This document shows, piece by piece, positions 1-64,000 of a stretch of DNA of 64,000 bases (positions are counted from its first letter, which is position 1; each line of letters opens with the position of its first letter). Origin of the DNA: Nocardioides nitrophenolicus (GTDB lineage Bacteria > Actinomycetota > Actinomycetes > Propionibacteriales > Nocardioidaceae). Made by a program: the position numbers and the translations under genes. The notes beneath the pieces are model-generated. The model was not told where the DNA came from and searched no databases. It saw nothing but the letters and a program-made list of their open reading frames with translations. Location: assembly GCF_016907515.1 (NCBI RefSeq), contig NZ_JAFBBY010000001.1, positions 2,480,001-2,544,000 on the forward strand. The letters run 5' to 3'.

Positions 1-2
1 CC

Positions 3-332
3 CTCCAGGCGCTGGGCGTGCTGCGGATCCGCGGGGCGTCGTACCTCGTCGCGAGCAACCAGCTCGCCATCGGCATCCGGCTGCTCGAGCTCGGGTTCCC
101 CCGCGAGGTCGCCGCCGCGGCCGCCGCGGTCTACCAGGAGCACGGCGAGCAGATGGCCAAGGAGCTCTACGAGGTCATCAACGACAAGCTCGCGCCGCTG
201 TACGACGACGCCAGCACCTCCGCGCACTTCCGCGAGATCATGGAACGGCTCAAGCCGCTGTCCGTCGGCGGCCTGGTGTCGGCGTACGAGTCGGCGGTGG
301 CGCGCGCGGCCCGGACCCCCCGGCGGCGCTGA
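3..332 (+). CDS. C-terminal part of a transcriptional regulator, possibly MerR-like (5' end outside window)
   Basis: The reading frame is open from the first bases of the window and stops at 330-332, so the start and any DNA-binding domain lie upstream. The visible part is about 109 residues, helical and Ala/Leu/Glu-rich, with LAIGIRLLELGFP followed by a long helix (AAAAVYQEHGEQMAKELYEV) and an Arg-rich tail. This resembles the effector or dimerisation part of MerR-type actinobacterial regulators, but no helix-turn-helix is in view, so the family is a guess. It converges on the DEAD-box gene, with a hairpin between them. Confidence 0.5.
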   Translation, partial: LQALGVLRIRGASYLVASNQLAIGIRLLELGFPREVAAAAAAVYQEHGEQMAKELYEVINDKLAPLYDDASTSAHFREIMERLKPLSVGGLVSAYESAVARAARTPRRR

Positions 333-394
333 CCCGGCTCGAACTGGCCCCGGAATTGCGCCGACCCGGCTCGAACTAGCCCCGGAATTGCGTC
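331..394. repeat. Two tandem copies of a 32-bp unit beginning GACCCGGCTCGAACT
   Basis: Copy one is 331-362 and copy two 363-394. They differ at two positions (TGG/TAG and GCC/GTC). A third truncated copy starts at 395 and turns into the hairpin at 394-421. The first copy starts directly behind the stop codon of the upstream gene. The core GACCCGGC recurs between the convergent genes at 21311-21444. Confidence 0.8.
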
Positions 395-421
395 GACCCG
401 GCAGAAAGTTCTGCCGGGTCG
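394..421. terminator. Perfect hairpin between convergent genes
   Basis: A 13-bp perfect stem (CGACCCGGCAGAA pairing with TTCTGCCGGGTCG) has a two-base centre. It lies between the stop of the plus-strand regulator (332) and the stop of the minus-strand helicase (451), so it can serve both. No T-tract follows, as is usual in high-GC actinobacteria. Confidence 0.65.
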
Positions 422-450
422 GCGCGAATCTCAGGCCACTTTCTGCCTGG

Positions 451-1938
451 TCAGCGCCGACCGGAGCTGAAGCCGGCGGCACTGTGGCCGCCGCCCGAGC
501 CGGCGCCCGCGCCCCGTGAGCGGGACCGGTTGCGCCCGCCGCCTCCGGAGCGCTGGCCGGCCGGCTTCGCGACGCCCTGCCCCGAGCGGCCCTGGCCACC
601 CGAGCGCTGGCCCTGCCCGCCCGAGCGGCCCTGGCCGCCCGACTTCGAGGCCGCGGCCTGCTTCGCCGCGGGCCTCTTGCCGCCGCCGGAGCGGCGCCGA
701 CCGCCACCGCCGTTGCCGCTGCCACCCTGGGAGGGCGCGGGGGTCAGGTCGATCCCACCGGGGCGGGTCCGCTCGCCGGGGGCCAGGTCCTGCAGCACCG
801 GGTGGTCCGGGCCCTGGATCCGGGTGGTGGTCGGGGTGATCCCGGCGGCCCGGGTCAGCGCCCGGACGTCGCCACGCTGCTCACTGGTCATCAGCGTGAT
901 GACCGTGCCGGCGGCGCCGGCCCGCGCCGTCCGGCCCGAGCGGTGCAGGTACGCCTTGTGCTCGGCCGGCGGATCGGCGTGGACGACGAGCGAGACGTCG
1001 TCGACGTGGATGCCGCGGGCCGCGATGTCGGTGGCGACCAGGGTGGTCGCCGTACCGCTGTGGAAGGCCTCCATGTTGCGGGTGCGGGCACCCTGGCTCA
1101 GGTTGCCGTGGAGGTCGACGGCGGGCACGCCGTTCTTGTTGAGCTGGCGGGCCAGAGCCTTGGCACCGTGCTTGGTGCGGGTGAAGACGACCGTGCGGCC
1201 CGGGGCGCTGACCAGGTCGAGCAGCACGGGCAGGCGCTGCTCGCGCTCGACGTGGAGCACGTGGTGGTCCATCTTGGTCACCGGCGACTGCGCCGAGTCG
1301 GCCTCGTGCACCGCCGGGTCGACCAGGAAGCGCTTGACGAGGACGTCGATGGCGTTGTCGAGGGTCGCGGAGAACAGCATCCGCTGCCCGCCCTTGGGCG
1401 TCTGGTCGAGCAGCCGGCGTACGGCGGGCAGGAAGCCGAGGTCGGCCATGTGGTCGGCCTCGTCGAGCACCGTCACCCGGACGTCGGCGAGGCTGCAGTG
1501 GCCCTGGCCGATCAGGTCCTCGAGCCGGCCGGGGCAGGCGATCAGGATGTCGACGCCGTCGCGCAGCGCGGTGACCTGCGGGCCCTGGCCGACGCCACCG
1601 AAGACCGTGGTGGTGCGCAGCCCGACCGCCTTCGCGAGCGGAGCGACGGTCGCGGCGATCTGGGAGGCCAGCTCGCGGGTCGGCGCGAGCACCAGCGCCC
1701 GGGGGCGCTTCGGCGCGGGGCGGCGGCGCTCGCCGTCGGCGGCCAGGCGGGCGACGAGCGGCAGCCCGAACGCATAGGTCTTGCCGGAGCCGGTGCGGCC
1801 GCGGCCGAGCACGTCGCGGCCCTTCAGCGAGTCCGGCAGCGTCGCGGCCTGGATCGGCGTCGGGACGGTGATCTGCTCCGCGGTGAGTACGTCGAGGAGG
1901 GCGGTGGGCACGCCGAGGTCGGCGAAGGTGGTGGTCAC
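451..1938 (-). CDS. DEAD-box ATP-dependent RNA helicase, RhlE-like, with basic Gly-rich tail
   Basis: ATP-dependent RNA unwinding, probably in ribosome assembly or RNA decay. The GTG at 1938 was chosen because GGAGAG sits 6 nt upstream and the Q-motif region follows (VPTPIQ near residue 25). Visible helicase motifs are TGSGKT (49-54), PTRELA (87-92), DEAD (159-162), SAT (190-192) and HRSGRTARAG (near 325). The last ~100 residues are low-complexity Gly/Ser/Arg/Gln (GGQGRSGGQ-type repeats), a typical RNA-binding tail. The frame stays open upstream to 2391, but that stretch is repeat-derived and unlike the family. The length of 495 aa is normal. Confidence 0.93.
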   Translation of the reverse strand: MTTTFADLGVPTALLDVLTAEQITVPTPIQAATLPDSLKGRDVLGRGRTGSGKTYAFGLPLVARLAADGERRRPAPKRPRALVLAPTRELASQIAATVAPLAKAVGLRTTTVFGGVGQGPQVTALRDGVDILIACPGRLEDLIGQGHCSLADVRVTVLDEADHMADLGFLPAVRRLLDQTPKGGQRMLFSATLDNAIDVLVKRFLVDPAVHEADSAQSPVTKMDHHVLHVEREQRLPVLLDLVSAPGRTVVFTRTKHGAKALARQLNKNGVPAVDLHGNLSQGARTRNMEAFHSGTATTLVATDIAARGIHVDDVSLVVHADPPAEHKAYLHRSGRTARAGAAGTVITLMTSEQRGDVRALTRAAGITPTTTRIQGPDHPVLQDLAPGERTRPGGIDLTPAPSQGGSGNGGGGRRRSGGGKRPAAKQAAASKSGGQGRSGGQGQRSGGQGRSGQGVAKPAGQRSGGGGRNRSRSRGAGAGSGGGHSAAGFSSGRR

Positions 1939-2165
1939 GTGTTTCTCTCCGGGGACCGCAGCACGCGTCGGCGCGTTCCCCTCATGGGCGTCTCGCCGTG
2001 CTGCCTGTCCGGTGACAGGCGGTGAAGCGGTGCCTCGGGTGAGGGGCGCGGTCCTCGGTTGGGGCCGTGGGTGCGCCGGGATCCGGGGCAAGACTGGCCG
2101 GATCGGTGCCGCCCACTCTAGGGGGTGGGGGGTGATCAGGGGGAATCGCGGGCGGGGGTGGCGGG

Positions 2166-2281
2166 CGCTGTAACACGGTGTCCGCTGCGGTAGCCGACCC
2201 GGGTCCGATGTACGCGACCCGCACAGCACCCCTCGGGCGACGTCGCGGGTCGGGAAGAGCGGCGGACACCGTGTTACAGCG
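2166..2281. repeat. Nested palindrome: 20-bp perfect inverted repeat enclosing a smaller one
   Basis: The outer arms 2166-2185 and 2262-2281 are exact reverse complements (CGCTGTAACACGGTGTCCGC in the left arm), 76 bp apart. Inside lie GCGACCCGC and its complement GCGGGTCG, plus GACCCGGGTC. It occupies the middle of the 430-bp gap 1939-2368 between two minus-strand genes. It could terminate the racemase transcript or be a small palindromic element. No coding potential was recognised in the rest of this gap apart from the tandem repeat at 2295-2357. Confidence 0.7.
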
Positions 2282-2294
2282 GTCCACCCGACCG

Positions 2295-2357
2295 GCGCCC
2301 GACCCAACCCGCGCCCGACCCAACCCGCGCCCGACCCGACCCGCGCCCGCCGGACCC
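2295..2357. repeat. 16-bp tandem repeat GCGCCCGACCCRACCC, three copies plus a degenerate fourth
   Basis: Copies are at 2295-2310, 2311-2326 and 2327-2342, the third with one A to G change. A degenerate copy continues to about 2357. It lies directly downstream of the racemase stop (minus strand) and next to the palindrome at 2166-2281. Confidence 0.75.
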
Positions 2358-2368
2358 GAACCCCGCCG

Positions 2369-3529
2369 CTACGACAGCTGCACCGCCGCACCCCGCTCGA
2401 TCAGCCCGTCGACGTCCTTGATCCCCCACGCCGCGAGCGCCTCCCGGGTGTGCGCGCCGGCGCCGGGGGCGGGCGGGTGGGACAGGGTGGCCTTGGTCCG
2501 CGAGAAGCGCGGCGCGGGCTGCGGCTGGACGATCCCCTCGTGCTCGACGAAGATCTCGCGGGCCTTGATGTGGGGGTGGTCCTTGGCCTCGCTCATCCGC
2601 AGGATCGGCGCCACGCACGCGTCGGTGCCGTCGAAGACCGCGCACCACTCGTCGCGGGTCTTGGTCTTGAAGGTCGCGGTGAGCAGATCGCGCAGCTCGT
2701 CGGTGCGGGCGAGGTCGAAGCGGTCCGGCGCGGTGTCCTTGATGCCGAGCAGCTCGACGAACAGGTCGTAGAACTGCGGCTCGAGGGCGCCCACCGACAT
2801 GTGCTCGCCGTCCGCGGTCTCGTAGATGTCGTAGTACGGCGCGCCTCCGTCGAGCAGGTTCGCGGCTCGCTCCTCCTTGAAGCCGCCACCGGCGAGGAAG
2901 GCCGCCGTCATCGCGTTGAGGCTCGCGGTGCCGTCGACGATGGCGGCGTCGACCACCTGGCCCCGACCGGACGTCCGGGCCTCGAAGACCGCGGCGAGGA
3001 TCCCGATCACGAGGTACGTCGACCCGCCGCCGAAGTCGCCCACCAGGTTGGCCGGGAACTGGGGCTTGTCCTTGACCTGCCCGAGACCGTGGAGGGTGCC
3101 GGTGATGGCGATGTAGTTCATGTCGTGCCCGGCGGCCTGCGCCCACGGACCGTCCTGGCCCCAGCCGGTCATCCGGCCGTAGACCAGCCGCGGGTTGCGG
3201 GCGTGGCACTCCTCGGGACCGAACCCGAGCCGCTCCGCGACGCCCGGCCGCATCCCCTCGACCAGCACGTCGGCCTGCTCGACCAGGTCGAGCACGGTCG
3301 CCACCGCCTCGGGGTCCTTCAGGTTGAGCGCGACGCTGGGGCGCCCGCGGTTGAGCAGGTCGTGGGAGCCACCGGTGAGCATCTGCCCACCCGGCCTCTC
3401 GACGCGGATCACGTCGGCGCCCAGGTCGGCGAGGATCATGCAGGCGTGCGGGCTGGGCCCGATGCCGGCGATCTCGACGACCTTGAGGCCCTGCAGCGGA
3501 CCGGTTCCCTGACCCAGCGCGAACGTCAT
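2369..3529 (-). CDS. Alpha-methylacyl-CoA racemase (CaiB/BaiF CoA-transferase family III)
   Basis: Converts (2R)- to (2S)-methyl-branched acyl-CoA so it can enter beta-oxidation. The 386-aa length is close to mycobacterial Mcr. Family hallmarks are GHDMNY (133-138, the catalytic-His region), LVGDFGGGS (161-169, catalytic Asp at 164), the N-terminal VVEIAGIGPSPHACMILADLGA and LLDGGAPYYDIYETADG. The gene lies alone, followed downstream by repeats and preceded by a strong hairpin. The role in branched-chain, steroid or isoprenoid side-chain breakdown fits the CoA-dependent cluster at the far end of the window, but no physical link is visible. Confidence 0.92.
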   Translation of the reverse strand: MTFALGQGTGPLQGLKVVEIAGIGPSPHACMILADLGADVIRVERPGGQMLTGGSHDLLNRGRPSVALNLKDPEAVATVLDLVEQADVLVEGMRPGVAERLGFGPEECHARNPRLVYGRMTGWGQDGPWAQAAGHDMNYIAITGTLHGLGQVKDKPQFPANLVGDFGGGSTYLVIGILAAVFEARTSGRGQVVDAAIVDGTASLNAMTAAFLAGGGFKEERAANLLDGGAPYYDIYETADGEHMSVGALEPQFYDLFVELLGIKDTAPDRFDLARTDELRDLLTATFKTKTRDEWCAVFDGTDACVAPILRMSEAKDHPHIKAREIFVEHEGIVQPQPAPRFSRTKATLSHPPAPGAGAHTREALAAWGIKDVDGLIERGAAVQLS

Positions 3530-3575
3530 GGGCGCATCATGGCACGGAAAGTGACAGCGATGCTGTCAGAGTCCG

Positions 3576-3642
3576 CCGGTAGTCCCTGCTCAAAAGCACC
3601 GTCTAGCGGTGCAGAACGGTGCTTTTGAGCAGGGACTACCGG
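3576..3642 (-). terminator. 27-bp perfect-stem hairpin downstream of the M15 lipoprotein gene
   Basis: Arms 3576-3602 and 3616-3642 are exact reverse complements with a 13-nt loop. The stem core is GTAGTCCCTGCTCAAAAGCA. It starts 7 nt past the stop of the minus-strand gene at 3649 and 46 nt before the start of the racemase gene, so it should insulate the two. It is by far the longest perfect stem in the window. Confidence 0.8.
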
Positions 3643-3648
3643 AGGGGG

Positions 3649-5046
3649 TCAGCCAGGGTTGACGATCCGGGCCAGCTCGAAGTGCATCGGGTCGGTGTAG
3701 GCCCAGTCGCCGCCCCACGCGAAGCCCCACTTCTTGAAGATCGCCACGATGCCCCGGTCCATCTGGCCGACGGTGCCGCGCTGGTTGCCGGGCACGTTGA
3801 GGTCGAGGGCCAGGCCGAAGGAGTGGTTGGACAGCTGGGTGGAGCCGGCGATGAAGCGCGGGTTGTAGCAGCCGGAGTACTGGTAGATCTTGTCGCCCAG
3901 CCCCGTGGTCTGGATCTCGGCGAGCGCCGCCTTGAGCTGCGGCATCATGAACCGGTTGCAGGTGACCCGCCCCAGGATCGGGACCACCTCGGTGACGATG
4001 TGGGCCTTCACCCAGGCGGCGTCGGGCGCGATCCGGCCGCCGCCGACGGGCGTGTAGCGGTAGACCCCGACCGCGTCGCTGAACGCGCCGACCGGGATCG
4101 CCTGCTGGTAGGTGCCGGGGTCGATGCCGCTCTGCGCGACGATGTCGAGGGCGCTGATGGAGAACCGCTCCTTGCCGAACGCCTTCTCGATCTTCTTCCG
4201 CACGACCTGCGGGGACGACAGGCCGGTGTTGATCAGCACGGCGTTGTCCTGGGGCAGCCCGAGCGTCTCGCCCCACTTCTCGTTGACGACCGCGTCGACC
4301 CCGCCGACCCCGCCCGGGAACAGCGCGCCGATGTGGATCCGCTCCTCGTCGACAGCGAGGTAGCCCTTGCTGTCGGGCACCAGCTCCTGCTCGAGCCGCT
4401 TCGGGATGGCGACCTCGCCACCCGCGATCCGGTCCCACTGCTCCTGGAACCGAGCGGAGTCGTTGCCGGTGAACCGGCGGTACTCGGCCGGGTCGACGGC
4501 GGCGATGTTGAAGTACTTGTTCTCCACCGTGAACTGGCCGTAGGACAGCTGCGTCGAGGCGGCGACGCCGGGCTTGCCGCGGACCGTCACGCCGGTGATG
4601 GCGGCCAGGTCGTCCTTCGACAAGGTGTCCTGGGAGACGAGGAGCAGGTCGTCGCCGTACTGCTTGCCGTCGAACGCCCCCGGCGGCGGTACGGCGTGCG
4701 CCGGGTCGGCGACCGCCGTCGTCGCGGTGGCGGTCGTGGTGGCCGCCGCGTCGGTCGGGTCGGGCTTCGGCTTCGGGGCGCCGCTCTCCTGGGGCGTGCC
4801 GCAGGCGGCGAGGGCGAGCAGGGCAGCGGCAGCCGCGAGCCCGGCCACCGGCCGATCCCCCAGGGCGCGGCTCCCGAGCCCCGGCCTACTACGCGACGTT
4901 TCCGACTCGATCTGGCGGCGTTGGCGTCGCTCGAAGGGCCATCCAGCACGACGTCGCTCCGCCGCCTTGCCAGATCGGCCGGAAGCGTCGCTCGCTACGG
5001 CCGTGGCTCGAGAGCCACGCACCAGGGCGCGTCGCACCAACCCCAT
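3649..5046 (-). CDS. M15-family peptidase-like lipoprotein (D-Ala-D-Ala carboxypeptidase fold), signal peptide interrupted
   Basis: The C-terminal ~130 residues carry M15 signatures: SNHSFGLALDLN (metal-ligand His...Asp) and DPMHFEL (metal-ligand His), with GGDWAYTDP before it. This suggests a murein peptidase on the outer membrane face. ATG 5046 has GGAGG about 10 nt upstream. The lipobox LAAC puts the lipidated Cys at residue 82, far too deep, because ~54 codons of palindromic repeat (see 4860-5031) lie between MGLVRRAL and the hydrophobic stretch. Removing them puts Cys at 28, an ordinary lipoprotein signal. Whether the current protein is exported, or translation starts inside, is unclear. 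Orthologues elsewhere would show the original start. Confidence 0.8.
   Translation of the reverse strand: MGLVRRALVRGSRATAVASDASGRSGKAAERRRAGWPFERRQRRQIESETSRSRPGLGSRALGDRPVAGLAAAAALLALAACGTPQESGAPKPKPDPTDAAATTTATATTAVADPAHAVPPPGAFDGKQYGDDLLLVSQDTLSKDDLAAITGVTVRGKPGVAASTQLSYGQFTVENKYFNIAAVDPAEYRRFTGNDSARFQEQWDRIAGGEVAIPKRLEQELVPDSKGYLAVDEERIHIGALFPGGVGGVDAVVNEKWGETLGLPQDNAVLINTGLSSPQVVRKKIEKAFGKERFSISALDIVAQSGIDPGTYQQAIPVGAFSDAVGVYRYTPVGGGRIAPDAAWVKAHIVTEVVPILGRVTCNRFMMPQLKAALAEIQTTGLGDKIYQYSGCYNPRFIAGSTQLSNHSFGLALDLNVPGNQRGTVGQMDRGIVAIFKKWGFAWGGDWAYTDPMHFELARIVNPG
4860..5031. mobile_element. MITE-like palindromic element inserted in frame in a coding sequence, with 10-bp direct repeats
   Basis: CCAGGGCGCG occurs at 4860-4869 and again at 5022-5031. 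Between them is a 152-bp segment whose two halves are imperfect inverted repeats over about 45 nt. Shared blocks include GGCTCYCGAGCC near each end, then GCGACGYTTCCG, then CGATCTGGC (4908-4916 and its complement 4969-4977). Segment plus one direct repeat equals 162 bp, exactly 54 codons, so the host frame stays open. The right end has ~5 extra bases between terminal repeat and direct repeat. No transposase is encoded, so it would need one in trans. Mobility is inferred. Confidence 0.7.
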
Positions 5047-5108
5047 GAACCTCATCCCTCCACCGGGTTCTCCCGGCATCTCCCGAGGCGAGGGTAGTAC
5101 GTGGGTGA

Positions 5109-5732
5109 TCAGCGCAGAACGCGTTCGGCGATCCACGCGATGTCGTCGGCGGTGCGGGTGGGGTCGGCCGAGGGCTGCATGACGTGGCTGAGGACGAGCC
5201 GGACGACCATGTCGATGCTGGCGGCGAGCCGCTCGGCCGGCAGGTCGACGTCGTAGGCGGCCACCCGGTCGGCGACCACCAGCTTGGCGCCCTCGAGGAG
5301 GTACTCGGAGTGCGTGGTCAACAGCGGCAGCAGCTCGGTGTCGGCGCCGTGGGTGGCCGAGACGACGGCGTGGAGCAGGGCGTTGTCCTGGGCGTACTTG
5401 AGCACCCGGCGCGCCGAGTCGCGGATCGCGGCGACCAGGTCGTCGGGGTTCTCGTCGAACGAACGGGTCACCCCGGCGAGGAAGCGGTCCAGCTCGCGCA
5501 GCACCATCGCCTCGGCGAGGTCGTTCTTGGTGCCGATCTCGTTGTAGACGGTCTGCCGGCTGACCCCGACCTCGTCGGCCAGCCGGGCCATGGTCACCTT
5601 GGCCCACCCCGAGCTGGTGGTGAGCTCGACGGCCGCCTCGAGCAGGCGGTCGCGGAGGGTCTGGGTGGCCACCCCCGTGAGGGTAGCCACCCGGTCGACC
5701 AGGGCTCTGGTCCGGTCGGCGAGGAGGGACAT
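5109..5732 (-). CDS. TetR-family regulator of the alkane hydroxylase operon
   Basis: A 207-aa protein with a canonical N-terminal TetR helix-turn-helix (LTTSSGWAKVTMARLADEVGVSRQTVYNEIGTK, shown here in description only at residues ~35-68) and a helical ligand domain. Its start overlaps the ferredoxin stop (TGATG), so it is translated with alkB and ferredoxin. It probably represses the operon in the absence of alkane or an oxidised product. The palindrome at 7476-7492 in the alkB promoter is the obvious candidate operator. Autoregulation follows from its position as third gene. Confidence 0.88.
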   Translation of the reverse strand: MSLLADRTRALVDRVATLTGVATQTLRDRLLEAAVELTTSSGWAKVTMARLADEVGVSRQTVYNEIGTKNDLAEAMVLRELDRFLAGVTRSFDENPDDLVAAIRDSARRVLKYAQDNALLHAVVSATHGADTELLPLLTTHSEYLLEGAKLVVADRVAAYDVDLPAERLAASIDMVVRLVLSHVMQPSADPTRTADDIAWIAERVLR

Positions 5733-5926
5733 CAGCCTTCGAGGGTGAGGGCGAGCACGGGGCACGCCTGCACGGCGGCGTAGACGTGCGCCCGGTCCTC
5801 CTCGGGCGGGGCCGAGTCGAGGACGACGACCTTGTCCTCGTCCTCGTCCACCTCGAAGTAGTCGTTGGCCATGGCCTCGCACATGCCGAGGCCCTCGCAC
5901 TTGTCCAGATCGGCGACGATCTTCAT
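5732..5926 (-). CDS. [3Fe-4S]-type ferredoxin
   Basis: A 64-aa acidic protein, MKIVADLDKCEGLGMC at the N-terminus and ACPVLAL near the C-terminus. The Cys pattern C-x5-C...CP is that of the single-cluster 3Fe-4S ferredoxins that feed actinobacterial P450s and other oxygenases. Start ATG overlaps the alkB stop (ATGA), and its own stop overlaps the tetR start. It probably donates electrons for alkane hydroxylation alongside, or instead of, the fused rubredoxin; which one is used cannot be read from sequence. Confidence 0.9.
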   Translation of the reverse strand: MKIVADLDKCEGLGMCEAMANDYFEVDEDEDKVVVLDSAPPEEDRAHVYAAVQACPVLALTLEG

Positions 5927-7428
5927 GCCTGCACCTTCTCGGGGTCGAACGGGATGAAGTCGATCTTCTCGCGAACCCCGCAGTCGGGGCAGCACCAGTC
6001 GTCGGGGATGTCGGTCCAGGCGGTGCCGGCGGCGAAACCCTCGTGCTCGTCGCCCGCGGCGACCTCGTAGACGTAGGAGCAGCCGGGACAGCGCGCGGCC
6101 AGCACCTCGCCGACGAACTTCTGGGCGAACGGGTCCTCGGTCTTCACGGCGTGCTCGACCGGCGGCGGGAACTTGGCGAGGTACGCCGCCTCCTTGCCGG
6201 GCGCGATGTTGGCGAGGGTGACGTCGCCGTCGAGGTGCTCGACCACGCGGTGGTCCATCACCTTGCGCCACAGCGGCGGGATCAGCGCGAGGTTGATCAT
6301 GCCGGCGTACCCGGTGGGCAGGGCCGGGGACTCCTTGAAGTCGCGCAGCGCCTGGTAGCGCCGGGTGGGGTTGGCGTGGTGGTCGCTGTGGCGCTGCAGG
6401 TGGTAGAGGAAGATGTTGGTGACGATGTTGTTGCTGTTCCAGCTGTGCATCGGCAGCACCCGCTCGTAGCGCTGCTTCTCGCCGACCCGCTGGCGCTTGA
6501 GGCCGTAGTGCTCGAGGTAGTTGACGACCTCGAGCAGCGAGAAGCCGAAGACGACGGTGATCGGGATGTAGACCGCGACCTCCCAGCCGTTGAGCGCGAT
6601 CACGGCCGCCCACAGCGCGACCGACATCGCCCAGGCGTTGAGCACGTCGTTGCCGACGTGGAAGGGGTGGGTGCCCTTGCGGCGGTAGCGCTTGGCCTCG
6701 ACCTCCCACGAGCTCTTCAGCGAGCCCCAGACCGTGCGCGGCCAGAAGCGGTACAGGCTCTCGCCGAGGCGGGAGGACGCCGGGTCCTCGGGCGTGGCGA
6801 CGCGGACGTGGTGGCCGCGGTTGTGCTCGATGTAGAAGTGGCCGTAGAAGGTCGGCGCCAGGGTGATCTTGGCCAGCCAGCGCTCGACGGACTCCTTCTT
6901 GTGGCCCAGCTCGTGGGCGGTGTTGATGCCGATGCCGACGACGCCGGCGATCGACAGCGCCCACAGCGCCTTCTCCCACCACGGCAGCTCGAGGTGGTCG
7001 GCCATCAGGTTGGCGCTCAGGTGAGCGTCGCCCCAGTCACCGAGGCCGACGTGGTTGAGCAGCCAGGCGACCGGGTTGCCCTCGCCGATGATGTAGTAGC
7101 CCGCGAACACCAGGGCGAACATCATCGGCACGTAGGCGAAGACCACCCAGCGGTAGTACTTGTCGTTCTCGAGCTCCTCGATGACCTCGTCGGGCGGGTT
7201 GCTCTGGTCGGTGCCCATCGCCAGGTCGAGCAGCGGGATCAGGAAGTTGACGAGGAAGGGCGCGACCAGGGTGAATCCCCACCAGCCGCCCGTCGCGATG
7301 TAGGCGAGGGCGAAGAGCACGCCGAAGCCGGGGACCATCAGCCCCCACAGCCACAGGTAGCGCTTCTTGTCCTTCCACCTCTCGGTGGATCCCTCGGGCA
7401 CCGTCGCACCGACGATCGGTCCGGTCAT
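5923..7428 (-). CDS. alkB: Alkane 1-monooxygenase fused to C-terminal rubredoxin
   Basis: Integral-membrane diiron enzyme that hydroxylates n-alkanes at the terminal carbon. The eight-histidine set is complete: HELGH (172-176), EHNRGHH (201-207), NYLEHYG (303-309) and LQRHSDHH (344-351). Several hydrophobic segments fill residues 24-300. Residues ~445-495 are a rubredoxin with CPGC (447-450) and CPDC (480-483), so the electron carrier is built in, as in other actinobacterial AlkB fusions. ATG 7428 follows AAGGAGG by 6 nt. It heads an operon with ferredoxin and tetR and is divergent from a Ser/Thr kinase gene. Confidence 0.96.
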   Translation of the reverse strand: MTGPIVGATVPEGSTERWKDKKRYLWLWGLMVPGFGVLFALAYIATGGWWGFTLVAPFLVNFLIPLLDLAMGTDQSNPPDEVIEELENDKYYRWVVFAYVPMMFALVFAGYYIIGEGNPVAWLLNHVGLGDWGDAHLSANLMADHLELPWWEKALWALSIAGVVGIGINTAHELGHKKESVERWLAKITLAPTFYGHFYIEHNRGHHVRVATPEDPASSRLGESLYRFWPRTVWGSLKSSWEVEAKRYRRKGTHPFHVGNDVLNAWAMSVALWAAVIALNGWEVAVYIPITVVFGFSLLEVVNYLEHYGLKRQRVGEKQRYERVLPMHSWNSNNIVTNIFLYHLQRHSDHHANPTRRYQALRDFKESPALPTGYAGMINLALIPPLWRKVMDHRVVEHLDGDVTLANIAPGKEAAYLAKFPPPVEHAVKTEDPFAQKFVGEVLAARCPGCSYVYEVAAGDEHEGFAAGTAWTDIPDDWCCPDCGVREKIDFIPFDPEKVQA

Positions 7429-7470
7429 GTCTGGCCTCCTTGCGCAGCGGCAGCTCTGCCGTTTGACAGA

Positions 7471-7499
7471 ACCGTAGGACTTGTAAAGTCCTTTGACAA
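7471..7499 (-). promoter_or_regulatory. Predicted alkB promoter with palindromic operator in the spacer
   Basis: On the minus strand, TTGTCA (7499-7494) and TACGGT (7476-7471) are 17 nt apart and end ~43 nt before the alkB start. The spacer is occupied by AGGACTTGTAAAGTCCT (7476-7492), a 17-bp palindrome with 7-bp perfect arms. A TetR dimer bound there would block RNA polymerase. The TTGACA/TGTAAAG words recur on the plus strand 35-36 bp further on (7493-7519), perhaps a second half-site. Confidence 0.55.
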
Positions 7500-7583
7500 G
7501 AGCAGCGAATCTGTAAAGTGTCCGCGGTCACACCGCGAACGCGCGAGAATGGGCTCCGGACCAGCGGGCAGGAGGGGGTGGTG

Positions 7584-9077
7584 ATGACCGGCTACCCACG
7601 CGCGGGCGAGACCTTCGGGGACTACCTCGTCGACGGCGTCCTCGGCCGCGGCGGCATGGGCGTCGTGTACGCCGCCACGCACACCCGGATCGGTCGCCGG
7701 GTCGCGCTCAAGGTGATCGCACCCGAGCTCGCCGGCAACGACGAGTACCGGACCCGCTTCCTCCACGAGACCGCGACCCTGGTCCGCCTCGACAGCCCCC
7801 ACATCATCCAGGTGCTCGACCACGGCGAGATCGACGGCTCGCTGTTCATCGCCACCCAGCTGGTCGCCGGCGCCGACCTCGCCAAGCGGCTCGAGGACGG
7901 GCCGCTCCCCGTCGGCACCGCGCTGGCCCTCGCCGTCCAGATCACCTCCGGGGTGGCCGACGCCCACCGCGCCGGGGTCCTGCACCGCGACATCAAGCCC
8001 AGCAACGTCCTCGTGACCGGCAGCGCGGACGCCCCGTTCGCCTACCTCTGCGACTTCGGGATCGCGCGCGACACCGAGCCCGACCAGGGCCTGACCGCGA
8101 CCGGTGCCGTCATCGGCACCTTCCCCTATCTCGCGCCCGAGCGGTTCGGTGGCGCGCCCGCAGCCCGCACCACCGACGTCTACGCCCTCGGCTGCCTGCT
8201 CTGGGCGATGCTGACCGGGGCGCCGCCCTACGCCGGGACGCAGTTCGCGCTCGCCCGCGAGCACCTCGAGGCGCCGGTCCGCCAGCTGGCCGTCGACGCG
8301 CCGTGGGTCGAGGACCTCAACGGGGTGCTGCTGCAGGCGATGGCCAAGCAGCCGGGCGAGCGGTTCGCCTCGGTCGACGCGATGCGGGTGGCGCTCGACC
8401 ACGTGCTGGCCGCGGTGCCGATGGACGTGCGCCGGCTCGCGGTGCGCGCCGCGGGACCGGCCGCGCCGGCGCCGCCCCCGCCACCGCCGGCGTTCCCGGC
8501 GGCTCCCCCGACCGCCCTGCCCCCGGCCACGCCTCCACTGCCGGAGCGGCCGGCCGCGCCGGCCCCGACCCCGCCGCCCGCCCCGGCCGGGCGAGCCGGG
8601 CGAGCCGGGCGGGTCACCCTCGCGGTGGGCGTCGCGGTCCTGGTCGCCATCGGCGTGGTGGCGGCGGTGCTGCGGCCGTGGGCGGCCGACGACCAGCCGC
8701 GCGCGCGAACCGCGACCCACGGCGCGTCGCCGGTGACCACCCCGTCCGACCCCGACACCGGCCAGGTCGGCGGCATCTCCACCACCCGGCCCGACGAGCC
8801 GGCGCCCGTCGCCGTGCGGGTGCACGGCACCTGCGGCGACGGCAGCTGCTATCTCCAGGTCCGCACCGGACCCTCGACCGACGACGCCGAGGCCCGTGAC
8901 GACCAGGGTCGCAGCGAGCGCTGGGACGACGAGACCACGCATCAGGTGGTCTGCTGGGTGCGCGGCGAGACCGTCTCCTCCCAGAGCCTGGCGGCCAGCT
9001 CGGACCGCTGGGCCCGGACCGTCGACGGCGACTGGGTCGCCCTGCTGCACCTCGCCGGCCCGGTCCCCCCGTGCTGA
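7584..9077 (+). CDS. Transmembrane Ser/Thr protein kinase with extracytoplasmic SH3-like domain
   Basis: Hanks-type kinase: glycine loop GRGGMGVVY (21-29), Lys43, HRDIKPSN (134-141), DFG (157-159) and the APE-like LAPER (183-187). Residues ~290-340 are a Pro/Ala-rich linker, 344-364 a single transmembrane helix, and ~400-497 an outside domain (CGDGSCYLQVRTGPST...) that looks like a bacterial SH3 fold, not PASTA repeats. ATG 7584 was chosen over the upstream GTG 7518 because GGAGGGGG lies just before it and the kinase domain begins at once. Its stop overlaps the next gene, an M15 peptidase, suggesting sensing or control of cell-wall state. Confidence 0.9.
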   Translation: MTGYPRAGETFGDYLVDGVLGRGGMGVVYAATHTRIGRRVALKVIAPELAGNDEYRTRFLHETATLVRLDSPHIIQVLDHGEIDGSLFIATQLVAGADLAKRLEDGPLPVGTALALAVQITSGVADAHRAGVLHRDIKPSNVLVTGSADAPFAYLCDFGIARDTEPDQGLTATGAVIGTFPYLAPERFGGAPAARTTDVYALGCLLWAMLTGAPPYAGTQFALAREHLEAPVRQLAVDAPWVEDLNGVLLQAMAKQPGERFASVDAMRVALDHVLAAVPMDVRRLAVRAAGPAAPAPPPPPPAFPAAPPTALPPATPPLPERPAAPAPTPPPAPAGRAGRAGRVTLAVGVAVLVAIGVVAAVLRPWAADDQPRARTATHGASPVTTPSDPDTGQVGGISTTRPDEPAPVAVRVHGTCGDGSCYLQVRTGPSTDDAEARDDQGRSERWDDETTHQVVCWVRGETVSSQSLAASSDRWARTVDGDWVALLHLAGPVPPC

Positions 9078-9817
9078 CCCGCGGGGCACTCGCCCTCGCG
9101 GCGCTCGCGCTCCTGACCGGCTGCACGGCCGACCCGGTCACCACCCGGCCCGACCCCGCCCGACCGACGGTCAGCTCCCCGACCAGCTCCCCGGCCGCCT
9201 CGCCGACCAGCTCCGTCCCGACGCCTCCTCCGCCGCCGGCCGACTTCACCGCGAGCAGCCGCCGCCTCACCGCCGCCGAGCAGGCCGCCATGCGCGGGGT
9301 GAGCTGGCATCCGGGCTGCCCGGTCCCGCTCGCCGACCTGCGGGTGGTCCGGCTGGCCTTCCACGACTTCGCCGGGCGACGCCGCACCGGACGGCTGGTG
9401 GTGCACCGCGACGTCGTGGCCGACGTACGCCGGGTGTTCCGGCGGCTGTGGCGGCTCGACTACCCGATCCGCCGGATGCGCCCGGTCGAGGCGTACGACG
9501 GCGACGACTTCGCCTCGATCGAGGCCGACAACACCTCGGCCTTCAACTGCCGGGCGAAGACCGGGTCGAGCACCACCTGGTCCCACCACGCCTATGGCCG
9601 CGCGATCGACCTCAACCCGCTGGAGAACCCCTACGTGCTCCACGGGCGCACCACCCACGACGGCTCGGTCCCCTACCTGGACCGCACCACGCCCCGGCCC
9701 GGCGTCCTGATCGAGGGCGACCCGGTGGTGGCGGCGTTCGACGCGATCGGCTGGTACTGGGGCGGGCGGTGGCGCGACCCGGTCGACCACCAGCACTTCT
9801 CAGCCATGCCCAGCTGA
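9071..9817 (+). CDS. M15-family peptidase-like lipoprotein (VanY/D-Ala-D-Ala carboxypeptidase fold)
   Basis: A 248-aa protein from GTG 9071, overlapping the kinase gene by 7 nt. The signal peptide is short with lipobox LLTGC, followed by a Ser/Thr/Pro-rich linker (~residues 20-55) suited to crossing the wall. The M15 core has SHHAYGRAIDLNP (His...Asp) and DHQHFS (His) at the C-terminus, with GGRW before it, all as expected for the zinc site. It is probably a peptidoglycan peptidase; the kinase overlap suggests joint expression. A second, separate M15 lipoprotein is at 3649-5046. Confidence 0.88.
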   Translation: MLTRGALALAALALLTGCTADPVTTRPDPARPTVSSPTSSPAASPTSSVPTPPPPPADFTASSRRLTAAEQAAMRGVSWHPGCPVPLADLRVVRLAFHDFAGRRRTGRLVVHRDVVADVRRVFRRLWRLDYPIRRMRPVEAYDGDDFASIEADNTSAFNCRAKTGSSTTWSHHAYGRAIDLNPLENPYVLHGRTTHDGSVPYLDRTTPRPGVLIEGDPVVAAFDAIGWYWGGRWRDPVDHQHFSAMPS

Positions 9818-9827
9818 CCGAGGAAGA

Positions 9828-9862
9828 CATACAGGAAGAAAGCCGCCTGTTATTCTTCCTCC
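9828..9862 (+). promoter_or_regulatory. vapBC promoter with inverted repeat; leaderless start likely
   Basis: TATTCT (9851-9856), preceded by TG as in an extended -10, ends 6 nt before the vapB ATG (9863). Transcription would therefore begin at or next to the start codon. CATACA at 9828-9833 is a weak -35 at 17-nt spacing. AGGAAGAA (9833-9840) and TTCTTCCT (9853-9860) form an 8-bp inverted repeat overlapping the -10, the usual place for antitoxin autorepression. Confidence 0.5.
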
Positions 9863-10111
9863 ATGGCCCTCAACATCAAGGACCCCGAGACGGACCGGCT
9901 GGCCCGCGAGCTCGCCGACCGCCTGGGCACCTCCATCACCGAGGCGCTCAAGGTCGCGTTGAAGGACCGGCTCGCCCGCTCGGCGCCACGCATGGACGTC
10001 GTGTACGCCGACCTGGTCGCCATCGGCGAGCGTGGCCGGCTGCGCGCAGCCGTTGACGAACGCACCGCCGAGGAGATCGTCGGCTACGACGAGCACGGAC
10101 TACCGGCGTGA
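9863..10111 (+). CDS. vapB: VapB-family antitoxin
   Basis: An 82-aa protein beginning MALNIKDPETDRLARELADRLGTSITEALKVAL, the short ribbon-helix-helix-like N-terminus of the PSK/Rv0623-type VapB antitoxins. The C-terminal part would wrap and block the toxin. It has no Shine-Dalgarno and a close -10, so the message is probably leaderless. The stop overlaps the toxin start by 4 nt (GTGA), the standard antitoxin-first arrangement. Confidence 0.9.
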   Translation: MALNIKDPETDRLARELADRLGTSITEALKVALKDRLARSAPRMDVVYADLVAIGERGRLRAAVDERTAEEIVGYDEHGLPA

Positions 10112-10497
10112 TCGCCGTCGACACCTCGGCGCTCGTGGCTATCGTGCTCGGCGAGCCGGAGCTCGAGAGGTTCAGCGCGATCCTCTCCCGAGGGCCGGCC
10201 ATGGTCTCGTCCGCGTCGCTGACCGAGGCAGCGATGGTGCTCCACGCTCGCCAGGGGTCCGACGCCGTGCAGGACCTGCACCTGCTCGTCCAGCGCGCCG
10301 AGCTCGACGTACAGCCGGTCGACGCGGAGCTGGCGTGGGCAGCCCATGCCGCCTGGGTGCGGTTCGGGAAGGGCCGGCACCCGGCGGGCCTGAACTACGG
10401 CGACTGCTTCTCCTATGCGCTGGCCAAGACGCATGCCGTCCCGCTCCTGTTCAAGGGAGCCGACTTCACCCAGACGGACCTCACGCCGGCCGGCTGA
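10108..10497 (+). CDS. vapC: VapC-family PIN-domain ribonuclease toxin
   Basis: A 129-aa PIN-domain protein starting at GTG 10108 with MIAVDTSALVAIVLGE. The acidic metal ligands are visible: Asp5, Glu in SLTEAA (~43), and the late Asp in NYGDCFSYALA (~99). The GLNYGDCF motif is typical of the VapC group paired with this VapB type. It likely cleaves specific RNA when freed from VapB. It is convergent with the P450 gene, 6 nt away. Confidence 0.92.
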   Translation: MIAVDTSALVAIVLGEPELERFSAILSRGPAMVSSASLTEAAMVLHARQGSDAVQDLHLLVQRAELDVQPVDAELAWAAHAAWVRFGKGRHPAGLNYGDCFSYALAKTHAVPLLFKGADFTQTDLTPAG

Positions 10498-10503
10498 TCC
10501 GAC

Positions 10504-11835
10504 TCAGACCCGCACTGCCGTGCGCACCGGCAGCCGCTCGAACCCGCGCAGGACCCGGGTGCCGCGCCGCTCTGGCCGGCCGGCGACGTGCAGGTCGGGA
10601 TGCCGCTCGTAGAGCGCCCGCAGCGCGACCGCGGTCTCCAGCCGGGCCAGGCTGGCGCCGAGGCAGAAGTGCACGCCGGCGGAGAAGGCGAGGTGCTGGT
10701 CGGCGTTGGCGCGGGTGACGTCGAAGGCGTCGGGGTCGGCAAACACCGACGGATCGCGGTTGGCGCCGCCGAGGTAGAGCAGGATGCCGTGACCCGGCTC
10801 GAAGACCTTGCCGGCCACCTCGGTGCGGCGCAGCGCGATCCGCAGGGTCAGCTGGACCGGCGACTGGTGGCGCAGCACCTCGTCGACAGCATTGCCCCAG
10901 CCGTCGGGGTTCTCGCGCAGCCAGCGCAGCTGGTCGGGGTGGCCGTCGAGCATCGCGACGGCGTTGCCGATCAGGTTCACGGTCGTCTCGAAGCCGGCGG
11001 CGAGCACCAGCAGGCCGACCTGGTGCAGCTCGACGGTGTCGAGCCGGTCGGGGCCCTCGAGCCGGATCAGCTGGCTGATCAGGTCGTCGCCGGGATCGGC
11101 CTGGAGCCGCTCGACATGGCCGCGGAACCAGGTGTGCATCTCGCGCAGGGCCACCTCCGCCCGGCGGAACTGGCGCCACGAGAGCCCGGGGTCGAGGGTG
11201 ACCGCGGCCTCGTTGCCGAGCACGAGCAGCCGCTCGCGGTCGTGCTCGGGCACCCCGAGCAGGTCGGCGATCACGGTGACCGGGAGCTGCGCGGCGTACC
11301 GCTCGACCAGGTCGAAGTCCTCGACCCCGGCCAGCTCGTCGAGGAGGTCGCCGGCCACGTCGCTCACCCGGTCGCCCATCCGGCCGACCTTGCGCGCGGT
11401 GAAGGCGCGGGCGACCTGCTTGCGGTAGCGGGTGTGCAGCGGCGGGTCGACGGCCAGCATCGACGGCGGGTCGACCGGGCCGAGGGTGTCGGGGTCGATC
11501 ACCTTGTGATGCAGCCAGCGCAGCGGCTTCGGCAGCTCGCCCTGACCACCCGCGGTGCCGAAGGCGTCGCTGCGGAGCACCTCGTTGCAGACCGCATGGT
11601 CGACGCTGGCCGAGATGAGGTCGTTGGCGCTGATCACTCCGCGACCGCGCAGCTCCTCGTACGCCGGGAACGGGTCGACCCGCAGCTGCGGGTCCATCAC
11701 CATCCGGCTGATCAGGTCGCCCTTGCGCGCACCGCGCTGGATCAGCGAGCGCTGCAGTCCGTGGGCGAGGGTCCACGCGGTGAAGGAGCGCGGGAGGTCG
11801 ACGGCTCGGGCGAGCTCGGGCCTAGGCGAGCGCAT
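10504..11835 (-). CDS. Cytochrome P450
   Basis: A soluble bacterial class I P450 of 443 aa. The I-helix oxygen motif is AGFETT, the K-helix is EVLR, and the heme loop is FSAGVHFCLGASLAR with the Cys ligand. It needs a ferredoxin and reductase, neither adjacent; the alkB ferredoxin 4.6 kb away is one candidate. The substrate is unknown. The N-terminus overlaps the 102-aa unknown gene by 14 nt, so the pair is probably cotranscribed. The start at 11835 is not well supported by an SD, and a later start near MVMDPQLRVDPFPAY is possible. Confidence 0.93.
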   Translation of the reverse strand: MRSPRPELARAVDLPRSFTAWTLAHGLQRSLIQRGARKGDLISRMVMDPQLRVDPFPAYEELRGRGVISANDLISASVDHAVCNEVLRSDAFGTAGGQGELPKPLRWLHHKVIDPDTLGPVDPPSMLAVDPPLHTRYRKQVARAFTARKVGRMGDRVSDVAGDLLDELAGVEDFDLVERYAAQLPVTVIADLLGVPEHDRERLLVLGNEAAVTLDPGLSWRQFRRAEVALREMHTWFRGHVERLQADPGDDLISQLIRLEGPDRLDTVELHQVGLLVLAAGFETTVNLIGNAVAMLDGHPDQLRWLRENPDGWGNAVDEVLRHQSPVQLTLRIALRRTEVAGKVFEPGHGILLYLGGANRDPSVFADPDAFDVTRANADQHLAFSAGVHFCLGASLARLETAVALRALYERHPDLHVAGRPERRGTRVLRGFERLPVRTAVRV

Positions 11836-12130
11836 GCGTCGTACCCAACTCCTCGTCGGTTCCGTTGTCCAGCACGGCGAGCACGCCCCGGGCCCGCTCG
11901 GCGAGAACCCGCCGCTGCTCCTCGAGCACGCGCTCGGGCAGGTGGGTGTCGAGCTGGGTGCTGACGGCGAGCCGCCAGCGGTAGCGCAGCGCCGCCCGCA
12001 GGCCGTCGCGGTCGCCGAAGATCGCGGCGAGCTCGGTGTTCCAGGGGAGGGTGGGGTGTGCCTCGGCTCCGAGCTGCTCCTCGATCTCGCGCAGCGCCTG
12101 CCAGCGGCGGTGGGTCTCGGTCCAGGTCAT
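11822..12130 (-). CDS. Hypothetical protein, small, Arg/Leu-rich
   Basis: A 102-aa protein (MTWTETHRRWQALREIEEQL...) with no signal peptide, membrane segment or cysteine. It is predicted helical (W/R/L-rich, with ERVLEEQRRVLAERARGVL as one long amphipathic helix), possibly a small helical bundle. I do not recognise the family. The reading frame ends 14 nt inside the P450 gene, so translation of the two is likely coupled. Confidence 0.7.
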   Translation of the reverse strand: MTWTETHRRWQALREIEEQLGAEAHPTLPWNTELAAIFGDRDGLRAALRYRWRLAVSTQLDTHLPERVLEEQRRVLAERARGVLAVLDNGTDEELGTTHALA

Positions 12131-12263
12131 GGCTCGAACCTACGGGCGCCGGACGGCACGGACATCGGCCGACGGCAGGCACCTCGCCTCCTACCAGGGG
12201 AGGAGCCGGGCGGCCTCCCCCGGCGGGATGACCGGCGGCAGCGTGCTCCCTAGGCTGGTGGGC

Positions 12264-13505
12264 ATGCTGCGCTGGCTGCGGGCCGGGATCGAGGCGAACC
12301 TCGACCGGCACCAGATCCTCTACCCGTGGTGGGTGCCGCTGGCGTCCCACCTGGGCCAGGTGGGATCGGTCGTGGTCGCGCTGGTGCTGCGCGACGCGCT
12401 CTGGCCGCTCGACCCGCTGCTGCTCTGCCTGCCGCTGGTCATGGTCTCGCCCCTGGTCCAGTTCACGACCAACCGCTGGCTGCCGTGGTGGCTGGACGCG
12501 GCCGGCAGCGTGCTCGCGGCCGCGCTGCTGCTCTCCCGTCCGGCGGACGGCGTCCTCGACCTCGCACCGGTGCTGCTCGGCCTCGCGACGGCCGAGATCA
12601 CCGCCCGCGACGGCGTCCGCGAGGGCCTGTCGGTGGCGGCGATCGGCCAGGTCGTGCTGATCTGGGCCGCCCTCGGCCCCGGGCTGGCCGGCGCGCCGCT
12701 CTACACCTTCGAGCTGCTGCTGGGCTTCGTCATCGGCGCCATGCTGCTGTGGCAGATGCGCGCCCTGATCGCCGAGCGGAAGGCCCGCGAGCAGGCCTGG
12801 GAGCGCGCGACGACGGCCGAGCGCGAGCGGATCGCCCGCGAGATCCACGACCTCGTGGCCCACTCCCTGAGCATCTCGCTGCTCCAGGTCACCGGCGCCC
12901 GCCGCGCCCTGCGCGACGTCGCCGAGGCCGCCAGCGCGGCCGAGACGGCCGAGGCGGTGGCCGAGGTGGACGCGGCGCTCGCCGACGCCGAGCAGGTCGG
13001 GCGGCGCGCGATGGCCGACATCCGGCGCGCCGTGAGCGCGATGGCCGACGGCAGCTCCCAGCGCCACGCCCTGCCCGGCGCCGCCGACATCGCCGCGCTG
13101 GTGCGCGAGCTGGCCGCCGCCGGCCTCGCCGTCGAGTACGACGAGCAGGGCGACCCGCGCTCGCTCCCCGACGCCGCCGGCCTGGGCCTGTACCGGATCG
13201 CGCAGGAGTCGCTCGCCAATGTCGTCAAGCACGGCGACGGCACCGCTCCGGTGCGGGTCCGCCTCTCGGTGACCGGCGCCCGGGCCCGGCTGCAGGTCTC
13301 CAACCCGCTGCCCGCCGGGCGGCCGCGTCCCGACGGACTGGGCTCCGGACTGGCCGGGATGCAGGCCCGGGCTGCTCAGCTCGGGGCCCGGCTCGACGCC
13401 GGGCCGGCGGGCGGCGACTGGGTGGTCGACGTACGACTGGGGGCGGGGCGCCCCGGCGCCACCCTGCCCTGTGGCCGAACCCTCGGAAGGATGGAGACCG
13501 CGTGA
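12264..13505 (+). CDS. NarL-partner sensor histidine kinase (HisKA_3 type)
   Basis: A 413-aa membrane kinase. Residues ~20-165 hold five or six hydrophobic segments with no sizeable outside domain, so it probably senses the membrane or an internal signal. A coiled helix leads to the phospho-acceptor site ERIAREIHDLVAHSLS, then an HATPase with NVVKHG (N box) and GSGLAGM (G box). ATG 12264 is preceded by TAGGCT (12251-12256) 7 nt upstream and no SD, so the transcript may be leaderless. The stop overlaps the response regulator start by 4 nt (GTGA). Confidence 0.9.
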   Translation: MLRWLRAGIEANLDRHQILYPWWVPLASHLGQVGSVVVALVLRDALWPLDPLLLCLPLVMVSPLVQFTTNRWLPWWLDAAGSVLAAALLLSRPADGVLDLAPVLLGLATAEITARDGVREGLSVAAIGQVVLIWAALGPGLAGAPLYTFELLLGFVIGAMLLWQMRALIAERKAREQAWERATTAERERIAREIHDLVAHSLSISLLQVTGARRALRDVAEAASAAETAEAVAEVDAALADAEQVGRRAMADIRRAVSAMADGSSQRHALPGAADIAALVRELAAAGLAVEYDEQGDPRSLPDAAGLGLYRIAQESLANVVKHGDGTAPVRVRLSVTGARARLQVSNPLPAGRPRPDGLGSGLAGMQARAAQLGARLDAGPAGGDWVVDVRLGAGRPGATLPCGRTLGRMETA

Positions 13506-14182
13506 GCGAGCCCGTGGTGAAGGTGGTGCTGGTCGACGACCAGGAGCTGGTGCGCTCCGGGCTGCGCCGGATCCTGCGCCGGCGCGACGGCTTCGAGATC
13601 GTCGCCGAGTGCGCCGACGGGGGCGAGCTGCCCGCCACCCTCGACCGGCTCGGCGAGGGCGGCGTCGACGTGGTGGTGATGGACCTGCGGATGCGGGCCG
13701 TCGACGGGATCACCGCCACCCGCGCGGTGGTGGCGGCCGAGGGTCCCCCGGTGCTGGTGCTGACCACCTTCGACGACGACGAGATGCTCTCGGGCGCTCT
13801 GCGCGCGGGCGCCGCCGGCTTCCTGCTCAAGGACTCCTCGGCCGACGACCTGATCCGCGCGGTCCGCACCGTCGCCGAGGGCGGCAGCTGGCTGGACCCG
13901 GCCGTCACCGGCCGGGTGCTCGACCGGTTCCGGACCTTCGCGCCCGTGCCGAGCGGCCCGGCACCGGGCGGCGTGGACCCGCTCACCGCGCGCGAGCTGG
14001 AGGTGCTGCGCGCGATGGCGCTGGGCCGCAGCAACGGCGAGATCGCGGCCGAGCTGGTGATCTCCGAGCTCACCGTGAAGAGCCATGTCGGGCGGATCTT
14101 CACCAAGCTCGGGCTGCGGGACCGACCGGCCGCGATCGTCTACGCGTACGACCACGGCCTGGTCGCCCCCGGCCGCCTCTAG
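13502..14182 (+). CDS. LuxR/NarL-family response regulator
   Basis: A 226-aa regulator starting at GTG 13502. The receiver domain shows DDQ near the N-terminus, the phospho-acceptor Asp in VVMDLRMRAVDG and the conserved Lys in LLKDSS. After a short Pro-rich linker comes a LuxR helix-turn-helix (LTARELEVLRAMALGRSNGEI ending KSHVGRIFTKLG, described in two parts). It is partner of the overlapping histidine kinase. Target genes are not evident, since both neighbours point elsewhere and a terminator follows immediately. Confidence 0.93.
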   Translation: MSEPVVKVVLVDDQELVRSGLRRILRRRDGFEIVAECADGGELPATLDRLGEGGVDVVVMDLRMRAVDGITATRAVVAAEGPPVLVLTTFDDDEMLSGALRAGAAGFLLKDSSADDLIRAVRTVAEGGSWLDPAVTGRVLDRFRTFAPVPSGPAPGGVDPLTARELEVLRAMALGRSNGEIAAELVISELTVKSHVGRIFTKLGLRDRPAAIVYAYDHGLVAPGRL

Positions 14183-14233
14183 ATGAGTGAGTCCAAGGGT
14201 CGTGCGTCGTGCGAGAGCTTGGACTTACTCATC
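14182..14233. terminator. 16-bp hairpin between convergent genes
   Basis: Arms 14182-14197 (GATGAGTGAGTCCAAG) and 14218-14233 pair at all positions, one being a G-T wobble, with a 20-nt loop. It begins on the last base of the response regulator stop and ends 7 nt before the stop of the minus-strand gene at 14241, so it can terminate both. Confidence 0.75.
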
Positions 14234-14240
14234 CAGGGAC

Positions 14241-14756
14241 CTAGAAGCGGGCGACCGCCTCCCAGAACTCCGTGTCGGGCTTGGCCATGATCCGGTAGTC
14301 GAAGAAGGACCCGTCGGTGAAGCTCACCCGGGCGACGGTGACCCCGCCCTGGGCCTTCTTGCCGGTGTCGGCGATCGAGGCGATCGCCTCCCGCGGCACG
14401 CTCGCCACCGGGTCGGGCGGAGTGGAGTTCGCCATCATCCCGAAGTCCCACAGCGACAGCCCCTGCTCGGCGAGGACCAGCACGTGCAGGTCGGCGGTGC
14501 GCGGCAGGCTCCGGGCGATGCCGTCGTCGTCGCCGCCGACGTGGCGGGCGCCCGAGGCGGCGGTGGCCGCCGCGTCCACGGCCTTGCCGAGCAGCTTGTT
14601 CGGACCCGACGCCACGCCGCCGCCGCGCTCGAAGGCGCTGGCGACGACGCGGGTGTGGCCGATCACCCGGAGGCCGGGCTCGATCGCGGTCACCTCGGCG
14701 GCGACGTCGACCTCCGGACCGGTGAACGCGGACTTCAGCTTGTCGAGCAGACCCAT
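14241..14756 (-). CDS. Conserved hypothetical protein next to flotillin
   Basis: A 171-aa soluble protein with no signal peptide (MGLLDKLKSAFTGPEV...). The C-terminal half, with LHVLVLAEQGLSLWDFG and VARVSFTDGSFFDYRIM, looks like a small beta-rich domain similar in style to bacterial PH-like folds, but I cannot assign it. It lies 2 nt downstream of the flotillin gene and is surely in its operon, so a role at the membrane with flotillin is plausible. Confidence 0.75.
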   Translation of the reverse strand: MGLLDKLKSAFTGPEVDVAAEVTAIEPGLRVIGHTRVVASAFERGGGVASGPNKLLGKAVDAAATAASGARHVGGDDDGIARSLPRTADLHVLVLAEQGLSLWDFGMMANSTPPDPVASVPREAIASIADTGKKAQGGVTVARVSFTDGSFFDYRIMAKPDTEFWEAVARF

Positions 14757-14758
14757 CC

Positions 14759-16291
14759 TCAGGCGCCCGCCTCGTCGAGCTCGCCCGCGCCGTGAAGCTC
14801 GCCCGGGACCACGCCGTCCGCGGCCTTGCCGACCGACTTCTTGATCAGCGACTCGAGGTCGAGACCGGTCGAGGTCTTGAGCATCTGCAGGGTCTGGGTG
14901 ACGTTGTCGGTGACCTGCTTGGGCAGCGCGCCGGCGCCGTCGGTGGACAGCACGGTGAGCTGGTCGATCGCGGCGATCGGCGAGGCGACCTCCTTGGCGA
15001 TCTGGGGCAGCACCTCGATCAGCATCTGGAGCACGGCGGCGTCGTTGTAGTGGGCGAACGCCTCGGCGCGCTTGTCCATCGCCTCGGCCTCGGCCTGGCC
15101 GACGGCCAGGGTCGCGGCGGCCTGCGCCTCACCCTCGGCCCGGGTGGCCTCCGCCTCGGCGACACGGCGGGCCTTCTCGGCCTCACCGCGCTTGGCGCCC
15201 TCGATCGCCTCGGCCTCGGCGAGCGCCGCACGCCGGCCCTTCTCGGCCTCACCGCTGAGCTTGGTCTCCTCGGCCTTCGCCTGGGCGGCGGCGATGGTGG
15301 CCGCCTTGCGGGCGTCGGCCGCCGCGATCTCGGCGTTGCGGCGACCCTCGGCCTCCTGCTCGACGCGGTACCGCTCGGCGTCGGCGGGCTTGCGGACCTG
15401 GGTCTCGAGCTGGCGCTCGGTCAGCGCGGCCTGCTGGACGGCGACCTTCTCCTGCTCGGAGAGGATCGCCTGGTCGCGCTCGGCCTGGGCCAGCGGGCCG
15501 GACGCGGCGGCCTGGGCGGACGCGGCGTCGGTCTCGGCCTTGATCTCGGCCTGCTTGAGCGCGAGCGTGCGCTGGGCGATGGCGATCTCCTGCTCGGCGG
15601 CGATCTGGGCCTGCTCGGCGGCCTGGCGGGCGTTGGCCTCGGCGATCGCCGCGGCCTGCTGGATGCGCGCGGCCTCGGGACGACCGAGGTCGGCGAGATA
15701 GGTGCCGTCGTCGGTGACGTCCTGGATCTGGAAGGCGTCGAGGATCAGGCCCTGGCCGGTGAGCGAGGCCTCGGACTCGTCGGCGACCCGCTGCGCGAAC
15801 GCGGCGCGGTCGCGGATGATCTGCTCGACGGTCAGGCCGCCGACGATGGAGCGCAGCGCGCCGGCGAGCACCTCCTGGGTGAACGGCTCGATGTCGGCCT
15901 GCTGCGAGAGGAAGCGCTGCGCGGCGAGCCGGATCTGGTCGGCGTTGCCGCCGACCTTGACGATCGCGACGCCGTCGAGGTTGAGCTTGATGCCCTGGCC
16001 GGACACGGCGCCCCGGATCTGGACGGAGATCCGGCGGCTGGACAGGTCCATGGTGGCCTGCTTCTGCACGAACGGGATCACGAAGACGCCGCCGCCGAGC
16101 ACGACCTTCTGGCCGGACAGGTCGGTGGTCAGCTCACCCGTCTCGGGGTTGATCACCGCCTTGCCCTTGCGGCCGGTGATGATGAAGGCCTGGTTGGGGC
16201 CGGCCACCTTGTAGCGGCTGGTCACCAGCAGCACCAGGAGGATGAGCAGGACCACGATGCCGGCGATCGGCACGAGGACTTCGGCGTTCAT
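14759..16291 (-). CDS. Flotillin-like SPFH/band 7 membrane scaffold protein
   Basis: A 510-aa protein. The N-terminus has one hydrophobic anchor (residues ~6-24), then the SPFH domain (~30-230) with YKVAGPNQAFIITGRKG and SRRISVQIRGAV. Next comes a long Ala/Glu-rich coiled coil (~215-420, many AEAE and KAEE repeats) that drives oligomerisation, and a C-terminal region with AAVLQMLIEVLPQIA typical of flotillins. It organises ordered membrane domains. It is in one operon with the NfeD-like gene upstream, the conserved FloT/NfeD pairing, and the small hypothetical gene downstream. An SD-like GGAG lies ~10 nt before ATG 16291. Confidence 0.93.
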   Translation of the reverse strand: MNAEVLVPIAGIVVLLILLVLLVTSRYKVAGPNQAFIITGRKGKAVINPETGELTTDLSGQKVVLGGGVFVIPFVQKQATMDLSSRRISVQIRGAVSGQGIKLNLDGVAIVKVGGNADQIRLAAQRFLSQQADIEPFTQEVLAGALRSIVGGLTVEQIIRDRAAFAQRVADESEASLTGQGLILDAFQIQDVTDDGTYLADLGRPEAARIQQAAAIAEANARQAAEQAQIAAEQEIAIAQRTLALKQAEIKAETDAASAQAAASGPLAQAERDQAILSEQEKVAVQQAALTERQLETQVRKPADAERYRVEQEAEGRRNAEIAAADARKAATIAAAQAKAEETKLSGEAEKGRRAALAEAEAIEGAKRGEAEKARRVAEAEATRAEGEAQAAATLAVGQAEAEAMDKRAEAFAHYNDAAVLQMLIEVLPQIAKEVASPIAAIDQLTVLSTDGAGALPKQVTDNVTQTLQMLKTSTGLDLESLIKKSVGKAADGVVPGELHGAGELDEAGA

Positions 16292-16333
16292 GACGTCGAT
16301 CTCCGTTTCGTTGGGTGTGGGAATCGGGGGAGG

Positions 16334-16831
16334 TCAGGCCTGCCAGACCTCGGTCACGCTGACCGCGGTCGGGGACAGTACGCCGATCACGTTGACCTCG
16401 GCGCCGGCCTCGATCGGCCGGTGGGCGCTGGCGTTGAAGCGCAGGGTGTGGCCGCCGACGACGACGCGGACGACGCCGTACCCGTCGGCGGGGATGTCGG
16501 TGACGACCCGGGCGACCTGGCCGACCGCGTCGGCGATCGCGACCGTGCCGTCGCTCGGGCCGTCCTTGACCAGACGGGTCAGCCACAGCGCGAACCAGGC
16601 GACCACGACGCCGGCGCCGCCGCCGATCGCCAGGGACGCCGGCAGCGGCAGGCCGGCGCCGTCGGAGGCGGCCGCGCCGAAGCCGAACGCGGAGACGAAG
16701 CCGCCGATCGCGGCGCTGGAGATCCAGTCGGCCTCGAGTGCCTGGAAGGCACCGTCGAGCAGGTCGCCGGCGACCAGCGACAGGGCGAGCACGACGAGCC
16801 CGGCGATGCCGAGGACGAGGAAGACGGTCAA
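16334..16831 (-). CDS. NfeD-like membrane protein, flotillin partner
   Basis: A 165-aa protein with an N-terminal membrane helix (MTVFLVLGIAGLVVLALSLV), a second pair of helices around residues 40-90, and a C-terminal ~70-residue soluble beta domain (VGQVARVVTDIPADGYG...VNVIGVLSPTAVSV) resembling the OB fold of NfeD proteins. It lies 42 nt upstream of the flotillin gene on the same strand, the usual order of these partners. The function is membrane-domain assembly, by analogy. Confidence 0.8.
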   Translation of the reverse strand: MTVFLVLGIAGLVVLALSLVAGDLLDGAFQALEADWISSAAIGGFVSAFGFGAAASDGAGLPLPASLAIGGGAGVVVAWFALWLTRLVKDGPSDGTVAIADAVGQVARVVTDIPADGYGVVRVVVGGHTLRFNASAHRPIEAGAEVNVIGVLSPTAVSVTEVWQA

Positions 16832-16903
16832 CGTGGGCTCCGGTCGGACGGGGAAGGTCCCGGGATCGTATCCGGACAGGCCGTCGGCAAACCGTGCGAC
16901 CGC

Positions 16904-17563
16904 TCACGCCTCCACGAGCCGGGCGAGCCCGTCGAGGATGAGGTCGAGACCGAAGCCGAACTCGGCGCGGTGGTCGTAGCCGGGCCGGAGCGCGTGGCTG
17001 GTGATCAGCTCGACCAGGTGGGGATAGTCGCCCTCGGGCATGGTCGCCATCATCCCCTCCGCGATCTCCTCGACCTCGGCCGGCGAGTCGAACGGGAGGT
17101 TCACCTCGGTCAGCACGAAGCCGAAGACGTACGCGTCGATGACCGAGAACGCGTGGGCCGCGTCGGCGACCGAGAAGCCGCCACGGCGCAGGCTGCCGAG
17201 GACGGCGTCGTGGTGGCGCAGCAGCGCCGGGCCGGGCGCCGACCGCGACTCGATCAGGCCGATCGCCCACGGGTGGGCCGCGAGCCGGTCGCGCGCGGAC
17301 GCGGCCCGGCGGTACATCGCCGGGCGCCAGGGCTCGTCGGGCTCGGGCAGGTCGATGCCACCGAAGACCCACTCCACGAGCGCGTCGAGCAGCGCCTCCT
17401 TGTCCCGCACGTGGTGGTAGAGCGACATCGCCTCGACGCCGAGCGCCTTGCCGACATTGCGCATGCTGACCGCGGCCAGGCCGCTGCGATCGGCGACCTC
17501 GACCGCCGCCACCACGATCCGTTCGGGCGAGAGCGGGGTCCGGGAGCGGGGCACCCGCGGCAC
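16904..17563 (-). CDS. TetR-family transcriptional repressor
   Basis: A 219-aa regulator. GTG 17563 or GTG 17554 is the start; both give PRSRTPLSPERIVVAAVEVAD followed by the TetR helix-turn-helix with VEAMSLYHHVRDKEALL. The C-terminal part has the TetR_C signature of the TetR/tetracycline-repressor group. It is divergent from an NAD(P)-binding protein gene, and two TTAC...GTAA palindromes in the 36-bp gap (17565-17576 and 17596-17607) are its likely operators, so it should repress both itself and the neighbour. Confidence 0.9.
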   Translation of the reverse strand: MPRVPRSRTPLSPERIVVAAVEVADRSGLAAVSMRNVGKALGVEAMSLYHHVRDKEALLDALVEWVFGGIDLPEPDEPWRPAMYRRAASARDRLAAHPWAIGLIESRSAPGPALLRHHDAVLGSLRRGGFSVADAAHAFSVIDAYVFGFVLTEVNLPFDSPAEVEEIAEGMMATMPEGDYPHLVELITSHALRPGYDHRAEFGFGLDLILDGLARLVEA

Positions 17564-17607
17564 TTTACACGTGTAAGGTCGGCTGCTAGGTTCCCTTACA
17601 TGCGTAA
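17564..17607 (+). promoter_or_regulatory. Divergent control region with two TetR operators and a leaderless promoter
   Basis: TTACACGTGTAA (17565-17576, perfect 12-bp palindrome) and TTACATGCGTAA (17596-17607) are each followed by GGTC and lie 31 bp apart. For the plus-strand gene, TTTACA (17564-17569) and TAGGTT (17587-17592) form a -35/-10 pair with a 17-nt spacer. The ATG at 17600 is 8 nt beyond, so the message is probably leaderless. One operator covers the -35, the other the start codon itself. Confidence 0.65.
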
Positions 17608-18295
17608 GGTCGCCATCATCGGAGGGTCCGGCAAGCTGGGCCGCTACCTCATCGGCCACTGCCTCGAGCGCGGGTACGACGTCACCGCGGTCTGCCGCCC
17701 CGAGAGCGTCGGCAAGCTGGCCGACCTCGCCGACCGGATCACCGTCGTACCCGGCCGCACCGACGACCGCGCGGTCGTGGGGCGCGCGATCGCCGGGTGC
17801 GACGGCGTGCTCACCGTGCTCGTGCCGTTCGGCGTCCACGACTACTCCTCCGGCACCGCGCGGGCGGTGCTCGACCAGGCCGAGCCGGGCGCCCGCCTGG
17901 TCTTCTCCTGCGGCTGGCACATCACCCGCGACGGCCAGGACCGCTACACCCGGCGGTTCCGGCTGCTGGTGCGCGCGATGACGGTGCTCGCCCGCGCGGT
18001 CCGGTTCGCCGACATCGACGACCAGGTGCGCGCCTGCGACGCGATCTTCGCCAGCGACACCGCCTGGACTGTCGTGCGCGGCAGCGACCTGACCGAGGGC
18101 CCCTCCGAGGGCCTGCCGCTGTGGGCTCCACACGTCGGCGACCCGGTGCTGGCGAGCAACCGGACCATGCGCTCCGACTACGCCCTGTTCATGGTCGCCG
18201 CGCTCACCGACGACGACCTGGTCCGCGAGGCGCCCGCCATCGTCGGGCGCGGTACGCCGTCGGCCCGGGCCCACCTCGGCGTCGGCGCCGCGTGA
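17600..18295 (+). CDS. NAD(P)-binding Rossmann protein, NmrA/NAD(P)H-dependent reductase-like
   Basis: A 231-aa atypical SDR. The N-terminus MRKVAIIGGSGKLGRYLIG holds the dinucleotide motif GGSGKLG. No YxxxK active site is visible, as in NmrA-like and biliverdin-reductase-B-like proteins. The middle has RLVFSCGWHITRDGQDR and SDTAWTVVRGSDLTEGP, matching the substrate region of this group. It probably reduces or senses a quinone or electrophile. Expression should be induced when the divergent TetR releases its two operators. Confidence 0.8.
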   Translation: MRKVAIIGGSGKLGRYLIGHCLERGYDVTAVCRPESVGKLADLADRITVVPGRTDDRAVVGRAIAGCDGVLTVLVPFGVHDYSSGTARAVLDQAEPGARLVFSCGWHITRDGQDRYTRRFRLLVRAMTVLARAVRFADIDDQVRACDAIFASDTAWTVVRGSDLTEGPSEGLPLWAPHVGDPVLASNRTMRSDYALFMVAALTDDDLVREAPAIVGRGTPSARAHLGVGAA

Positions 18296-18309
18296 CGCCC
18301 GTCACAAAG

Positions 18310-18344
18310 TTGCACCAAGCGGATCGATAGTGCAAAGATGCACT
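18310..18344 (+). promoter_or_regulatory. Operator-like inverted repeats overlapping the start of a TetR gene
   Basis: TTGCAC (18310-18315) and GTGCAA (18330-18335) form one inverted repeat. AGTGCAAAGATGCACT (18329-18344) forms a second with 6-bp perfect arms, covering the ATG at 18338. This is the expected place for autorepression by the TetR protein encoded here. A clear -10 was not identified. Confidence 0.5.
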
Positions 18345-18937
18345 CCATGTCCGCCCCGTGCATCAACCGACGCGAGCTCAAGCGGTACCAGACCGCCCTC
18401 CGTCTCCAGCAGTGCGGGCTGGAGCTCACCCTCGACCGCGGCTTCGACGGCTGGACCATCGACGACCTGGCCCTCGCGGCCGACGTGTCCCGCCGGACCG
18501 TCTTCAACTACTTCGACGGCAAGGCCGACGTCGTCCTCGGTCCCGGGATCGAGGTCGACCAGGCCCATGTCGACGCCTTCATCGCGGGCGGGCCGACCGG
18601 CCGACTCTTCGACGACCTGATCCTGCTCGCCCACGAGGCGATCAAGGACCGCACCGACGACGAGCGGATGATCACCCTGCTGCGCGAGGCCGTGGTCAAG
18701 GACAGCCGGCTCCTGGTGCTGGTGCACGACCGACTCGAGGAGGCCGCCACCGGCCTGGTCGAGTGCGTGCGCCAGCGCGAGGGCGACGACTATCCCGCCC
18801 AACAGGCGCGGCTGCTGCTCAAGCTGATGCTCACCTTCTTCGACAACGCCCTCGACCGGACCTCGGACGACCCGAGCCGGACCTTCACCGAGCACTTCGA
18901 CGCGACCATCGCCGACGCGCGGACCGCTCTCGCCTGA
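18338..18937 (+). CDS. TetR-family regulator of the adjacent MmpL exporter
   Basis: A 199-aa regulator with an N-terminal helix-turn-helix (WTIDDLALAADVSRRTVFNY followed by FDGKADVV) and a helical C-terminal ligand domain. ATG 18338 is given; ATG 18347 (MSAPCINRRELKRY) is equally possible because neither has an SD. It lies 69 nt upstream of the MmpL gene on the same strand and probably represses itself and the exporter through the TGCAC/GTGCA repeats at its start, responding to an exported toxic or lipid compound. Confidence 0.88.
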   Translation: MHSMSAPCINRRELKRYQTALRLQQCGLELTLDRGFDGWTIDDLALAADVSRRTVFNYFDGKADVVLGPGIEVDQAHVDAFIAGGPTGRLFDDLILLAHEAIKDRTDDERMITLLREAVVKDSRLLVLVHDRLEEAATGLVECVRQREGDDYPAQQARLLLKLMLTFFDNALDRTSDDPSRTFTEHFDATIADARTALA

Positions 18938-19006
18938 CCCCCTTCCCCCGCCCCGCCCTGCACCGGAGACCCCGGCCGCAGTCCATCCCCATCAGGAGAC
19001 CCCACC

Positions 19007-21310
19007 ATGGCCCGCCTGCTCTACCGCATCGGCTCGACCGCCTATCGGCGGTGGCCGTTCTTCATCGCCGGATGGCTGCTCGTCGCCGTCGTCCTCGGCA
19101 GCCTCGCGGCCGCCTTCTCCAAGCCGATGACCGACGCCTTCTCCATCCCGGGGATCCCCTCGGAGAAGGCCGCCGACATCCAGCAGGAGCTGTTCCCCGA
19201 GTCCGGCGACGCGTTCGACGACGCGTCGGTCAACATCGTCGTCGCCGCGCCGAAGGGCCACACCCTCGCCGAGCCGGCGTACCAGACGGCCATCCAGGAC
19301 CTCATCGACGGCGTCCCGACGCTGCCGCAGACCGGCAACGACAACCCCGGCCTGGTCGCCCCCGCGCCGGCGCCCGAGGGGATGCCCGCCGCGTTCTCCA
19401 CCCTCTCCGACGACGGCCGGATCGGCACCCTGTCCTTCGAGTGGGACGTCGACTCGCCGTCCGACCTGAAGGCCACGACCATCGAGGACCTCGAGGACCT
19501 GCTCGCCGACACCACCGCCGAGACCGGCCTGGTCGCCGAGGCCAACGGTCCCGGCATGGCCGTGATGGAGCCGCCCGGCGGCTCGGCCGAGCTGATCGGC
19601 CTCGGCATCGCGCTCGTCGTCCTCGTGCTCACCTTCGGCTCGCTGATGGCCGCCGGCATGCCGCTGCTCAACGCGGTGTTCGGCGTCGGTCTCGGCATGA
19701 CCGGCATCACCGCCATGACCGCGCTGATGGACATCGGCTCCAGCACCCCGATGCTGGCCACGATGATCGGCCTCGCCGTCGGCATCGACTACACCCTGTT
19801 CATCCTGGCCCGCTACCGCACCGAGCTGCACCACACCAAGGACCGCGCCCACGCCGCCGGCATCGCCGTCGGCACCGCCGGCTCCGCGGTCGTCTTCGCC
19901 GGCCTCACCGTGCTCATCGCGCTCTCCGCGCTGGCCGTCGTACGGATCCCGTTCCTGACCGCCATGGGCCTCGCGGCCGCCGCCACGGTCTTCGTCGCGG
20001 TGCTGGTCGCGCTCACGCTGCTGCCCGCGCTGCTCGGCCTGACCAAGTCCAAGTCCTTCGCCGGCCAGGTGCGCAGGTACGACCCGAAGCGCGACGAGCA
20101 CGGCCGGGTGCACAACAACGGCGTGCGCTGGGCGCAGCTGCTCGCGAAGGCTCCGGTCGCGTGGACCCTGGGTGTCGTCGTACTGCTGGGGGCGCTGGCC
20201 GCTCCGATCTCGCAGATGTACCTCGCCTTCCCCACCGACAGCACCTCGCCGACCGACACCACGCAGCGCAAGGCGTCGGACCTGATGACCGAGGCGTTCG
20301 GCCCCGGCCGCGAGGGTCCGCTGCTGGTGGTCGTCGACGGCCGCAAGATCGCCGACGACGACCAGCGCCAGGCCGCCTTCGACCGGGTGGTCGAGTGGGC
20401 CGCGGGCCAGGACGACGTCAAGAGCGCCGACCTGGTCGCGACCAACGCCGAGCGCGACGCGTCCGGCGCACCGGTCGGCACCGGCACCGGCGCGATGATC
20501 CAGATCGTGCCGTCCTCGGGCCCCGACGAGCCGGAGACCCTCGACCTGCTGCAGGCGCTGCGCGACGGCCAGAGCCGGATCGAGAGCCAGACCGACACCG
20601 TCGTCGGCGTCACCGGCCTGACCGCCATCACCACCGACGTCTCCGACCGGCTCAACGGCGCACTGCCGATCTACCTCGCCGTCGTGATCGGCCTGGCGTT
20701 CGTGCTGCTGGTGCTGGTGTTCCGCTCGATCCTGATCCCGCTGACCGCCACCCTGGGCTTCCTGCTCTCGGTGCTGGCCACGCTGGGCGCGACCGTCGCG
20801 ATCTTCCAGGAGGGCGCGCTCGGGCTGTTCGAGGGCCAGCCGATCGTGAGCTTCATGCCGATCTTCCTGATCGGCGTGGTGTTCGGCCTCGCCATGGACT
20901 ACCAGGTCTTCCTGGTCACCCGGATGCGGGAGGCGCACGTCCACGGTTTGCCCACCCACGAGGCGGTCATCGACGGCTTCCGCAACAGCGCCCGGGTGGT
21001 CACCGCCGCCGCGACGATCATGATCGCCGTGTTCTCCGGCTTCATCCTCGAGGACACCGCGGTCGTGAAGTCGATGGGCTTCGCGCTCGCCGTGTCGATC
21101 GTCTTCGACGCCTTCGTGGTGCGGATGGTGCTCATCCCGTCGGTGCTCTACCTGCTCGGCGAGAAGGCCTGGTGGCTGCCGAAGTGGCTCGACCGGATCC
21201 TGCCGAACGTCGACGTCGAGGGTGAGTCCCTCGAGCGCGACTCGGCTCCGGTGCACGTCGGCGCGGGTCGTGACGACCTTGACGAGGACAAGCGGCTGGC
21301 TGGTGTCTGA
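19007..21310 (+). CDS. MmpL/RND-superfamily membrane transporter
   Basis: A 767-aa exporter of the YdfJ/MmpL type. One helix near the N-terminus (RWPFFIAGWLLVAVVLGSL) is followed by an outside domain (~40-190), five helices (~195-345) including VGIDYTLFILARYR, then a second helix/outside-domain/helix set with VFGLAMDYQVFLVTRMRE. The two GxDY-type motifs carry the proton-relay acids of the superfamily. It likely exports a lipid, drug or fatty-acid derivative using proton motive force. AGGAG lies 9-10 nt before ATG 19007. It is controlled by the TetR gene just upstream. Confidence 0.92.
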   Translation: MARLLYRIGSTAYRRWPFFIAGWLLVAVVLGSLAAAFSKPMTDAFSIPGIPSEKAADIQQELFPESGDAFDDASVNIVVAAPKGHTLAEPAYQTAIQDLIDGVPTLPQTGNDNPGLVAPAPAPEGMPAAFSTLSDDGRIGTLSFEWDVDSPSDLKATTIEDLEDLLADTTAETGLVAEANGPGMAVMEPPGGSAELIGLGIALVVLVLTFGSLMAAGMPLLNAVFGVGLGMTGITAMTALMDIGSSTPMLATMIGLAVGIDYTLFILARYRTELHHTKDRAHAAGIAVGTAGSAVVFAGLTVLIALSALAVVRIPFLTAMGLAAAATVFVAVLVALTLLPALLGLTKSKSFAGQVRRYDPKRDEHGRVHNNGVRWAQLLAKAPVAWTLGVVVLLGALAAPISQMYLAFPTDSTSPTDTTQRKASDLMTEAFGPGREGPLLVVVDGRKIADDDQRQAAFDRVVEWAAGQDDVKSADLVATNAERDASGAPVGTGTGAMIQIVPSSGPDEPETLDLLQALRDGQSRIESQTDTVVGVTGLTAITTDVSDRLNGALPIYLAVVIGLAFVLLVLVFRSILIPLTATLGFLLSVLATLGATVAIFQEGALGLFEGQPIVSFMPIFLIGVVFGLAMDYQVFLVTRMREAHVHGLPTHEAVIDGFRNSARVVTAAATIMIAVFSGFILEDTAVVKSMGFALAVSIVFDAFVVRMVLIPSVLYLLGEKAWWLPKWLDRILPNVDVEGESLERDSAPVHVGAGRDDLDEDKRLAGV

Positions 21311-21444
21311 CCGACCCGGCGCGAAGTAGCGCCGCAAACCCGCCGACCCGGCGCGAAAAAGCCACTTTCGCGCCGGGTCGGCGCGTTTTCGCGTGCAGTT
21401 TCTGCCGGGTCGGCGGAAATCGAGAGCCAGTTGGGGCCGGGTCA
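21311..21444. repeat. GACCCGGC-family palindromic intergenic repeat with terminator hairpin
   Basis: Five copies of the core lie between convergent genes: GACCCGGC at 21313 and 21345, and its complement GCCGGGTC at 21372, 21404 and 21436. The central pair forms a perfect 16-bp stem (21343-21358 with 21366-21381, 7-nt loop) that should terminate both the exporter and peroxidase transcripts. The glutathione peroxidase stop codon is part of the last copy. The same family sits at 331-453, also between convergent genes. Confidence 0.75.
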
Positions 21445-21921
21445 GCCCAGGGCCCGCTCGATGTCGCCGGAGATCTTGGCGGGCTCGGTGGTCGGCGCGT
21501 AGCGGTCGAGGACCTGGCCGTCGCGGCCGAGCAGGAACTTGGTGAAGTTCCACTTGATGGCGCCGCCGATCAGCCCGCCCTGCTCCTTCTTCAGCCACTG
21601 GTAGAGCGGGTGGGCCTCCTTGCCGTTGACGTCGATCTTGGCGAACATCGGGAACGAGACGCCGTAGTTGCGCTCGCAGAAGGCCGCGATCTCGTCGTCG
21701 GTGCCGGGCTCCTGGTGGGCGAACTGGTCGCACGGGAAGCCGAGCACGGTGAAGCCGCGGTCGCCGTAGGAGTCGTAGAGCTCCTGCAGGCCCTGGTACT
21801 GCGGGGTGAACCCGCACTTCGAGGCCGTGTTGACGACGAGGACGACCGAGCCGTCGTACGACGACAGGTCGACCTCCTGGCCGTCGATCGCGGTGGCCTT
21901 GAAGTCGTGGAGGGAGGTCAT
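21442..21921 (-). CDS. Glutathione peroxidase-family thiol peroxidase
   Basis: A 159-aa cysteine GPx that reduces hydroperoxides. The catalytic set is visible: Cys36 in NTASKCGFTP, Gln66 in FPCDQF, and Trp124-Asn125 in KWNFTKFL. Cys82 in FCERNYGV is in the position of the resolving Cys, so it probably uses thioredoxin or mycothiol-linked reductants, since actinobacteria lack glutathione. The length is normal. It is monocistronic by position, facing the exporter gene across a strong terminator. Confidence 0.95.
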   Translation of the reverse strand: MTSLHDFKATAIDGQEVDLSSYDGSVVLVVNTASKCGFTPQYQGLQELYDSYGDRGFTVLGFPCDQFAHQEPGTDDEIAAFCERNYGVSFPMFAKIDVNGKEAHPLYQWLKKEQGGLIGGAIKWNFTKFLLGRDGQVLDRYAPTTEPAKISGDIERALG

Positions 21922-21960
21922 GCGGGAAGTCTGGCACGCACGACCCGAGCGCGGGCCCGG

Positions 21961-21990
21961 TCAGCCGCGGTCAGCCGCGGTCAGCCGCGG
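21961..21990. repeat. Three perfect tandem copies of TCAGCCGCGG
   Basis: The 10-bp unit occurs at 21961-21970, 21971-21980 and 21981-21990, and decays afterwards. On the minus strand each unit supplies a TGA, and the nitroreductase stop at 21981-21983 lies in the third. It looks like slippage at the end of the gene. Confidence 0.8.
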
Positions 21991-22598
21991 TCGGCCACCG
22001 TCGGGCCGGACGGGGTGAGGCCGGGCCAGGCCTCCCCCCACGCGCCGTACGCCGTCTCGGCGAGCGGGCGCCGCTGCCGCTCGCGGTGGTCGCGCTCGGC
22101 GTCGCGCTCGGACACCTCGGCCGGGTTGCCGCGCACGCCGACGGCGATGCCGGCGAGCAGCCGCGCGGTGTCGGGGATCCCGAGCGCCTCGGCCGCGCCG
22201 TCGTGGTCGAACCCGCCGAACTGGTGGGCGTGCAGCCCCATCGCCCGCGCCTGCAGGGTGAGGTGGGCGGCGGCCTGGCCCACGTCGTGGGTGGGGATGA
22301 GCACGTCGCTGAGCTCGACCCCGTCCTGGCCCAGCATCACCACCGACAGCAGGACGACGGACGCGCGCGGCACCCATCCGGAGTTGCCGCGGCTCAGGTG
22401 CGGGACGAAGGCGGCGTGCTGGGCGCTGCCGCGCGGCGCGACGACGAAGCGCCAGGGCTGCCGGTTGCCCGAGCTCGGCGCCCACTGCGCGGCTTCGAGG
22501 AGGCGGGTGATCTCGGCGGCGGTGAGCTCGTGGCGGGCGTCGAAGACGCTCGGGCTCCAGCGGGAGCGCAGCGGCTCGGCGATGTCGACCGGGTTCAT
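21981..22598 (-). CDS. Nitroreductase-family FMN oxidoreductase
   Basis: A 205-aa flavin reductase. The N-terminal LRSRWSPSVFD and AAQWAPSSGNRQPWRF are the FMN-binding signature, and the C-terminal part has GLHAHQFGGFDHDGAAEALGI, the usual helix over the flavin. It reduces nitro, quinone or similar acceptors with NAD(P)H. The C-terminus ends within a 10-bp tandem repeat, so the last few residues may vary between strains. The start at 22598 has no strong SD, but the domain begins at once. Confidence 0.9.
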   Translation of the reverse strand: MNPVDIAEPLRSRWSPSVFDARHELTAAEITRLLEAAQWAPSSGNRQPWRFVVAPRGSAQHAAFVPHLSRGNSGWVPRASVVLLSVVMLGQDGVELSDVLIPTHDVGQAAAHLTLQARAMGLHAHQFGGFDHDGAAEALGIPDTARLLAGIAVGVRGNPAEVSERDAERDHRERQRRPLAETAYGAWGEAWPGLTPSGPTVADRG

Positions 22599-22632
22599 GG
22601 GTCGAGTATCGCGTCCGGGCGTCGCGGAGCCC

Positions 22633-23316
22633 TCAGCCGCCCGTCGCGAGCAGGGGCGGGGTGCGCGTCTCGTACTCGGCCACCGCCAGCTCGCCGGCGC
22701 GCCTGATGTGGGCGGCGCAGGCCGCGCGGGCGTCGTCGGGGTCCCGGCGGACGGCGGCGGCGTCGACGATGCGCCGGAGCTCGTCGAGCGAGAGCCGGAC
22801 CCGCTCGTCGTCGGTGAAGGCGAAGTGGCGGAAGATGCCGATGCGCAGGTGGATCCGCTCGAGGTTCTCGCGGAGCACCTCGTTGTCGGCCCCGGTGAGC
22901 AGCCGCTCGTAGAACTCGTCCTTGAGCACGATCCGGGTGGCCAGGTCGCCGGGGAGGAACTCGCGGTCCATCCGCTCGAGGTGGGCGACCAGTCCCCGGG
23001 CCTGCTCGTCGCCGGCCCGGGCGGCGAAGCACTCCCCCATCAGGCCCTCGAGGCAGGCGCGCACCTCGTACATGGCGATGATGTCGCAGCGGGTCAGCAG
23101 GGTGACGATCGCGCCCCGGTTGGGCAGCAGCGTGATCAGGCCCTCGGACTCGAGCTGCCGCAGCGCCTCGCGCACGACCGTGCGGGAGACGCCGTAGCGC
23201 TCGCAGAGCATCGGCTCGGCCAGCCGCTGGCCGGGCCGCAGCTCGAGCTGGACGATGTCCTGGCGGACCGCCCGGACCACCTCCTGGCGGACGGGTGCGG
23301 CCGGGACCGTGATCAT
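22633..23316 (-). CDS. GntR-family regulator (FadR/FCD subgroup)
   Basis: A 227-aa protein with an N-terminal winged helix (LCERYGVSRTVVREALRQLE) and an all-helical FCD ligand domain whose metal/ligand His and Asp positions appear in IYEV-type and HLRIGIFRHF segments. ATG 23316 follows GGGAGG by 6 nt. It is divergent from the AcoR-like activator gene. The gap holds a tandem GTATGACG repeat (23362-23377) and other symmetrical sites it could bind. A target within the ketone/transport module is plausible but not shown. Confidence 0.88.
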   Translation of the reverse strand: MITVPAAPVRQEVVRAVRQDIVQLELRPGQRLAEPMLCERYGVSRTVVREALRQLESEGLITLLPNRGAIVTLLTRCDIIAMYEVRACLEGLMGECFAARAGDEQARGLVAHLERMDREFLPGDLATRIVLKDEFYERLLTGADNEVLRENLERIHLRIGIFRHFAFTDDERVRLSLDELRRIVDAAAVRRDPDDARAACAAHIRRAGELAVAEYETRTPPLLATGG

Positions 23317-23358
23317 CGCTGTCCTCCCGAATGTGACGACCCGCACGTACGAGCCTTG

Positions 23359-23397
23359 ATCGTATGACGGTATGACGATTATGGTGACAGTCGTCAC
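23359..23397. promoter_or_regulatory. Candidate operators between the GntR and AcoR-like genes
   Basis: Three symmetrical or repeated sites are packed together. ATCGT...ACGAT frames 23359-23379. Two back-to-back copies of GTATGACG lie at 23362-23369 and 23370-23377. GTGAC-AGTC-GTCAC is at 23384-23397. They sit 43 nt before the GntR start and ~80 nt before the activator start (GTG 23476, preceded by AGGAGG). Which protein binds which is not determined. Confidence 0.5.
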
Positions 23398-23475
23398 GGC
23401 TGTCCATCTCGGACCGCGCCCACCGCTCCGAAAGCGGAGGCCGGACGCCTGGACGCAGCGAGATAGGAGGCGGTC

Positions 23476-25230
23476 GTGCCGGACCAGCCCGCACCCGACG
23501 CGCTGGCGGCGGCCAAGGACGCGGTGCTCAACGAGCCCGCCGAGTCCGCCGTCCCCGCGCCGGCCCTGATCGACTCGTGGCGCCGCTCCCGCGACGCCCT
23601 CGGCGTCCCCGCCAACGTGCGCGACGTCCCCCACGTCGGCGAGGAGCTCCTCGACGCCCACCTGCTCGAGATGATGCGGAGTCCTCTGCAGCGGTTCGCC
23701 GACACCCTCGACGGCACCGGCCTGGGCCTGCTGCTGTCCGACGCCAACGGCCGGATCCTGGAGCGCTGGGTGGCCGACCGGACCGCGAGCGCGCACTTCG
23801 ACAAGGTCGGCACCTTCCGGGGCTCGGTGCTCTCCGAGGACTCGGTCGGCACCAACGGCGTCGGCACCGCCCTCGCCACCCGGAGCCTGGTCCAGGTCCG
23901 CGGCGCGGAGCACTTCGCCGACTTCTACCAGCGCGCGGTGTGCACCGGCGCCCCGCTGTTGCACCCGATCACCGGATCGCTGCTCGGCTCGGTAACCCTC
24001 TCCTCCGACATCAGCCCCGGCACCGAGCTGATCCGCCCCCTGCTCCAGACCATCGTCGAGCGGCTGCGGCAGCACATCCTCGACGTGGAGACCCCGGCGT
24101 CGCGCCAGGTCCTCGAGGGCTTCATCCAGGCCGTACGCCGCTACTCCGAGCCGGTCGTCGCCGTCGGGCAGAACGGCCTGGTCATCCAGAACGCGCTCGC
24201 CAGCAAGCTGAGCCCGGCCCAGCTCGAGGAGATCCAGGAGGCGTGCCGCGAGGCCGGCGCGCCGCAGGGCCTCCCGACCCGGGTGACCACCGAGAGCCTG
24301 CAGCTGCAGCTGACCACCCTCGCCGACGACAACCACGTCGCGGTGGTTCTCGAGACGCCCCAGCACGCCGGCCGGGCCGCCCGGAGCGCGGCGCCGGCGG
24401 CGCTGCCGAGCCTCGGCCTGGTCGGCCGTACGCCGGAGTGGCTCGCGGTCCTGCAGCAGGTCGCGCGCGCCCGCGACGAGGACGGCCCGCTCGTCATCGC
24501 CGGCGAGCCCGGCACCGGCAAGATGTCGGTCGCCACCGGGCGTCCGTGGAACTCGGTCGGCTCGCCCCCGGCGGAGCCCTCGGACGTCGTGGTCGACGCG
24601 GCGGAGAGCCATGTCGTCGGGACCCAGGCCTGGCTGGCGGGGATCGCCCAGCACCTCACCGGGTCGCGGCGGCTGGTGGTCCACGGGGCCGAGACCCTCG
24701 ACCGGGCCGCGCTCGCCGGGCTCCGCTCGCTGCTCACCCACGCCGAGGCGGCGCCGTCGGTGGTGGTCACCGTGTCGGCGGGCGAGCCGGCCGAGGCCGA
24801 GGAGCTCGCGGTCCGCCTCGGTGGCGGCCGCGTGGTCTGGGTCCCCGCTCTGCGCGAGCGTGCGGCCGACCTCCCGGAGCTGTGGAACTCCTTCGCCCGG
24901 GTCCACGCCCCGGGCGCCGGCATGGTGCTGCGTCCCGAGGCGCTCAACCTGCTCCGCGGCCACGACTGGACGGGCAACCTCACCGAGCTGCGGCTGCTGG
25001 TCTCCCGGCTCGCCCGGTCGGGCAAGACCGGTCCGGTCGGGATCGCGGACCTGCCGGCGGCGCTGCGCGAGAGCGCCCCGGGGCTGACCCTGATCGAGCA
25101 GGTCGAGGTCCGCGCCATCCGTCAGGCGCTCCAGGAGGCCGGCGGCAACCGGGCCCGTGCCGCCGAGATCCTCGGCGTGTCACGGGCCACGGTCTACCGC
25201 AAGATGAAGTCCTACCGGCTCATCGGCTGA
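23476..25230 (+). CDS. AcoR-type (GAF-Fis) transcriptional activator without a functional sigma-54 contact loop
   Basis: A 584-aa protein. Residues ~25-185 are GAF-like with SWRRSRDALGV and SVGTNGVGTALA, hallmarks of the AcoR/MimR group. A central AAA+ relic has Walker A-like GEPGTGKM (~346) but a degenerate Walker B (VVHGAE) and no GAFTGA. The C-terminus is a Fis helix-turn-helix (NRARAAEILGVSRATVYRKM). Actinobacteria lack sigma-54, and such proteins act with sigma-70. In related systems they switch on oxygenase operons in response to alcohols or ketones, which fits the BVMO operon nearby. GTG 23476 has AGGAGG 5-6 nt upstream. Confidence 0.9.
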   Translation: MPDQPAPDALAAAKDAVLNEPAESAVPAPALIDSWRRSRDALGVPANVRDVPHVGEELLDAHLLEMMRSPLQRFADTLDGTGLGLLLSDANGRILERWVADRTASAHFDKVGTFRGSVLSEDSVGTNGVGTALATRSLVQVRGAEHFADFYQRAVCTGAPLLHPITGSLLGSVTLSSDISPGTELIRPLLQTIVERLRQHILDVETPASRQVLEGFIQAVRRYSEPVVAVGQNGLVIQNALASKLSPAQLEEIQEACREAGAPQGLPTRVTTESLQLQLTTLADDNHVAVVLETPQHAGRAARSAAPAALPSLGLVGRTPEWLAVLQQVARARDEDGPLVIAGEPGTGKMSVATGRPWNSVGSPPAEPSDVVVDAAESHVVGTQAWLAGIAQHLTGSRRLVVHGAETLDRAALAGLRSLLTHAEAAPSVVVTVSAGEPAEAEELAVRLGGGRVVWVPALRERAADLPELWNSFARVHAPGAGMVLRPEALNLLRGHDWTGNLTELRLLVSRLARSGKTGPVGIADLPAALRESAPGLTLIEQVEVRAIRQALQEAGGNRARAAEILGVSRATVYRKMKSYRLIG

Positions 25231-25244
25231 CGCCCGGGCCGACG

Positions 25245-26285
25245 TCAGGCCGGCACGGCAGCGGTCCGGTCGGTCAGCCGCCGACGCCAGGCGGCGACGA
25301 GCATCGGCACCAGCACCCGCCCCAGCACCACGAGGAGCAGGACCGCTGCCTGCGCGACCAGCTGACGCGAGTCCGACCAGCCCAGGGCCCGCAGCAGCTG
25401 GCCGAGCTGGGTGAGGAAGAGCGCGGCGACGCCGGAGGCCACCACGCTGGCGACCCCGCCGGACAGAGCGGTCCCGCCGAGGACGACCGCGGCCACGGTC
25501 GGCAGCAGGTAGGAGTCGCCCAGGAACAGCGGCGGCGTCTTGGTGTACCCGGCCAGCAGCACCCCCGCGACCCCGTAGCAGGCGCCGGCGCTCGCGTACG
25601 CGAGCAGCTGGTAGCGCCCGACCCGGACCCCGATCACCTCGGCGGCACGCGGGCTGACCCCGACCGCGGTCAGCCGGCGCCCACTGGTCGAGCGGCCGAT
25701 CACCACGCCGACGACGCCGACGACGAGCACGGCGACCAGCACCGTGTTGGGTACGCCGAGGGTGCGGTCGAGCGCGAACTGGTTGAGTGCCGGGGCCGCG
25801 CCGGCCGGCGTACCGTCCGCGACGGCGAACACGATCCCGAGCAGCACCGCGTTGAGACCGAGGGTCGCGATCAGCGGGATCACCGCGAACCGGGTGACCA
25901 GCACTCCGGTCACCAGGCCCGCCACTGCCGGGCCGAGCGCGCCGGCGACGACGGCGAGGGCCAGCGGCCAGCCGTGCTGCTGGGGCAGGGCGGTGCACAG
26001 CACCGCGCCCAGCGCGATCATCCCGGGCACGGACAGGTCCAGGCCGCGCTGCTGGACGACGAGGGTCTGCCCGGCCGCGGCGATCGCCAGCACCGCGGCG
26101 AACGGCAGCATGCTCAGCAGCGGCGCCGAGGCGAGGCTGCCGGGCGCGACCAGGGGCGACACCACGAACAGCAGGACCGTGGCGACCACGATGGTGGCCG
26201 GGCCCGCGGTGAGGAGCCGGCGGCCCAGGTCGCGGAGCGCCGGGGTCGACGGTGTCGACGGGGTCGATGGGGAGGTGAGGTCCAT
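25245..26285 (-). CDS. CUT2-type ABC transporter permease (RbsC/MglC-like)
   Basis: A 346-aa polytopic membrane protein with about nine hydrophobic segments. The family motifs are AAAGQTLVVQQRGLDLSVPG (the GGxDLSVG-like loop) and AVVLGGTALSGGVASV near the C-terminus. The short N-terminal tail is a Ser/Thr/Pro repeat (STPSTPSTP). ATG 26285 lies 3 nt after the stop of the fused ATPase-permease gene, so it is translationally linked. It probably pairs with the permease domain of that fusion to form an asymmetric channel. Confidence 0.92.
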   Translation of the reverse strand: MDLTSPSTPSTPSTPALRDLGRRLLTAGPATIVVATVLLFVVSPLVAPGSLASAPLLSMLPFAAVLAIAAAGQTLVVQQRGLDLSVPGMIALGAVLCTALPQQHGWPLALAVVAGALGPAVAGLVTGVLVTRFAVIPLIATLGLNAVLLGIVFAVADGTPAGAAPALNQFALDRTLGVPNTVLVAVLVVGVVGVVIGRSTSGRRLTAVGVSPRAAEVIGVRVGRYQLLAYASAGACYGVAGVLLAGYTKTPPLFLGDSYLLPTVAAVVLGGTALSGGVASVVASGVAALFLTQLGQLLRALGWSDSRQLVAQAAVLLLVVLGRVLVPMLVAAWRRRLTDRTAAVPA

Positions 26286-26287
26286 GC

Positions 26288-28810
26288 TCACGCCTTCCGT
26301 GCGTGCTGGAGGCGGCCGAAGAGGACGGCCGCGGCGAGGATGACCAGGCCGGGGAGCAGGTAGCTCCAGGCCTGGGGGAGCTGCAGGAACGGCGAGGCGG
26401 AGAGCAGCTGCTGCACGAGCAGGCCCGCCGCGAGCACGCCGAGGAACGAGCCGCGCCCGCCGAAGACGCTCGCGCCGGCCAGCACCACGACGGTGACGGA
26501 CGACAGCGTGTAGCCGACCCCGGGCCGGCCGTCCCCGATGCCGATCTGGGCCATCAGCAGCACCGCCGCCGCGCAGGTCAGGGCGCCGGCGAGGACGTAG
26601 GCGCCGAGCTGGACCCGCACCGTCCGCACACCGATGCTCTCGGCGGCCTCGCGGCGCGAGCCGGTCGCCCGCAACGCCACGCCCCACCGGGTACGCCGCA
26701 GCGCGACCTCGAGGCCGATCGCGACGGCCGCGGCGGCGAGGATCGCGACCGGCAGCGGCCCGAAGCGCGCCATCACCTGCGTGGCGAAGCCCTCGGCGAC
26801 GATGCCGTCGGGCACCTCGCGCAGGGTCAGGTAGAGGCCCTGCAGCGCCATGAACACCGCGAGGGTCACGACCACCGCGTCGACGCCGAGGACCGCCACC
26901 AGGAAGCCGTTGACCAGCCCCACCGCGAGCCCGGTGAGGGCCATGAGCAGCAGGCCGAGGCCCGGGTTCCCGCCGTCGACGACCCAGAACGAGCCGACCA
27001 CGACGAGCAGTCCCATCAACGGGCCGACCGAGAGGTCGATGCCTCCGGTGAGCACCACGAGGTGCTGCGCCGCTCCGACGAGGACCAGCGGGGCGGCCAT
27101 GAAGAGCAGGTTGTAGACGTTGAACGAGGAGAAGTACGACGAGTTCTGCGCGCCCACGACCAGACCCAGCAGGGCCATCACGCCGACCAGCACCGCCGCC
27201 GGTGCGTGGTCGCTCGCCAGCAGCCGTCGCCAGCCCGCACGGCGGGGCGGGTCCACCTCCGCACGCTCCCGCACGGTCGTCGCCGTCAGGGCGGCGTGCG
27301 CGATCGCCTCCTCGGTGACCTCGGCGCCGGTGAGCTCCTTGACCACGCTGCCCCGCGACACGATGAGCACGCGGTCGCACAGACCCTCGAGCTCGACGCC
27401 GTCCGACGACAGCACCACGACGGCCGCGCCGTCGTCGGCGAGCGAGCGGAGGATCCGGTAGATGTCGACGCGCGCACCGGCGTCGACCCCCTGGGTCGGC
27501 TCCTCCGCGAGCAGCACGCCCGGGCCGGCGAGCACGGTGCGCGCCAGCACCACCTTCTGCTGGTTGCCGCCCGACAGCGAGGCGACCGGCGCGTCGACCG
27601 ACGGGGTCTTGATGCCCAGCGCCGCCCGCTGCTCCTCGGCCCGCGCGGCCACGGCGCGACCGCGCACCAGTCCGGCGGTGCTCACCTGGTCGAGCGTGGC
27701 GGCGACGGTGTTCTCCGCGACCGAGAGGGGCAGGAAGACACCCTCCTCGTGCCGGTCCGCCGGCACGTGGACCACGCCGGCCTGCCGGGCCGCGGCGGTG
27801 CTGCCCCGGCGTACGGCCCGGCCGTCGACGAGGACCGTGCCGCGGCTGGCCTCGAGCCCGGCGATCGCGCGCAGCAGCTCGGCCTGGCCGTTGCCCTGAA
27901 CGCCCGCCAGGCCGACCACCTCGCCGGCCCGGACGGTGAACGAGACGTCCTGGAACCGGTCGCCGCCCAGCCCCTCCACCACGAGCTGCTCGCGGGTGCC
28001 GACGGACCCGACGACCGACCCCTTCGGCGGGAAGACCGTCTCCAGGGCGCGGCCCACGACCAGCTCGACGATCTGGTCCTCCGAGACGGTCGCGGCGGCG
28101 TGGACGCCCCGGGTCCGCCCGTCGCGCAGCACCGTGATCCGGTCCGCGATCTCCTTGACCTCGGGGATCCGGTGCGAGATGTAGACGACGGCGGTGCCGT
28201 CGGCGACCACCTCACGCAGCCGCCGGAAGAGCAGCCGCACCTCGTCGAGGCTGAGGTGCTCGGTCGGCTCGTCGAGCACCAGCACCTTCGGCCGCAGTGC
28301 GAGCGCCTTGGCGATCTCGATGACGAACCACTGCTCGATCGGCAGGTCCCGGACGCGGGCCCGGGGGTCGATGTCCATGCCCCACGGCGCCAGCTGGTCC
28401 CGGCTCCACGCGACGGCGCCGCGGACGCCTCCGTTCGCGAAGCCCACGCCCACCGCCATGTTCTCGGCGACGGTGAGGTCCGGGAGCAGCGCCGGGTGCT
28501 GGCGCACGATGGCCAGACCGAGCTCGCGGGCCCGGTCCGGCGACGCGTGACCCAGCTCGTCACCGAGGATGACGACCTCACCGTCGTCCGCGGCGAGCGC
28601 CCCGGAGGCGATCGCCATCAGCGTCGACTTCCCGGCGCCGTTCTCGCCGACCAGCGCGTGCACCTCGCCGCGGTCGACGACGAGGTCGACGTCGGCGAGC
28701 GCCCGGACCGCGCCGAAGCGCTTGCCGATGCCGCGCAGCTCGAGGGCGTGCCCGGCCGGGGCGCCCGTCGTGCCCGGGCCGGTCGGGACCGGGACCTCCT
28801 GCACCGTCAT
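26288..28810 (-). CDS. ABC importer fusion: two ATPase domains plus a CUT2-type permease in one chain
   Basis: An 840-aa protein from ATG 28810 (GGAGGG ~9 nt upstream). ATPase 1 has GENGAGKST (~54), a weak signature (LPIEQWFVIEIAKAL) and LVLDEPTEHLS. ATPase 2 has no Walker A lysine (GVQGNGQAELL) but a good signature LSGGNQQKVVLART and AEEPTQGVD, the normal asymmetry of MglA/RbsA proteins. From ~residue 515 follows a full RbsC-like permease with GGIDLSVGPLMGL and VLAGASVFGGRGS. MglA- and MglC-like parts are normally separate genes. With the binding lipoprotein and second permease it forms an importer for an unknown solute, sugar-like by family. Confidence 0.93.
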   Translation of the reverse strand: MTVQEVPVPTGPGTTGAPAGHALELRGIGKRFGAVRALADVDLVVDRGEVHALVGENGAGKSTLMAIASGALAADDGEVVILGDELGHASPDRARELGLAIVRQHPALLPDLTVAENMAVGVGFANGGVRGAVAWSRDQLAPWGMDIDPRARVRDLPIEQWFVIEIAKALALRPKVLVLDEPTEHLSLDEVRLLFRRLREVVADGTAVVYISHRIPEVKEIADRITVLRDGRTRGVHAAATVSEDQIVELVVGRALETVFPPKGSVVGSVGTREQLVVEGLGGDRFQDVSFTVRAGEVVGLAGVQGNGQAELLRAIAGLEASRGTVLVDGRAVRRGSTAAARQAGVVHVPADRHEEGVFLPLSVAENTVAATLDQVSTAGLVRGRAVAARAEEQRAALGIKTPSVDAPVASLSGGNQQKVVLARTVLAGPGVLLAEEPTQGVDAGARVDIYRILRSLADDGAAVVVLSSDGVELEGLCDRVLIVSRGSVVKELTGAEVTEEAIAHAALTATTVRERAEVDPPRRAGWRRLLASDHAPAAVLVGVMALLGLVVGAQNSSYFSSFNVYNLLFMAAPLVLVGAAQHLVVLTGGIDLSVGPLMGLLVVVGSFWVVDGGNPGLGLLLMALTGLAVGLVNGFLVAVLGVDAVVVTLAVFMALQGLYLTLREVPDGIVAEGFATQVMARFGPLPVAILAAAAVAIGLEVALRRTRWGVALRATGSRREAAESIGVRTVRVQLGAYVLAGALTCAAAVLLMAQIGIGDGRPGVGYTLSSVTVVVLAGASVFGGRGSFLGVLAAGLLVQQLLSASPFLQLPQAWSYLLPGLVILAAAVLFGRLQHARKA

Positions 28811-28839
28811 CGCGGTGCTTCCCTCCATGCCGGCGGTGC

Positions 28840-29568
28840 TCACTGCGCCAGGTACCCGCCGTCGATGACGAGCTCCGCGCCCGTCATGAAGCTGGAGTCG
28901 TCGCTGGCCAGGAACACCGCACCCTGCGCGATCTCCTCCGGCTTCCCGGCACGGCCCATCGGCGTCTGGCCGACCACGTAGTCGTTGACCTCGGGGTCCT
29001 GGGCGTCGGTGAGCGGCGTGCTGATGAAGCCCGGGTGCAGCGAGTTCACCCGGATGCCGTTCTGCGCATAGGTGATGGCCGCGTTCTTCGACATGTTCCG
29101 CACCGCGCCCTTGGTGGCGTGATAGGCGTGCCCACCCGCGACGGCGGCGGATCCCCAGATCGAGGACACGTTGATGATCGAGCCACTGCCCTGGCCGAGC
29201 ATGGCCGGGAGGACCGCGCGCATGCCGAGCCAGGTGCCGGTCTGGTTGATGGCGACGACCCGCTCCCAGTCCTCGACGGTGAGCTCGTGCACCGGCTGGT
29301 AGGTGATGATGCCGGCGTTGTTGGCCAGGACGTCGATCCGGCCGTGGCGGTCGAGGACGTCGGCGACGACGCGCTGCCAGTCGGCGTCCTTCGCGACGTC
29401 GAGCTGCTGGTACTCGAGGCCGGGACGGCCGCCGAGCTGGTCCGCGTCGCTGCCGCGGCTGGTCGCGACGACGCTCGCGCCCTCGCGGGCGAAGACCTCG
29501 GCGATGGACCGGCCGATGCCGCGTCCCGCGCCGGTGACGATGGCGACCTTGCCAGTGAGTCGGGACAT
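28840..29568 (-). CDS. Short-chain dehydrogenase/reductase in the ABC importer operon
   Basis: A 242-aa classical SDR: TGAGRGIG (12-19), NNAG, a catalytic Ser in NVSSIWGS and YHATK (YxxxK). The C-terminal DGGYLAQ ending is normal. It is an NAD(P)-dependent alcohol/ketone oxidoreductase, here perhaps acting on the imported compound. ATG 29568 follows AGGAG by 7 nt; an upstream in-frame start at 29607 lacks support. The gene sits between the binding protein and the ATPase fusion, separated from the former by a hairpin. Confidence 0.93.
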   Translation of the reverse strand: MSRLTGKVAIVTGAGRGIGRSIAEVFAREGASVVATSRGSDADQLGGRPGLEYQQLDVAKDADWQRVVADVLDRHGRIDVLANNAGIITYQPVHELTVEDWERVVAINQTGTWLGMRAVLPAMLGQGSGSIINVSSIWGSAAVAGGHAYHATKGAVRNMSKNAAITYAQNGIRVNSLHPGFISTPLTDAQDPEVNDYVVGQTPMGRAGKPEEIAQGAVFLASDDSSFMTGAELVIDGGYLAQ

Positions 29569-29591
29569 GGGTGCTCCTGGGTGTGCTGGAC

Positions 29592-29631
29592 CCGCCGGTC
29601 CGGACACGGTGGTGGCCGTCCGGACCGGCGG
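29592..29631 (-). terminator. 14-bp hairpin between the binding-protein gene and the rest of the importer operon
   Basis: CCGCCGGTCCGGAC (29592-29605) and its exact complement (29618-29631) are separated by a 12-nt loop. It lies 25 nt past the binding-protein stop on the minus strand. In ABC importer operons such a structure often lets the binding protein be made in excess, by partial termination or 3'-end protection. Confidence 0.65.
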
Positions 29632-29655
29632 TGGATGGATGGTCGGGTCGGTCGC

Positions 29656-30789
29656 TCAGTCGAAGAGCGCCTGGAGCTCCTCGACCGTCAGGCCGGAGGA
29701 GAGGATGGCGTCGGGCGGGAGGGAGTCCTCGCACTTCGGCGCCTTGGCGGGGTCGGTCGAGTCCTCGATGATCTCGAGGTTGTACGTCGACGGCTCCTCG
29801 TTGAGGATCCCGTTGTGGGCGGCGAGGCCCTTGTGCAGCGCGACCTTCACCACCCAGTTGCGGGAGGACTCGGTCGCCACCTGGAAGGTCGGTTGTGCCT
29901 TCGCGTGCTCGTACCACAGGCAGGCGAACTCGTTGGAGTCGTTGGCCGACCAGACCGGCAGCGGCTGTCCGGCCGCGAGGAAGGCGCGGATGCCGCCGAC
30001 CGAGCCGCCGCCGTAGTCGGCCACGATGCCGTCGATCGAGTCGTACTTGGTGAGCAGGCCGGCGACGACCTGCTGGGTCTTGCCGGGCTCCCAGTCGGTG
30101 CTCACCGGGCCGTCGGTGTTGAGCAGGGTGACGTCGGGGTGCTCCTTCACGGCCCGGACGACGCCGTCGTAGACCCCCTGCGAGTAGGAGTTGCCGGGCA
30201 GGCCGCCGAGCATGACCAGGTTGCCCTTGCCGCCCATCTTCTCGATGGTCCAGGCCGCCAGGTTCTCGCCGTACGTCGCGATGTCCTCGGAGACGAAGTC
30301 GACGTAGTCCTTGCCCGGCTCGCCGCCCGGCGAGCCGACGAAGGGCACCACCTCGACGCCCGCGGCGGTCGCCTTCTTGATCGTCGGCAGCAGCGCCTCG
30401 CCGCCGTCGACGAAGGTGACGATGACGTCAGCGCCCTGCGCGACGAGCGAGTTGATGTCGGCGATCGCCTTCTGGGTGTCGCCCTGCGCGTCGGTGTAGA
30501 GGACCTTGGTGATGTTGTCGCACTTGGCGGCCTCGGCCTCGAACACGGCCCGCGTGATCTTGCGCCACGAGTTGCCGCCGAAGCCGTCGGCGAGGGCGAC
30601 GGTGATGTCGTCGTCCCCGCAGAACTCGCTGATGTCCTGGATCTGGTCCTGGGTGCCGACGACGCCGACCTGCTGGCCCTCGACCGCGTCCTTGGAGCTC
30701 TTCGCCCCCGACGGCGCCCCGCTCGAGCACGCCGTCGCCAGCGCCGCGGTCGCCGCCAGCGCGAGAAGGCCCTTCTTGCTCACCTGCAT
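29656..30789 (-). CDS. Periplasmic-binding lipoprotein of the CUT2-type importer
   Basis: A 377-aa solute-binding protein of the sugar/autoinducer-binding (Peripla_BP_4) type. The signal peptide ends in lipobox LATAC with Cys21, and a Ser/Gly/Ala linker follows. Typical pieces are FVDGGEALLPTIKKATAAGVEVVPFVG and SIDGIVADYGGGSVGGI. It binds the substrate at the cell surface and hands it to the permease fusion. The ligand cannot be predicted. It is the first gene of the minus-strand arm, divergent from the hydrolase/BVMO operon, so both arms are likely co-regulated. Confidence 0.92.
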   Translation of the reverse strand: MQVSKKGLLALAATAALATACSSGAPSGAKSSKDAVEGQQVGVVGTQDQIQDISEFCGDDDITVALADGFGGNSWRKITRAVFEAEAAKCDNITKVLYTDAQGDTQKAIADINSLVAQGADVIVTFVDGGEALLPTIKKATAAGVEVVPFVGSPGGEPGKDYVDFVSEDIATYGENLAAWTIEKMGGKGNLVMLGGLPGNSYSQGVYDGVVRAVKEHPDVTLLNTDGPVSTDWEPGKTQQVVAGLLTKYDSIDGIVADYGGGSVGGIRAFLAAGQPLPVWSANDSNEFACLWYEHAKAQPTFQVATESSRNWVVKVALHKGLAAHNGILNEEPSTYNLEIIEDSTDPAKAPKCEDSLPPDAILSSGLTVEELQALFD

Positions 30790-30886
30790 CTGTGATCAGT
30801 CCGCCCTGTCTGTGGGTGCCGTCCGTCACAGCACCTCCTTGAACCGGGAGTCTTGGGCGTCCGGAGGGCAGTGAGCCGCGTCACTC

Positions 30887-30914
30887 TGCGACCGGACTGT
30901 CGCAATCTGCGACA
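30887..30914. promoter_or_regulatory. Candidate activator site: perfect palindrome TGTCGCA-ATC-TGCGACA
   Basis: The 17-bp palindrome lies at 30898-30914 in the 248-bp gap between the divergent binding-protein and hydrolase genes. A third half-site TGCGAC at 30887-30892 makes a second inverted pair with GTCGCA (30899-30904). Clustered half-sites of this kind suit an AcoR/Fis-type activator such as the one encoded at 23476-25230. I see no -24/-12 promoter. Nothing else was recognised in the gap except the hydrolase SD (AAGGAG). Confidence 0.55.
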
Positions 30915-31037
30915 GACCTCGCATCGCGACGACCCGGCCGTTCAAGGTGAGGACGTGGCCGATCGCCACCTCCCTCCCGGCCCCGGTCAGGACGCCGGTC
31001 GAGGGGGACACCCATCCCTCGGAAGGAGACGTCAGCG

Positions 31038-31949
31038 ATGACGCAACCGGTGCCGCAGGACCTCCTCGGCGAGATCTACGCCCAGTGGGCCGACGAGATG
31101 CAGGCTCACCCCGACATGTCGCTGCAGCTGCTGCGGATCATGTTCGACGACTGGCAGCGGGCCACGGCCGAGCCCGAGGGGGTCACCTACCGCCACGCCG
31201 CCGTCGGCGGCGTCCCGGGGATCTGGGCCGAGCCGGTCGGCGTGGAGTCCGAGGAGGTGCTGCTGCTCCTGCACGGCGGCGGGTTCGCGCTCGGCTCCTC
31301 GGCCTCGCACCGCAAGCTCGGCGGTCACCTGGCCCGGGCCTGCGCGGCGCCGGTGTTCGTCGCCGACTTCCGGCTGGCCCCGGAGCACCCCTACCCGGCG
31401 GCCATCGAGGACGCGCTCGCCGTGCTGGCGGCGTGGCGTGCCGAGGGCCGCGCCCCCGAGCGCACCACGATCGTGGGCGACTCGGCCGGCGCCAACCTGG
31501 CGATCGCCACCACGCTCCGCCTGCTCCAGGCCGCTGAGCCGCTGCCTCGCCAGGTGATCACCATGTCGCCCTGGCTGAACATGGAGAACACCGGCGCCAC
31601 CCTCGACACCAACGACGCGACCGACTTCCTGATCACCCGCGAGGGACTGCAGGCCAACATCGACCGCTACCTCGGGGGCATCGGCGACCCGACCGATCCG
31701 CTGGCCAACCCGCTGTACGCCGACCTCACCGGCTTCCCGCGCCTCTACGTCTGCGCCGGCTCCGTCGAGTCGCTGCTCGACGACAGCGTCCGGCTGGACG
31801 AGCTGGCCCGCAAGCACGACGTGGACGTGACCCTCTCCATCGGCGAGGGCCAGCAGCACGTCTTCCCCTTCCTGGCGGGCCGCACCGAGCGCGCCGACCA
31901 GGAGATCGCCGCGATCGCCGCCTGGTACCGCGCCGGCCTCCCCGCCTGA
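31038..31949 (+). CDS. Alpha/beta hydrolase, hormone-sensitive-lipase group (probable lactone or ester hydrolase)
   Basis: A 303-aa serine hydrolase. The oxyanion motif is HGGG (79-82), the nucleophile elbow GDSAG (147-151, Ser149), the acid lies in the VCAGSVESLLDDS region and the His in GQQHVFPF. This HSL subgroup includes bacterial hydrolases that open lactones made by Baeyer-Villiger monooxygenases. Being first in an operon whose second gene is such a monooxygenase, it probably cleaves the lactone or ester product. AAGGAG lies ~9 nt before ATG 31038. The next gene is 32 nt downstream. Confidence 0.9.
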   Translation: MTQPVPQDLLGEIYAQWADEMQAHPDMSLQLLRIMFDDWQRATAEPEGVTYRHAAVGGVPGIWAEPVGVESEEVLLLLHGGGFALGSSASHRKLGGHLARACAAPVFVADFRLAPEHPYPAAIEDALAVLAAWRAEGRAPERTTIVGDSAGANLAIATTLRLLQAAEPLPRQVITMSPWLNMENTGATLDTNDATDFLITREGLQANIDRYLGGIGDPTDPLANPLYADLTGFPRLYVCAGSVESLLDDSVRLDELARKHDVDVTLSIGEGQQHVFPFLAGRTERADQEIAAIAAWYRAGLPA

Positions 31950-31981
31950 CCGACCACTCCCGAACCCGAAGGATCACAGCA

Positions 31982-33634
31982 ATGAGCACCGACCTCACCG
32001 TCGACCACGACGCGCTCGTCATCGGCGCCGGCTTCTCCGGCCTCGCCCTGCTCCACCACCTCCGCGAGGCGGGCCTGGCCACCCACGTGGTCGAGGCGAC
32101 CGACGGCATCGGCGGCACCTGGTGGATCAACAACTACCCGGGTGTGCGAACCGACAGCGAGTTCCACTACTACTCGTTCTCCTTCTCCAAGGAGGTCCGC
32201 GAGGAGTGGACCTGGACCGAGCGCTACCCCAGCGGCAAGGAGGTGCTCGGCTACCTCAACTTCATCGCCGACCGGCTCGACCTGCGCAAGGACATCGAGC
32301 TCGGCAAGCGCGTCTCGCGGGCGGCGTACGACGAGGCGGGCAACCGCTGGGTGGTCGACTTCGAGGACGGGACCCGGCAGACCGCGCGCTACCTGGTCAG
32401 CGGGATGGGCGTGCTCTCCCAGCCGATCTACCCGGCGATCCCGGGCGTCGACTCCTTCGCCGGCGAGAAGTACCACACCGCCTCCTGGCCCCGGGAGGGC
32501 GTCGACCTGCGCGGCAAGCGGGTCGGCATCATCGGCCTCGGCGCCTCCGGCATCCAGGCGGTTCCGGTGATCGCCCAGCAGGCCGAGGAGTTCTACGTCT
32601 TCCAGCGCACCCCCAACTACGTCGTCGAGACCAACAACGAGCAGGTCGACGCGGAGTGGATGCAGTACGTGCGCGACCACTACGACGAGATCTTCGCGCA
32701 GGCCGCCGCTCACCCGTTCGGCGTCGCGATGGAGTACGCCGAGAAGAGCGCGCTCGAGGCCACGCCGGAGGAGCGCCGCGCGGTGTTCGAGAGCAAGTGG
32801 CAGGAGGGCGGCTTCCACTTCGCCAACGAGTGCTTCAACGACCTCGCCACCAACCACGAGGCGAGCGAGCTCGCCTCGGAGTTCATCCGCTCCAAGATCC
32901 GCGAGATCGTCCAGGACCCGGCCGTCGCCGACCTGCTCTGCCCGAAGGACTACTCGTTCAACGGCAAGCGGGTGCCGACCGGCCACCACTACTACGACAC
33001 CTTCAACCGCGCGAACGTGCACCTCGTCGACGTGAAGTCGACGCCGATCTCGGCGATCACCGAGCGGGGCCTGGTCGTCGGCGACACCGAGTACGAGCTC
33101 GACGTGCTGGTCTTCGCGACCGGCTTCGACGCGATGACCGGCACCCTCACCACGATCGACATCGTGGGCCGGGACGGGCTGGTCCTGCGGGAGAAGTGGG
33201 AGCGCGAGGGCCTGCGGAGCAACCTGGGCATCTCGGTGCACGGCTTCCCGAACTTCTTCATGTCGCTCGGCCCGCAGACGCCGTACTCGAACCTGCCGGT
33301 CCCGATCCAGCTCGGCGCGCAGTGGCTGCAGCGGCTGCTGGTCTGGGCGCGGGAGAACGACGTGCCGCGGATCGAGGCGACCGCGGCCTCCGAGCAGTGG
33401 TGGCTCGACGAGACCAACCGGGCAGGCGAGGCGACCGTGATGTGCTCCGAGGGCGAGAAGGCCGGCGCCTGGTTCCTCGGCCACAACGTCCCGGGCAAGG
33501 GCCGCGCGTTCCAGGTGTACATGGGCGGCGGGCAGGTCTACCAGGACTACTGCGGCCAGGCGGAGGCCGAGGGCTACGTGTCCTTCCTCAACGACCGGGT
33601 CCACGCCGAGGACGCCGAGGTGGTCCCGGCGTGA
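31982..33634 (+). CDS. Type I Baeyer-Villiger (flavin) monooxygenase
   Basis: A 550-aa FAD/NADPH enzyme that inserts oxygen next to a ketone. The FAD motif is GAGFSG (15-20), the NADPH motif GLGASG (185-190), and between them the BVMO fingerprint FAGEKYHTASWP (159-170) is complete. GTWW near residue 45 and the ATGFD motif (FATGFDAMTG) are as in cyclohexanone and related ketone monooxygenases. The length is typical. The stop overlaps the next SDR gene by 4 nt. The substrate ring size is not predictable from sequence. Confidence 0.95.
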   Translation: MSTDLTVDHDALVIGAGFSGLALLHHLREAGLATHVVEATDGIGGTWWINNYPGVRTDSEFHYYSFSFSKEVREEWTWTERYPSGKEVLGYLNFIADRLDLRKDIELGKRVSRAAYDEAGNRWVVDFEDGTRQTARYLVSGMGVLSQPIYPAIPGVDSFAGEKYHTASWPREGVDLRGKRVGIIGLGASGIQAVPVIAQQAEEFYVFQRTPNYVVETNNEQVDAEWMQYVRDHYDEIFAQAAAHPFGVAMEYAEKSALEATPEERRAVFESKWQEGGFHFANECFNDLATNHEASELASEFIRSKIREIVQDPAVADLLCPKDYSFNGKRVPTGHHYYDTFNRANVHLVDVKSTPISAITERGLVVGDTEYELDVLVFATGFDAMTGTLTTIDIVGRDGLVLREKWEREGLRSNLGISVHGFPNFFMSLGPQTPYSNLPVPIQLGAQWLQRLLVWARENDVPRIEATAASEQWWLDETNRAGEATVMCSEGEKAGAWFLGHNVPGKGRAFQVYMGGGQVYQDYCGQAEAEGYVSFLNDRVHAEDAEVVPA

Positions 33635-34398
33635 GGGTCGCCGACAAGGTCGCCGTCATCACGGGCGCCGCCATGGGCATGGGCCGCGCGACCGCCGAGC
33701 TGTTCGCCCGCGAGGGCGCGGTGGTCACGCTGACCGACATCGACGCCGGGGAGGGCGAGGCCGCCGCCGCGGCGATCCGCGACGCCGGCGGCCGGGCGAG
33801 CTTCCGGCCGCTCGACGTGAGCGACGAGGCCGCGGTCGCCCGCACCTGGGCCGACGTGGTCGCCGAGCACGGCCGGATCGACATCCTGGTCAACTGTGCC
33901 GGCGTGATCGGCCCCGACAAGCCCACGCACGAGCTCACCGAGGCCGAGTGGGACGCGCTGTTCGCGATCGACGTCAAGGGCGTGCTGTGGGGCACCAAGC
34001 ACGCCGTGCCGTACATGATCGAGCAGGGCGGCGGCAGCATCGTCAACTTCTCCTCGATCTACGGCCTGCGCGGGAACGACGAGTTCACGGCGTACCACGT
34101 CGCCAAGGGTGCGGTCACCATGCAGACCCGGCAGGACGCGGCGACGTACGGCAAGTACGGCATCCGGGTGAACAGCGTGCACCCCAGCACCGTGCTGACC
34201 CCGCTCGTCGAGGGCATCGCGGCCGACTTCCCCGGCGGGATCGCGGCCTACGAGGAGGTCAACACCACCCATCAGTCGCTGCGCCGGCTCGGTCGCCCCG
34301 AGGAGGTGGCCTATGGCGTCCTGTACCTCGCCTCGGACGAGGCATCGTGGGTCACCGGCGTCGCGCTGCCCATCGACGGCGGCTACACCGCCCGCTGA
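33631..34398 (+). CDS. Short-chain dehydrogenase/reductase, probable alcohol-to-ketone step
   Basis: A 255-aa classical SDR from GTG 33631. The cofactor loop is TGAAMGMG (11-18) with Asp after strand two (LTDIDAG), favouring NAD. Further motifs are NCAG, the catalytic Ser in NFSSIYG, YHVAK and the C-terminal DGGYTAR. Coupling to the BVMO gene by a GTGA overlap suggests it supplies the ketone by oxidising the secondary alcohol. It is the second SDR of the module; the other (28840-29568) is in the importer arm. Confidence 0.92.
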   Translation: MRVADKVAVITGAAMGMGRATAELFAREGAVVTLTDIDAGEGEAAAAAIRDAGGRASFRPLDVSDEAAVARTWADVVAEHGRIDILVNCAGVIGPDKPTHELTEAEWDALFAIDVKGVLWGTKHAVPYMIEQGGGSIVNFSSIYGLRGNDEFTAYHVAKGAVTMQTRQDAATYGKYGIRVNSVHPSTVLTPLVEGIAADFPGGIAAYEEVNTTHQSLRRLGRPEEVAYGVLYLASDEASWVTGVALPIDGGYTAR

Positions 34399-34452
34399 AC
34401 CGCCCCACCCATTCGCACCCGCGGGCTGGCCCGCACCAGGAAGGAAGAACCC

Positions 34453-35949
34453 ATGACCACTGCCGAGACCGTGGCACCGCAGGGACTGTCGGCCGCCGCG
34501 GACGTGCCGACCGGCCTCCACATCGACGGCGCCTGGAGCGACCCGGGCGGCTCGTTCGAGGTGACCGACCCCGCCACCGGGCTGGTCATCGCCCGGATGG
34601 CCGACGCGGGTGCGGACGAGACCCGCGCCGCCCTGGACGCGGCCGTGCGCGCCCAGCAGGATTGGGCGCACTGGGCGCCGCGGGCGCGGGCGGACCTGTT
34701 CCACCACGCGTACGCTCTGCTGCGCGAGCGCCGGGAGCGGTTCGCCCGGGTGATGACGGCCGAGAGCGGGAAGCCGCTCAGCGAGTCCCGGGCCGAGTTC
34801 GACCTCTCGGCCGGCTTCTTCCTCTGGTACGCCGAGCAGATCACCCACCTGCACGGCACCTGGGCGCACGGCTCGAACGGCGGCTACCGCGTGGTCACCA
34901 CCCATCAGCCGGTCGGGCCCTGCCTGCTCATCACCCCGTGGAACTTCCCGCTGCTGATGTCGGCCCGCAAGGCCGGCGCGGCCCTCGCGGCCGGTTGCAC
35001 CGTGGTGATGAAGACGGCGCAGGAGACGCCGCTCACCGGGGCGCTGTTCACGCAGACCCTGGTGGACGCGGGCTTCCCGGCCGGCGTGGTGAACCTGCTG
35101 CACACGACGCGTTCCGCGACGGTCTCGGAGACCGCCCTCGCCGACCGCCGGCTGCGCAAGATCAGCTTCACCGGCTCCACCGGCGTCGGCAGCCTGCTCC
35201 TCCAGCAGGCCGCCCCGAACGTCGTCAACGCGTCGATGGAGCTGGGCGGCGACGGTCCCTTCCTGGTGCTGGACGACGCCGACGTGGACCTGGCCGTCGA
35301 GCACGCGCTGATCTGCAAGTTCCGCAACGCCGGGCAGGCCTGCGTCGCGGCCAACCGGATCATCCTGCACGAGGCGATCGCCGACGAGTTCACCGAGAAG
35401 TTCGTCGCCGGCGCCCGCGACCTCCGGGTCGGCAACGGGTTCGACGAGGACACCGAGGTCGGTCCGATCATCAGCGGCCGCCAGCGCGACCGGGTGGTCG
35501 ACCTGGTCGACCGGTTCCGGGGGATCGGCGCCGACGTGCTGACCGGCGGCCGGCCGGCCCCGGGCGACGGCTACTTCTACGAGCCGACCGTGATGGCGCT
35601 CGCCAGCCGCGACCACGAGCTGTGCACCGAGGAGCTGTTCGCCCCCCTGGCCGCCCTCTACCGCGTGGGCAGCGTCCGGGAGGCGCTGGACTTCGCCAAC
35701 GACACGACCTACGGACTCGCGGCGTACCTGTTCACCCGCGACCTGGACCGTGCGGTGAGCATCGCCGAGCACCTCGAGTTCGGCATGGTCGGCATCAACC
35801 GCGGGATCATGGCCGACCCGGTCGCGTCGTTCGGTGGCGTGAAGGCGTCCGGTCTCGGCCGCGAGGGCGGGCCCGACGGCATCCACGAGTTCCTGGAGCC
35901 CAAGTACCTCGCGATCACCGTCGACGAGTCCAAGGACGGCCTGCGATGA
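34453..35949 (+). CDS. NAD(P)-dependent aldehyde dehydrogenase (succinate-semialdehyde dehydrogenase-like)
   Basis: A 498-aa ALDH. The catalytic Cys297 lies in NAGQACVAANR, the general base Glu263 in MELGGDGPF, the cofactor site in ITPWNFPLL and FTGSTGVG. The set and length place it in the succinate/oxo-acid semialdehyde group. In this operon it would oxidise the aldehyde made by the iron alcohol dehydrogenase to a carboxylic or dicarboxylic acid. GGAAGGAAG lies before ATG 34453, and the stop overlaps the next gene (ATGA). Confidence 0.93.
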   Translation: MTTAETVAPQGLSAAADVPTGLHIDGAWSDPGGSFEVTDPATGLVIARMADAGADETRAALDAAVRAQQDWAHWAPRARADLFHHAYALLRERRERFARVMTAESGKPLSESRAEFDLSAGFFLWYAEQITHLHGTWAHGSNGGYRVVTTHQPVGPCLLITPWNFPLLMSARKAGAALAAGCTVVMKTAQETPLTGALFTQTLVDAGFPAGVVNLLHTTRSATVSETALADRRLRKISFTGSTGVGSLLLQQAAPNVVNASMELGGDGPFLVLDDADVDLAVEHALICKFRNAGQACVAANRIILHEAIADEFTEKFVAGARDLRVGNGFDEDTEVGPIISGRQRDRVVDLVDRFRGIGADVLTGGRPAPGDGYFYEPTVMALASRDHELCTEELFAPLAALYRVGSVREALDFANDTTYGLAAYLFTRDLDRAVSIAEHLEFGMVGINRGIMADPVASFGGVKASGLGREGGPDGIHEFLEPKYLAITVDESKDGLR

Positions 35950-37196
35950 GCGCGCCGGTCCGGACCACGAACGACCTGCGACTGGGCCTGCTCCGGCAGC
36001 CGGGCACCGTCCTGTTCGGTCCCGGGCAGCGGCACCACCTGGCCCGGCTGCTGCCGGCGTACGGCGGCCGGGCGCTGTTCTGCACCGACGAGCGGATGGC
36101 CGCCGATCCGGTCTACCGGGAGCTGGTCGCCGGCGTCGAGGAGGCCGGCACCAAGGTGACCACCTACGCGAAGGTCGAGCCGGACCTGCCCCGGCAGAAC
36201 CTCGAGGCGGTGGCTCGCGCCCACGACGGCGACGAGTTCGACGTGGTCGTGGCGGTGGGCGGTGGGAGCGTCCTCGACTTCGCGAAGGTCGCCGCGATCC
36301 TGCTCGCGCAAGGCGGCGACGTCGCCGCGCTGTACGGCGAGAACGTCGTGCCGGCCGCGGGCCTGCCGCTCGTCACGCTGCCGACGACCGGTGGCACCGG
36401 CGCCGAGGCCACTTGCATCTCGGTGGTCTACGACGACGAGCGAAGCATGAAGGTCGGCATCGCGAGCGCGTGGCTCGAGGCGGCGGCCACCATCATCGAT
36501 CCCGAGTTCACCCTCACCTGCCCACCCTCGCTGACCACGGCGACGGCCGCCGATGCGCTCACCCACCTGGTCGAGGCGTTCACCGCGCGGGCCAAGAACC
36601 CGACCAGCGCGGATCTCGACGCCCACCTGTACGCCGGCAAGAACCTGCTGGCCGACACCTGGGCACGTCAGGGGCTGCGGCTGGTGCGCGACGCGTTCCC
36701 GCGGATGGCGGCCGATCCCGCCGACCTCGGCGCGCGGTCGGACACCATGCTCGCGGCGTTCTCGGCGGGACTCGCGATCAACACCGCCGGGACGGCGGCC
36801 GCGCACGCGATCCAGTCGCCGATCGGCGCCCTCACCCACAGCGCGCACGGCCTGGGGGTCGGCGCGCTGCTGCCCTACGTGCTGCGCTTCAACCTGCCGA
36901 CCCGGATCGAGGAGCTCGCCGAGGTCGCCGACCTGATCGGGGTGGCCCCCGCCGGCGGCTCGGCCGAGGCGGCGGCGCACGCCGCCGTGGAGGGCATCGA
37001 GTCGCTGCTCGCCACGATCGGCTGCCCGCTCGACCTGGCCGCCCTCGGCCTGCGCCCCGAGCACGTCGAGCAGGTCGCGGACCAGGCCATGCTCGCGACC
37101 CGGCTGACCGCCAACAACCCGCGCGAGCTCGAGCGGGCCGACGTCGTGCGGATCCTCGAGCGCGGGATCGCCGGCGACCGGAGCTGGTGGACATGA
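35946..37196 (+). CDS. Iron-containing (group III) alcohol dehydrogenase
   Basis: A 416-aa Fe-ADH. The nucleotide-binding stretch VVVAVGGGSVLDFAKV and PTTGGTGAEAT are clear. Metal-ligand motifs are ATAADALTHLVEAF (Asp...His), AIQSPIGALTHSAHGLGVG (His...His). It oxidises a primary alcohol to an aldehyde, here most likely the omega-hydroxy acid or alcohol freed by the hydrolase. It is ATGA-coupled to the ALDH gene before it and ATGA-coupled to the 3HCDH-like gene after it, so the three are translated together. Confidence 0.93.
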   Translation: MSAPVRTTNDLRLGLLRQPGTVLFGPGQRHHLARLLPAYGGRALFCTDERMAADPVYRELVAGVEEAGTKVTTYAKVEPDLPRQNLEAVARAHDGDEFDVVVAVGGGSVLDFAKVAAILLAQGGDVAALYGENVVPAAGLPLVTLPTTGGTGAEATCISVVYDDERSMKVGIASAWLEAAATIIDPEFTLTCPPSLTTATAADALTHLVEAFTARAKNPTSADLDAHLYAGKNLLADTWARQGLRLVRDAFPRMAADPADLGARSDTMLAAFSAGLAINTAGTAAAHAIQSPIGALTHSAHGLGVGALLPYVLRFNLPTRIEELAEVADLIGVAPAGGSAEAAAHAAVEGIESLLATIGCPLDLAALGLRPEHVEQVADQAMLATRLTANNPRELERADVVRILERGIAGDRSWWT

Positions 37197-38137
37197 CCAT
37201 CGGCATCGCCGGCGCGGGCTCGATCGGCGTCGCCATGGCGGTGGTGTTCGCCCGCGCCGGCCAGGACGTACGGTGCTGGGACCCGTTCCCGGACGCCTGC
37301 CACCGGGCGGCCACCGAGCTCGACGACCGGCTGGACCGGCTGCACCGGGGCGGCCTGCTCGACGAGGACCCGGCGGCCGTCGCCGGCCGGGTCTCGTTCG
37401 TGGGCCGGCTCGAGGTCGCCGTCGAGGACGCCGACCTGGTCCAGGAGTGCGCGCCCGAGCGCCTCGACGTCAAGCAGGCGCTGTACGCCCGGCTGGCCGA
37501 GCTCACCGGTGCCGGCGTGCCCCTCGCCAGCTCCAGCTCGGCGCTGCGGGCCGGCCTGCTCGCCGAAGGCAACGGCGCCGCGGACCGCATCCTGGTCGCG
37601 CACCCGGCCAACCCGCCGTACCTGCTGCCCGTCATCGAGCTGGTGCCGAGCACCGCGACGGATCCCTCGATCACCCGGGCCGCCGCCGAGCTGTACGCCG
37701 GGGCCGGGCTGCACCCGATCGCCCTGCACCGCGAGGTCGAGGGCTTCGTCTTCAACCGGCTACAGGGCGCGGTGCTGCGGGAGGCCTACTGCCTGGTCCG
37801 CGACGGCGTGGTCGACGTCGCCGACCTGGACGCCGTGGTCACCCTCGGGCTGGGCCGGCGCTGGAGCGTCATCGGGCCGTTCGAGACCGTCGACCTGAAC
37901 ACCCGCGGCGGGATCGAGGCGCACGCCGAGAAGATGGGTCCGGCCTACGAGCGGATGGGGCGCGAGCGCGGTCAGCACGACCCGTGGACGCCCGACCTGG
38001 TCGCCACGGTGGCGGCCCAGCGCCGCGCGCTGCTGCCGCTCGAGGAGTGGGACCGGCGCGTGGCGTGGCGCGACGAGCGGCTGATCGAGCGGGCCCGGGC
38101 GGACGCGGTCGAGCCGGTCCCGTCGGCCGTCTCCTAG
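37193..38137 (+). CDS. 3-hydroxyacyl-CoA dehydrogenase-like protein (lambda-crystallin/L-gulonate dehydrogenase group)
   Basis: A 314-aa two-domain dehydrogenase with Rossmann motif GAGSIG (7-12), the catalytic-His region LVAHPANPPYLLPVIELVP and helical C-domain FVFNRLQGAVLREAYCLVRDGV. Proteins of this length without a hydratase part act on free hydroxy acids or CoA esters (gulonate, carnitine, hydroxybutyryl-CoA). As last gene of the BVMO operon it may oxidise a hydroxy acid from ring opening. Its TAG stop shares the CTAG tetranucleotide with the stop of the convergent regulator gene, leaving no room for a terminator. Confidence 0.88.
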   Translation: MTIGIAGAGSIGVAMAVVFARAGQDVRCWDPFPDACHRAATELDDRLDRLHRGGLLDEDPAAVAGRVSFVGRLEVAVEDADLVQECAPERLDVKQALYARLAELTGAGVPLASSSSALRAGLLAEGNGAADRILVAHPANPPYLLPVIELVPSTATDPSITRAAAELYAGAGLHPIALHREVEGFVFNRLQGAVLREAYCLVRDGVVDVADLDAVVTLGLGRRWSVIGPFETVDLNTRGGIEAHAEKMGPAYERMGRERGQHDPWTPDLVATVAAQRRALLPLEEWDRRVAWRDERLIERARADAVEPVPSAVS

Positions 38138-38775
38138 AAGCGAAGCCACTCCAGCACCGCGCGCACCCGCCGGTGGTCGTCGGTGTCGGCGGGCAGGTCG
38201 AGCTTGGCGAAGATGCTGTTGATGTGCTTGGCGACCGCCTTCTCGGTGACGACCAGCGCCTGGGCGATCCCGGCGTTGGCGCGGCCCTCGGCCATCAGCG
38301 CGAGCACCTCGCGCTCGCGCTCGGTCAGCCGGTCGACGGGGGTGTCCTTGCGACGGTCGAGGACCGCCGCGACGACGGAGGGGTCGAGGACGGTGCCGCC
38401 GGCGGCGACCCGGTGCAGGGCGTCGACGAACTCGCCGACGTCGGAGACCCGGTCCTTGAGGAGGTAGCCGACGGCGCCCTCGCCGCTGGCGAGCAGCTCG
38501 CGGGCGTAGAGCTGCTCGACGTACTGCGAGAGCACGAGGACCGGGAAGCCGGGGCGGCGGGCCCGGACGGCGATGGCGGCGCGCAGGCCCTCGTCGGTGA
38601 ACGACGGCGGCATCCGTACGTCGACCACCGCCGCCTCGGCGCTCGGGTCGTCGAGCGCGCGCTCGAGCTCGGTGAGGTTGTCGACGGCGGCCACCACCTC
38701 GAAGCCCTTGGCCTCCAGGAGCTGGCTGAGGCCTGCTCTCAGGAGCGCGTGGTCTTCGGCGAGGACGATGCGCAC
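38134..38775 (-). CDS. LuxR/NarL-family response regulator
   Basis: A 213-aa regulator from GTG 38775. The receiver domain has LAEDHALLRAGL, phospho-Asp in AVVDVRMPP and Lys in YLLKDRVSD. The LuxR helix-turn-helix follows (LTEREREVLALMAEGRANAGI, then VTEKAVAKHINSIFAKL). Its start lies 37 nt inside the end of the sensor kinase gene, an unusually long overlap. The probable target is the divergent MmpL exporter gene beyond the kinase. Confidence 0.92.
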   Translation of the reverse strand: MRIVLAEDHALLRAGLSQLLEAKGFEVVAAVDNLTELERALDDPSAEAAVVDVRMPPSFTDEGLRAAIAVRARRPGFPVLVLSQYVEQLYARELLASGEGAVGYLLKDRVSDVGEFVDALHRVAAGGTVLDPSVVAAVLDRRKDTPVDRLTEREREVLALMAEGRANAGIAQALVVTEKAVAKHINSIFAKLDLPADTDDHRRVRAVLEWLRF

Positions 38776-39884
38776 GGGATCTCCCAGGTCACGACGGTCG
38801 GTCCCCCGGTGGGACTGGACACCGACAGGATGCCGTCGAAGGCCGCGAGCCGGGCAGCCACCCCCGGCAGACCGGAGCCGGAGCGCAGGTCGGCGCCGCC
38901 GCGGCCGTCGTCGCCGACCTCGGCGCGCAGCAGGGCGCCGTCGTGGTGCAGGGTCACCCAGGACTGCGCGGCGCCGGCGTGCTTGGCGGTGTTGGCCAGG
39001 CACTCCGCGACCGCGAAGTAGACCGCCGACTCGACCGGCGCCGGCAACCGCTCCGGTACCTCGAGCGCGAGCTCGACCGGCACCGCCATGTCCAGCGCCA
39101 GCGCGGATACCGCGCCGGTCAGGCCGCGGTCGGCGAGCACCGGCGGGTGGATGCCGCGGACCACGTCGCGCAGCTCGCCGAGCGCGGTGGACGACGTACC
39201 CCGGGCCTCGTTGAGCAGCCGGCGCGCGGCCGCCGGGTCGGTCTCGAACAGGTCGTCGGCCAGTCCGAGGCTGAGCGACACCGCGGCGAGCCGGGCCTGG
39301 GGGCCGTCGTGCAGGTCACGCTCGATGCGGCGCAGCTCGGCGGCGGAGTGGTCGACGACGACGGCGCGGGAGGCGGTGAGGTCGTGGACCCGGCGCTCCA
39401 GCGCCTCGGTGCGGCCCGGCGAGAGGATCGCGCGGTCGACCCAGGAGCGGGCGCGCATCAGCGGGACGGCGCCGTAGCGCCACAGCGGCAGGGTGACCAC
39501 CGCGATCATCAGCAGGAACACCAGGAGCGACAGCACGAAGCCGCCGGTCATCGCCCACAGCATCCACAGCAGGTCCCGCCAGCTGGCCGGGTCGAGGGCC
39601 CGGGCACGCAGCGCGCGCAGTGGGCCGGGCGGCAGCGGCAGGTACGGCGCCGGCACCGGCTCGCCCGTGACCGCCGCGGCCATCCGCCGGTGGGCGTCGG
39701 CGATCAGCCGGCCGAGCGGCAGCGCGCCGAGCAGGAGCAGCATCCCGACCCAGACCACGGTGAGCACGCTGCTCACCACGATGAGCACGAAGACCAGGAT
39801 CACCGGCACGAACAGCAGCACCTGGGCGAGCGCGACACCGGTGACCTTGAGCGGGCCGGCGGGTCGGGTCGGGACGGGCTGCAC
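38739..39884 (-). CDS. NarX-like sensor histidine kinase
   Basis: A 381-aa kinase. GTG 39884 begins MQPVPTRPAGPLKVTG, followed by two paired hydrophobic regions (~15-55 and ~110-145) with a short loop between, then a HisKA_3 phospho-acceptor (ELRRIERDLHDGPQARLAA) and HATPase (ANTAKHAGA N box; GSGLPGVAARLAAFDG G box). The protein resembles DesK/LiaS-type sensors of membrane stress. It is divergent from an MmpL exporter 136 bp away, which suggests a stress-sensing and efflux unit. Confidence 0.9.
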   Translation of the reverse strand: MQPVPTRPAGPLKVTGVALAQVLLFVPVILVFVLIVVSSVLTVVWVGMLLLLGALPLGRLIADAHRRMAAAVTGEPVPAPYLPLPPGPLRALRARALDPASWRDLLWMLWAMTGGFVLSLLVFLLMIAVVTLPLWRYGAVPLMRARSWVDRAILSPGRTEALERRVHDLTASRAVVVDHSAAELRRIERDLHDGPQARLAAVSLSLGLADDLFETDPAAARRLLNEARGTSSTALGELRDVVRGIHPPVLADRGLTGAVSALALDMAVPVELALEVPERLPAPVESAVYFAVAECLANTAKHAGAAQSWVTLHHDGALLRAEVGDDGRGGADLRSGSGLPGVAARLAAFDGILSVSSPTGGPTVVTWEIPCASSSPKTTRS

Positions 39885-40020
39885 GACTCCATCCTGACCG
39901 ACCGCTCCGGAGCGCACAGGGGTGCAGGCACCACCACCGGACGGGACGCTCCACCCCTGACCCCCGGGGTGCCGCGCCGGGAGGGTGGGACCACCCTCTC
40001 CCTCAGTCCCAGGAGTCCCC

Positions 40021-42171
40021 ATGTCGTTCTCATTGAGCGCGGTGCCGACCCGCGCCGCCCGCTGGAGCGCCACCCACCCGTGGCGCGCGATCGGCGCCTG
40101 GCTGGCGTTCGTCGCGATCGCCGTCGCCCTCGCCGCCACCGTGTCGACCAACGAGGTCGAGGACGCCGACTACCGGATCGGTGAGTCCGGCCGCGCCGAG
40201 GCGCTGGTCGAGCGGGCCGGCCTGGACGCGCCGCCCTCCGAGAGCGTGCTGGTCCGGGCCCGGTCCGGCGAGCTGGACCCGGCGGCGGGCCGGGCCGCGA
40301 CGGCCGAGCTCGCCGACCGGATGCGCACCGTGCCGGGCGTGGCCGACGTCGGCGACGTCGTACCGAGCGCGGACGGGACGGCCCTGCTCGTCCCGGTCGA
40401 GCTGACCTCCGACGAGATCGACGCCGCTCCCCTGCTCGCCGCGACCGCCGCCGTCCAGCGGGCCCATCCGGACCTCGAGGTCGCCCAGGCCGGCGACGTC
40501 ACCATCGACGAGGCGATCAACGAGCGGGTCGGCGAGGACCTGCACTCGGCGGAGTTCATCAGCCTGCCGATCACGCTGGTGCTGATGCTGCTGGCGTTCG
40601 GGGCCCTGATCGCGGCCGGGCTGCCGGTGCTGCTCGCCGCCACCAGCGTGGCCGCGACGATCGGCATCAGCGCACCCATCTCGTGGCTGGTGCCGGCCGA
40701 GTCGACGGTGCTGAGCATGATCGTGCTGATCGGCATGGCGGTCGGCGTCGACTACTCGCTGTTCTACCTCAAGCGGGAGCGCCAGGAGCGGGCCGCCGGC
40801 CGGACGACGCTCGACGCGGTCGCCATCGCCGCCGAGACCTCGGGGCACGCCATCCTGGTCTCCGGTGGCGCCGTGATCGCCGCCCTGGCCGGGCTGTTCG
40901 TGCTCTCCGACGTCACCTTCGACTCCCTGGCCACCGGCGCCATCCTGGTCGTCGCGGTCGCGGTCCTCGGCTCGATCACCGTGCTGCCGGCGCTGCTGGT
41001 CAAGCTCGGGCGCTGGGCGGACCGGCCGCGGCTGCCGTTGCTGTGGCGGCTCACCCGCCGGGTTCCGTCGGGCACGGTCAGCGGCCGGGTCCTCGGCCCG
41101 GTGGTGCGGCATCCCGTGGTCGCCCTGGTCGTCTCCGCCGCCGGGCTGCTCGCGCTCGCCGTACCCGCCCTCGGGATGAAGACCCACCAGGCCAGCATCG
41201 AGACCCTGCCCGCCGACATCCCCGCCGTGCAGACGCTGCGGGCGATCACGCAGGAGTTCCCCGCGGAGGGCACCGCCGCCCAGGTCGTCGTCACCGGCGT
41301 GTCGTCGGGTGCGGCGCGGCCCGCACTGGAGCACCTGGTCGCCGCGGCCGGCGGCGCCGGCTTCGCGACCGACGGGGTCCAGGTGCGCACCTCCGCCGAC
41401 GGCGATACGTCGGTCGTCGACCTGCCGCTGCCCTACGAGGAGGCCGACGACCGCGCCACCGCGGCGATCGAGCGGCTGCGCGCCACGCTCGCGCCGGACG
41501 CGCTGGACCGGCTCGGCCCCGACGGCTCGTGGGCGGTCGGGGGCGGCGCGGCCGAGTCGCTGGACCGCAACGACCTGCGGGAGCAGCGGATGCCGTGGCT
41601 GCTGGGCTTCGTGTTGCTGCTGACCATGGTGATGATGGTCCTGGCCTTCCGCAGCGTGCTGCTCGGCCTGGTGTCCACGGTGCTCAACCTGGCCTCGGTC
41701 GGCGTGGCCTTCGGGCTGCTGTCGATCGTGTTCCAGCACGGCGTCGGCGCGGACCTGCTCGACTTCACCAGCCCCGGCTTCGTGATCGAGTGGATCCCGA
41801 TCTTCGTGCTCGTCGTCCTCGTCGGGCTGTCCATGGACTACCACGTCTTCGTCCTCAGCCGGATCCGCGAGCTCGTCGACCGCGGCCTGCCCGCCCGCGA
41901 CGCCGTCCACCGCGGCATCGCCGACACCGCCGGCGTGATCACCAGCGCCGCCGCGGTGATGGTGTCGGTGTTCGCCATCTTCGCGACGCTGTCGATGATG
42001 GAGATGAAGATGATGGGCGTCGGGCTCGCCGCCGCGATCCTCATCGACGCCACGGTGATCCGGCTGGTGGTGCTCCCGGCGGTGCTGGTGCTGCTGGGCG
42101 AGCGGGCCTGGCCCCGGCGGGCCCGGCCGGCGGCCGTCGTACCGGCGCGGGAGGCGGCGCTGGTCAGCTGA
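40021..42171 (+). CDS. MmpL/RND-superfamily membrane transporter
   Basis: A 716-aa exporter with the N-terminal helix AIGAWLAFVAIAVALAATV, an outside domain, five helices with VGVDYSLFYLKRERQE, then the second half with VLVGLSMDYHVFVLSRIRE. Both GxDY-type proton-relay motifs are intact. ATG 40021 has AGGAG 7-8 nt upstream; the in-frame ATG 36 nt earlier has none. It probably exports a lipid or antimicrobial compound under control of the divergent two-component system. A 20-bp hairpin follows the stop. It is only distantly similar to the MmpL protein at 19007-21310. Confidence 0.92.
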   Translation: MSFSLSAVPTRAARWSATHPWRAIGAWLAFVAIAVALAATVSTNEVEDADYRIGESGRAEALVERAGLDAPPSESVLVRARSGELDPAAGRAATAELADRMRTVPGVADVGDVVPSADGTALLVPVELTSDEIDAAPLLAATAAVQRAHPDLEVAQAGDVTIDEAINERVGEDLHSAEFISLPITLVLMLLAFGALIAAGLPVLLAATSVAATIGISAPISWLVPAESTVLSMIVLIGMAVGVDYSLFYLKRERQERAAGRTTLDAVAIAAETSGHAILVSGGAVIAALAGLFVLSDVTFDSLATGAILVVAVAVLGSITVLPALLVKLGRWADRPRLPLLWRLTRRVPSGTVSGRVLGPVVRHPVVALVVSAAGLLALAVPALGMKTHQASIETLPADIPAVQTLRAITQEFPAEGTAAQVVVTGVSSGAARPALEHLVAAAGGAGFATDGVQVRTSADGDTSVVDLPLPYEEADDRATAAIERLRATLAPDALDRLGPDGSWAVGGGAAESLDRNDLREQRMPWLLGFVLLLTMVMMVLAFRSVLLGLVSTVLNLASVGVAFGLLSIVFQHGVGADLLDFTSPGFVIEWIPIFVLVVLVGLSMDYHVFVLSRIRELVDRGLPARDAVHRGIADTAGVITSAAAVMVSVFAIFATLSMMEMKMMGVGLAAAILIDATVIRLVVLPAVLVLLGERAWPRRARPAAVVPAREAALVS

Positions 42172-42194
42172 GTGGTCGGGCCGGGTTCTCCCGT

Positions 42195-42251
42195 CGCATC
42201 TGACGAATGGGCTGAAGAAGTGGCCGATCTGCAGCCCGTTCGTCAGATGCG
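42195..42251. terminator. 20-bp hairpin between convergent exporter and IclR genes
   Basis: CGCATCTGACGAATGGGCTG (42195-42214) pairs with 42232-42251 over 20 positions, one a wobble, with a 17-nt loop. It starts 24 nt after the exporter stop and ends 28 nt before the IclR stop, so it can serve both directions. Confidence 0.75.
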
Positions 42252-42278
42252 CGGCGAAAACGCTGGGCGAGGCCCGCC

Positions 42279-43013
42279 TCACGACGAGCTGAGCGCCCGT
42301 TCGATCCCGCGGGCGCAGCGGTGCAGCTCGTGCACCCAGCCCGGCACCCGGTCCCGGGAGAAGCGCGCGGTCGGCAGCGCCAGCGAGATGCCGGCCACCA
42401 TCCCGTCCGCCCACCGCACCGGTACGCCGATCGCCGAGAGCCCGGTCTCGGTCTGCTCGTTGTTGAGCGCGAACCCGTTCTGGCGCACCGCGCGCAGGGC
42501 TCGGCGTACCTTGGTCCGCTCGGTCGGCTCCAGGCCGGCGAGCACCGCCGCCAGCGCGTCGTCGTCGAGGACCGACAGCATCGCCTTGCCGGCGCTGCTC
42601 ACGTGGGCGGGCAGCGCCTTGCCGGTGCGGTCCCCGACGCGCAGCGGCTGCTCGCACTCGACGGTGTGCACGAAGCGTGCCTCGCCGCCGGTCAGCACCA
42701 GCAGGTTGGCCGACTCGCTCGTGCGGTCGACCAGCCGCTGCAGGTGGGGCAGTGCGGCCTGGCGCAGCGCCGAGAGCGGCACCGCCGTGGTCGAGCCGTG
42801 GAGCAGCGGTCCGGCCCGGTAGCGCTTGTCGGCGTCCTGCTCGGCGAAGTCGCGGTAGACCAGCATCGCGAGGAGCCGGTGCGCGGTGGAGGGCGAGACG
42901 CCGAGCCGGGCCGCGGCGTCGGTGACCCGCATCGGCCCCTCGAGCACGAGCAGCTGGGCGAGCAGCAGCGCGTTGTCGACCGACTCGATGGCGTACGACG
43001 GCCGGTTCTTCAT
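42279..43013 (-). CDS. IclR-family transcriptional regulator
   Basis: A 244-aa regulator. The winged helix (RVTDAAARLGVSPSTAHRLL) is N-terminal, and the IclR effector domain follows with SSAGKAMLSVLDDD and LSAIGVPVRWADGMVAGISLALP, both signatures of the family. ATG 43013 is preferred over 43019 because GGAG lies 9 nt before it. IclR proteins usually sense aromatic or acid intermediates and control the adjacent catabolic gene; here that is the divergent FAD monooxygenase. TTCTG/CAGAA sites lie in the 71-bp gap. Confidence 0.92.
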   Translation of the reverse strand: MKNRPSYAIESVDNALLLAQLLVLEGPMRVTDAAARLGVSPSTAHRLLAMLVYRDFAEQDADKRYRAGPLLHGSTTAVPLSALRQAALPHLQRLVDRTSESANLLVLTGGEARFVHTVECEQPLRVGDRTGKALPAHVSSAGKAMLSVLDDDALAAVLAGLEPTERTKVRRALRAVRQNGFALNNEQTETGLSAIGVPVRWADGMVAGISLALPTARFSRDRVPGWVHELHRCARGIERALSSS

Positions 43014-43027
43014 CCGCATGCGCTCCT

Positions 43028-43062
43028 TTCTGCGCTACAGAATACCGTTCCCCGCGATTCTG
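43028..43062. promoter_or_regulatory. Candidate IclR operators TTCTG-N5-CAGAA and CAGAAT-N13-ATTCTG
   Basis: TTCTG (43028-43032) and CAGAA (43038-43042) form a 15-bp palindrome. CAGAAT (43038-43043) and ATTCTG (43057-43062) form a second inverted repeat sharing the middle half-site. Together they fill the gap between the IclR start and the monooxygenase start, the usual location for an IclR operator array. The IclR SD lies just to the left. Confidence 0.55.
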
Positions 43063-43084
43063 CAGGCTGCCTAGCGTGCCATCC

Positions 43085-44956
43085 ATGCAGTTCTACCGAG
43101 ACGGCTATCGGCCGGGAGATCCCGACCTCCTCCCGGCCGCGCCCGGCGCGGCGGAGCGGGCCGGGAGCCTGCCCCCCGAGGTCGACGTGCTCATCGTCGG
43201 CACCGGACCCGCCGGCACCGTCCTCGGCGCCCAGCTCGCGGCCTTCCCGTCGATCCGCACCGCCGTCGTGGAGCGACGCGAGGGTCCGCTCCAGGTCGGC
43301 CAGGCGGACGGCGTGGCCTGCCGCACCGTGGAGATGTTCCAGGCCTTCGGGCTCGCCGAGGCGCTGCTGCGCGAGGCGTACTGGGTCAACGAGGTCCGGT
43401 TCTGGGGCCCCTCCGAGGCCGACCGGTCCCGCATCGCCCGCACCGGCTGGGTCGAGGACACCCCGGCCGGGTTGAGCGAGTTCCCCCACGTCATCGTCAA
43501 CCAGGCCCGGATGCAGCAGTTCCTCCTCGACCACATGGCACGCTCCGCGAGCCGACTCGAGCCGGCGTACGGACTCGAGCTGGTGACCCTCGACGTCGGC
43601 GCGGGCGAGCACCCGGTGACGGTGACCCTGCGTCGCGCGGACGGCTCGCAGGAGACCGTGCGGGCGCGCTACGTGGTGGGCTGCGACGGCGCCCGCAGCG
43701 CGGTACGCCGGGCGATCGGCCTGGAGCTGCGCGGTGACGCCGCGAACCACGCGTGGGGCGTGCTGGACGTGCTCGCGACCACCGACTTCCCGGACTGGCG
43801 CACCAAGAACGTGGTCCAGTCCGACGGCAAGGGCAGCCTGCTGATGATCCCGCGCGAGGGCGGCACCATGGTGCGCTGCTATGTCGACCTCGGCGAGGTC
43901 CCGGCCGACGACGCCGGCCGGGTCCGCGCCACCACGGTCGAGCGGCTGGTCGAGATCACCAACGACATCCTGCACCCCTACTCGGTCGACGTGCGCTCAG
44001 TCGCGTGGTCCTCGGTCTACGAGGTCGGGCAGCGGCTGGCCGACCGGTTCGACGACGCCGAGGGCTCCGCGCAGCCGCGGGTCTTCATCGCCGGCGACGC
44101 CTGCCACACCCACTCCGCGAAGGCCGGCCAGGGCATGAACGTCTCGATGCAGGACGCCTTCAACCTTGGCTGGAAGCTGGCCGCCGTCCTCGAGGGGCGC
44201 TCGGACGCCGACCTGCTGCGCACCTACTCCGCCGAGCGCCAGGCCGTCGCCCAGGACCTGATCGACTTCGACCGCTTCTGGTCCGACTTCATCGCCCAGC
44301 CCGTCGTCGACGAGTCCCACCCCGAGCTCGGTGGCATCACCGCCGAGCAGATGCGGACCCAGTTCGCCCGCCAGGGCCGCTACACCGCGGGCCTCGCCAC
44401 GACGTACGCACCGTCGGCGATCGTCGGCGACGACTCCCACCAGGCGCTGGCCAAGGGCTTCGAGGTCGGCACCCGCTTCCACTCCGCTCCGGTGATCCGG
44501 CTCGCCGACGCCCGGCCGCTCCAGCTCGGGCACGCCCAGCGCGCCGACGGCCGCTGGCGGATCTTCGCCTTCGGCGGTGCCACCCACGACGGCCTGCTGG
44601 ACCTGGCCACCTGGCTCGGCGACTCTCCCGACTCCCCGCTCGCCCGGTTCACCCCCGCCGGCGCCGACCTCGACAGCGTGATCGACGTGCACGGCGTCTT
44701 CCGCTGCGGCCACCACGACCTCGACCCGTCCGACCTGCCGGCGGTGCTGCTGCCCCGCACCGGCCCGCTGGGCCTGCAGGACTGGGAGAAGGCGTGGGCG
44801 GTGGACGCCCGGGAGGATGTGTTCGCGGCCCGCGGCATCGACCCCGAGGGCGCGCTCGTGGTCGTCCGCCCGGACCAGTACGTCGCGCACGTGCTCCCGC
44901 TCACCGCGCGGGAGGAGCTGACCCGGTTCTTCGGGGGCTTCCTCAGGAGCCGGTGA
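43085..44956 (+). CDS. FAD-dependent aromatic hydroxylase (phenol 2-monooxygenase / 3-hydroxybenzoate 4-monooxygenase type)
   Basis: A 623-aa flavoprotein. ATG 43085 gives MQFYRDGYRPGDPD, the standard opening of this group; GTG 43076 would add three residues. GTGPAG (FAD) is near residue 40, the DG motif CDGARSAVRRAIG near 200, and the GD motif FIAGDACHTHSAKAGQGMNVSMQDAFNLGWKLA (described, ~335-368) closes the FAD site. The last ~200 residues are the thioredoxin-like dimerisation domain of phenol hydroxylases. It hydroxylates a phenolic or similar ring with NAD(P)H. It is divergent from IclR and converges on, and overlaps by 14 nt, the crotonase gene. Confidence 0.92.
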   Translation: MQFYRDGYRPGDPDLLPAAPGAAERAGSLPPEVDVLIVGTGPAGTVLGAQLAAFPSIRTAVVERREGPLQVGQADGVACRTVEMFQAFGLAEALLREAYWVNEVRFWGPSEADRSRIARTGWVEDTPAGLSEFPHVIVNQARMQQFLLDHMARSASRLEPAYGLELVTLDVGAGEHPVTVTLRRADGSQETVRARYVVGCDGARSAVRRAIGLELRGDAANHAWGVLDVLATTDFPDWRTKNVVQSDGKGSLLMIPREGGTMVRCYVDLGEVPADDAGRVRATTVERLVEITNDILHPYSVDVRSVAWSSVYEVGQRLADRFDDAEGSAQPRVFIAGDACHTHSAKAGQGMNVSMQDAFNLGWKLAAVLEGRSDADLLRTYSAERQAVAQDLIDFDRFWSDFIAQPVVDESHPELGGITAEQMRTQFARQGRYTAGLATTYAPSAIVGDDSHQALAKGFEVGTRFHSAPVIRLADARPLQLGHAQRADGRWRIFAFGGATHDGLLDLATWLGDSPDSPLARFTPAGADLDSVIDVHGVFRCGHHDLDPSDLPAVLLPRTGPLGLQDWEKAWAVDAREDVFAARGIDPEGALVVVRPDQYVAHVLPLTAREELTRFFGGFLRSR

Positions 44957-45731
44957 AGACGGGCGCGGTCCGGTTCAGGAAGGCCTCGACCGCCACCGCG
45001 TGGTCCCGGCTGAGTCCGAGCGCGCTCTGCTCGACCGCCTCGGCCTGCAGCGTCTCGGCCAGGGACCGCGAGGATCCCGCGGCGAGCAGCCGCTTCGAGG
45101 CGGCGAGCGCCCGGGTGGGGCCGGCCGCTAACCGGTCCGCCAGCGTCCGGGCGGTGGCGAGGACCTGGTCGGCGGGGACCACCTCCCCGGCGAAGCCCCA
45201 GCCGACGGCCTGCTCGACCGTGAAGCTCTCGCCGAGCAGCACCAGCCGGCTGGCACGGGCCTGGCCGACCGCGCGGACCAGGGACGCGGAGACCCCGGAG
45301 TCGCAGGTGAGCCCGACACCGGTGAACGCCGTGGCGAGGGTCGCGCCGGACGCCCAGACCTGCAGGTCGCAGGCCAGCGCGAAGCCGAGGCCCGCGCCGA
45401 CGCAGGTGCCGTTGACCGCGGCCACGACCGGCTTCGGCATGCTCGCCAGGGCCAGGGTGATCGGGTTGTAGTGCGCCAGCACGGTGTCGCCGGCGCGCGC
45501 GGGGTTCGCCTGGAGCGCCTGCACGGCCTCGCGCAGGTCCTGCCCCACGGTGAAGACGGACCCGGCGCCGGTGAGCACGACCGCGCGCACGGCGTCGTCG
45601 CTGCCGACCTCGCGCAGCGCCTCGACCAGCGCGGACTTCAGCGCGGTGCTGAACGCATTGCCGGCGTCGGGGCGGTGCAGGGTGACGATCGCGGTGGCGC
45701 CGTCGCGGTCCAGCAGGACCTCGTCGCTCAT
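44943..45731 (-). CDS. Crotonase-family protein, PaaG-like (isomerase type)
   Basis: A 262-aa crotonase. The oxyanion loops AAVNGTCVGAGLGFALACDL and GAGSVFTVGQDL are present. The usual first catalytic Glu is not there (GLGF), while GVGLTCDSG keeps the Asp-Ser-Gly of PaaG, the ring-opening 1,2-epoxyphenylacetyl-CoA isomerase. An isomerase or delta-3/delta-2 shift is thus more likely than simple hydration. It is the last gene of a minus-strand run, overlapping the VOC gene by 4 nt and ending inside the convergent FAD monooxygenase gene. Confidence 0.88.
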   Translation of the reverse strand: MSDEVLLDRDGATAIVTLHRPDAGNAFSTALKSALVEALREVGSDDAVRAVVLTGAGSVFTVGQDLREAVQALQANPARAGDTVLAHYNPITLALASMPKPVVAAVNGTCVGAGLGFALACDLQVWASGATLATAFTGVGLTCDSGVSASLVRAVGQARASRLVLLGESFTVEQAVGWGFAGEVVPADQVLATARTLADRLAAGPTRALAASKRLLAAGSSRSLAETLQAEAVEQSALGLSRDHAVAVEAFLNRTAPVFTGS

Positions 45732-46063
45732 GTGGTCCTCTCGTAGAGCGCCACCGGGTTGCCGGAGGGATCGGTGACCACGACCCGCCGCTCGTGGGGA
45801 CCCACCACCGGGTCCCCGGCAGCGGTCCCGGCCGCACCCAGCCGGGCGATGCAGGCGTCGAGGTCGTCGACCTCGATGCTCACCATGGTGCGGCCGGCGA
45901 GCGGCTGCTGGGTCTCGTCGGCCAGGCCGAGCGTGACGGTGCCGTCGGTGACCGCGGCGTACCGGTCCCCGTCGCGGAAGCGCGTGGTCAGCCCGAGCTC
46001 GCCGTAGAAGGCGAGCTGGGCGTCCAGGTCCTCCGCGGGGACGATGACGTGCCCGATCCTCAT
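45728..46063 (-). CDS. VOC/glyoxalase-fold protein
   Basis: A 111-aa single-domain protein with two beta-alpha-beta-beta-beta units (MRIGHVIVPAEDLDAQLAFY and TMVSIEVDDLDACIARL) and the family ending VVTDPSGNPVALYE. His4, Glu48-like and Glu near the C-terminus could bind a metal. VOC enzymes include epimerases, extradiol dioxygenases and glyoxalases; the reaction is not predictable. Overlaps of 4 nt on both sides tie it to the LLM oxidoreductase and the crotonase. Confidence 0.85.
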   Translation of the reverse strand: MRIGHVIVPAEDLDAQLAFYGELGLTTRFRDGDRYAAVTDGTVTLGLADETQQPLAGRTMVSIEVDDLDACIARLGAAGTAAGDPVVGPHERRVVVTDPSGNPVALYERTT

Positions 46064-47040
46064 CCGCGGAACCTCGGCATCACCTCACGGGCGAACCGCT
46101 CCACGATCCGCACCGACTCCTCGATCGGCAGGCCGAGCCACTGCGCGCGGAAGACGAAGTGGTTGTAGCCGGCGTCCGCGAAGTCCTGCACCTTGGCCGC
46201 GACGTCGTCCGGCGAGCCGAAGAAGAGGGCCTTGTGCTTGATCCCCTCCCACTGGGACTCGAAGTAGTCCATGCCGTACTGGACGTACTCGCCGTAGGAG
46301 CGACGCACCGGCTCCCCCGCTATCTCCCAGGCCTGGTCGAAGGAGTCGGCCACGCACAGGTCCCGGTGGATCGGGAAGGTGGCGCCGTCGTCGGAGAAGC
46401 CTGCCTCGGCCCGGAGTCCCCGGTAGTCCTTCAGGTTGCCGACCGCCCAGTTGCGGCGCACGTTCGACGGCGCGAGCCAGGGCAGGCCCTGGCGCGCGAT
46501 CCGCTCGATGCCGATCGGCCCGTTGGCGCCCACCCAGACCGGGATCTCCTCCTGCGCCGGCAGCACGCTGCAGCGCACGCCGTCGAGGTCGAAGTGCTTG
46601 CCGTGGTGGACGACCTTCTCCCCGGTCCACAGCGCACGCATCACCTCGAGGGACTCGTTCATCCGCGAGACGCGGGTCCGCCGCTCGATGCCGAACGAGG
46701 CGAACTCGTCCTCGCGGTAGCCCGATCCGATGCCGAGGACGAAGCGGCCCCCGGACATCTGGTCGATGGTGGCGATCTCCTCGGCCCAGTGCACCGGATG
46801 GCCCAGCGGCAGGATCAGGATCCCGGTGCCGAGCTCCATCTCGCCCGAGTGCTCGATCAGCCGCGACAGCAGCGGGAGCGGCTGTGGCGTGCTGAGCGAG
46901 GACAGGTAGTGGTGGATGCCGAAGACCGAGTCGTAGCCCAGGTCCCGGACGTGCTGGACGTACTCGACGATCTCACCGGTACGCCGGCCGAGGTCGTCGC
47001 CCGGCTGGTACTGGTGGTCGAGGAGGATGCCGAACTTCAC
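46060..47040 (-). CDS. LLM-class (luciferase-like) flavin oxidoreductase 1
   Basis: A 326-aa TIM-barrel flavoprotein from GTG 47040, beginning MKFGILLDHQYQPGDDLG. The core has LGYDSVFGIHHYLS, GTGILILPLGHPVHWAEEIATIDQMSGGR and LGIGSGYREDEFASFG, all family signatures. It is a probable reduced-flavin monooxygenase; FMN or F420 use cannot be told. It closely resembles the LLM protein at 48069-49067 (similar DLG opening, SNLATPQP/SSLSTPQP, GWLGMP/QWLGLP endings), pointing to duplication. It lies between a VOC gene (overlap) and a second crotonase (8 nt). Confidence 0.92.
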   Translation of the reverse strand: MKFGILLDHQYQPGDDLGRRTGEIVEYVQHVRDLGYDSVFGIHHYLSSLSTPQPLPLLSRLIEHSGEMELGTGILILPLGHPVHWAEEIATIDQMSGGRFVLGIGSGYREDEFASFGIERRTRVSRMNESLEVMRALWTGEKVVHHGKHFDLDGVRCSVLPAQEEIPVWVGANGPIGIERIARQGLPWLAPSNVRRNWAVGNLKDYRGLRAEAGFSDDGATFPIHRDLCVADSFDQAWEIAGEPVRRSYGEYVQYGMDYFESQWEGIKHKALFFGSPDDVAAKVQDFADAGYNHFVFRAQWLGLPIEESVRIVERFAREVMPRFRG

Positions 47041-47047
47041 GGGAGGA

Positions 47048-48019
47048 TCAGTCCTCCTGGGACCGGGCGTCGCTGAGCCGGAAGTACGGCGCGACCAGGC
47101 GGTCGCGGTCGGCGAGCGCGCGGCTGACACCCTTGTCGCGACGCTCCTTGAGGAAGTTCCAGTCGCCCTCGTCGAAGGAGGCGTTGGTGGCCCAGCCGTG
47201 GCCGACCCAGCCGGTCATCGCGCCGAGACCCTTGCCGCGCGCCTCCATCACGATCTGCATCATCGACTTGCCCATCATCAGCGAGTCGAGCGGCATCACC
47301 GCGATCGCCTCGGCGTAGTCGGCGACCCACTGGTCCAGCTCGTCGCGCTCGACGACCTTGGTGACCAGGCCCTTGGCCTCGCCCTCCTCGGCGCCGATGG
47401 CGCGCATGGTGAGCATGACGTCCTTCATCGTCGTCAGGCCCATCTTCTCGATCCAGTGATACATGTCCTGCGGACCGGGGCCGAGATAGCGGAACGCCGG
47501 GTGGGTGAACTTGGCGTCCGGGCTGGCGATCACGATGTCGGCGGAGAGCGCGATCTGGAAGTGCCCGCCGTAGCAGTAGCCCTGCACCTGGCAGATCGTC
47601 GCCTTCAGCGACTCGATGATCGGCCGGGTGAAGCCCGAGGACAGCACGTTGCGGTCGGGGAGGATCCGCTGGCGCTGGGCCGGACGGCGGCGTGAGGCCT
47701 TGTCGGTCCCGGACTTGTAGCCGATGTAGTGGCCCAGCTCGGCGGCGTCGGCGCCGGTGCCGAAGTGCTCGCCCTCACCCTTGAAGATGATGACCTTCAC
47801 CCGGTCGTCGGACTCGGCCTCGCGGACCAGGTCGCCCACCCGCTCGAAGGCGGCCACCGGGATCGCGTTGAGCCGGTCGGGCCGGTCGAAGGTGATCGTG
47901 GCGGTGCAGCGCTTCTCGTCCACCTCGTAGCGGACGTACTTCGCGAGGACCTCGGGGTCGACCTCCATGTTGTCGACGTCCCACTGGTTCTCCAGCAGCT
48001 CTGCTTCGGTCTTCTTCAC
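47048..48019 (-). CDS. Crotonase-family protein lacking both usual catalytic glutamates
   Basis: A 323-aa crotonase from GTG 48019 (AAGGACG ~8 nt upstream), longer than usual because of a ~30-residue N-terminal extension. The fold is clear (TITFDRPDRLNAI, VQGYCYGGHFQIALSADIVIAS). At the first Glu position the sequence is HFQIAL, and at the second THPAFRYLGPG, so both Glu appear replaced (Gln and Ala). A hydratase is therefore unlikely; carbon-carbon bond hydrolysis, as in ring-cleaving crotonases, or dehalogenase/decarboxylase chemistry are options. It sits among the LLM genes, so it probably acts on an oxidised CoA ester. Confidence 0.88.
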   Translation of the reverse strand: MKKTEAELLENQWDVDNMEVDPEVLAKYVRYEVDEKRCTATITFDRPDRLNAIPVAAFERVGDLVREAESDDRVKVIIFKGEGEHFGTGADAAELGHYIGYKSGTDKASRRRPAQRQRILPDRNVLSSGFTRPIIESLKATICQVQGYCYGGHFQIALSADIVIASPDAKFTHPAFRYLGPGPQDMYHWIEKMGLTTMKDVMLTMRAIGAEEGEAKGLVTKVVERDELDQWVADYAEAIAVMPLDSLMMGKSMMQIVMEARGKGLGAMTGWVGHGWATNASFDEGDWNFLKERRDKGVSRALADRDRLVAPYFRLSDARSQED

Positions 48020-48068
48020 GGTCTCGTCCTTCTGGTTGTTCGTGGATCCGGGGATGGGCGGGGATGCG

Positions 48069-49067
48069 TCAGCGGAACGCGGGGATCACCTCGGCGGCGA
48101 AGAGGCGGAGCGATGCGCGGACCTGCTCGGTCGGCATGCCCAGCCATCCGGGCCGGAAGATGAGGTGGTTGAAGCCGAGGTCGCGCAGCGCGGAGATCCG
48201 CTCGACCAGGTACTCGGGAGAGCCGAGCAGCAGCGTGTTGACGACCAGCTCGTCGAAGCGGTCCCGCTGCCAGCGCAGCGCCGGATACTCGGCGTACGTC
48301 GAGTACTCGGTGCGGGCGTGCGGCAGCGCCTCGGCGACCGCTCGCTCGTCACTCGGCGCGCAGTAGAGCTCGACGCCCACCGGTCGCTCCACGTCGACGG
48401 TGTCCTTGCCGGCCTCGACCAGCGCCTGGTCGTAGACCGCCAGGTGGTCGGGGAGGAAGGTCTTGCTGGGCGCGTTGCCCGGGGCGTACCAGGCGTCGCC
48501 GAGGCGGGCGGCGCGGCGCACCGCCTTCTTGCCGCCTGCGCCGACCCAGATCGGGGGGCCACCGGGAGTGAGCGGGCGGATGCCGATGGAGGCGTCGTGC
48601 AGCGGGTAGAACTCGCCGTCGTGGTCGACCGGCTCCCCCGACCACAGCGCGCGGATCACCCGGAGGCTCTCGTCGAACCGGCGGAACCGGGTCTCCGGGT
48701 CGACGCCGAAGGCGGCGAACTCGTTCTCGCGGTAGCCGGCGCCGACGCCGAGCACGACCCGGCCGCCGGAGAGGTGGTCGAGGGTGGCGAACTCCTCGGC
48801 GACGTGGACCGGGTGGAACAGCGGCAGCAGCAGGATGCCGGTGCCGAGCGTCATCTCGCCCGAGCGCGGGATCAGGCTCGCCAGCATCGAGATCGGCTGC
48901 GGCGTGGCCAGGTTGGACTGGAAGTGGTTGATCGTCCACACCGAGTCGTAGCCCAGCTCCGCGGCCAGCTCGACCGTCCCGAAGAGGTCACTGAGGTGGG
49001 TGCCGAGGTCGTCGGCGTGGGGGTACTGGTGGGATGCCATGATCCCGAACCTCATCGGCCCGCTCAT
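48069..49067 (-). CDS. LLM-class flavin oxidoreductase 2
   Basis: A 332-aa luciferase-fold protein beginning MSGPMRFGIMASHQYPHADDLG. Family blocks are LGYDSVWTINHFQS, GTGILLLPLFHPVHVAEEFATLDHLSGGR and LGVGAGYRENEFAAFG. ATG 49067 overlaps the stop of the acyl-CoA ligase gene (ATGA). It is the nearest relative, by eye, of the LLM protein at 46060-47040. Likely reaction: flavin-dependent oxygenation or dehydrogenation of a CoA-linked or free intermediate. Confidence 0.92.
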   Translation of the reverse strand: MSGPMRFGIMASHQYPHADDLGTHLSDLFGTVELAAELGYDSVWTINHFQSNLATPQPISMLASLIPRSGEMTLGTGILLLPLFHPVHVAEEFATLDHLSGGRVVLGVGAGYRENEFAAFGVDPETRFRRFDESLRVIRALWSGEPVDHDGEFYPLHDASIGIRPLTPGGPPIWVGAGGKKAVRRAARLGDAWYAPGNAPSKTFLPDHLAVYDQALVEAGKDTVDVERPVGVELYCAPSDERAVAEALPHARTEYSTYAEYPALRWQRDRFDELVVNTLLLGSPEYLVERISALRDLGFNHLIFRPGWLGMPTEQVRASLRLFAAEVIPAFR

Positions 49068-50641
49068 CGGCCCGCTCCCGCGTCGAGGACCAGGTCCGGC
49101 ACCGATGCCCGGCTGATCTTGCCGGCCTCGCTGCGCTCGAGCTCGGGGACGATCTCGATCCGGCGGGGGGTTTTGAAGTGGGCCAGCCGATCGCGGGCGA
49201 ACGCGACCAGCTGCTCCTTCAGCTCCTCGTCGGTCACTTGTGCGGCGCCGTCGGCCTGGTCGGTCAGGTCGGCCCGGACGACCAGGGCGACCGGGATCTC
49301 GCCGAGCCGGTCGTCGGGCAGCCCGAGCACCCGGACGTCGGCGACGAGGGGGTGCTCGCGCAGCTCGTCCTCGACCTCCTCGGGCCAGACCTGGAAGCCG
49401 CCGCACTTGATCATGTCGCGCTTGCGGCCCGAGAGCCACAGCACGCCGTCGGCGTCGACGTGGCCGACGTCGCCGGTGTGCACCCAGCCGTCGCGGACCA
49501 GCTCGGCGGAGGCGGCGGCGTCGTCGACGTAGCCCTTGGTGAGCTCGGAGCGGACGACGACCTCGCCCTCGGCGCCCGCCGGCAGCGCGCTGCCGTCGTC
49601 GCCGCGGATCTCCAGCTCGACGCCGGGGTAGACCCGGCCCGCCGAGCCGGGCTTCCACAGGCCGGCCTTCATGTCCTTGCCGGTCCAGCCGGCGATGTGG
49701 CCGGACTCGGTCGAGCCGTAGTTGACCAGGATCGGCACCTGGTAGCGCTCCTCGAACGCCCGGCGTACCTGCCACGAGATGGCCTGGCCGGCGACCAGCA
49801 CCGACTTCACGCCGGCGAACGGGAGGTCCTGCTCGGCGTGGGCGATGTCGAACACCATCGTCGGCAGGAAGAAGAAGTTGTCGAAGCCGAAGCGCTCCAT
49901 CAGCCGGCCCAGCCGGTCGACGCCGAAGCGCTCCCACACGACCGCGGGGCGACCGACGAAGTAGGCGAACAGCAGCGAGTGCTGGCCACCGGAGTGGAAG
50001 AGCGGCAGCGCGATCAGGTTCGGCTTGGCGGTCTCGCTGGCCGTGCCCTCCGCGTCGGAGCCGGTGGAGACCCGGGCCAGGCGCTGGAGTGAGCCGTAGG
50101 TGCCACCGTGGGTGACGCTGACCGCCTTGGGCCGTCCGGTGGTGCCGCCGGTGAACAGGATGCAGGCCTCGGCGTCCGCCGCGACCTCGGGCGCGATCAC
50201 CCGGACCTGCGCGCCCCAGCCCAGCTGCTCGACGCCGGGGAGCGGGTCACCGACCGAGAGTACGGGGATGCTCGCCCCGGCGACGAAGTCCGCGACCACG
50301 TCGGGGCGGCGGGTGTCGGTGAGCAGGAGCACCGGGTCGGTCTTGGCGACCGACTCGGCCAGCTCGGCGGCGTTGTAGAGGCTGCTGATGGTGACCGGGA
50401 CGGCGCCGAGCTTCCAGGCACCGAAGAGGAGGAAGACCGTCTCCGGTCCGTTGGTCAGGTAGAACGCGACCCGGTCACCGGGACCCACACCGTGGGCGCG
50501 CAGCCGCTCGGCGACGCCGCCGGCGAGCAGGTCGACGTGGTCGAAGGTCCAGCCGCCTGCGTCCTCTCCGTGGAGCCCGATGAGCGCGCCGCGGTCGGCC
50601 GCCCGGTGCTCCAGGATGGTGGCCAGGTTGGTGCCGCTCAT
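49064..50641 (-). CDS. Acyl-CoA ligase (ANL superfamily) 1
   Basis: A 525-aa AMP-forming ligase. The nucleotide loop is FTGGTTGRPKAVSVTHGG, the A5 motif YGSTESGH, the hinge GDVGHVDADGVLWLSGRKRDMIKCGG and the C-terminal catalytic Lys in SEAGKISR. The hinge reads CGGFQVWP where most have GGEN, which may mark a distinct substrate group. It activates a carboxylic acid to its CoA thioester, the entry reaction of the cluster. It overlaps both neighbours, LLM 2 and LLM 3, by 4 nt. Confidence 0.92.
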   Translation of the reverse strand: MSGTNLATILEHRAADRGALIGLHGEDAGGWTFDHVDLLAGGVAERLRAHGVGPGDRVAFYLTNGPETVFLLFGAWKLGAVPVTISSLYNAAELAESVAKTDPVLLLTDTRRPDVVADFVAGASIPVLSVGDPLPGVEQLGWGAQVRVIAPEVAADAEACILFTGGTTGRPKAVSVTHGGTYGSLQRLARVSTGSDAEGTASETAKPNLIALPLFHSGGQHSLLFAYFVGRPAVVWERFGVDRLGRLMERFGFDNFFFLPTMVFDIAHAEQDLPFAGVKSVLVAGQAISWQVRRAFEERYQVPILVNYGSTESGHIAGWTGKDMKAGLWKPGSAGRVYPGVELEIRGDDGSALPAGAEGEVVVRSELTKGYVDDAAASAELVRDGWVHTGDVGHVDADGVLWLSGRKRDMIKCGGFQVWPEEVEDELREHPLVADVRVLGLPDDRLGEIPVALVVRADLTDQADGAAQVTDEELKEQLVAFARDRLAHFKTPRRIEIVPELERSEAGKISRASVPDLVLDAGAGR

Positions 50642-51639
50642 CGCGCTCCCTCCACGGCTGGTCCGGAGACCCGCTCGATGACCTCCGCGCCGAAGCGGGC
50701 GATCTGGTCCATCGCCTCCGCCTGGCTCGCACCGACGAACTGCAGGCGCAGCGAGACCTCGGTGATGCCGAGCTCGGACTCCCAGCGCCGCAGCTTGGCG
50801 ACGATCTCGTCGGCCGAGCCGACCAGGCAGTCCTCCGCGAGGTACCGGTCCAGGTCGAGGCCCTGGGCGTCGTCCCAGGACTTGTAGCCGGCGTACTGGC
50901 GCTCGAGGTGGGGGCGCACGCCCGCCACCGCGGCGTCGTACGAGTCGGCGATGAATGCCTCCCGGCTCATGGGGTACTCCCGAGCCAGGTCGTGACCGTG
51001 CTCGGTGAGCGTGTCGCGGTAGACCGCCAGCATCGCCGCGAGGTCCGCGTCATCGCCCTTGGGGCCGATCAGCCACGGGGCGTCCAGCCGGGCCGCCCGC
51101 TTGATCGCCGGCTCGGCGAAGGCGCCGATCCACAGCGGCGGACCGCCGGGCTGGACCGGGCGCAGGGCCAGTGAGGCGCCCGGGACCTCGCCCCAGGACC
51201 CACTGATGTCGATCGTCTCGCCGTTCCAAAGCGAGCGCAGGATCGGGACATAGGCGCGCAGCCGCGCCAGCCGGTCCTCCCACGCGACGCCGAACGCCGT
51301 CGTCTCGCGACGCCGGTAGCCGGCGCCGATGCCGACGGTCAGTCGCCCGCGGGAGAGCACGTCGAGCGAGACCAGCTCCTCGGCGAGCGCGACCGGGTTG
51401 AGCAGGGGGGCGAGCAGGACGCCGAAGCCGATCCGGACCCGCGAGGTGGCCGCGGCCAGGTAGCCCGCCAGCGGGATCGGCTGCACGAACGCCGACTGCG
51501 CCAGGTAGTGGTGACCGAGGTAGACGGCGTGGAAGCCGGCCGCCTCCGCCGCGGCCGCCTGCGCCAGCACGTCGTCGATCCCGCCGACGGCGTCCGCCGC
51601 CGGGTCGAACTGTGCGCTCAGGAAGCAGCTGACCTTCAC
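50638..51639 (-). CDS. LLM-class flavin oxidoreductase 3
   Basis: A 333-aa luciferase-fold protein (MKVSCFLSAQFDPAADAVGG). Signature blocks are AAGFHAVYLGHHYLAQSAFVQP, VLLAPLLNPVALAEELVSLDVLSRGR and VGIGAGYRRRETTAFGVAWEDR. It is more divergent from LLM 1 and 2 than they are from each other. It overlaps the ligase downstream and LLM 4 upstream by 4 nt, so the run LLM 4-LLM 3-ligase-LLM 2 is one translationally coupled operon. Confidence 0.9.
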   Translation of the reverse strand: MKVSCFLSAQFDPAADAVGGIDDVLAQAAAAEAAGFHAVYLGHHYLAQSAFVQPIPLAGYLAAATSRVRIGFGVLLAPLLNPVALAEELVSLDVLSRGRLTVGIGAGYRRRETTAFGVAWEDRLARLRAYVPILRSLWNGETIDISGSWGEVPGASLALRPVQPGGPPLWIGAFAEPAIKRAARLDAPWLIGPKGDDADLAAMLAVYRDTLTEHGHDLAREYPMSREAFIADSYDAAVAGVRPHLERQYAGYKSWDDAQGLDLDRYLAEDCLVGSADEIVAKLRRWESELGITEVSLRLQFVGASQAEAMDQIARFGAEVIERVSGPAVEGAR

Positions 51640-52724
51640 CCCACGACCGCCTCGGTCCGCGACCGCTCGGCGGCCTCGTCCTGCGCGCGGAAGTGGGGGA
51701 TCACGGTCTCGGCGAAGGTCTCCATGGACTTCAGCGCCGCCTTCCGGTCCAGCGACGGGATCCGCAGCCAGCCGATGTAGTGGTTGATGCCGAGCTGGTC
51801 GCGCAGCATCTCGATGGTCTCGATGACCTGCTGCGGCGAGCCGAAGTTGCCGCCGTGGGTGAGGGTCTGCTCGAGGGTGAGCAGCTCGATGTTCTTGGCG
51901 ACGGCCTCGTAGTAGGCCCGCTCCTTCTCCATCGCCTCCTCCGAACCGGGGATCACCTTGCCGACCGACTTGTAGTAGTTCAGGGCGGCTCGGGCGGCCT
52001 CCTTGAGACCATCCTCCCCCTCGCCGGCCCAGACCTGCTGCATGAAGGGCACGTCATAGGTGGTGACGTCGAAGCCGTTCTCGGCCATGGCGGAGCGGTA
52101 GAGCGCGTAGTTCTTCTGCATGATGCCGAGCGGGGTGAAGTTCGGCGAGGTGATGATCGGCTCGCCGATCGCCCCGCGCTCCTTGAACGACTCCGGCGAG
52201 ACCGTGCCCTGCAGGATCGGCGGCCCGCCGGGGGTGAACGGGCGCGGGTAGGTGGTGATGTTCTCGTAGGAGAAGATCTGGCCCTGGTAGGAGAAGGACT
52301 CCTGGCTGAGCGCGAGCCGCAGCACCTCGAGGGTCTCCTGGTAGCGGACCTTCGACTCCTCCAGCGGTACGCCGAAGCCGGCGAACTCCTGCGGCTGGTA
52401 GCCACGGCCGACCCCGATGGTGACCCGGCCACCGGACAGCACGTCCAGGGCGGCGATGTCCTCGGCGAGCCGGAGCGGGTCGTGCAGCGGCAGCACCAGC
52501 ACCGCGGTGCCGATGGTGATCCGCTTGGTCCGCTCGGCGACGGCCATGCCGAAGTTCACCGGGGAGCCGAGGATCCCGTACTTGGAGAAGTGGTGCTCGG
52601 CGAGCCAGACGGAGTCGAAGCCGAGGTCGTCGGCGAGCTCGATCTCCTCGAGGGTCTCGCGCAGCACCTGGTGGTCCGATGCGCCATCGCTCACCGGGAA
52701 CAGGTTCATGATTCCGAACTTCAC
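51636..52724 (-). CDS. LLM-class flavin oxidoreductase 4
   Basis: A 362-aa luciferase-fold protein, MKFGIMNLFPVSDGASDHQV, with LGFDSVWLAEHHFSKYGILGSP, VLVLPLHDPLRLAEDIAALDVLSGGR and VGRGYQPQEFAGFGVP. The EHHF motif is like that of alkanal monooxygenase-type enzymes. GTG 52724 was chosen because AAGGAG lies 5 nt before it; a second GTG at 52730 overlaps the SD. It is first gene of its operon, with the motif 52740-52760 directly upstream. Confidence 0.92.
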   Translation of the reverse strand: MKFGIMNLFPVSDGASDHQVLRETLEEIELADDLGFDSVWLAEHHFSKYGILGSPVNFGMAVAERTKRITIGTAVLVLPLHDPLRLAEDIAALDVLSGGRVTIGVGRGYQPQEFAGFGVPLEESKVRYQETLEVLRLALSQESFSYQGQIFSYENITTYPRPFTPGGPPILQGTVSPESFKERGAIGEPIITSPNFTPLGIMQKNYALYRSAMAENGFDVTTYDVPFMQQVWAGEGEDGLKEAARAALNYYKSVGKVIPGSEEAMEKERAYYEAVAKNIELLTLEQTLTHGGNFGSPQQVIETIEMLRDQLGINHYIGWLRIPSLDRKAALKSMETFAETVIPHFRAQDEAAERSRTEAVVG

Positions 52725-52739
52725 GGTCACTCCTTGAAT

Positions 52740-52760
52740 ATTCCGACCAGACGGTATGTT
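52740..52760 (-). promoter_or_regulatory. Shared 21-bp operator-like motif, copy 1
   Basis: The plus strand reads ATTCCGACCA then GACGGTATGTT. It matches 56553-56573 at all but two positions and contains ACC-N4-GGT (minus-strand reading). It lies ~16 nt upstream of LLM 4's start, and the SD context after it (TTCAAGGAGTG on the minus strand) is also the same in both copies. This is the best evidence that one repressor controls both units. Confidence 0.6.
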
Positions 52761-52800
52761 AGTGCGAGCGGCAGCGACCCGCAAGGGTGGCGCGCGATCC

Positions 52801-53814
52801 TCAGCCCCGGGCGCGGTGCGCGCGCACCCGCAGCACGCCGGCCTCCCGGCGGTGCCACGAGCCGCGGCCCGCGTGCGCGTCGAGGACGAAGGCGCGGCGC
52901 AGGAAGAGGTGCGGGTCGGCCTCCATGGTGATGCCCATGCCGCCGTGGACCTGGATGCACCGCTCGGCCGCGAAGATCGCCGCCTTGCCCGCGGCCGCCT
53001 TCGCGGCGTGCACCTGGATCGGCGCGTCCTCCCGGCCGTTCTCGACCGCCCAGGCGGCGTACAGCGCCAGGTCCCACGCGGCCTTGCGGACGGCGACCGC
53101 CTCCGCGAGCTGGAAGGCGACGGCCTGGAAGGAGCCGATCGGGCGCCCGAACTGATGCCGGGTGCGGGCGTACTCGGCCGCCAGGTCGATCGCGCCCTGG
53201 GCGAGGCCCGCGAGCTCGGCCGCGACGACCAGGGTGGCGCGCCGGACGCCGGAGCCGACCGCGCTCGCGCCCTCCGGCGCGGCCAGGGTGAGGTCGGCCA
53301 ACGGCACGGAGGGGTCGAAGGACTGCCGCGGGACGACCTGCACCGGGTCGGCGAGCCAGACACCCGCGGGGCCGAGGGCGACCACGCCGTCGGCTACCTC
53401 GGCGTACCGGACCAGGGTGCGGCGCTCGTCGCTCGCTCGGTCGGCCCAGCCCGTGACGCCGGGCGCGTCGACGGCGGGCGTCAGCACCCGGCTTCCGTCG
53501 AGGATGTCGGCGGGCACCTCGGCACCGGCGCCGGCGAGGAGCTGGACCGCGGCCGCATGCGCCGGGAACCGGCTCGGCACCAGGCTCTCGCCCAGTGCCT
53601 CGACGGCGACCAGCAGGTCGATCAGGCTCGACCCCAGCCCGCCCGCCGCCTCGGGTACGCCGAGCAGACCGAAGTCACGCAGCAGGGCGGCATCGCAGTC
53701 CGGCGCGCCCCACGGCGCGGTGAGGGCGTCGCGGGCACCGGTCTTCTCGTCGGCGACGAGGCCGCGCACGGTCGACTCGATGTCCCGCTGGTCCTGGGTG
53801 AAGGTGGCTCGCAC
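52801..53814 (-). CDS. Acyl-CoA dehydrogenase subunit without catalytic glutamate
   Basis: A 337-aa ACAD-like protein from GTG 53814 (GGAGAG 5-6 nt upstream). The N-terminal helical region (LVAAEALGESLVP-like) and C-terminal helices are present, with RHQFGRPIGSFQAVAF, the FAD/substrate region. The final part reads QVHGGMGITMEADPHLFLRR, with no Glu at the usual base position. In actinobacteria such shorter partners form alpha2-beta2 complexes with a catalytic subunit, here the gene 12 nt upstream. Together they would desaturate a bulky or ring CoA ester. Confidence 0.88.
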   Translation of the reverse strand: MRATFTQDQRDIESTVRGLVADEKTGARDALTAPWGAPDCDAALLRDFGLLGVPEAAGGLGSSLIDLLVAVEALGESLVPSRFPAHAAAVQLLAGAGAEVPADILDGSRVLTPAVDAPGVTGWADRASDERRTLVRYAEVADGVVALGPAGVWLADPVQVVPRQSFDPSVPLADLTLAAPEGASAVGSGVRRATLVVAAELAGLAQGAIDLAAEYARTRHQFGRPIGSFQAVAFQLAEAVAVRKAAWDLALYAAWAVENGREDAPIQVHAAKAAAGKAAIFAAERCIQVHGGMGITMEADPHLFLRRAFVLDAHAGRGSWHRREAGVLRVRAHRARG

Positions 53815-53826
53815 GGTTCTCTCCGC

Positions 53827-54975
53827 TCAACGCGAGCGGGGCAGGTCGAGCACCCGCTCCGCAAGGATCGACTTCTGGACTTCCTCGGTGCCGCCCTCGA
53901 TGGTGTGGGCGCGGGCGCGCAGGTAGCGGCGCATCCGGGCCGCGGCGCCGTCGCCGTCGAGGAGCACGCCGCCGGCCTCGTCGAGCTGCACCGCCAGCCG
54001 GTTGGCGTTCTGGACGACGCCCGCCCACAGGCTCTTCAGGGCCGACGTCTCCGGCCCCGGGATGCCTCCGGCCTGGCTCTCGCCGAGCATCCGCATCGAG
54101 CCGATCCGCACGGCCTCGGCGTCGCACTGCAGCGCGCCGACCGCGTCCAGGAAGGCCGGGTCGTCCGCGACGCCGCGCTCGAGCGCGATGTCGATGATCC
54201 GGTCGACGGCCTGCCGGGCCCAGACCCAGAGGTTGAGCGCCATGCTGCCGCGCTCGAAGGCGAGCGTCGTCAGCGCGACCTTCCAGCCGTTGCCGACCCC
54301 GCCGAGGACGTCCTCGTCGGCGACGAAGACGTCGTCGAGGAACATCTCGTTGAACTCGGTGTCGCCGTTGATCATCTCGAGCGAGCGGACGGTGAACCGC
54401 TCCATCGGCGCCAGGAAGTAGGTGATCCCGGCGTGTTTCTGGTCCGGGTCGGTGCGGGCCAGCAGCAGGCACTGGGTCGCGTTGTGCGCGTTCGAGGTCC
54501 AGATCTTGGAGCCGTTGACGAGCCAGCCCCCCTCGACCTTGGTCGCGGCGGTGCGCAGGCTGGCCAGGTCGGAGCCGGAGCCGGGCTCGCTGAAGCCCTG
54601 GCACCAGTACTCCTCACCCTTGAGGATCCCCGGCAGGTAGCGGGCCTGCTGCTCGGCGGTGCCGTGCGCGATGATCGTCGGCCCCGCGAGCATCATCCCG
54701 ACACCGTTGAGCGGGTACGGCGCGCTGCGGACCGCCGCCTCCTCGTTGAAGATCGCCTGGGCGAGCGAGTCCAGCCCGCGACCGCCGTGCTCGGTCGGCC
54801 ACGACAGCCCGGCCCAGTTGTCGGCGCAGAGCCGGTCCTGCCAGATCCGCGACCACCGCTCGCGCTCGGCCTGCGGGAGCACCTCCTGGTCGGGCACGTC
54901 CTCGAGCGCCTCGTCGAGCCAGGCGCCGACCTCCCGGCGGAACGCCCGGTCGGCGTCGCTGTCATCGAAGTCCAT
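53827..54975 (-). CDS. Acyl-CoA dehydrogenase, catalytic-type subunit
   Basis: A 382-aa ACAD. The FAD motif region is WCQGFSEPGSGSDLASLRT, then GSKIWTSNAHNA, and the end has ARAHTIEGGTEEVQKSILAERVLDLP, with Glu in IEGGTEE at or next to the base position. ATG 54975 is preferred over GTG 54981 because GGAGAG lies ~6 nt before the ATG and immediately abuts the GTG. The 12-nt spacing to the smaller ACAD gene suggests a heteromer. Electrons would go to ETF. Confidence 0.92.
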   Translation of the reverse strand: MDFDDSDADRAFRREVGAWLDEALEDVPDQEVLPQAERERWSRIWQDRLCADNWAGLSWPTEHGGRGLDSLAQAIFNEEAAVRSAPYPLNGVGMMLAGPTIIAHGTAEQQARYLPGILKGEEYWCQGFSEPGSGSDLASLRTAATKVEGGWLVNGSKIWTSNAHNATQCLLLARTDPDQKHAGITYFLAPMERFTVRSLEMINGDTEFNEMFLDDVFVADEDVLGGVGNGWKVALTTLAFERGSMALNLWVWARQAVDRIIDIALERGVADDPAFLDAVGALQCDAEAVRIGSMRMLGESQAGGIPGPETSALKSLWAGVVQNANRLAVQLDEAGGVLLDGDGAAARMRRYLRARAHTIEGGTEEVQKSILAERVLDLPRSR

Positions 54976-55002
54976 GTCCACCTCTCCTGTGGTCCGGGTG
55001 GC

Positions 55003-56535
55003 TCACGCGGACACCTCGGTGTCGGCGAGCCGAGCCTTGTAGAGCTTGCCGTTGGGGTCGCGGGGCAGCTGGTCGTGGACCACGAAGCGCCGCGGCAGCT
55101 TGGGCTTGGCGAGCCGCTCGGCGAGGTCGGAGCGCAGCCCGGCGACCGCGGCGTCCTCGTCGGGGGCGTCCGGCGTGAGCACCAGGTGCGCGACCGGGAC
55201 CTGGCCGTACTCGGGATCGGCCGCGCCGACGACGCCGGCGTCCGCGACCCACGGGTGGGCGATGAGCGCCGCCTCGATCTCGGCCGGGTAGACGTTCACG
55301 CCGCCGACCAGGATCAGCTCGGAGACCCGCCCGGTGATGTAGAGGAAGCCGTCCTCGTCGACGTGCCCGACGTCCCAGACGGTCATCAGGCCCCCGCGGC
55401 GCGAGGTGTCGGTCTTGCCGGGATCGTTGTGGTACTCGACCTTGTCCTCGCCCTGGCGCATGTAGACGATGCCGGACTCGCCGGTCGGGACCTCGTTGCC
55501 CTCGGCGTCGAGGATCTTCAGGGTGGAGATCGACGCCGGGCGCCCGACCGTGCCGGGATGGGCCAGCCACTCGTGGGGGCGGGCGATCGTCGTACCGACC
55601 TCGGTGGAGCCGTAGTACTCGTAGACCACCGGGCCGAACCAGTCCAGGATCCCCTGCTTCACCTCGCGCGGGCAGGGCGCGGCGCCGTGGATCACGTACT
55701 GGATCGAGGAGACGTCGTACGACGCGCGGACCTCGGCCGGGAGCTGCAGCAGCCGGTAGAAGTGGGTGGGCACCATGCTGGAGCCGGTGACCCGCTGGTC
55801 CTGGACTCGGGCCAGGAAGGACTCCGGCGTCCAGCCGTCCATCAGCACGAGCGTGCCACCGGCGTGCAGCGCGCCCATCGCGGGCGTGATGTTGGCGGAG
55901 TGGTAGAGCGGCGCCGAGACCAGCCAGGAGCCGAAGGCCTCACGGTGCATCCCGAACTCGTTGAAGAGCCAGACGTAGGTGAGGGCGCCGGTGTCGGCGT
56001 CGACTCCGCTCAGCGGGCGCTTGACGCCCTTGGGCCGGCCGGTGGTACCGGAGGTGTACATCATCAGCGAGCCGGCCGGGGTGCGCTCGGGGTCGGTCGC
56101 GGGCATGCCGGCGGTCAGCTCGGTGAGCGGGCGGGCGCCGGCGGCGCCCGGGCCGTCGACGTACACCTGCACGCCGGGGCCGGCCGCGGCCAGCACGGTG
56201 GTCTCGGCGCGCTCCGAGGCGACCACCACCTTAGCGCCGCTGTCGGCGAGGATGTACTCGATCTCGGGCGTGGTCAGGTGGTAGTTCACGGTGACCAGGT
56301 AGATCCCGGACTGCATCGCGGCGAGGTAGAGGGCGACCATCGCGGCGCTGTTGGTCGTCACCGAGGCGACGGTGTCGCCCTCCCTGAGCCCGCAGTGCTC
56401 GCGCAGCCCGTGCGAGATCCGGTTGACCTCCGCGAAGAGCTCGCCGTAGCTGATCCGCTCGTCGTCGGCGGTGACGATCGCGCACTGGTCCGGATCGGAC
56501 GCGGCCCAGAGCCGGAAGCCGACCTGCTCGCTCAT
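55003..56535 (-). CDS. Acyl-CoA ligase (ANL superfamily) 2
   Basis: A 510-aa AMP-forming ligase. Motifs are MMYTSGTTGRPKGVKRP, YYGSTEVGT, WDVGHVDEDGFLYITGRVSELILVGG and Lys in DPNGKLYKARL. The linker VGGVNVYPAEIE is usual. ATG 56535 has AAGGAG 3-4 nt upstream and the shared 21-bp motif at 56553-56573 just before that. It is first gene of the run ligase 2-ACAD-ACAD on the minus strand and divergent from a metallo-hydrolase gene. Confidence 0.92.
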   Translation of the reverse strand: MSEQVGFRLWAASDPDQCAIVTADDERISYGELFAEVNRISHGLREHCGLREGDTVASVTTNSAAMVALYLAAMQSGIYLVTVNYHLTTPEIEYILADSGAKVVVASERAETTVLAAAGPGVQVYVDGPGAAGARPLTELTAGMPATDPERTPAGSLMMYTSGTTGRPKGVKRPLSGVDADTGALTYVWLFNEFGMHREAFGSWLVSAPLYHSANITPAMGALHAGGTLVLMDGWTPESFLARVQDQRVTGSSMVPTHFYRLLQLPAEVRASYDVSSIQYVIHGAAPCPREVKQGILDWFGPVVYEYYGSTEVGTTIARPHEWLAHPGTVGRPASISTLKILDAEGNEVPTGESGIVYMRQGEDKVEYHNDPGKTDTSRRGGLMTVWDVGHVDEDGFLYITGRVSELILVGGVNVYPAEIEAALIAHPWVADAGVVGAADPEYGQVPVAHLVLTPDAPDEDAAVAGLRSDLAERLAKPKLPRRFVVHDQLPRDPNGKLYKARLADTEVSA

Positions 56536-56552
56536 CGCACTCCTTGAACTAG

Positions 56553-56573
56553 ATTCCGACCATTCGGTATGTT
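56553..56573. promoter_or_regulatory. Shared 21-bp operator-like motif, copy 2
   Basis: The plus strand reads ATTCCGACCA then TTCGGTATGTT, differing from copy 1 (52740-52760) at only two central positions. CCGA-CCAT-TCGG gives it dyad symmetry. It lies between divergent genes (ligase 2 at 56535, metallo-hydrolase at 56605), so one bound protein could control both. Confidence 0.6.
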
Positions 56574-56604
56574 CTCCCGAAAGAGTAGACGGGATCGAAC
56601 CATC

Positions 56605-57576
56605 ATGTCCATACCTGTCAGCCAGCAGCACGCCGCCCGGTACCGAGCGCGCGAGGTCGCCGGGCCCAGCCTGGTCGGCGCCGGCGTCTGGGCGGTCCCG
56701 GTGCCCCTGCACGGCAGTCCGCTCCGCTCGATCATCGTCTACCTGCTGGAGACCTCCGACGGCCTCGTGCTGATCGACGCGGGCTACGAGCACCGCACCT
56801 GCTGGGAGTCCTTCCAGGCCTCGCTGTCCGCGATCGGCCACCGCGTCGAGGAGATCCGCGCCGTGCTGATCACCCACAACCACCCCGACCACGTCGGCTT
56901 CGCCGACCGGGTCCGCGAAGCGTCCGGCGCCGAGGTGATGCTGCACCGCGACGACGACTTCGCCACCCAGGAGACCGTCCGCGGCGGCTTCCTGGCCCAG
57001 CTCCGCCGGGCGTTGAACGCCACCGGCGCACCCGAGGACGTGGTCGCCTCGATGTACGACGAGGCGCTCGCCGTCGCCCATCACGCCGAGAGCCTGCGCG
57101 CCGACCGCGTGCTCGACGGCGGCGAGGTGCTCAGCATCGGCGACGTCGACATCGAGGTGGTGCACGCCCCCGGCCACACCTACGGCCATCTCGTCTTCGT
57201 CGCGCGCGGCATGGTCTTCACCGGCGACACGATGATGGCCGAGGGCCCCACCCAGCTCGCCATCCCCAGCCTGCCGGACGACGACCCGGCCGGCGACCTG
57301 CTCGCCACCTTGGACCGGATCGCCGGCCTCGGGGTGGACGTGGCATGTCCAGCTCACCAGTTCGCCTACCGCGAGGTGTCCACCCGCGCGCACCTGCTCG
57401 CGGCCCACCACCGGGCCGAGGTCGACGAGGTCCGCACCCTGCTGCCTCGCTACGACACCGCCTGGGAGCTGGCGCCCCGACTCGACCGGGCGAAGCCGTG
57501 GGCCGAGCTGGGCAGCGGCACCCGACGGTTCGCGCTGATGCACACGCTCGCGCTGATCCGCGGCGCCGGGCACTGA
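56605..57576 (+). CDS. Metallo-beta-lactamase-fold hydrolase
   Basis: A 323-aa hydrolase. The metal site is visible as THNHPDHVG (HxHxDH-like), a later His in HAPGHTYGHLVF, Asp in FTGDTMM and a late His in CPAHQFAY. The family includes thioesterases, lactonases and glyoxalase II; here a CoA-thioester or lactone hydrolase would fit. ATG 56605 is used although it has no good SD; the upstream ATG 56569 would start inside the shared motif. It is the only plus-strand gene in the 44.9-64 kb block. Confidence 0.85.
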   Translation: MSIPVSQQHAARYRAREVAGPSLVGAGVWAVPVPLHGSPLRSIIVYLLETSDGLVLIDAGYEHRTCWESFQASLSAIGHRVEEIRAVLITHNHPDHVGFADRVREASGAEVMLHRDDDFATQETVRGGFLAQLRRALNATGAPEDVVASMYDEALAVAHHAESLRADRVLDGGEVLSIGDVDIEVVHAPGHTYGHLVFVARGMVFTGDTMMAEGPTQLAIPSLPDDDPAGDLLATLDRIAGLGVDVACPAHQFAYREVSTRAHLLAAHHRAEVDEVRTLLPRYDTAWELAPRLDRAKPWAELGSGTRRFALMHTLALIRGAGH

Positions 57577-57589
57577 ACTTGGCTCCGGC

Positions 57590-59140
57590 CTACTTCTCGG
57601 GGTAGGCCCAGTCCGGGGTGAGCTCGGACCAACTCTCGCGCAGGCTGCGCTTGAGCACCTTGCCCGACGGGTTGGTCGGGAGCTCGACCACCAGGTAGAC
57701 CTCCTTGGGCACCTTGAACCGACCCAGCCGGGCCCGCGCGTGCTCGATCAGGTCGGCCGCGTCCAGGCCGGGCCGGCCGATCACGAAGGCGACGGGCACC
57801 TCCTGCCAGGTCGGGTGCGCCACGCCGATCACCGACGCCGAGAGCACCAGCGGGTGGTCGGCCAGCACGTTCTCGATCTCGGCGCTCGACATGTTCTCCC
57901 CGCCGCTGCGGATCATGTCCTTGAGCCGGTCGCGGATGTAGAGGTAGCCGTCGGCGTCGAGGCAGCCCACGTCACCGGTGTGGAACCAGCCGCCGCGGAA
58001 GGCCGCCGCGGTGGCCGCGCCGTCGTCGAGATAGCCCGGACTGACCTTCGGTCCCCGGGCGACGACCTCACCGTTCTCGCCGACCGGGACGTCGTCGTCG
58101 TTCGCGTCGACGACCCGGACGTCGACGCCCACGACGGGGATGCCCACCGAGCCCTGCTTGGACTCCATGTGCGCCTCGTCGAGATAGGTCAGCCCGCTGC
58201 AGGTCTCGGTCAGGCCGTAGCCCTCGATCAGCCGGGCGTTGGGGAACAGCCCACGCGCCACCTGGAAGAGTGCCGAGGTCACCTGGCTGAAGATCAGCCA
58301 GCGCACCGAGGCCAGGCCGGTCTCCCGATCGTCCGCGGCCCGGCGGATCATGTCGAGCATCGTCGCCGCGACGACCATCCCCGTGATCTGCTCGGCCTCG
58401 ATCGTGGCGAGCACCTCGGCCGGCAGGAACCGCCGCTGCAGCACCATGCACCCGCCCACCTGCCAGATGGCGTACCCGGGCAGGTCGGTGCCGCCGACGT
58501 GGTAGAGCGGCGCGAAGTTGAGGATCCGGTCGGTCGGGCGCAGCCCGAGCTCGACGATCTGGGCGTGCATGTTCGCGGCGACGTTGCCGTGGGTGATCAG
58601 CACGCCCTTCGGCAGGCTGGTGGTCCCCGAGGTGTAGATGATCCGCTGGAGCGCGTCGGGCTCCAGGGGCAGGTCGGGCACCCGGGTCCCCCGGTACGGC
58701 GCCGCGAGGTCCGCGAGGTCCTCCCAGCTCGGGTCGATCGGCTCGAGCGCCAGCCGGCGTACGCCGGGCAGCCCGGCCAGCGCCGCGGCGGTGACCTCGG
58801 CGAACTCCGGCACCGTCGCCACCGCCTCCACCCGGGCATGACCGAGCAGGTGCGCGAGCTCGCCCGCGGTGAGCCGGTAGTTGAGCGGCACGAACACCGC
58901 GCCGATCCGGGACAGCGCGAGCGAGAGGAACATGAAGCCCGGCACGTTGTCGGCGACGATCGCGATCCGCGAGTCCTGCCCGACGCCCTGCTCCCGCAGG
59001 CCCGCGGCGAGCGCGCTCACCTCGGTGTCCAGCTCGGCGTACGTCCAGCGCCGGCCCTCGAAGACCAGCGCGTCGGCGTCGGCGAACCGGACCGCGTTCC
59101 AGGTCAGCATCCGGGCCAGGTTGGCCGTCGGCGCGGTCAC
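57590..59140 (-). CDS. Acyl-CoA ligase (ANL superfamily) 3
   Basis: A 516-aa AMP-forming ligase. Motifs are IIYTSGTTSLPKGVLITHG, YGLTETCSG, GDVGCLDADGYLYIRDRLKDMIRSGGEN and the catalytic Lys in NPSGKVLKRSLR. It is a full set, so it is expected to be active. It overlaps the start of ligase 4's stop region by 4 nt and closes the minus-strand operon, 13 nt from the convergent hydrolase gene. By eye it is more like ligase 4 than ligases 1 and 2. Confidence 0.92.
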   Translation of the reverse strand: MTAPTANLARMLTWNAVRFADADALVFEGRRWTYAELDTEVSALAAGLREQGVGQDSRIAIVADNVPGFMFLSLALSRIGAVFVPLNYRLTAGELAHLLGHARVEAVATVPEFAEVTAAALAGLPGVRRLALEPIDPSWEDLADLAAPYRGTRVPDLPLEPDALQRIIYTSGTTSLPKGVLITHGNVAANMHAQIVELGLRPTDRILNFAPLYHVGGTDLPGYAIWQVGGCMVLQRRFLPAEVLATIEAEQITGMVVAATMLDMIRRAADDRETGLASVRWLIFSQVTSALFQVARGLFPNARLIEGYGLTETCSGLTYLDEAHMESKQGSVGIPVVGVDVRVVDANDDDVPVGENGEVVARGPKVSPGYLDDGAATAAAFRGGWFHTGDVGCLDADGYLYIRDRLKDMIRSGGENMSSAEIENVLADHPLVLSASVIGVAHPTWQEVPVAFVIGRPGLDAADLIEHARARLGRFKVPKEVYLVVELPTNPSGKVLKRSLRESWSELTPDWAYPEK

Positions 59141-60666
59141 GACCGCGACTCGGCTTCCTGGGCGCGCAGCTGCTTCTTCAGCACCTTGCCGGAGTCGTTG
59201 CGCGGCAGCGCCGCCACGACGTCGACGTGCTTGGGCACCTTGTACTTGGCGAGGTGGGCGATGCAGTGCTCACGGAGGTCCGCGGCCGTGGTCGCGGCGC
59301 CCTCGCGGAGGATGACGAACGCCTTCGGCACCTCGTCCCACGTCGCGTCGGGTACGCCGATCACCGCCACCTCGGCGACGTCCGGGTGCTGCGCGATGAC
59401 CCGCTCCACCTCGGCGCTCGCGACGTTCTCGCCGCCGGACTTGATCAGGTCGGTGCGCCGGTCGACGAACCAGAGATAGCCGTCCTCGTCGATCCGGGCG
59501 ACGTCGCCGGTGAGGAACCAGCCGTCGCGGCGGGTGCGGGCGTTGGCGGCGTCGTCATTCCAGTAGCCGGGCGAGATCTTCTCGCCCCGCACGATCAGCT
59601 CCCCCTCCACCCCGGGCGGCACCGGGCGGAAGTCCTCATCGACGATGCGCAGGTGGACGCCGGGGAAGGGCGCGCCGAGCGCTCCCATCTTCGCCTCCTC
59701 GTGGGCGGCGTCCATGTAGCAGACCCCGTTGCACAGCTCGGTCATCCCGAAGGTGTCGACCAGCCGCACGTGCGGGAGCAGCGCCTTGACCTGGCGCCGC
59801 ACGCTCGGCGCGACGCCGGCGAAGAGCAGGTAGCGCAGCGCGGACAGGTCCGGCTTCGGGTCGAGCTCCAGCATCGCGAACAGGATCTGGGCGGCGAGCA
59901 CCAGGCCGGTGATCCGCTCCTCGACGGCGATCCGGGCGATGTCCTCGGCCTTGAACGTCGGGGTCAGCACCATGGTCGCGCCGGCGGTGAACACCGCGAG
60001 CCCGGGCGCCTCCAGGCCGCTGACGTGGAACAGCGGCGCCGAGATCAGGATCCGGTCGGACTGCGTCAGCTCGAGCTCGAGCACCTGCGCCCGGTGGTTG
60101 GCGGTCAGGTTGCCGCAGGTGTGGATCACGCCCTTGGGGTGCGCGGTCGTGCCCGAGGTGTAGAGCAGCCGGTGCACGTCGTCGGCCGCCCGCTCGGCGT
60201 CGGGGACCCGCACTCCCGCGGGCACGGTCGCCAGCAGGTCGCTCAGTCGCAGCGAGCCGGCCAGCACCCGGTCCTGGTTGGCCACGGTGATCTTCAGCCC
60301 GGTCGAGGCCAGCAGGCTCTCGGCCACGGGCGCGAAGTCGTCGTCGTACAGCAGGCAGGCGATGCCGGCCTGCTCGATGACATAGGCCTGCTCGGTGGCG
60401 TGCAGGCGCCAGTTCAGCGGCACCGAGATCGCGCCGATCCGGGCCAGGGCGAGCAGCTCGAGCACGTAGGTCGCGGTGTTGCGGCCGAGGACGCCCACCA
60501 GGTCGTCGATGCCGATCCCCGCGGCGAGCAGGGCGGCGGCGTACCTGTCGACCTCGGCGTCCAGCTCCGCATAGGTCCAGCGCCGCTCGCCGTCGACCAG
60601 GGCCTCCCGGTCCGCGCGCCGCAGCGCCTGGACCCGCAGCGTCTCCGCGAAGTTGCTGGTGGCCAT
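59137..60666 (-). CDS. Acyl-CoA ligase (ANL superfamily) 4
   Basis: A 509-aa AMP-forming ligase with LLYTSGTTAHPKGVIHTCG, FGMTELCNG, GDVARIDEDGYLWFVDRRTDLIKSGGEN and Lys in NDSGKVLKKQLR. ATG 60666 shares a base with the VOC gene stop (TGATG). Tandem with ligase 3, it may have arisen by duplication and activate a different-length or later intermediate. Confidence 0.92.
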   Translation of the reverse strand: MATSNFAETLRVQALRRADREALVDGERRWTYAELDAEVDRYAAALLAAGIGIDDLVGVLGRNTATYVLELLALARIGAISVPLNWRLHATEQAYVIEQAGIACLLYDDDFAPVAESLLASTGLKITVANQDRVLAGSLRLSDLLATVPAGVRVPDAERAADDVHRLLYTSGTTAHPKGVIHTCGNLTANHRAQVLELELTQSDRILISAPLFHVSGLEAPGLAVFTAGATMVLTPTFKAEDIARIAVEERITGLVLAAQILFAMLELDPKPDLSALRYLLFAGVAPSVRRQVKALLPHVRLVDTFGMTELCNGVCYMDAAHEEAKMGALGAPFPGVHLRIVDEDFRPVPPGVEGELIVRGEKISPGYWNDDAANARTRRDGWFLTGDVARIDEDGYLWFVDRRTDLIKSGGENVASAEVERVIAQHPDVAEVAVIGVPDATWDEVPKAFVILREGAATTAADLREHCIAHLAKYKVPKHVDVVAALPRNDSGKVLKKQLRAQEAESRS

Positions 60667-61160
60667 CAGGAGAGCTCGCCTCGGCGGAAGGCCAGGATCT
60701 CCTCCCGCGTCGGCAGCGAGACCAGCTCCAGCAGGTTGCCGTCGAGGTCGCGCGCGGCGAAGGCGGTGATGTAGCCGTAGTTCTCCAGCAGCACCCGGTT
60801 CGGCGGGCCGAGCACCTCGGCGCCGAGGTCGACGAAGCGCTGGTGCACCTCGGCGATCTCGTCGACCGGGACCTGGAAGGAGAGCAGGAAGGTGCCGAGC
60901 TCGAGATGGCCGGCGCTGGCGGTGCGCCGCTTCTCGCCGTTCCACTCGATCAGCTCGAGCTGGCCGATCTGGCTGGGCCCCTGCAGGTACTGCACCTTCC
61001 CGGTGGTGCCGGGGGGCAGGCCCAGCGAGCCCTCGATCCCCGGGCCGCCGACATCGGAGCGGAGGGTCCTGGTGTAGCCGAGCGCCTTCTCGTAGAAGTC
61101 GGCCGCCTTCTCGACGTCGGACACGGTCATCGCGACGTGGTGGACTTCGCTGACGGGCAT
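60666..61160 (-). CDS. VOC-superfamily protein (methylmalonyl-CoA epimerase / glyoxalase-like)
   Basis: A 164-aa VOC protein with VHHVAMTVSDVEKAADFYEK, the usual first-module opening with a metal-ligand His, GKVQYLQGPSQIGQLELIEW and ARDLDGNLLELVSLP, carrying the late Glu ligand. It is close in style to epimerases and to glyoxalase/bleomycin-resistance proteins. Placed between an SDR/thiolase unit and two ligases, it may act on a CoA ester such as an epimerase. ATG 61160 has a GAGG-type SD. Confidence 0.87.
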   Translation of the reverse strand: MPVSEVHHVAMTVSDVEKAADFYEKALGYTRTLRSDVGGPGIEGSLGLPPGTTGKVQYLQGPSQIGQLELIEWNGEKRRTASAGHLELGTFLLSFQVPVDEIAEVHQRFVDLGAEVLGPPNRVLLENYGYITAFAARDLDGNLLELVSLPTREEILAFRRGELS

Positions 61161-61192
61161 GGTCGGTCCTCTCTCTGCGCTGGTCCGCGCCC

Positions 61193-62095
61193 TCAGGCGC
61201 CGAGGACCTTCTGGATCAGGGCGATCTCGTCGTGACCGCCCTCGGGCACGATGAAGTCCTCGAGGGAGCAGATCTCGTCGATCGCGGCGAGGACGTCGGA
61301 GGGCGACGCCGGGTCGGGACCGGAGTACCAGCCGGGCGTGACGCCCAGGAAGATCCGGCCCACGCGGCCGCCGCCGACGGTGAGGATGTGGCGGTTGAGC
61401 TCGCACTGCTCGGAGGCGAGATAGGTCGCGACCGCCGCCACGTGCTGCGGGTCGAAGCGGTCGGCGAGCTCGCCGAGCAGGCCCTCGGTCATCCGGGTCG
61501 CGGCGGTCGGGGACAGCGCGTTGACCGTGATCCCGTGTCGCTCACCCTCCAGGGAGAGCACGTTCATCAGGCCGACCAGCCCGGCCTTCGCCGCTCCGTA
61601 CGACGACTGGCCGAAGTTGCCGAGCAGGCCGGAGGAGGACGTGGTGAGCACGATCCGGCCGTAGCCGCGTTCGACGAAGTGCGGCCAGGCGGGCCGCAAC
61701 ACGTTGAACGCGCCGCCGAGGTGGACGTCGAGCACGTCGGTCACATCGGTGTCGACCGCCTTGGCGAACGAGCGGTCGCGCAGGATCCCGGCGTTGTGGA
61801 TGACGGCGTCGACCTGGCCGAAGGCGTCGATAGCGGTGGCGATCAGCGCCCGGCCGCCCTCGACCGTGGCGACCGAGTCGGTGCTGGCCACGGCGATGCC
61901 GCCGGCAGCGGTGATCTCGTCGACCACGGCCTGGGCGGCGCCGGAGCTGCCGGTCCCGTCGACCGCGCCGCCGAGGTCGTTGACCACGACCCGGGCGTCG
62001 TGCTGGGCGAGGGTCAGCGCGTGCGCCCGACCGATGCCGTTGCCGGCGCCGGTGACGACGACCACCCGGCCGTCGTACGAGACCTGGCGGCTCAT
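61193..62095 (-). CDS. SDR-family dehydrogenase, MFE-2/17-beta-HSD4-like
   Basis: A 300-aa SDR: TGAGNGIGRAHAL, NDLGGAVDGTGSS (typical of multifunctional enzyme 2 3-hydroxyacyl-CoA dehydrogenases), NAG, catalytic Ser in TTSSSGLLG, YGAAK and a ~50-residue C-terminal extension (DVLAAIDEICSLEDFIVPEGG). It probably oxidises a (3R)-hydroxyacyl-CoA. ATG 62095 overlaps the thiolase stop by 4 nt, so it acts next to the thiolase in beta-oxidation. Confidence 0.92.
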   Translation of the reverse strand: MSRQVSYDGRVVVVTGAGNGIGRAHALTLAQHDARVVVNDLGGAVDGTGSSGAAQAVVDEITAAGGIAVASTDSVATVEGGRALIATAIDAFGQVDAVIHNAGILRDRSFAKAVDTDVTDVLDVHLGGAFNVLRPAWPHFVERGYGRIVLTTSSSGLLGNFGQSSYGAAKAGLVGLMNVLSLEGERHGITVNALSPTAATRMTEGLLGELADRFDPQHVAAVATYLASEQCELNRHILTVGGGRVGRIFLGVTPGWYSGPDPASPSDVLAAIDEICSLEDFIVPEGGHDEIALIQKVLGA

Positions 62096-63300
62096 CCGCC
62101 GACCTCCTCGCGCGTGGACGGCTCGGTGCCGAGGACGGCGACGAAGGCGACGCACGAGCCGGGCTGGCCGCCGAGGTTCTGCGCGACGGCGAGCCGGGCG
62201 TCCGGGACCTGTCGTTCGCCGGCCTCGCCGCGCAGCTGGGTGAAGCACTCGAACATCATCCGCAGTCCGGTGGCACCGATCGGGTGGCCGAAGGACTTCA
62301 GCCCGCCGTCGCTGTTGACCGGGAGCGCGCCGTCGAGGTCGTAGCGCCCGTCGAGGATGTCGCGCCAGGCCTTGCCGCGCTCGGAGAAGCCGAGGTCCTC
62401 CATCAGCACCAGCTCGGTCGGCGTGAAGCAGTCGTGCACCTCGGCCAGCGAGATCTCGGTCGCGGGGTCGCTCACCCCGGCCTGCTCGTAGGCCTGCTGG
62501 GCGGCGAGCACCACCTCGGGGAAGGTGGTGAAGTCGTAGCCGTCGGCGGCCAGCCCGGCGCCCGAGCCGGCGACGAAGCTCATCCCGCGCAGGAAGATCG
62601 GCTTGTCGGTGTACTTGTACGCGTCCTCGGCCCGCACCAGGATCGCGGCGGCCGCGCCGTCGGAGACGCCCGAGCAGTCCATCACGCCGAGCGGCCCGGC
62701 GATCTTGGGCGAGCTCTCCACGACCTCCGGCGCGATCGCCTTCTGGAACTGGGCGCGGCTGTTGCGGGAGCCATTGGCGTGGTTCTTCACCGCGACGTGG
62801 GTGAGCGCGCTGCGCAGGTCGCGGTCGCCGACCCCGTGCGCCTGCTGGTACGCCGGTGCGAGCAGGGAGAAGCCGGCCGGCGCGGTCCAGTCGACGTCGG
62901 TGCCGTCGGACGGCGGGTAGACCGCCGAGAGGCCGGCCTGGGAGGAGTCCTTGAGCTTCTCGACGCCGGTCGCCATCACCACGTCGTAGGCGCCGGAGGC
63001 CACCGCGAAGGCCGCATTGCGGAAGGCCTCGGACCCGGTGGCGCAGTAGTTCTCCACACGGGTCACGGGCTTGCCGACCAGGCGCAGCGGCCGGGCCAGG
63101 GTCTGACCGGACATCCCGGAGCCCTGGGTGCCGACCCAGAAGGCGTCGACGTCGGCGAGCTGGACCTCGGGCAGGGCGGCGAGGCACTCGGTGACGGCGT
63201 CGACGAGGAGGTCGTCGGCGGAGGAGTTCCAGTGGTCCCGGAACGGGGTGCAGCCCATCGCGACGATCGCGACGTCGTGGGTCATGCGCTTGGTGCCCAT
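62092..63300 (-). CDS. Thiolase (SCP2-type acetyl-CoA acetyltransferase)
   Basis: A 402-aa thiolase of the lipid-transfer-protein group. The nucleophile Cys is in ENYCATGSEAF, His in EVHDCFT and GHPIGATG. The family often works with a DUF35 partner, which is encoded upstream here. It cleaves a 3-ketoacyl-CoA, releasing acetyl- or propionyl-CoA. The ATG at 63300 shares bases with the stop of the DUF35 gene (TGATG); the in-frame ATG at 63285 is an alternative. It is the last beta-oxidation step of the cluster. Confidence 0.93.
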   Translation of the reverse strand: MGTKRMTHDVAIVAMGCTPFRDHWNSSADDLLVDAVTECLAALPEVQLADVDAFWVGTQGSGMSGQTLARPLRLVGKPVTRVENYCATGSEAFRNAAFAVASGAYDVVMATGVEKLKDSSQAGLSAVYPPSDGTDVDWTAPAGFSLLAPAYQQAHGVGDRDLRSALTHVAVKNHANGSRNSRAQFQKAIAPEVVESSPKIAGPLGVMDCSGVSDGAAAAILVRAEDAYKYTDKPIFLRGMSFVAGSGAGLAADGYDFTTFPEVVLAAQQAYEQAGVSDPATEISLAEVHDCFTPTELVLMEDLGFSERGKAWRDILDGRYDLDGALPVNSDGGLKSFGHPIGATGLRMMFECFTQLRGEAGERQVPDARLAVAQNLGGQPGSCVAFVAVLGTEPSTREEVGG

Positions 63301-64000
63301 CAGCGGTTGTCCTCCTGCGGACGCAGCTTCCAGAAGTAGTTGTGGATCCCGTCGGTGGTCCACAGCCGGCGGAACACCGGGCGGACTGCGTCGCCGACGG
63401 CCACCGAGCCGGCCGGCACGTCGGTCGCGTACGCGGTCAGTCGACCACCGCCCTCGACGTCTGCGACGACGATGTCGACCGCGTCCTCCGGCATCGTGGT
63501 GAGGTGGTCGGTGGTCACGGAGACGACCCGCGCGACCTGGTCGCGCAGCGAGATCCGCTTGCCGGGGATCTCGGCGACGATGCCGCACGCCGCGCAGGCC
63601 CGGCTCGGCGGCGTGGTCACCGTGCCGCACGCGTCGCACACGCTCCCCTCGAGCCGGAACTTCCAGCCCGCGCGGCGATGCATCGGCGGCGCGGCCGGCG
63701 CCGGAGCGGCCGGGCGGGCCGGACCCTGGACGTCGAGGAGGCCGCGCCAGCGCAGGTAGCGGCCGTAGCCCAGCGGCTGCCGGGCGGCGAGCTGGTCGCG
63801 CACCGACGCACCGCCGCGCGCGGCGCGGACGCCGTCACCGACGCGGAGCACGAAGGCGTCGGCGCCCTCGGTCGCGGACACGAGGAGGACCGTCTGGCCG
63901 GGCTCGGCGATGTCGAGCGTCGCGGCGAGCAGCAGGCCGGGGTGCGCGGCGCCGGTGAACCCGGCTGCGCGCTCGATCCGCGCGTCCTCGCCGGCGCCGC
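63300..64000 (-). CDS. OB-fold/DUF35 protein with zinc ribbon, thiolase partner (5' end outside window)
   Basis: The frame is open to the right edge, so the N-terminus is missing. The visible C-terminal ~230 residues have a thiolase/HMG-CoA-synthase-like stretch first (AGFTGAAHPGLLLAATL, VSATEGADAFVL), then a rubredoxin-like zinc ribbon CDACG...CAACG and an OB fold (VVSVTTDHLTTMP, VVADVEGGGRLTAY). DUF35 proteins bind acyl-CoA and assemble with the SCP2 thiolase. The fusion with a synthase-like domain is common in actinobacteria. The gene is coupled to the thiolase by a TGATG overlap. Confidence 0.85.
   Translation of the reverse strand, partial: GAGEDARIERAAGFTGAAHPGLLLAATLDIAEPGQTVLLVSATEGADAFVLRVGDGVRAARGGASVRDQLAARQPLGYGRYLRWRGLLDVQGPARPAAPAPAAPPMHRRAGWKFRLEGSVCDACGTVTTPPSRACAACGIVAEIPGKRISLRDQVARVVSVTTDHLTTMPEDAVDIVVADVEGGGRLTAYATDVPAGSVAVGDAVRPVFRRLWTTDGIHNYFWKLRPQEDNR

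Follow-up and report, generated by a model that had tools for sequence, protein, structure and literature searches.

A palindromic element with a conserved core and exchanged outer arms lies in frame in a lipoprotein peptidase gene of Nocardioides nitrophenolicus

Introduction

Rickettsia palindromic elements (RPEs) are described, in the accessible part of the source, as palindromes of ~150 bp that lie in frame within genes and are translated, nearly half of them being located in genes (PMC10969869). REP and REPIN sequences, which go together with RAYT, are palindromes of 20–40 bp with an unpaired tetranucleotide tag, either CGTC or GTAG, and the accessible text counts two RPE families among the CGTC-tagged palindromes (PMC3733652). 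Two further systems are relevant: IStrons, in which a structured RNA rides on an insertion sequence (PMC4227781), and IS1272, for which inverted-repeat-replacing transposition is described (PMC5678879).

Here we analyze a palindromic element in Nocardioides nitrophenolicus (genome G000), located in a window of 64,000 nucleotides, the whole stretch of DNA analyzed, to which coordinates refer unless a locus or contig is named. Judged by the accessible description of the RPEs (PMC10969869), the element is of similar size, equally palindromic and inserted in frame, the likeness being one of description. It differs from the RPEs in that copies within genes look rare (10 of 159 by a loose test that misses the peptidase copy), its core is strand-specific with covarying pairs, and its outer arms are exchanged between subfamilies. 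With bacterial MITEs of the IS5/IS630 type it shares a short, non-autonomous build, long terminal inverted arms, frequent CTAG at the ends and multiple copies; unlike them, the family has one conserved core under ~39 unrelated arm types, and no cognate autonomous element was found in the own genome for two of these types. Palindromic repeats in many copies per genome are also a feature of REP and REPIN (accessible part of PMC3733652), but the Nocardioides element, at ~160 bp and with paired ends resembling terminal inverted repeats, lies outside the REP size range. Its strand-specific core recalls both REP/RAYT and IS200/IS605 systems; the replication bias reported below would agree with IS200/IS605 elements only with an active antisense strand. 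IStrons, as far as described in the available portion of PMC4227781, offer a parallel for an RNA carried by a mobile element; they consist of a group I intron ribozyme and an insertion sequence, whereas the Nocardioides element has no recognized catalytic RNA family and is too short for a transposase gene. Palindromes as targets, as outlined in the accessible part of PMC5678879, could explain variable arms around a constant core; IS1272, however, is a full insertion sequence, and in Nocardioides arms and core are jointly absent at one clean empty site.

Elements of this kind are usually filed as DNA duplex palindromes, and the strand-specific pairing described here points to a single-stranded selected form. 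No description of the family was found in the literature covered, which comprised titles and the beginnings of abstracts and lay outside most subscription journals.

An in-frame insertion in a lipoprotein gene

The host gene encodes a predicted lipoprotein with an intact M15_4 domain (PF13539 Peptidase_M15_4, E = 2.1e-15). The insert comprises 162 bp, or 54 codons, within the signal peptide region. From the ATG, the reading frame runs uninterrupted through MGLVRRAL, the 54 added codons, a hydrophobic stretch and the lipobox, the cysteine of which is at position 28 without the insert and at position 82 with it. The initial annotation had arrived at the same frame by adding one direct repeat to a near-palindromic segment lying between 10-bp repeats. 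We located both copies of the repeat, CCAGGGCGCG, with starts 162 bp apart (Table 1), and the insert folds far better than shuffled sequences (z = −5.1 as DNA and −6.3 as RNA; 0 of 200 shuffles equal it in each).

Table 1 Features of the peptidase gene and its insert, in window coordinates
Feature	Coordinates	Strand	Basis or remark
CDS, lipoprotein M15-type (D-Ala-D-Ala carboxypeptidase-like) peptidase, 465 aa	3649..5046	-	ORF list, Pfam, orthologues
Peptidase start codon ATG	5046-5044	-	Insertion after codon 8
Palindromic element	4863..5022	-	Empty site in G014, family copies in the own genome, fold
Direct repeat CCAGGGCGCG, copy 1	4860..4869	.	Sequence, family copies, empty site
Direct repeat CCAGGGCGCG, copy 2, the native target sequence	5022..5031	.	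Present in the G014 empty site
Conserved core TGGCAAGGCG...CAACGCCGCCA	4913..4972	-	Common to subfamilies; AAGGCG/CAACGC internal loop nearly invariant, inner helix covarying
5' outer arm (core sense)	4973..5022	-	Terminal arm of a variant GGGCGTGTCTCCCAAGTC type, with second internal-loop motif GTAGCGAGCG
3' outer arm (core sense)	4863..4912	-	Pairs with the 5' arm; has CGCGTAGTAGGCC, partner of the second motif

The repeats are present at both ends, as annotated, yet a 10-bp duplication of the target would not fully account for them. In an orthologue from another species (G014, see below), the empty site already has CGCGCCCTGG on the coding strand, and copies of the same subfamily elsewhere end in ..ACACGCCC-TAG; the element's own end therefore matches the target by ~7 bases. 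In line with this overlap, the CGCGCCC of repeat copy 1 (coding strand) aligns also with the element's own right end elsewhere. The length of the duplication can thus not be fixed from the peptidase site alone, and its true value lies between 2 bp (TG) and 10 bp. If a 2-bp CA/TG duplication is assumed, the element is 160 bp long; the 162-bp insertion can be framed anywhere from 4860-5021 to 4870-5031. The repeat of 10 bp, which overlaps the element's own end, exceeds the 2–5 bp expected and counts against the explanation that we favor below. At the sole other own-genome locus with a clean left junction, the right side is rearranged, so that a putative target duplication can be read at the peptidase site only.

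Close to the peptidase gene, at window positions 5923-7428 (minus strand), a fatty-acid desaturase-family domain is fused to rubredoxin (PF00487 and PF00301). A small ferredoxin-like ORF and a TetR-like ORF, both named by eye, lie beside this gene.

Empty site and history of the insertion

An exact empty site is found in G014, putatively N. carbamazepini, the orthologue of which is 77% identical and differs by precisely 162 bp: the first 25 bases, ATGGGGTTGGTGCGACGCGCCCTGG, are the same, and the gene continues without the insert. Of 88 genomes of the genus, 83 have an orthologue of the peptidase at E ≤ 1e-100. Among the 50 orthologue loci that were fetched, two contain the element by a core covariance model, those of N. 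nitrophenolicus and Nocardioides daeguensis (G034), and the other 48 lack it. These absences, the empty site and the further copies in the own genome all bear out the initial annotation, which had seen in the segment a small non-autonomous palindromic element inserted in frame.

The N. daeguensis insert shares site, length and frame with that of N. nitrophenolicus, and neither contains an indel. According to the initial annotation, orthologues carrying the 54 codons, together with a lack of other copies in the genome, would mark the segment as native coding sequence. One orthologue does carry the codons, but further copies exist, and the insertion shared by the two species is not native. A native origin, to which we attach next to no probability, is ruled out by the exact empty site and the 48 of 50 loci without the insert; the many copies elsewhere argue against it as well.

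Identity between the two in-gene copies is 95%, compared with 85–87% to six other copies of the subfamily (and 66–67% to a seventh, L036, in which an indel shifts the alignment row). This closeness, far greater than that to other copies, makes it unlikely that the site was hit twice independently. The protein tree groups N. daeguensis with G104 (support 91/90), a genome without the insert; a tree of the flanking DNA of the three genomes gives no clear grouping (8.8/41), and at synonymous sites the two carriers are the closest pair (distance 0.239, compared with 0.311 for G034–G104 and 0.388 for G000–G104). The branching is thus ambiguous. A single insertion before the split of N. nitrophenolicus and N. 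daeguensis would be the simplest history, and loss of the insert in G104 is a possible alternative that is not needed. The locus would then present a clean case of a mobile palindrome that became part of a bacterial secreted protein and outlived a species split.

Evolution of the insert within the gene

Between the two carriers, the 54 codons contain 11 base differences (dN 0.072, dS 0.069, dN/dS ~1.04), while the rest of the gene has a dN of 0.098 and a dS of 0.254 (dN/dS 0.38). The 28 central codons of the insert are identical. The inserted amino acids look unconstrained and the core bases appear to be kept, on numbers that are small and with the proviso that a poorly mutable core would give the same picture. 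The fold of the N. nitrophenolicus copy has 60 pairs, four of which change in the N. daeguensis sister without any being broken: one by a double change from C-G to U-A and three via G.U. The sister's fold has 64 pairs, and three of these are unpaired in N. nitrophenolicus (C/A for A-U, A/A for G-C and U/C for G-C), so the stem is kept better in N. daeguensis. Counted in both directions, conservation of the hairpin in place is incomplete, which weakens the case that it is kept within the peptidase gene and counts against the explanation favored below.

The initial annotation had left two outcomes for the protein, a disabled or relocated peptidase or a tolerated leader. The leader is very unusual, and an open frame is not rare in this family, where a mean of 3.7 of 6 frames is open per element, as against 2.2 of 6 in base-shuffled copies; the insertion might thus have disabled the gene, its frame being open merely because the element is poor in stops. 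Against this, the gene is intact in two species with no indel in either insert, and the mature part is under purifying selection: its dN/dS of 0.39 between the carriers falls within the range of the nine other pairs among five species (0.19–0.40) and resembles that of uninserted pairs, giving no sign of decay. We consider disablement improbable. Tolerance is better supported by the frame open in two species, the intact M15_4 domain and the dN/dS of the mature part; the insert would then, on translation, form a long basic n-region still accepted by the machinery of secretion and lipidation. As for other insertions in genes, two of the 10 rows that pass the loose open-frame test were later dropped as false, and the test misses the peptidase gene's own copy because this lies too near the start codon.

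Family size and distribution

A DNA search of the own genome returned five near-full copies, including that in the peptidase gene, and eight that share the core only. A model built from 13 copies, R1, matches the core of the peptidase copy at G000:C1:2484888-2484982 and finds 25 copies in the own genome at E < 1e-4 (the peptidase copy and 24 others) and 27 at E ≤ 1. The weakest of the 25 (3807560, E = 5e-5), in which the core finder sees no core, is still counted, also in the replication tally below. At E ≤ 1e-3, R1 matches 36 of 58 genomes, namely the own genome, 26 of 36 other members of the genus and 9 of 21 genomes from other families of the order, where matches are weaker and were counted by E value. 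The highest copy number in one genome is 36.

The exact core pattern occurs in 101 stretches of the species collection. Of these, 89 are labeled Nocardioides or Pimelobacter, and the other 12 come from Streptomyces, Amycolatopsis, Microlunatus and MAGs (six from one MAG), which suggests that the family is found mostly in Nocardioides. Carriage by phages or plasmids is not supported: the exact core pattern was absent from viral contigs, and blastn of the peptidase copy against plasmids and phages gave no match. In four contigs of MAG WLJH (L190, L201, L205 and L207), the core lies no more than ~115 bases from the contig start, as if the element had broken the assembly.

For the comparisons that follow, a fuzzy core finder yielded 233 candidates. 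Dropping 66 without arms of 40–90 nt, six by a core filter and two by eye left 159 elements, which include related copies and are not independent.

A constant core under exchanged arms

The elements are built in layers. The outermost is an outer arm of ~20 bp, which is subfamily-specific and falls into ~39 types among the 159 elements by rough clustering. Next inward comes a second motif that is found with many arm types, GTCGCGAGCG at the 5' side lying opposite CGCGCAGCAG, and then a variable helix; many subfamilies have GTGCGTGC on both sides, which pairs with itself via G.U only. The innermost layer reads TGGC-AAG-GCG-helix...helix-CAA-CGC-N-GCCA and includes the loop. A core of ~60 bp is thus enclosed by outer inverted arms that differ completely between subfamilies, giving a family in which the ends of the mobile unit change while the core stays constant. 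Family size, this modular build and the strand-specific structure described below go beyond the initial annotation.

Many elements carry CTAG near their ends. In the 30-nt end zones, assigned by a heuristic, it occurs at both ends in 45 of the 159 elements, at one end in 43 and at neither in 71, and in 0 of 316 control zones. CTAG is itself palindromic and may or may not reflect a target duplication. Another subfamily has CTNAG adjoining GGATCC-type arms; at one of its sites, the stop codon of the upstream gene abuts the element, and four relatives have no element there, in a setting with a rearranged right side. At locus L051 (~1606-2507; G000:C1, ~449.5-450.4 kb), ~0.9 kb besides the element is absent in four relatives.

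Strand-specific pairing

Mismatches in the stem are strongly asymmetric. Read in core sense, three zones of the stem give G.T to A.C ratios of 385:10 (the 11 innermost positions), 329:70 (middle) and 184:63 (outside) over 161 rows, and of 180:6, 163:35 and 74:29, respectively, over the 66 rows that are less than 80% alike; each set includes the same two false rows. With the innermost zone excluded, the ratios are 513:133 and 237:64. A mutational strand bias might contribute to the G.T excess, although deamination of the lagging-strand template would be expected to give the opposite sign. The predicted RNA fold of the sense strand is more stable than that of the antisense strand in 159 of 159 elements (means of −118.9 and −96.8 kcal/mol), and windows from the left flank, used as a control, divide 72 to 83.

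The core pairs also covary. In an alignment of 63 of the 66 representatives, from which the two false rows and a copy with a tandem duplication (L044) were left out, 90.8% of cells pair and 17 of 22 core pairs show two-sided change. No shuffle among 500 equals it on any of the five measures. When slid, the structure scores far lower, but its derivation from the same sequences gives it an advantage in that comparison. Within the inner helix of the core, two pairs in the middle depart from standard pairing in about half of the 63 rows (34 and 30, respectively), which counts against the explanation favored below. Taken together, mismatches, fold stability and covariation suggest that the selected form is most likely one strand folded on itself, as RNA or single-stranded DNA, and not the duplex palindrome.

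A known RNA family was rejected, as no core searched has an Rfam match. The peptidase copy gave no covariance-model match in Rfam 15 at E ≤ 1, and nine other loci gave five matches at E ≤ 1, all below the gathering score and none overlapping the core.

Orientation relative to replication and genes

The core-sense strand runs against the replication fork in 50 of 62 mapped copies (p = 1.2e-6), with the origin assumed at dnaA and the terminus opposite. The gene dnaA lies at 2.653 Mb in G000 and near base 1 in G025 and G032; opposed copies number 19 of 25 in G000, 23 of 27 among the copies listed in G025 (36 in total) and 8 of 10 listed, of 12, in G032. Two genomes outside the tally, G001 and G027, have 2 of 3 and 1 of 1 opposed among the copies listed (3 of 11 and 1 of 6). 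Over the window, GC skew is too faint to corroborate the replichore. Beside codirectional genes, called by a GC3 heuristic, 43 elements are antisense and 15 are sense, with 16 antisense and 8 sense when only representatives are counted; in the peptidase gene, core sense is mRNA sense. Replication and gene direction are usually correlated, and the bias may thus be attributed to either.

Such a bias, and a hairpin specific to one strand, would fit elements that move as single-stranded DNA via an HUH/Y1 transposase recognizing the hairpin, as in REP/RAYT or IS200/IS605-like systems, and not via a DDE enzyme. The core sense, however, corresponds to the leading-strand template, the wrong one for the reported preference for the lagging-strand template if the core sense is active. 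Long inverted arms with CTAG at one end or at both, as in 88 of 159 elements, also look more DDE-like. Overall, single-stranded mobility appears unlikely.

Mobilization and exchange of ends

The element has the build of a MITE: its 160 bp lie within the 50–500 bp of this class, it contains no transposase gene and has arms paired to the ends, and dispersed copies have moved as units, with one exact empty site. We consider it probable that it is a MITE-like element with a structured RNA (or single-stranded DNA) core and exchangeable transposase ends, tolerated in frame. In a common ancestor with N. daeguensis, the whole unit would have transposed into the part of the peptidase gene that encodes the signal peptide. 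Arms and core are jointly absent at the empty site and near-identical whole units lie at unrelated loci, which argues for mobilization in trans via the outer arms. These arms may serve as terminal inverted repeats for DDE transposases that cut TA, CTAG or TNA-type sites, and different subfamilies may have acquired ends for different transposases. CTAG and TNA targets are those of IS5/IS630-type families. The core, in turn, may be retained for the specific hairpin that it forms as RNA or single-stranded DNA; expressed as RNA, it would be predicted to adopt the paired structure described above. What keeps the core of a palindromic element conserved, and whether non-autonomous elements switch transposase by switching ends, are now testable.

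For two arm types, a search of the own genome that allowed up to three mismatches revealed no autonomous element with matching ends, which counts against the favored explanation. The type-A end has 13 matches there, of which 10 are ends of known copies; the other three, read as folds and ORF lists, are without a partner end.

It is conceivable that the core alone is mobile and settles in the loops of pre-existing palindromes, such as terminators or MITEs, the arms being the old palindromes. The core is conserved under unrelated arms, a coreless solo hairpin of 38 bp with similar ends exists (L308, G000:C1:3111687), and in L294 (G000:C1:3492266) a similar outer arm and second motif enclose, where the core would be, an inner palindrome of quite another kind. 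In contrast, the whole 162 bp, outer arms included, are absent from the G014 orthologue, six subfamily copies outside the peptidase gene, in two genomes, are units of arm and core with 94–100% identity, and many arm types have the middle motif GTCGCGAGCG/CGCGCAGCAG in common. We consider movement of the core alone improbable. Within the favored MITE-like reading, ends and cores might be swapped by recombination between palindromes, which the solo hairpin, the L294 palindrome and a 72-bp internally deleted copy with similar ends and no core (L303, G000:C1:451943-452014) would fit.

A broader proposal, to which we lean less than to its opposite, is that these elements constitute a structured RNA family of actinobacteria spreading by hitch-hiking: a hairpin core with the nearly invariant AAGGCG/CAACGC loop would have been packaged repeatedly between the terminal repeats of many unrelated transposases, and its fold largely kept inside the peptidase frame after speciation.

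Further variants of the build were observed. L180 and L239 are minimal forms, consisting of the core, GTGCGTGC-like flanks and a short outer stem without the long arms. In the copy at L044 (1482-1584; G000:C1:190357-190453), the 5' arm of the core, TGGCAAGGCGGCGGAGCGC, is tandemly duplicated.
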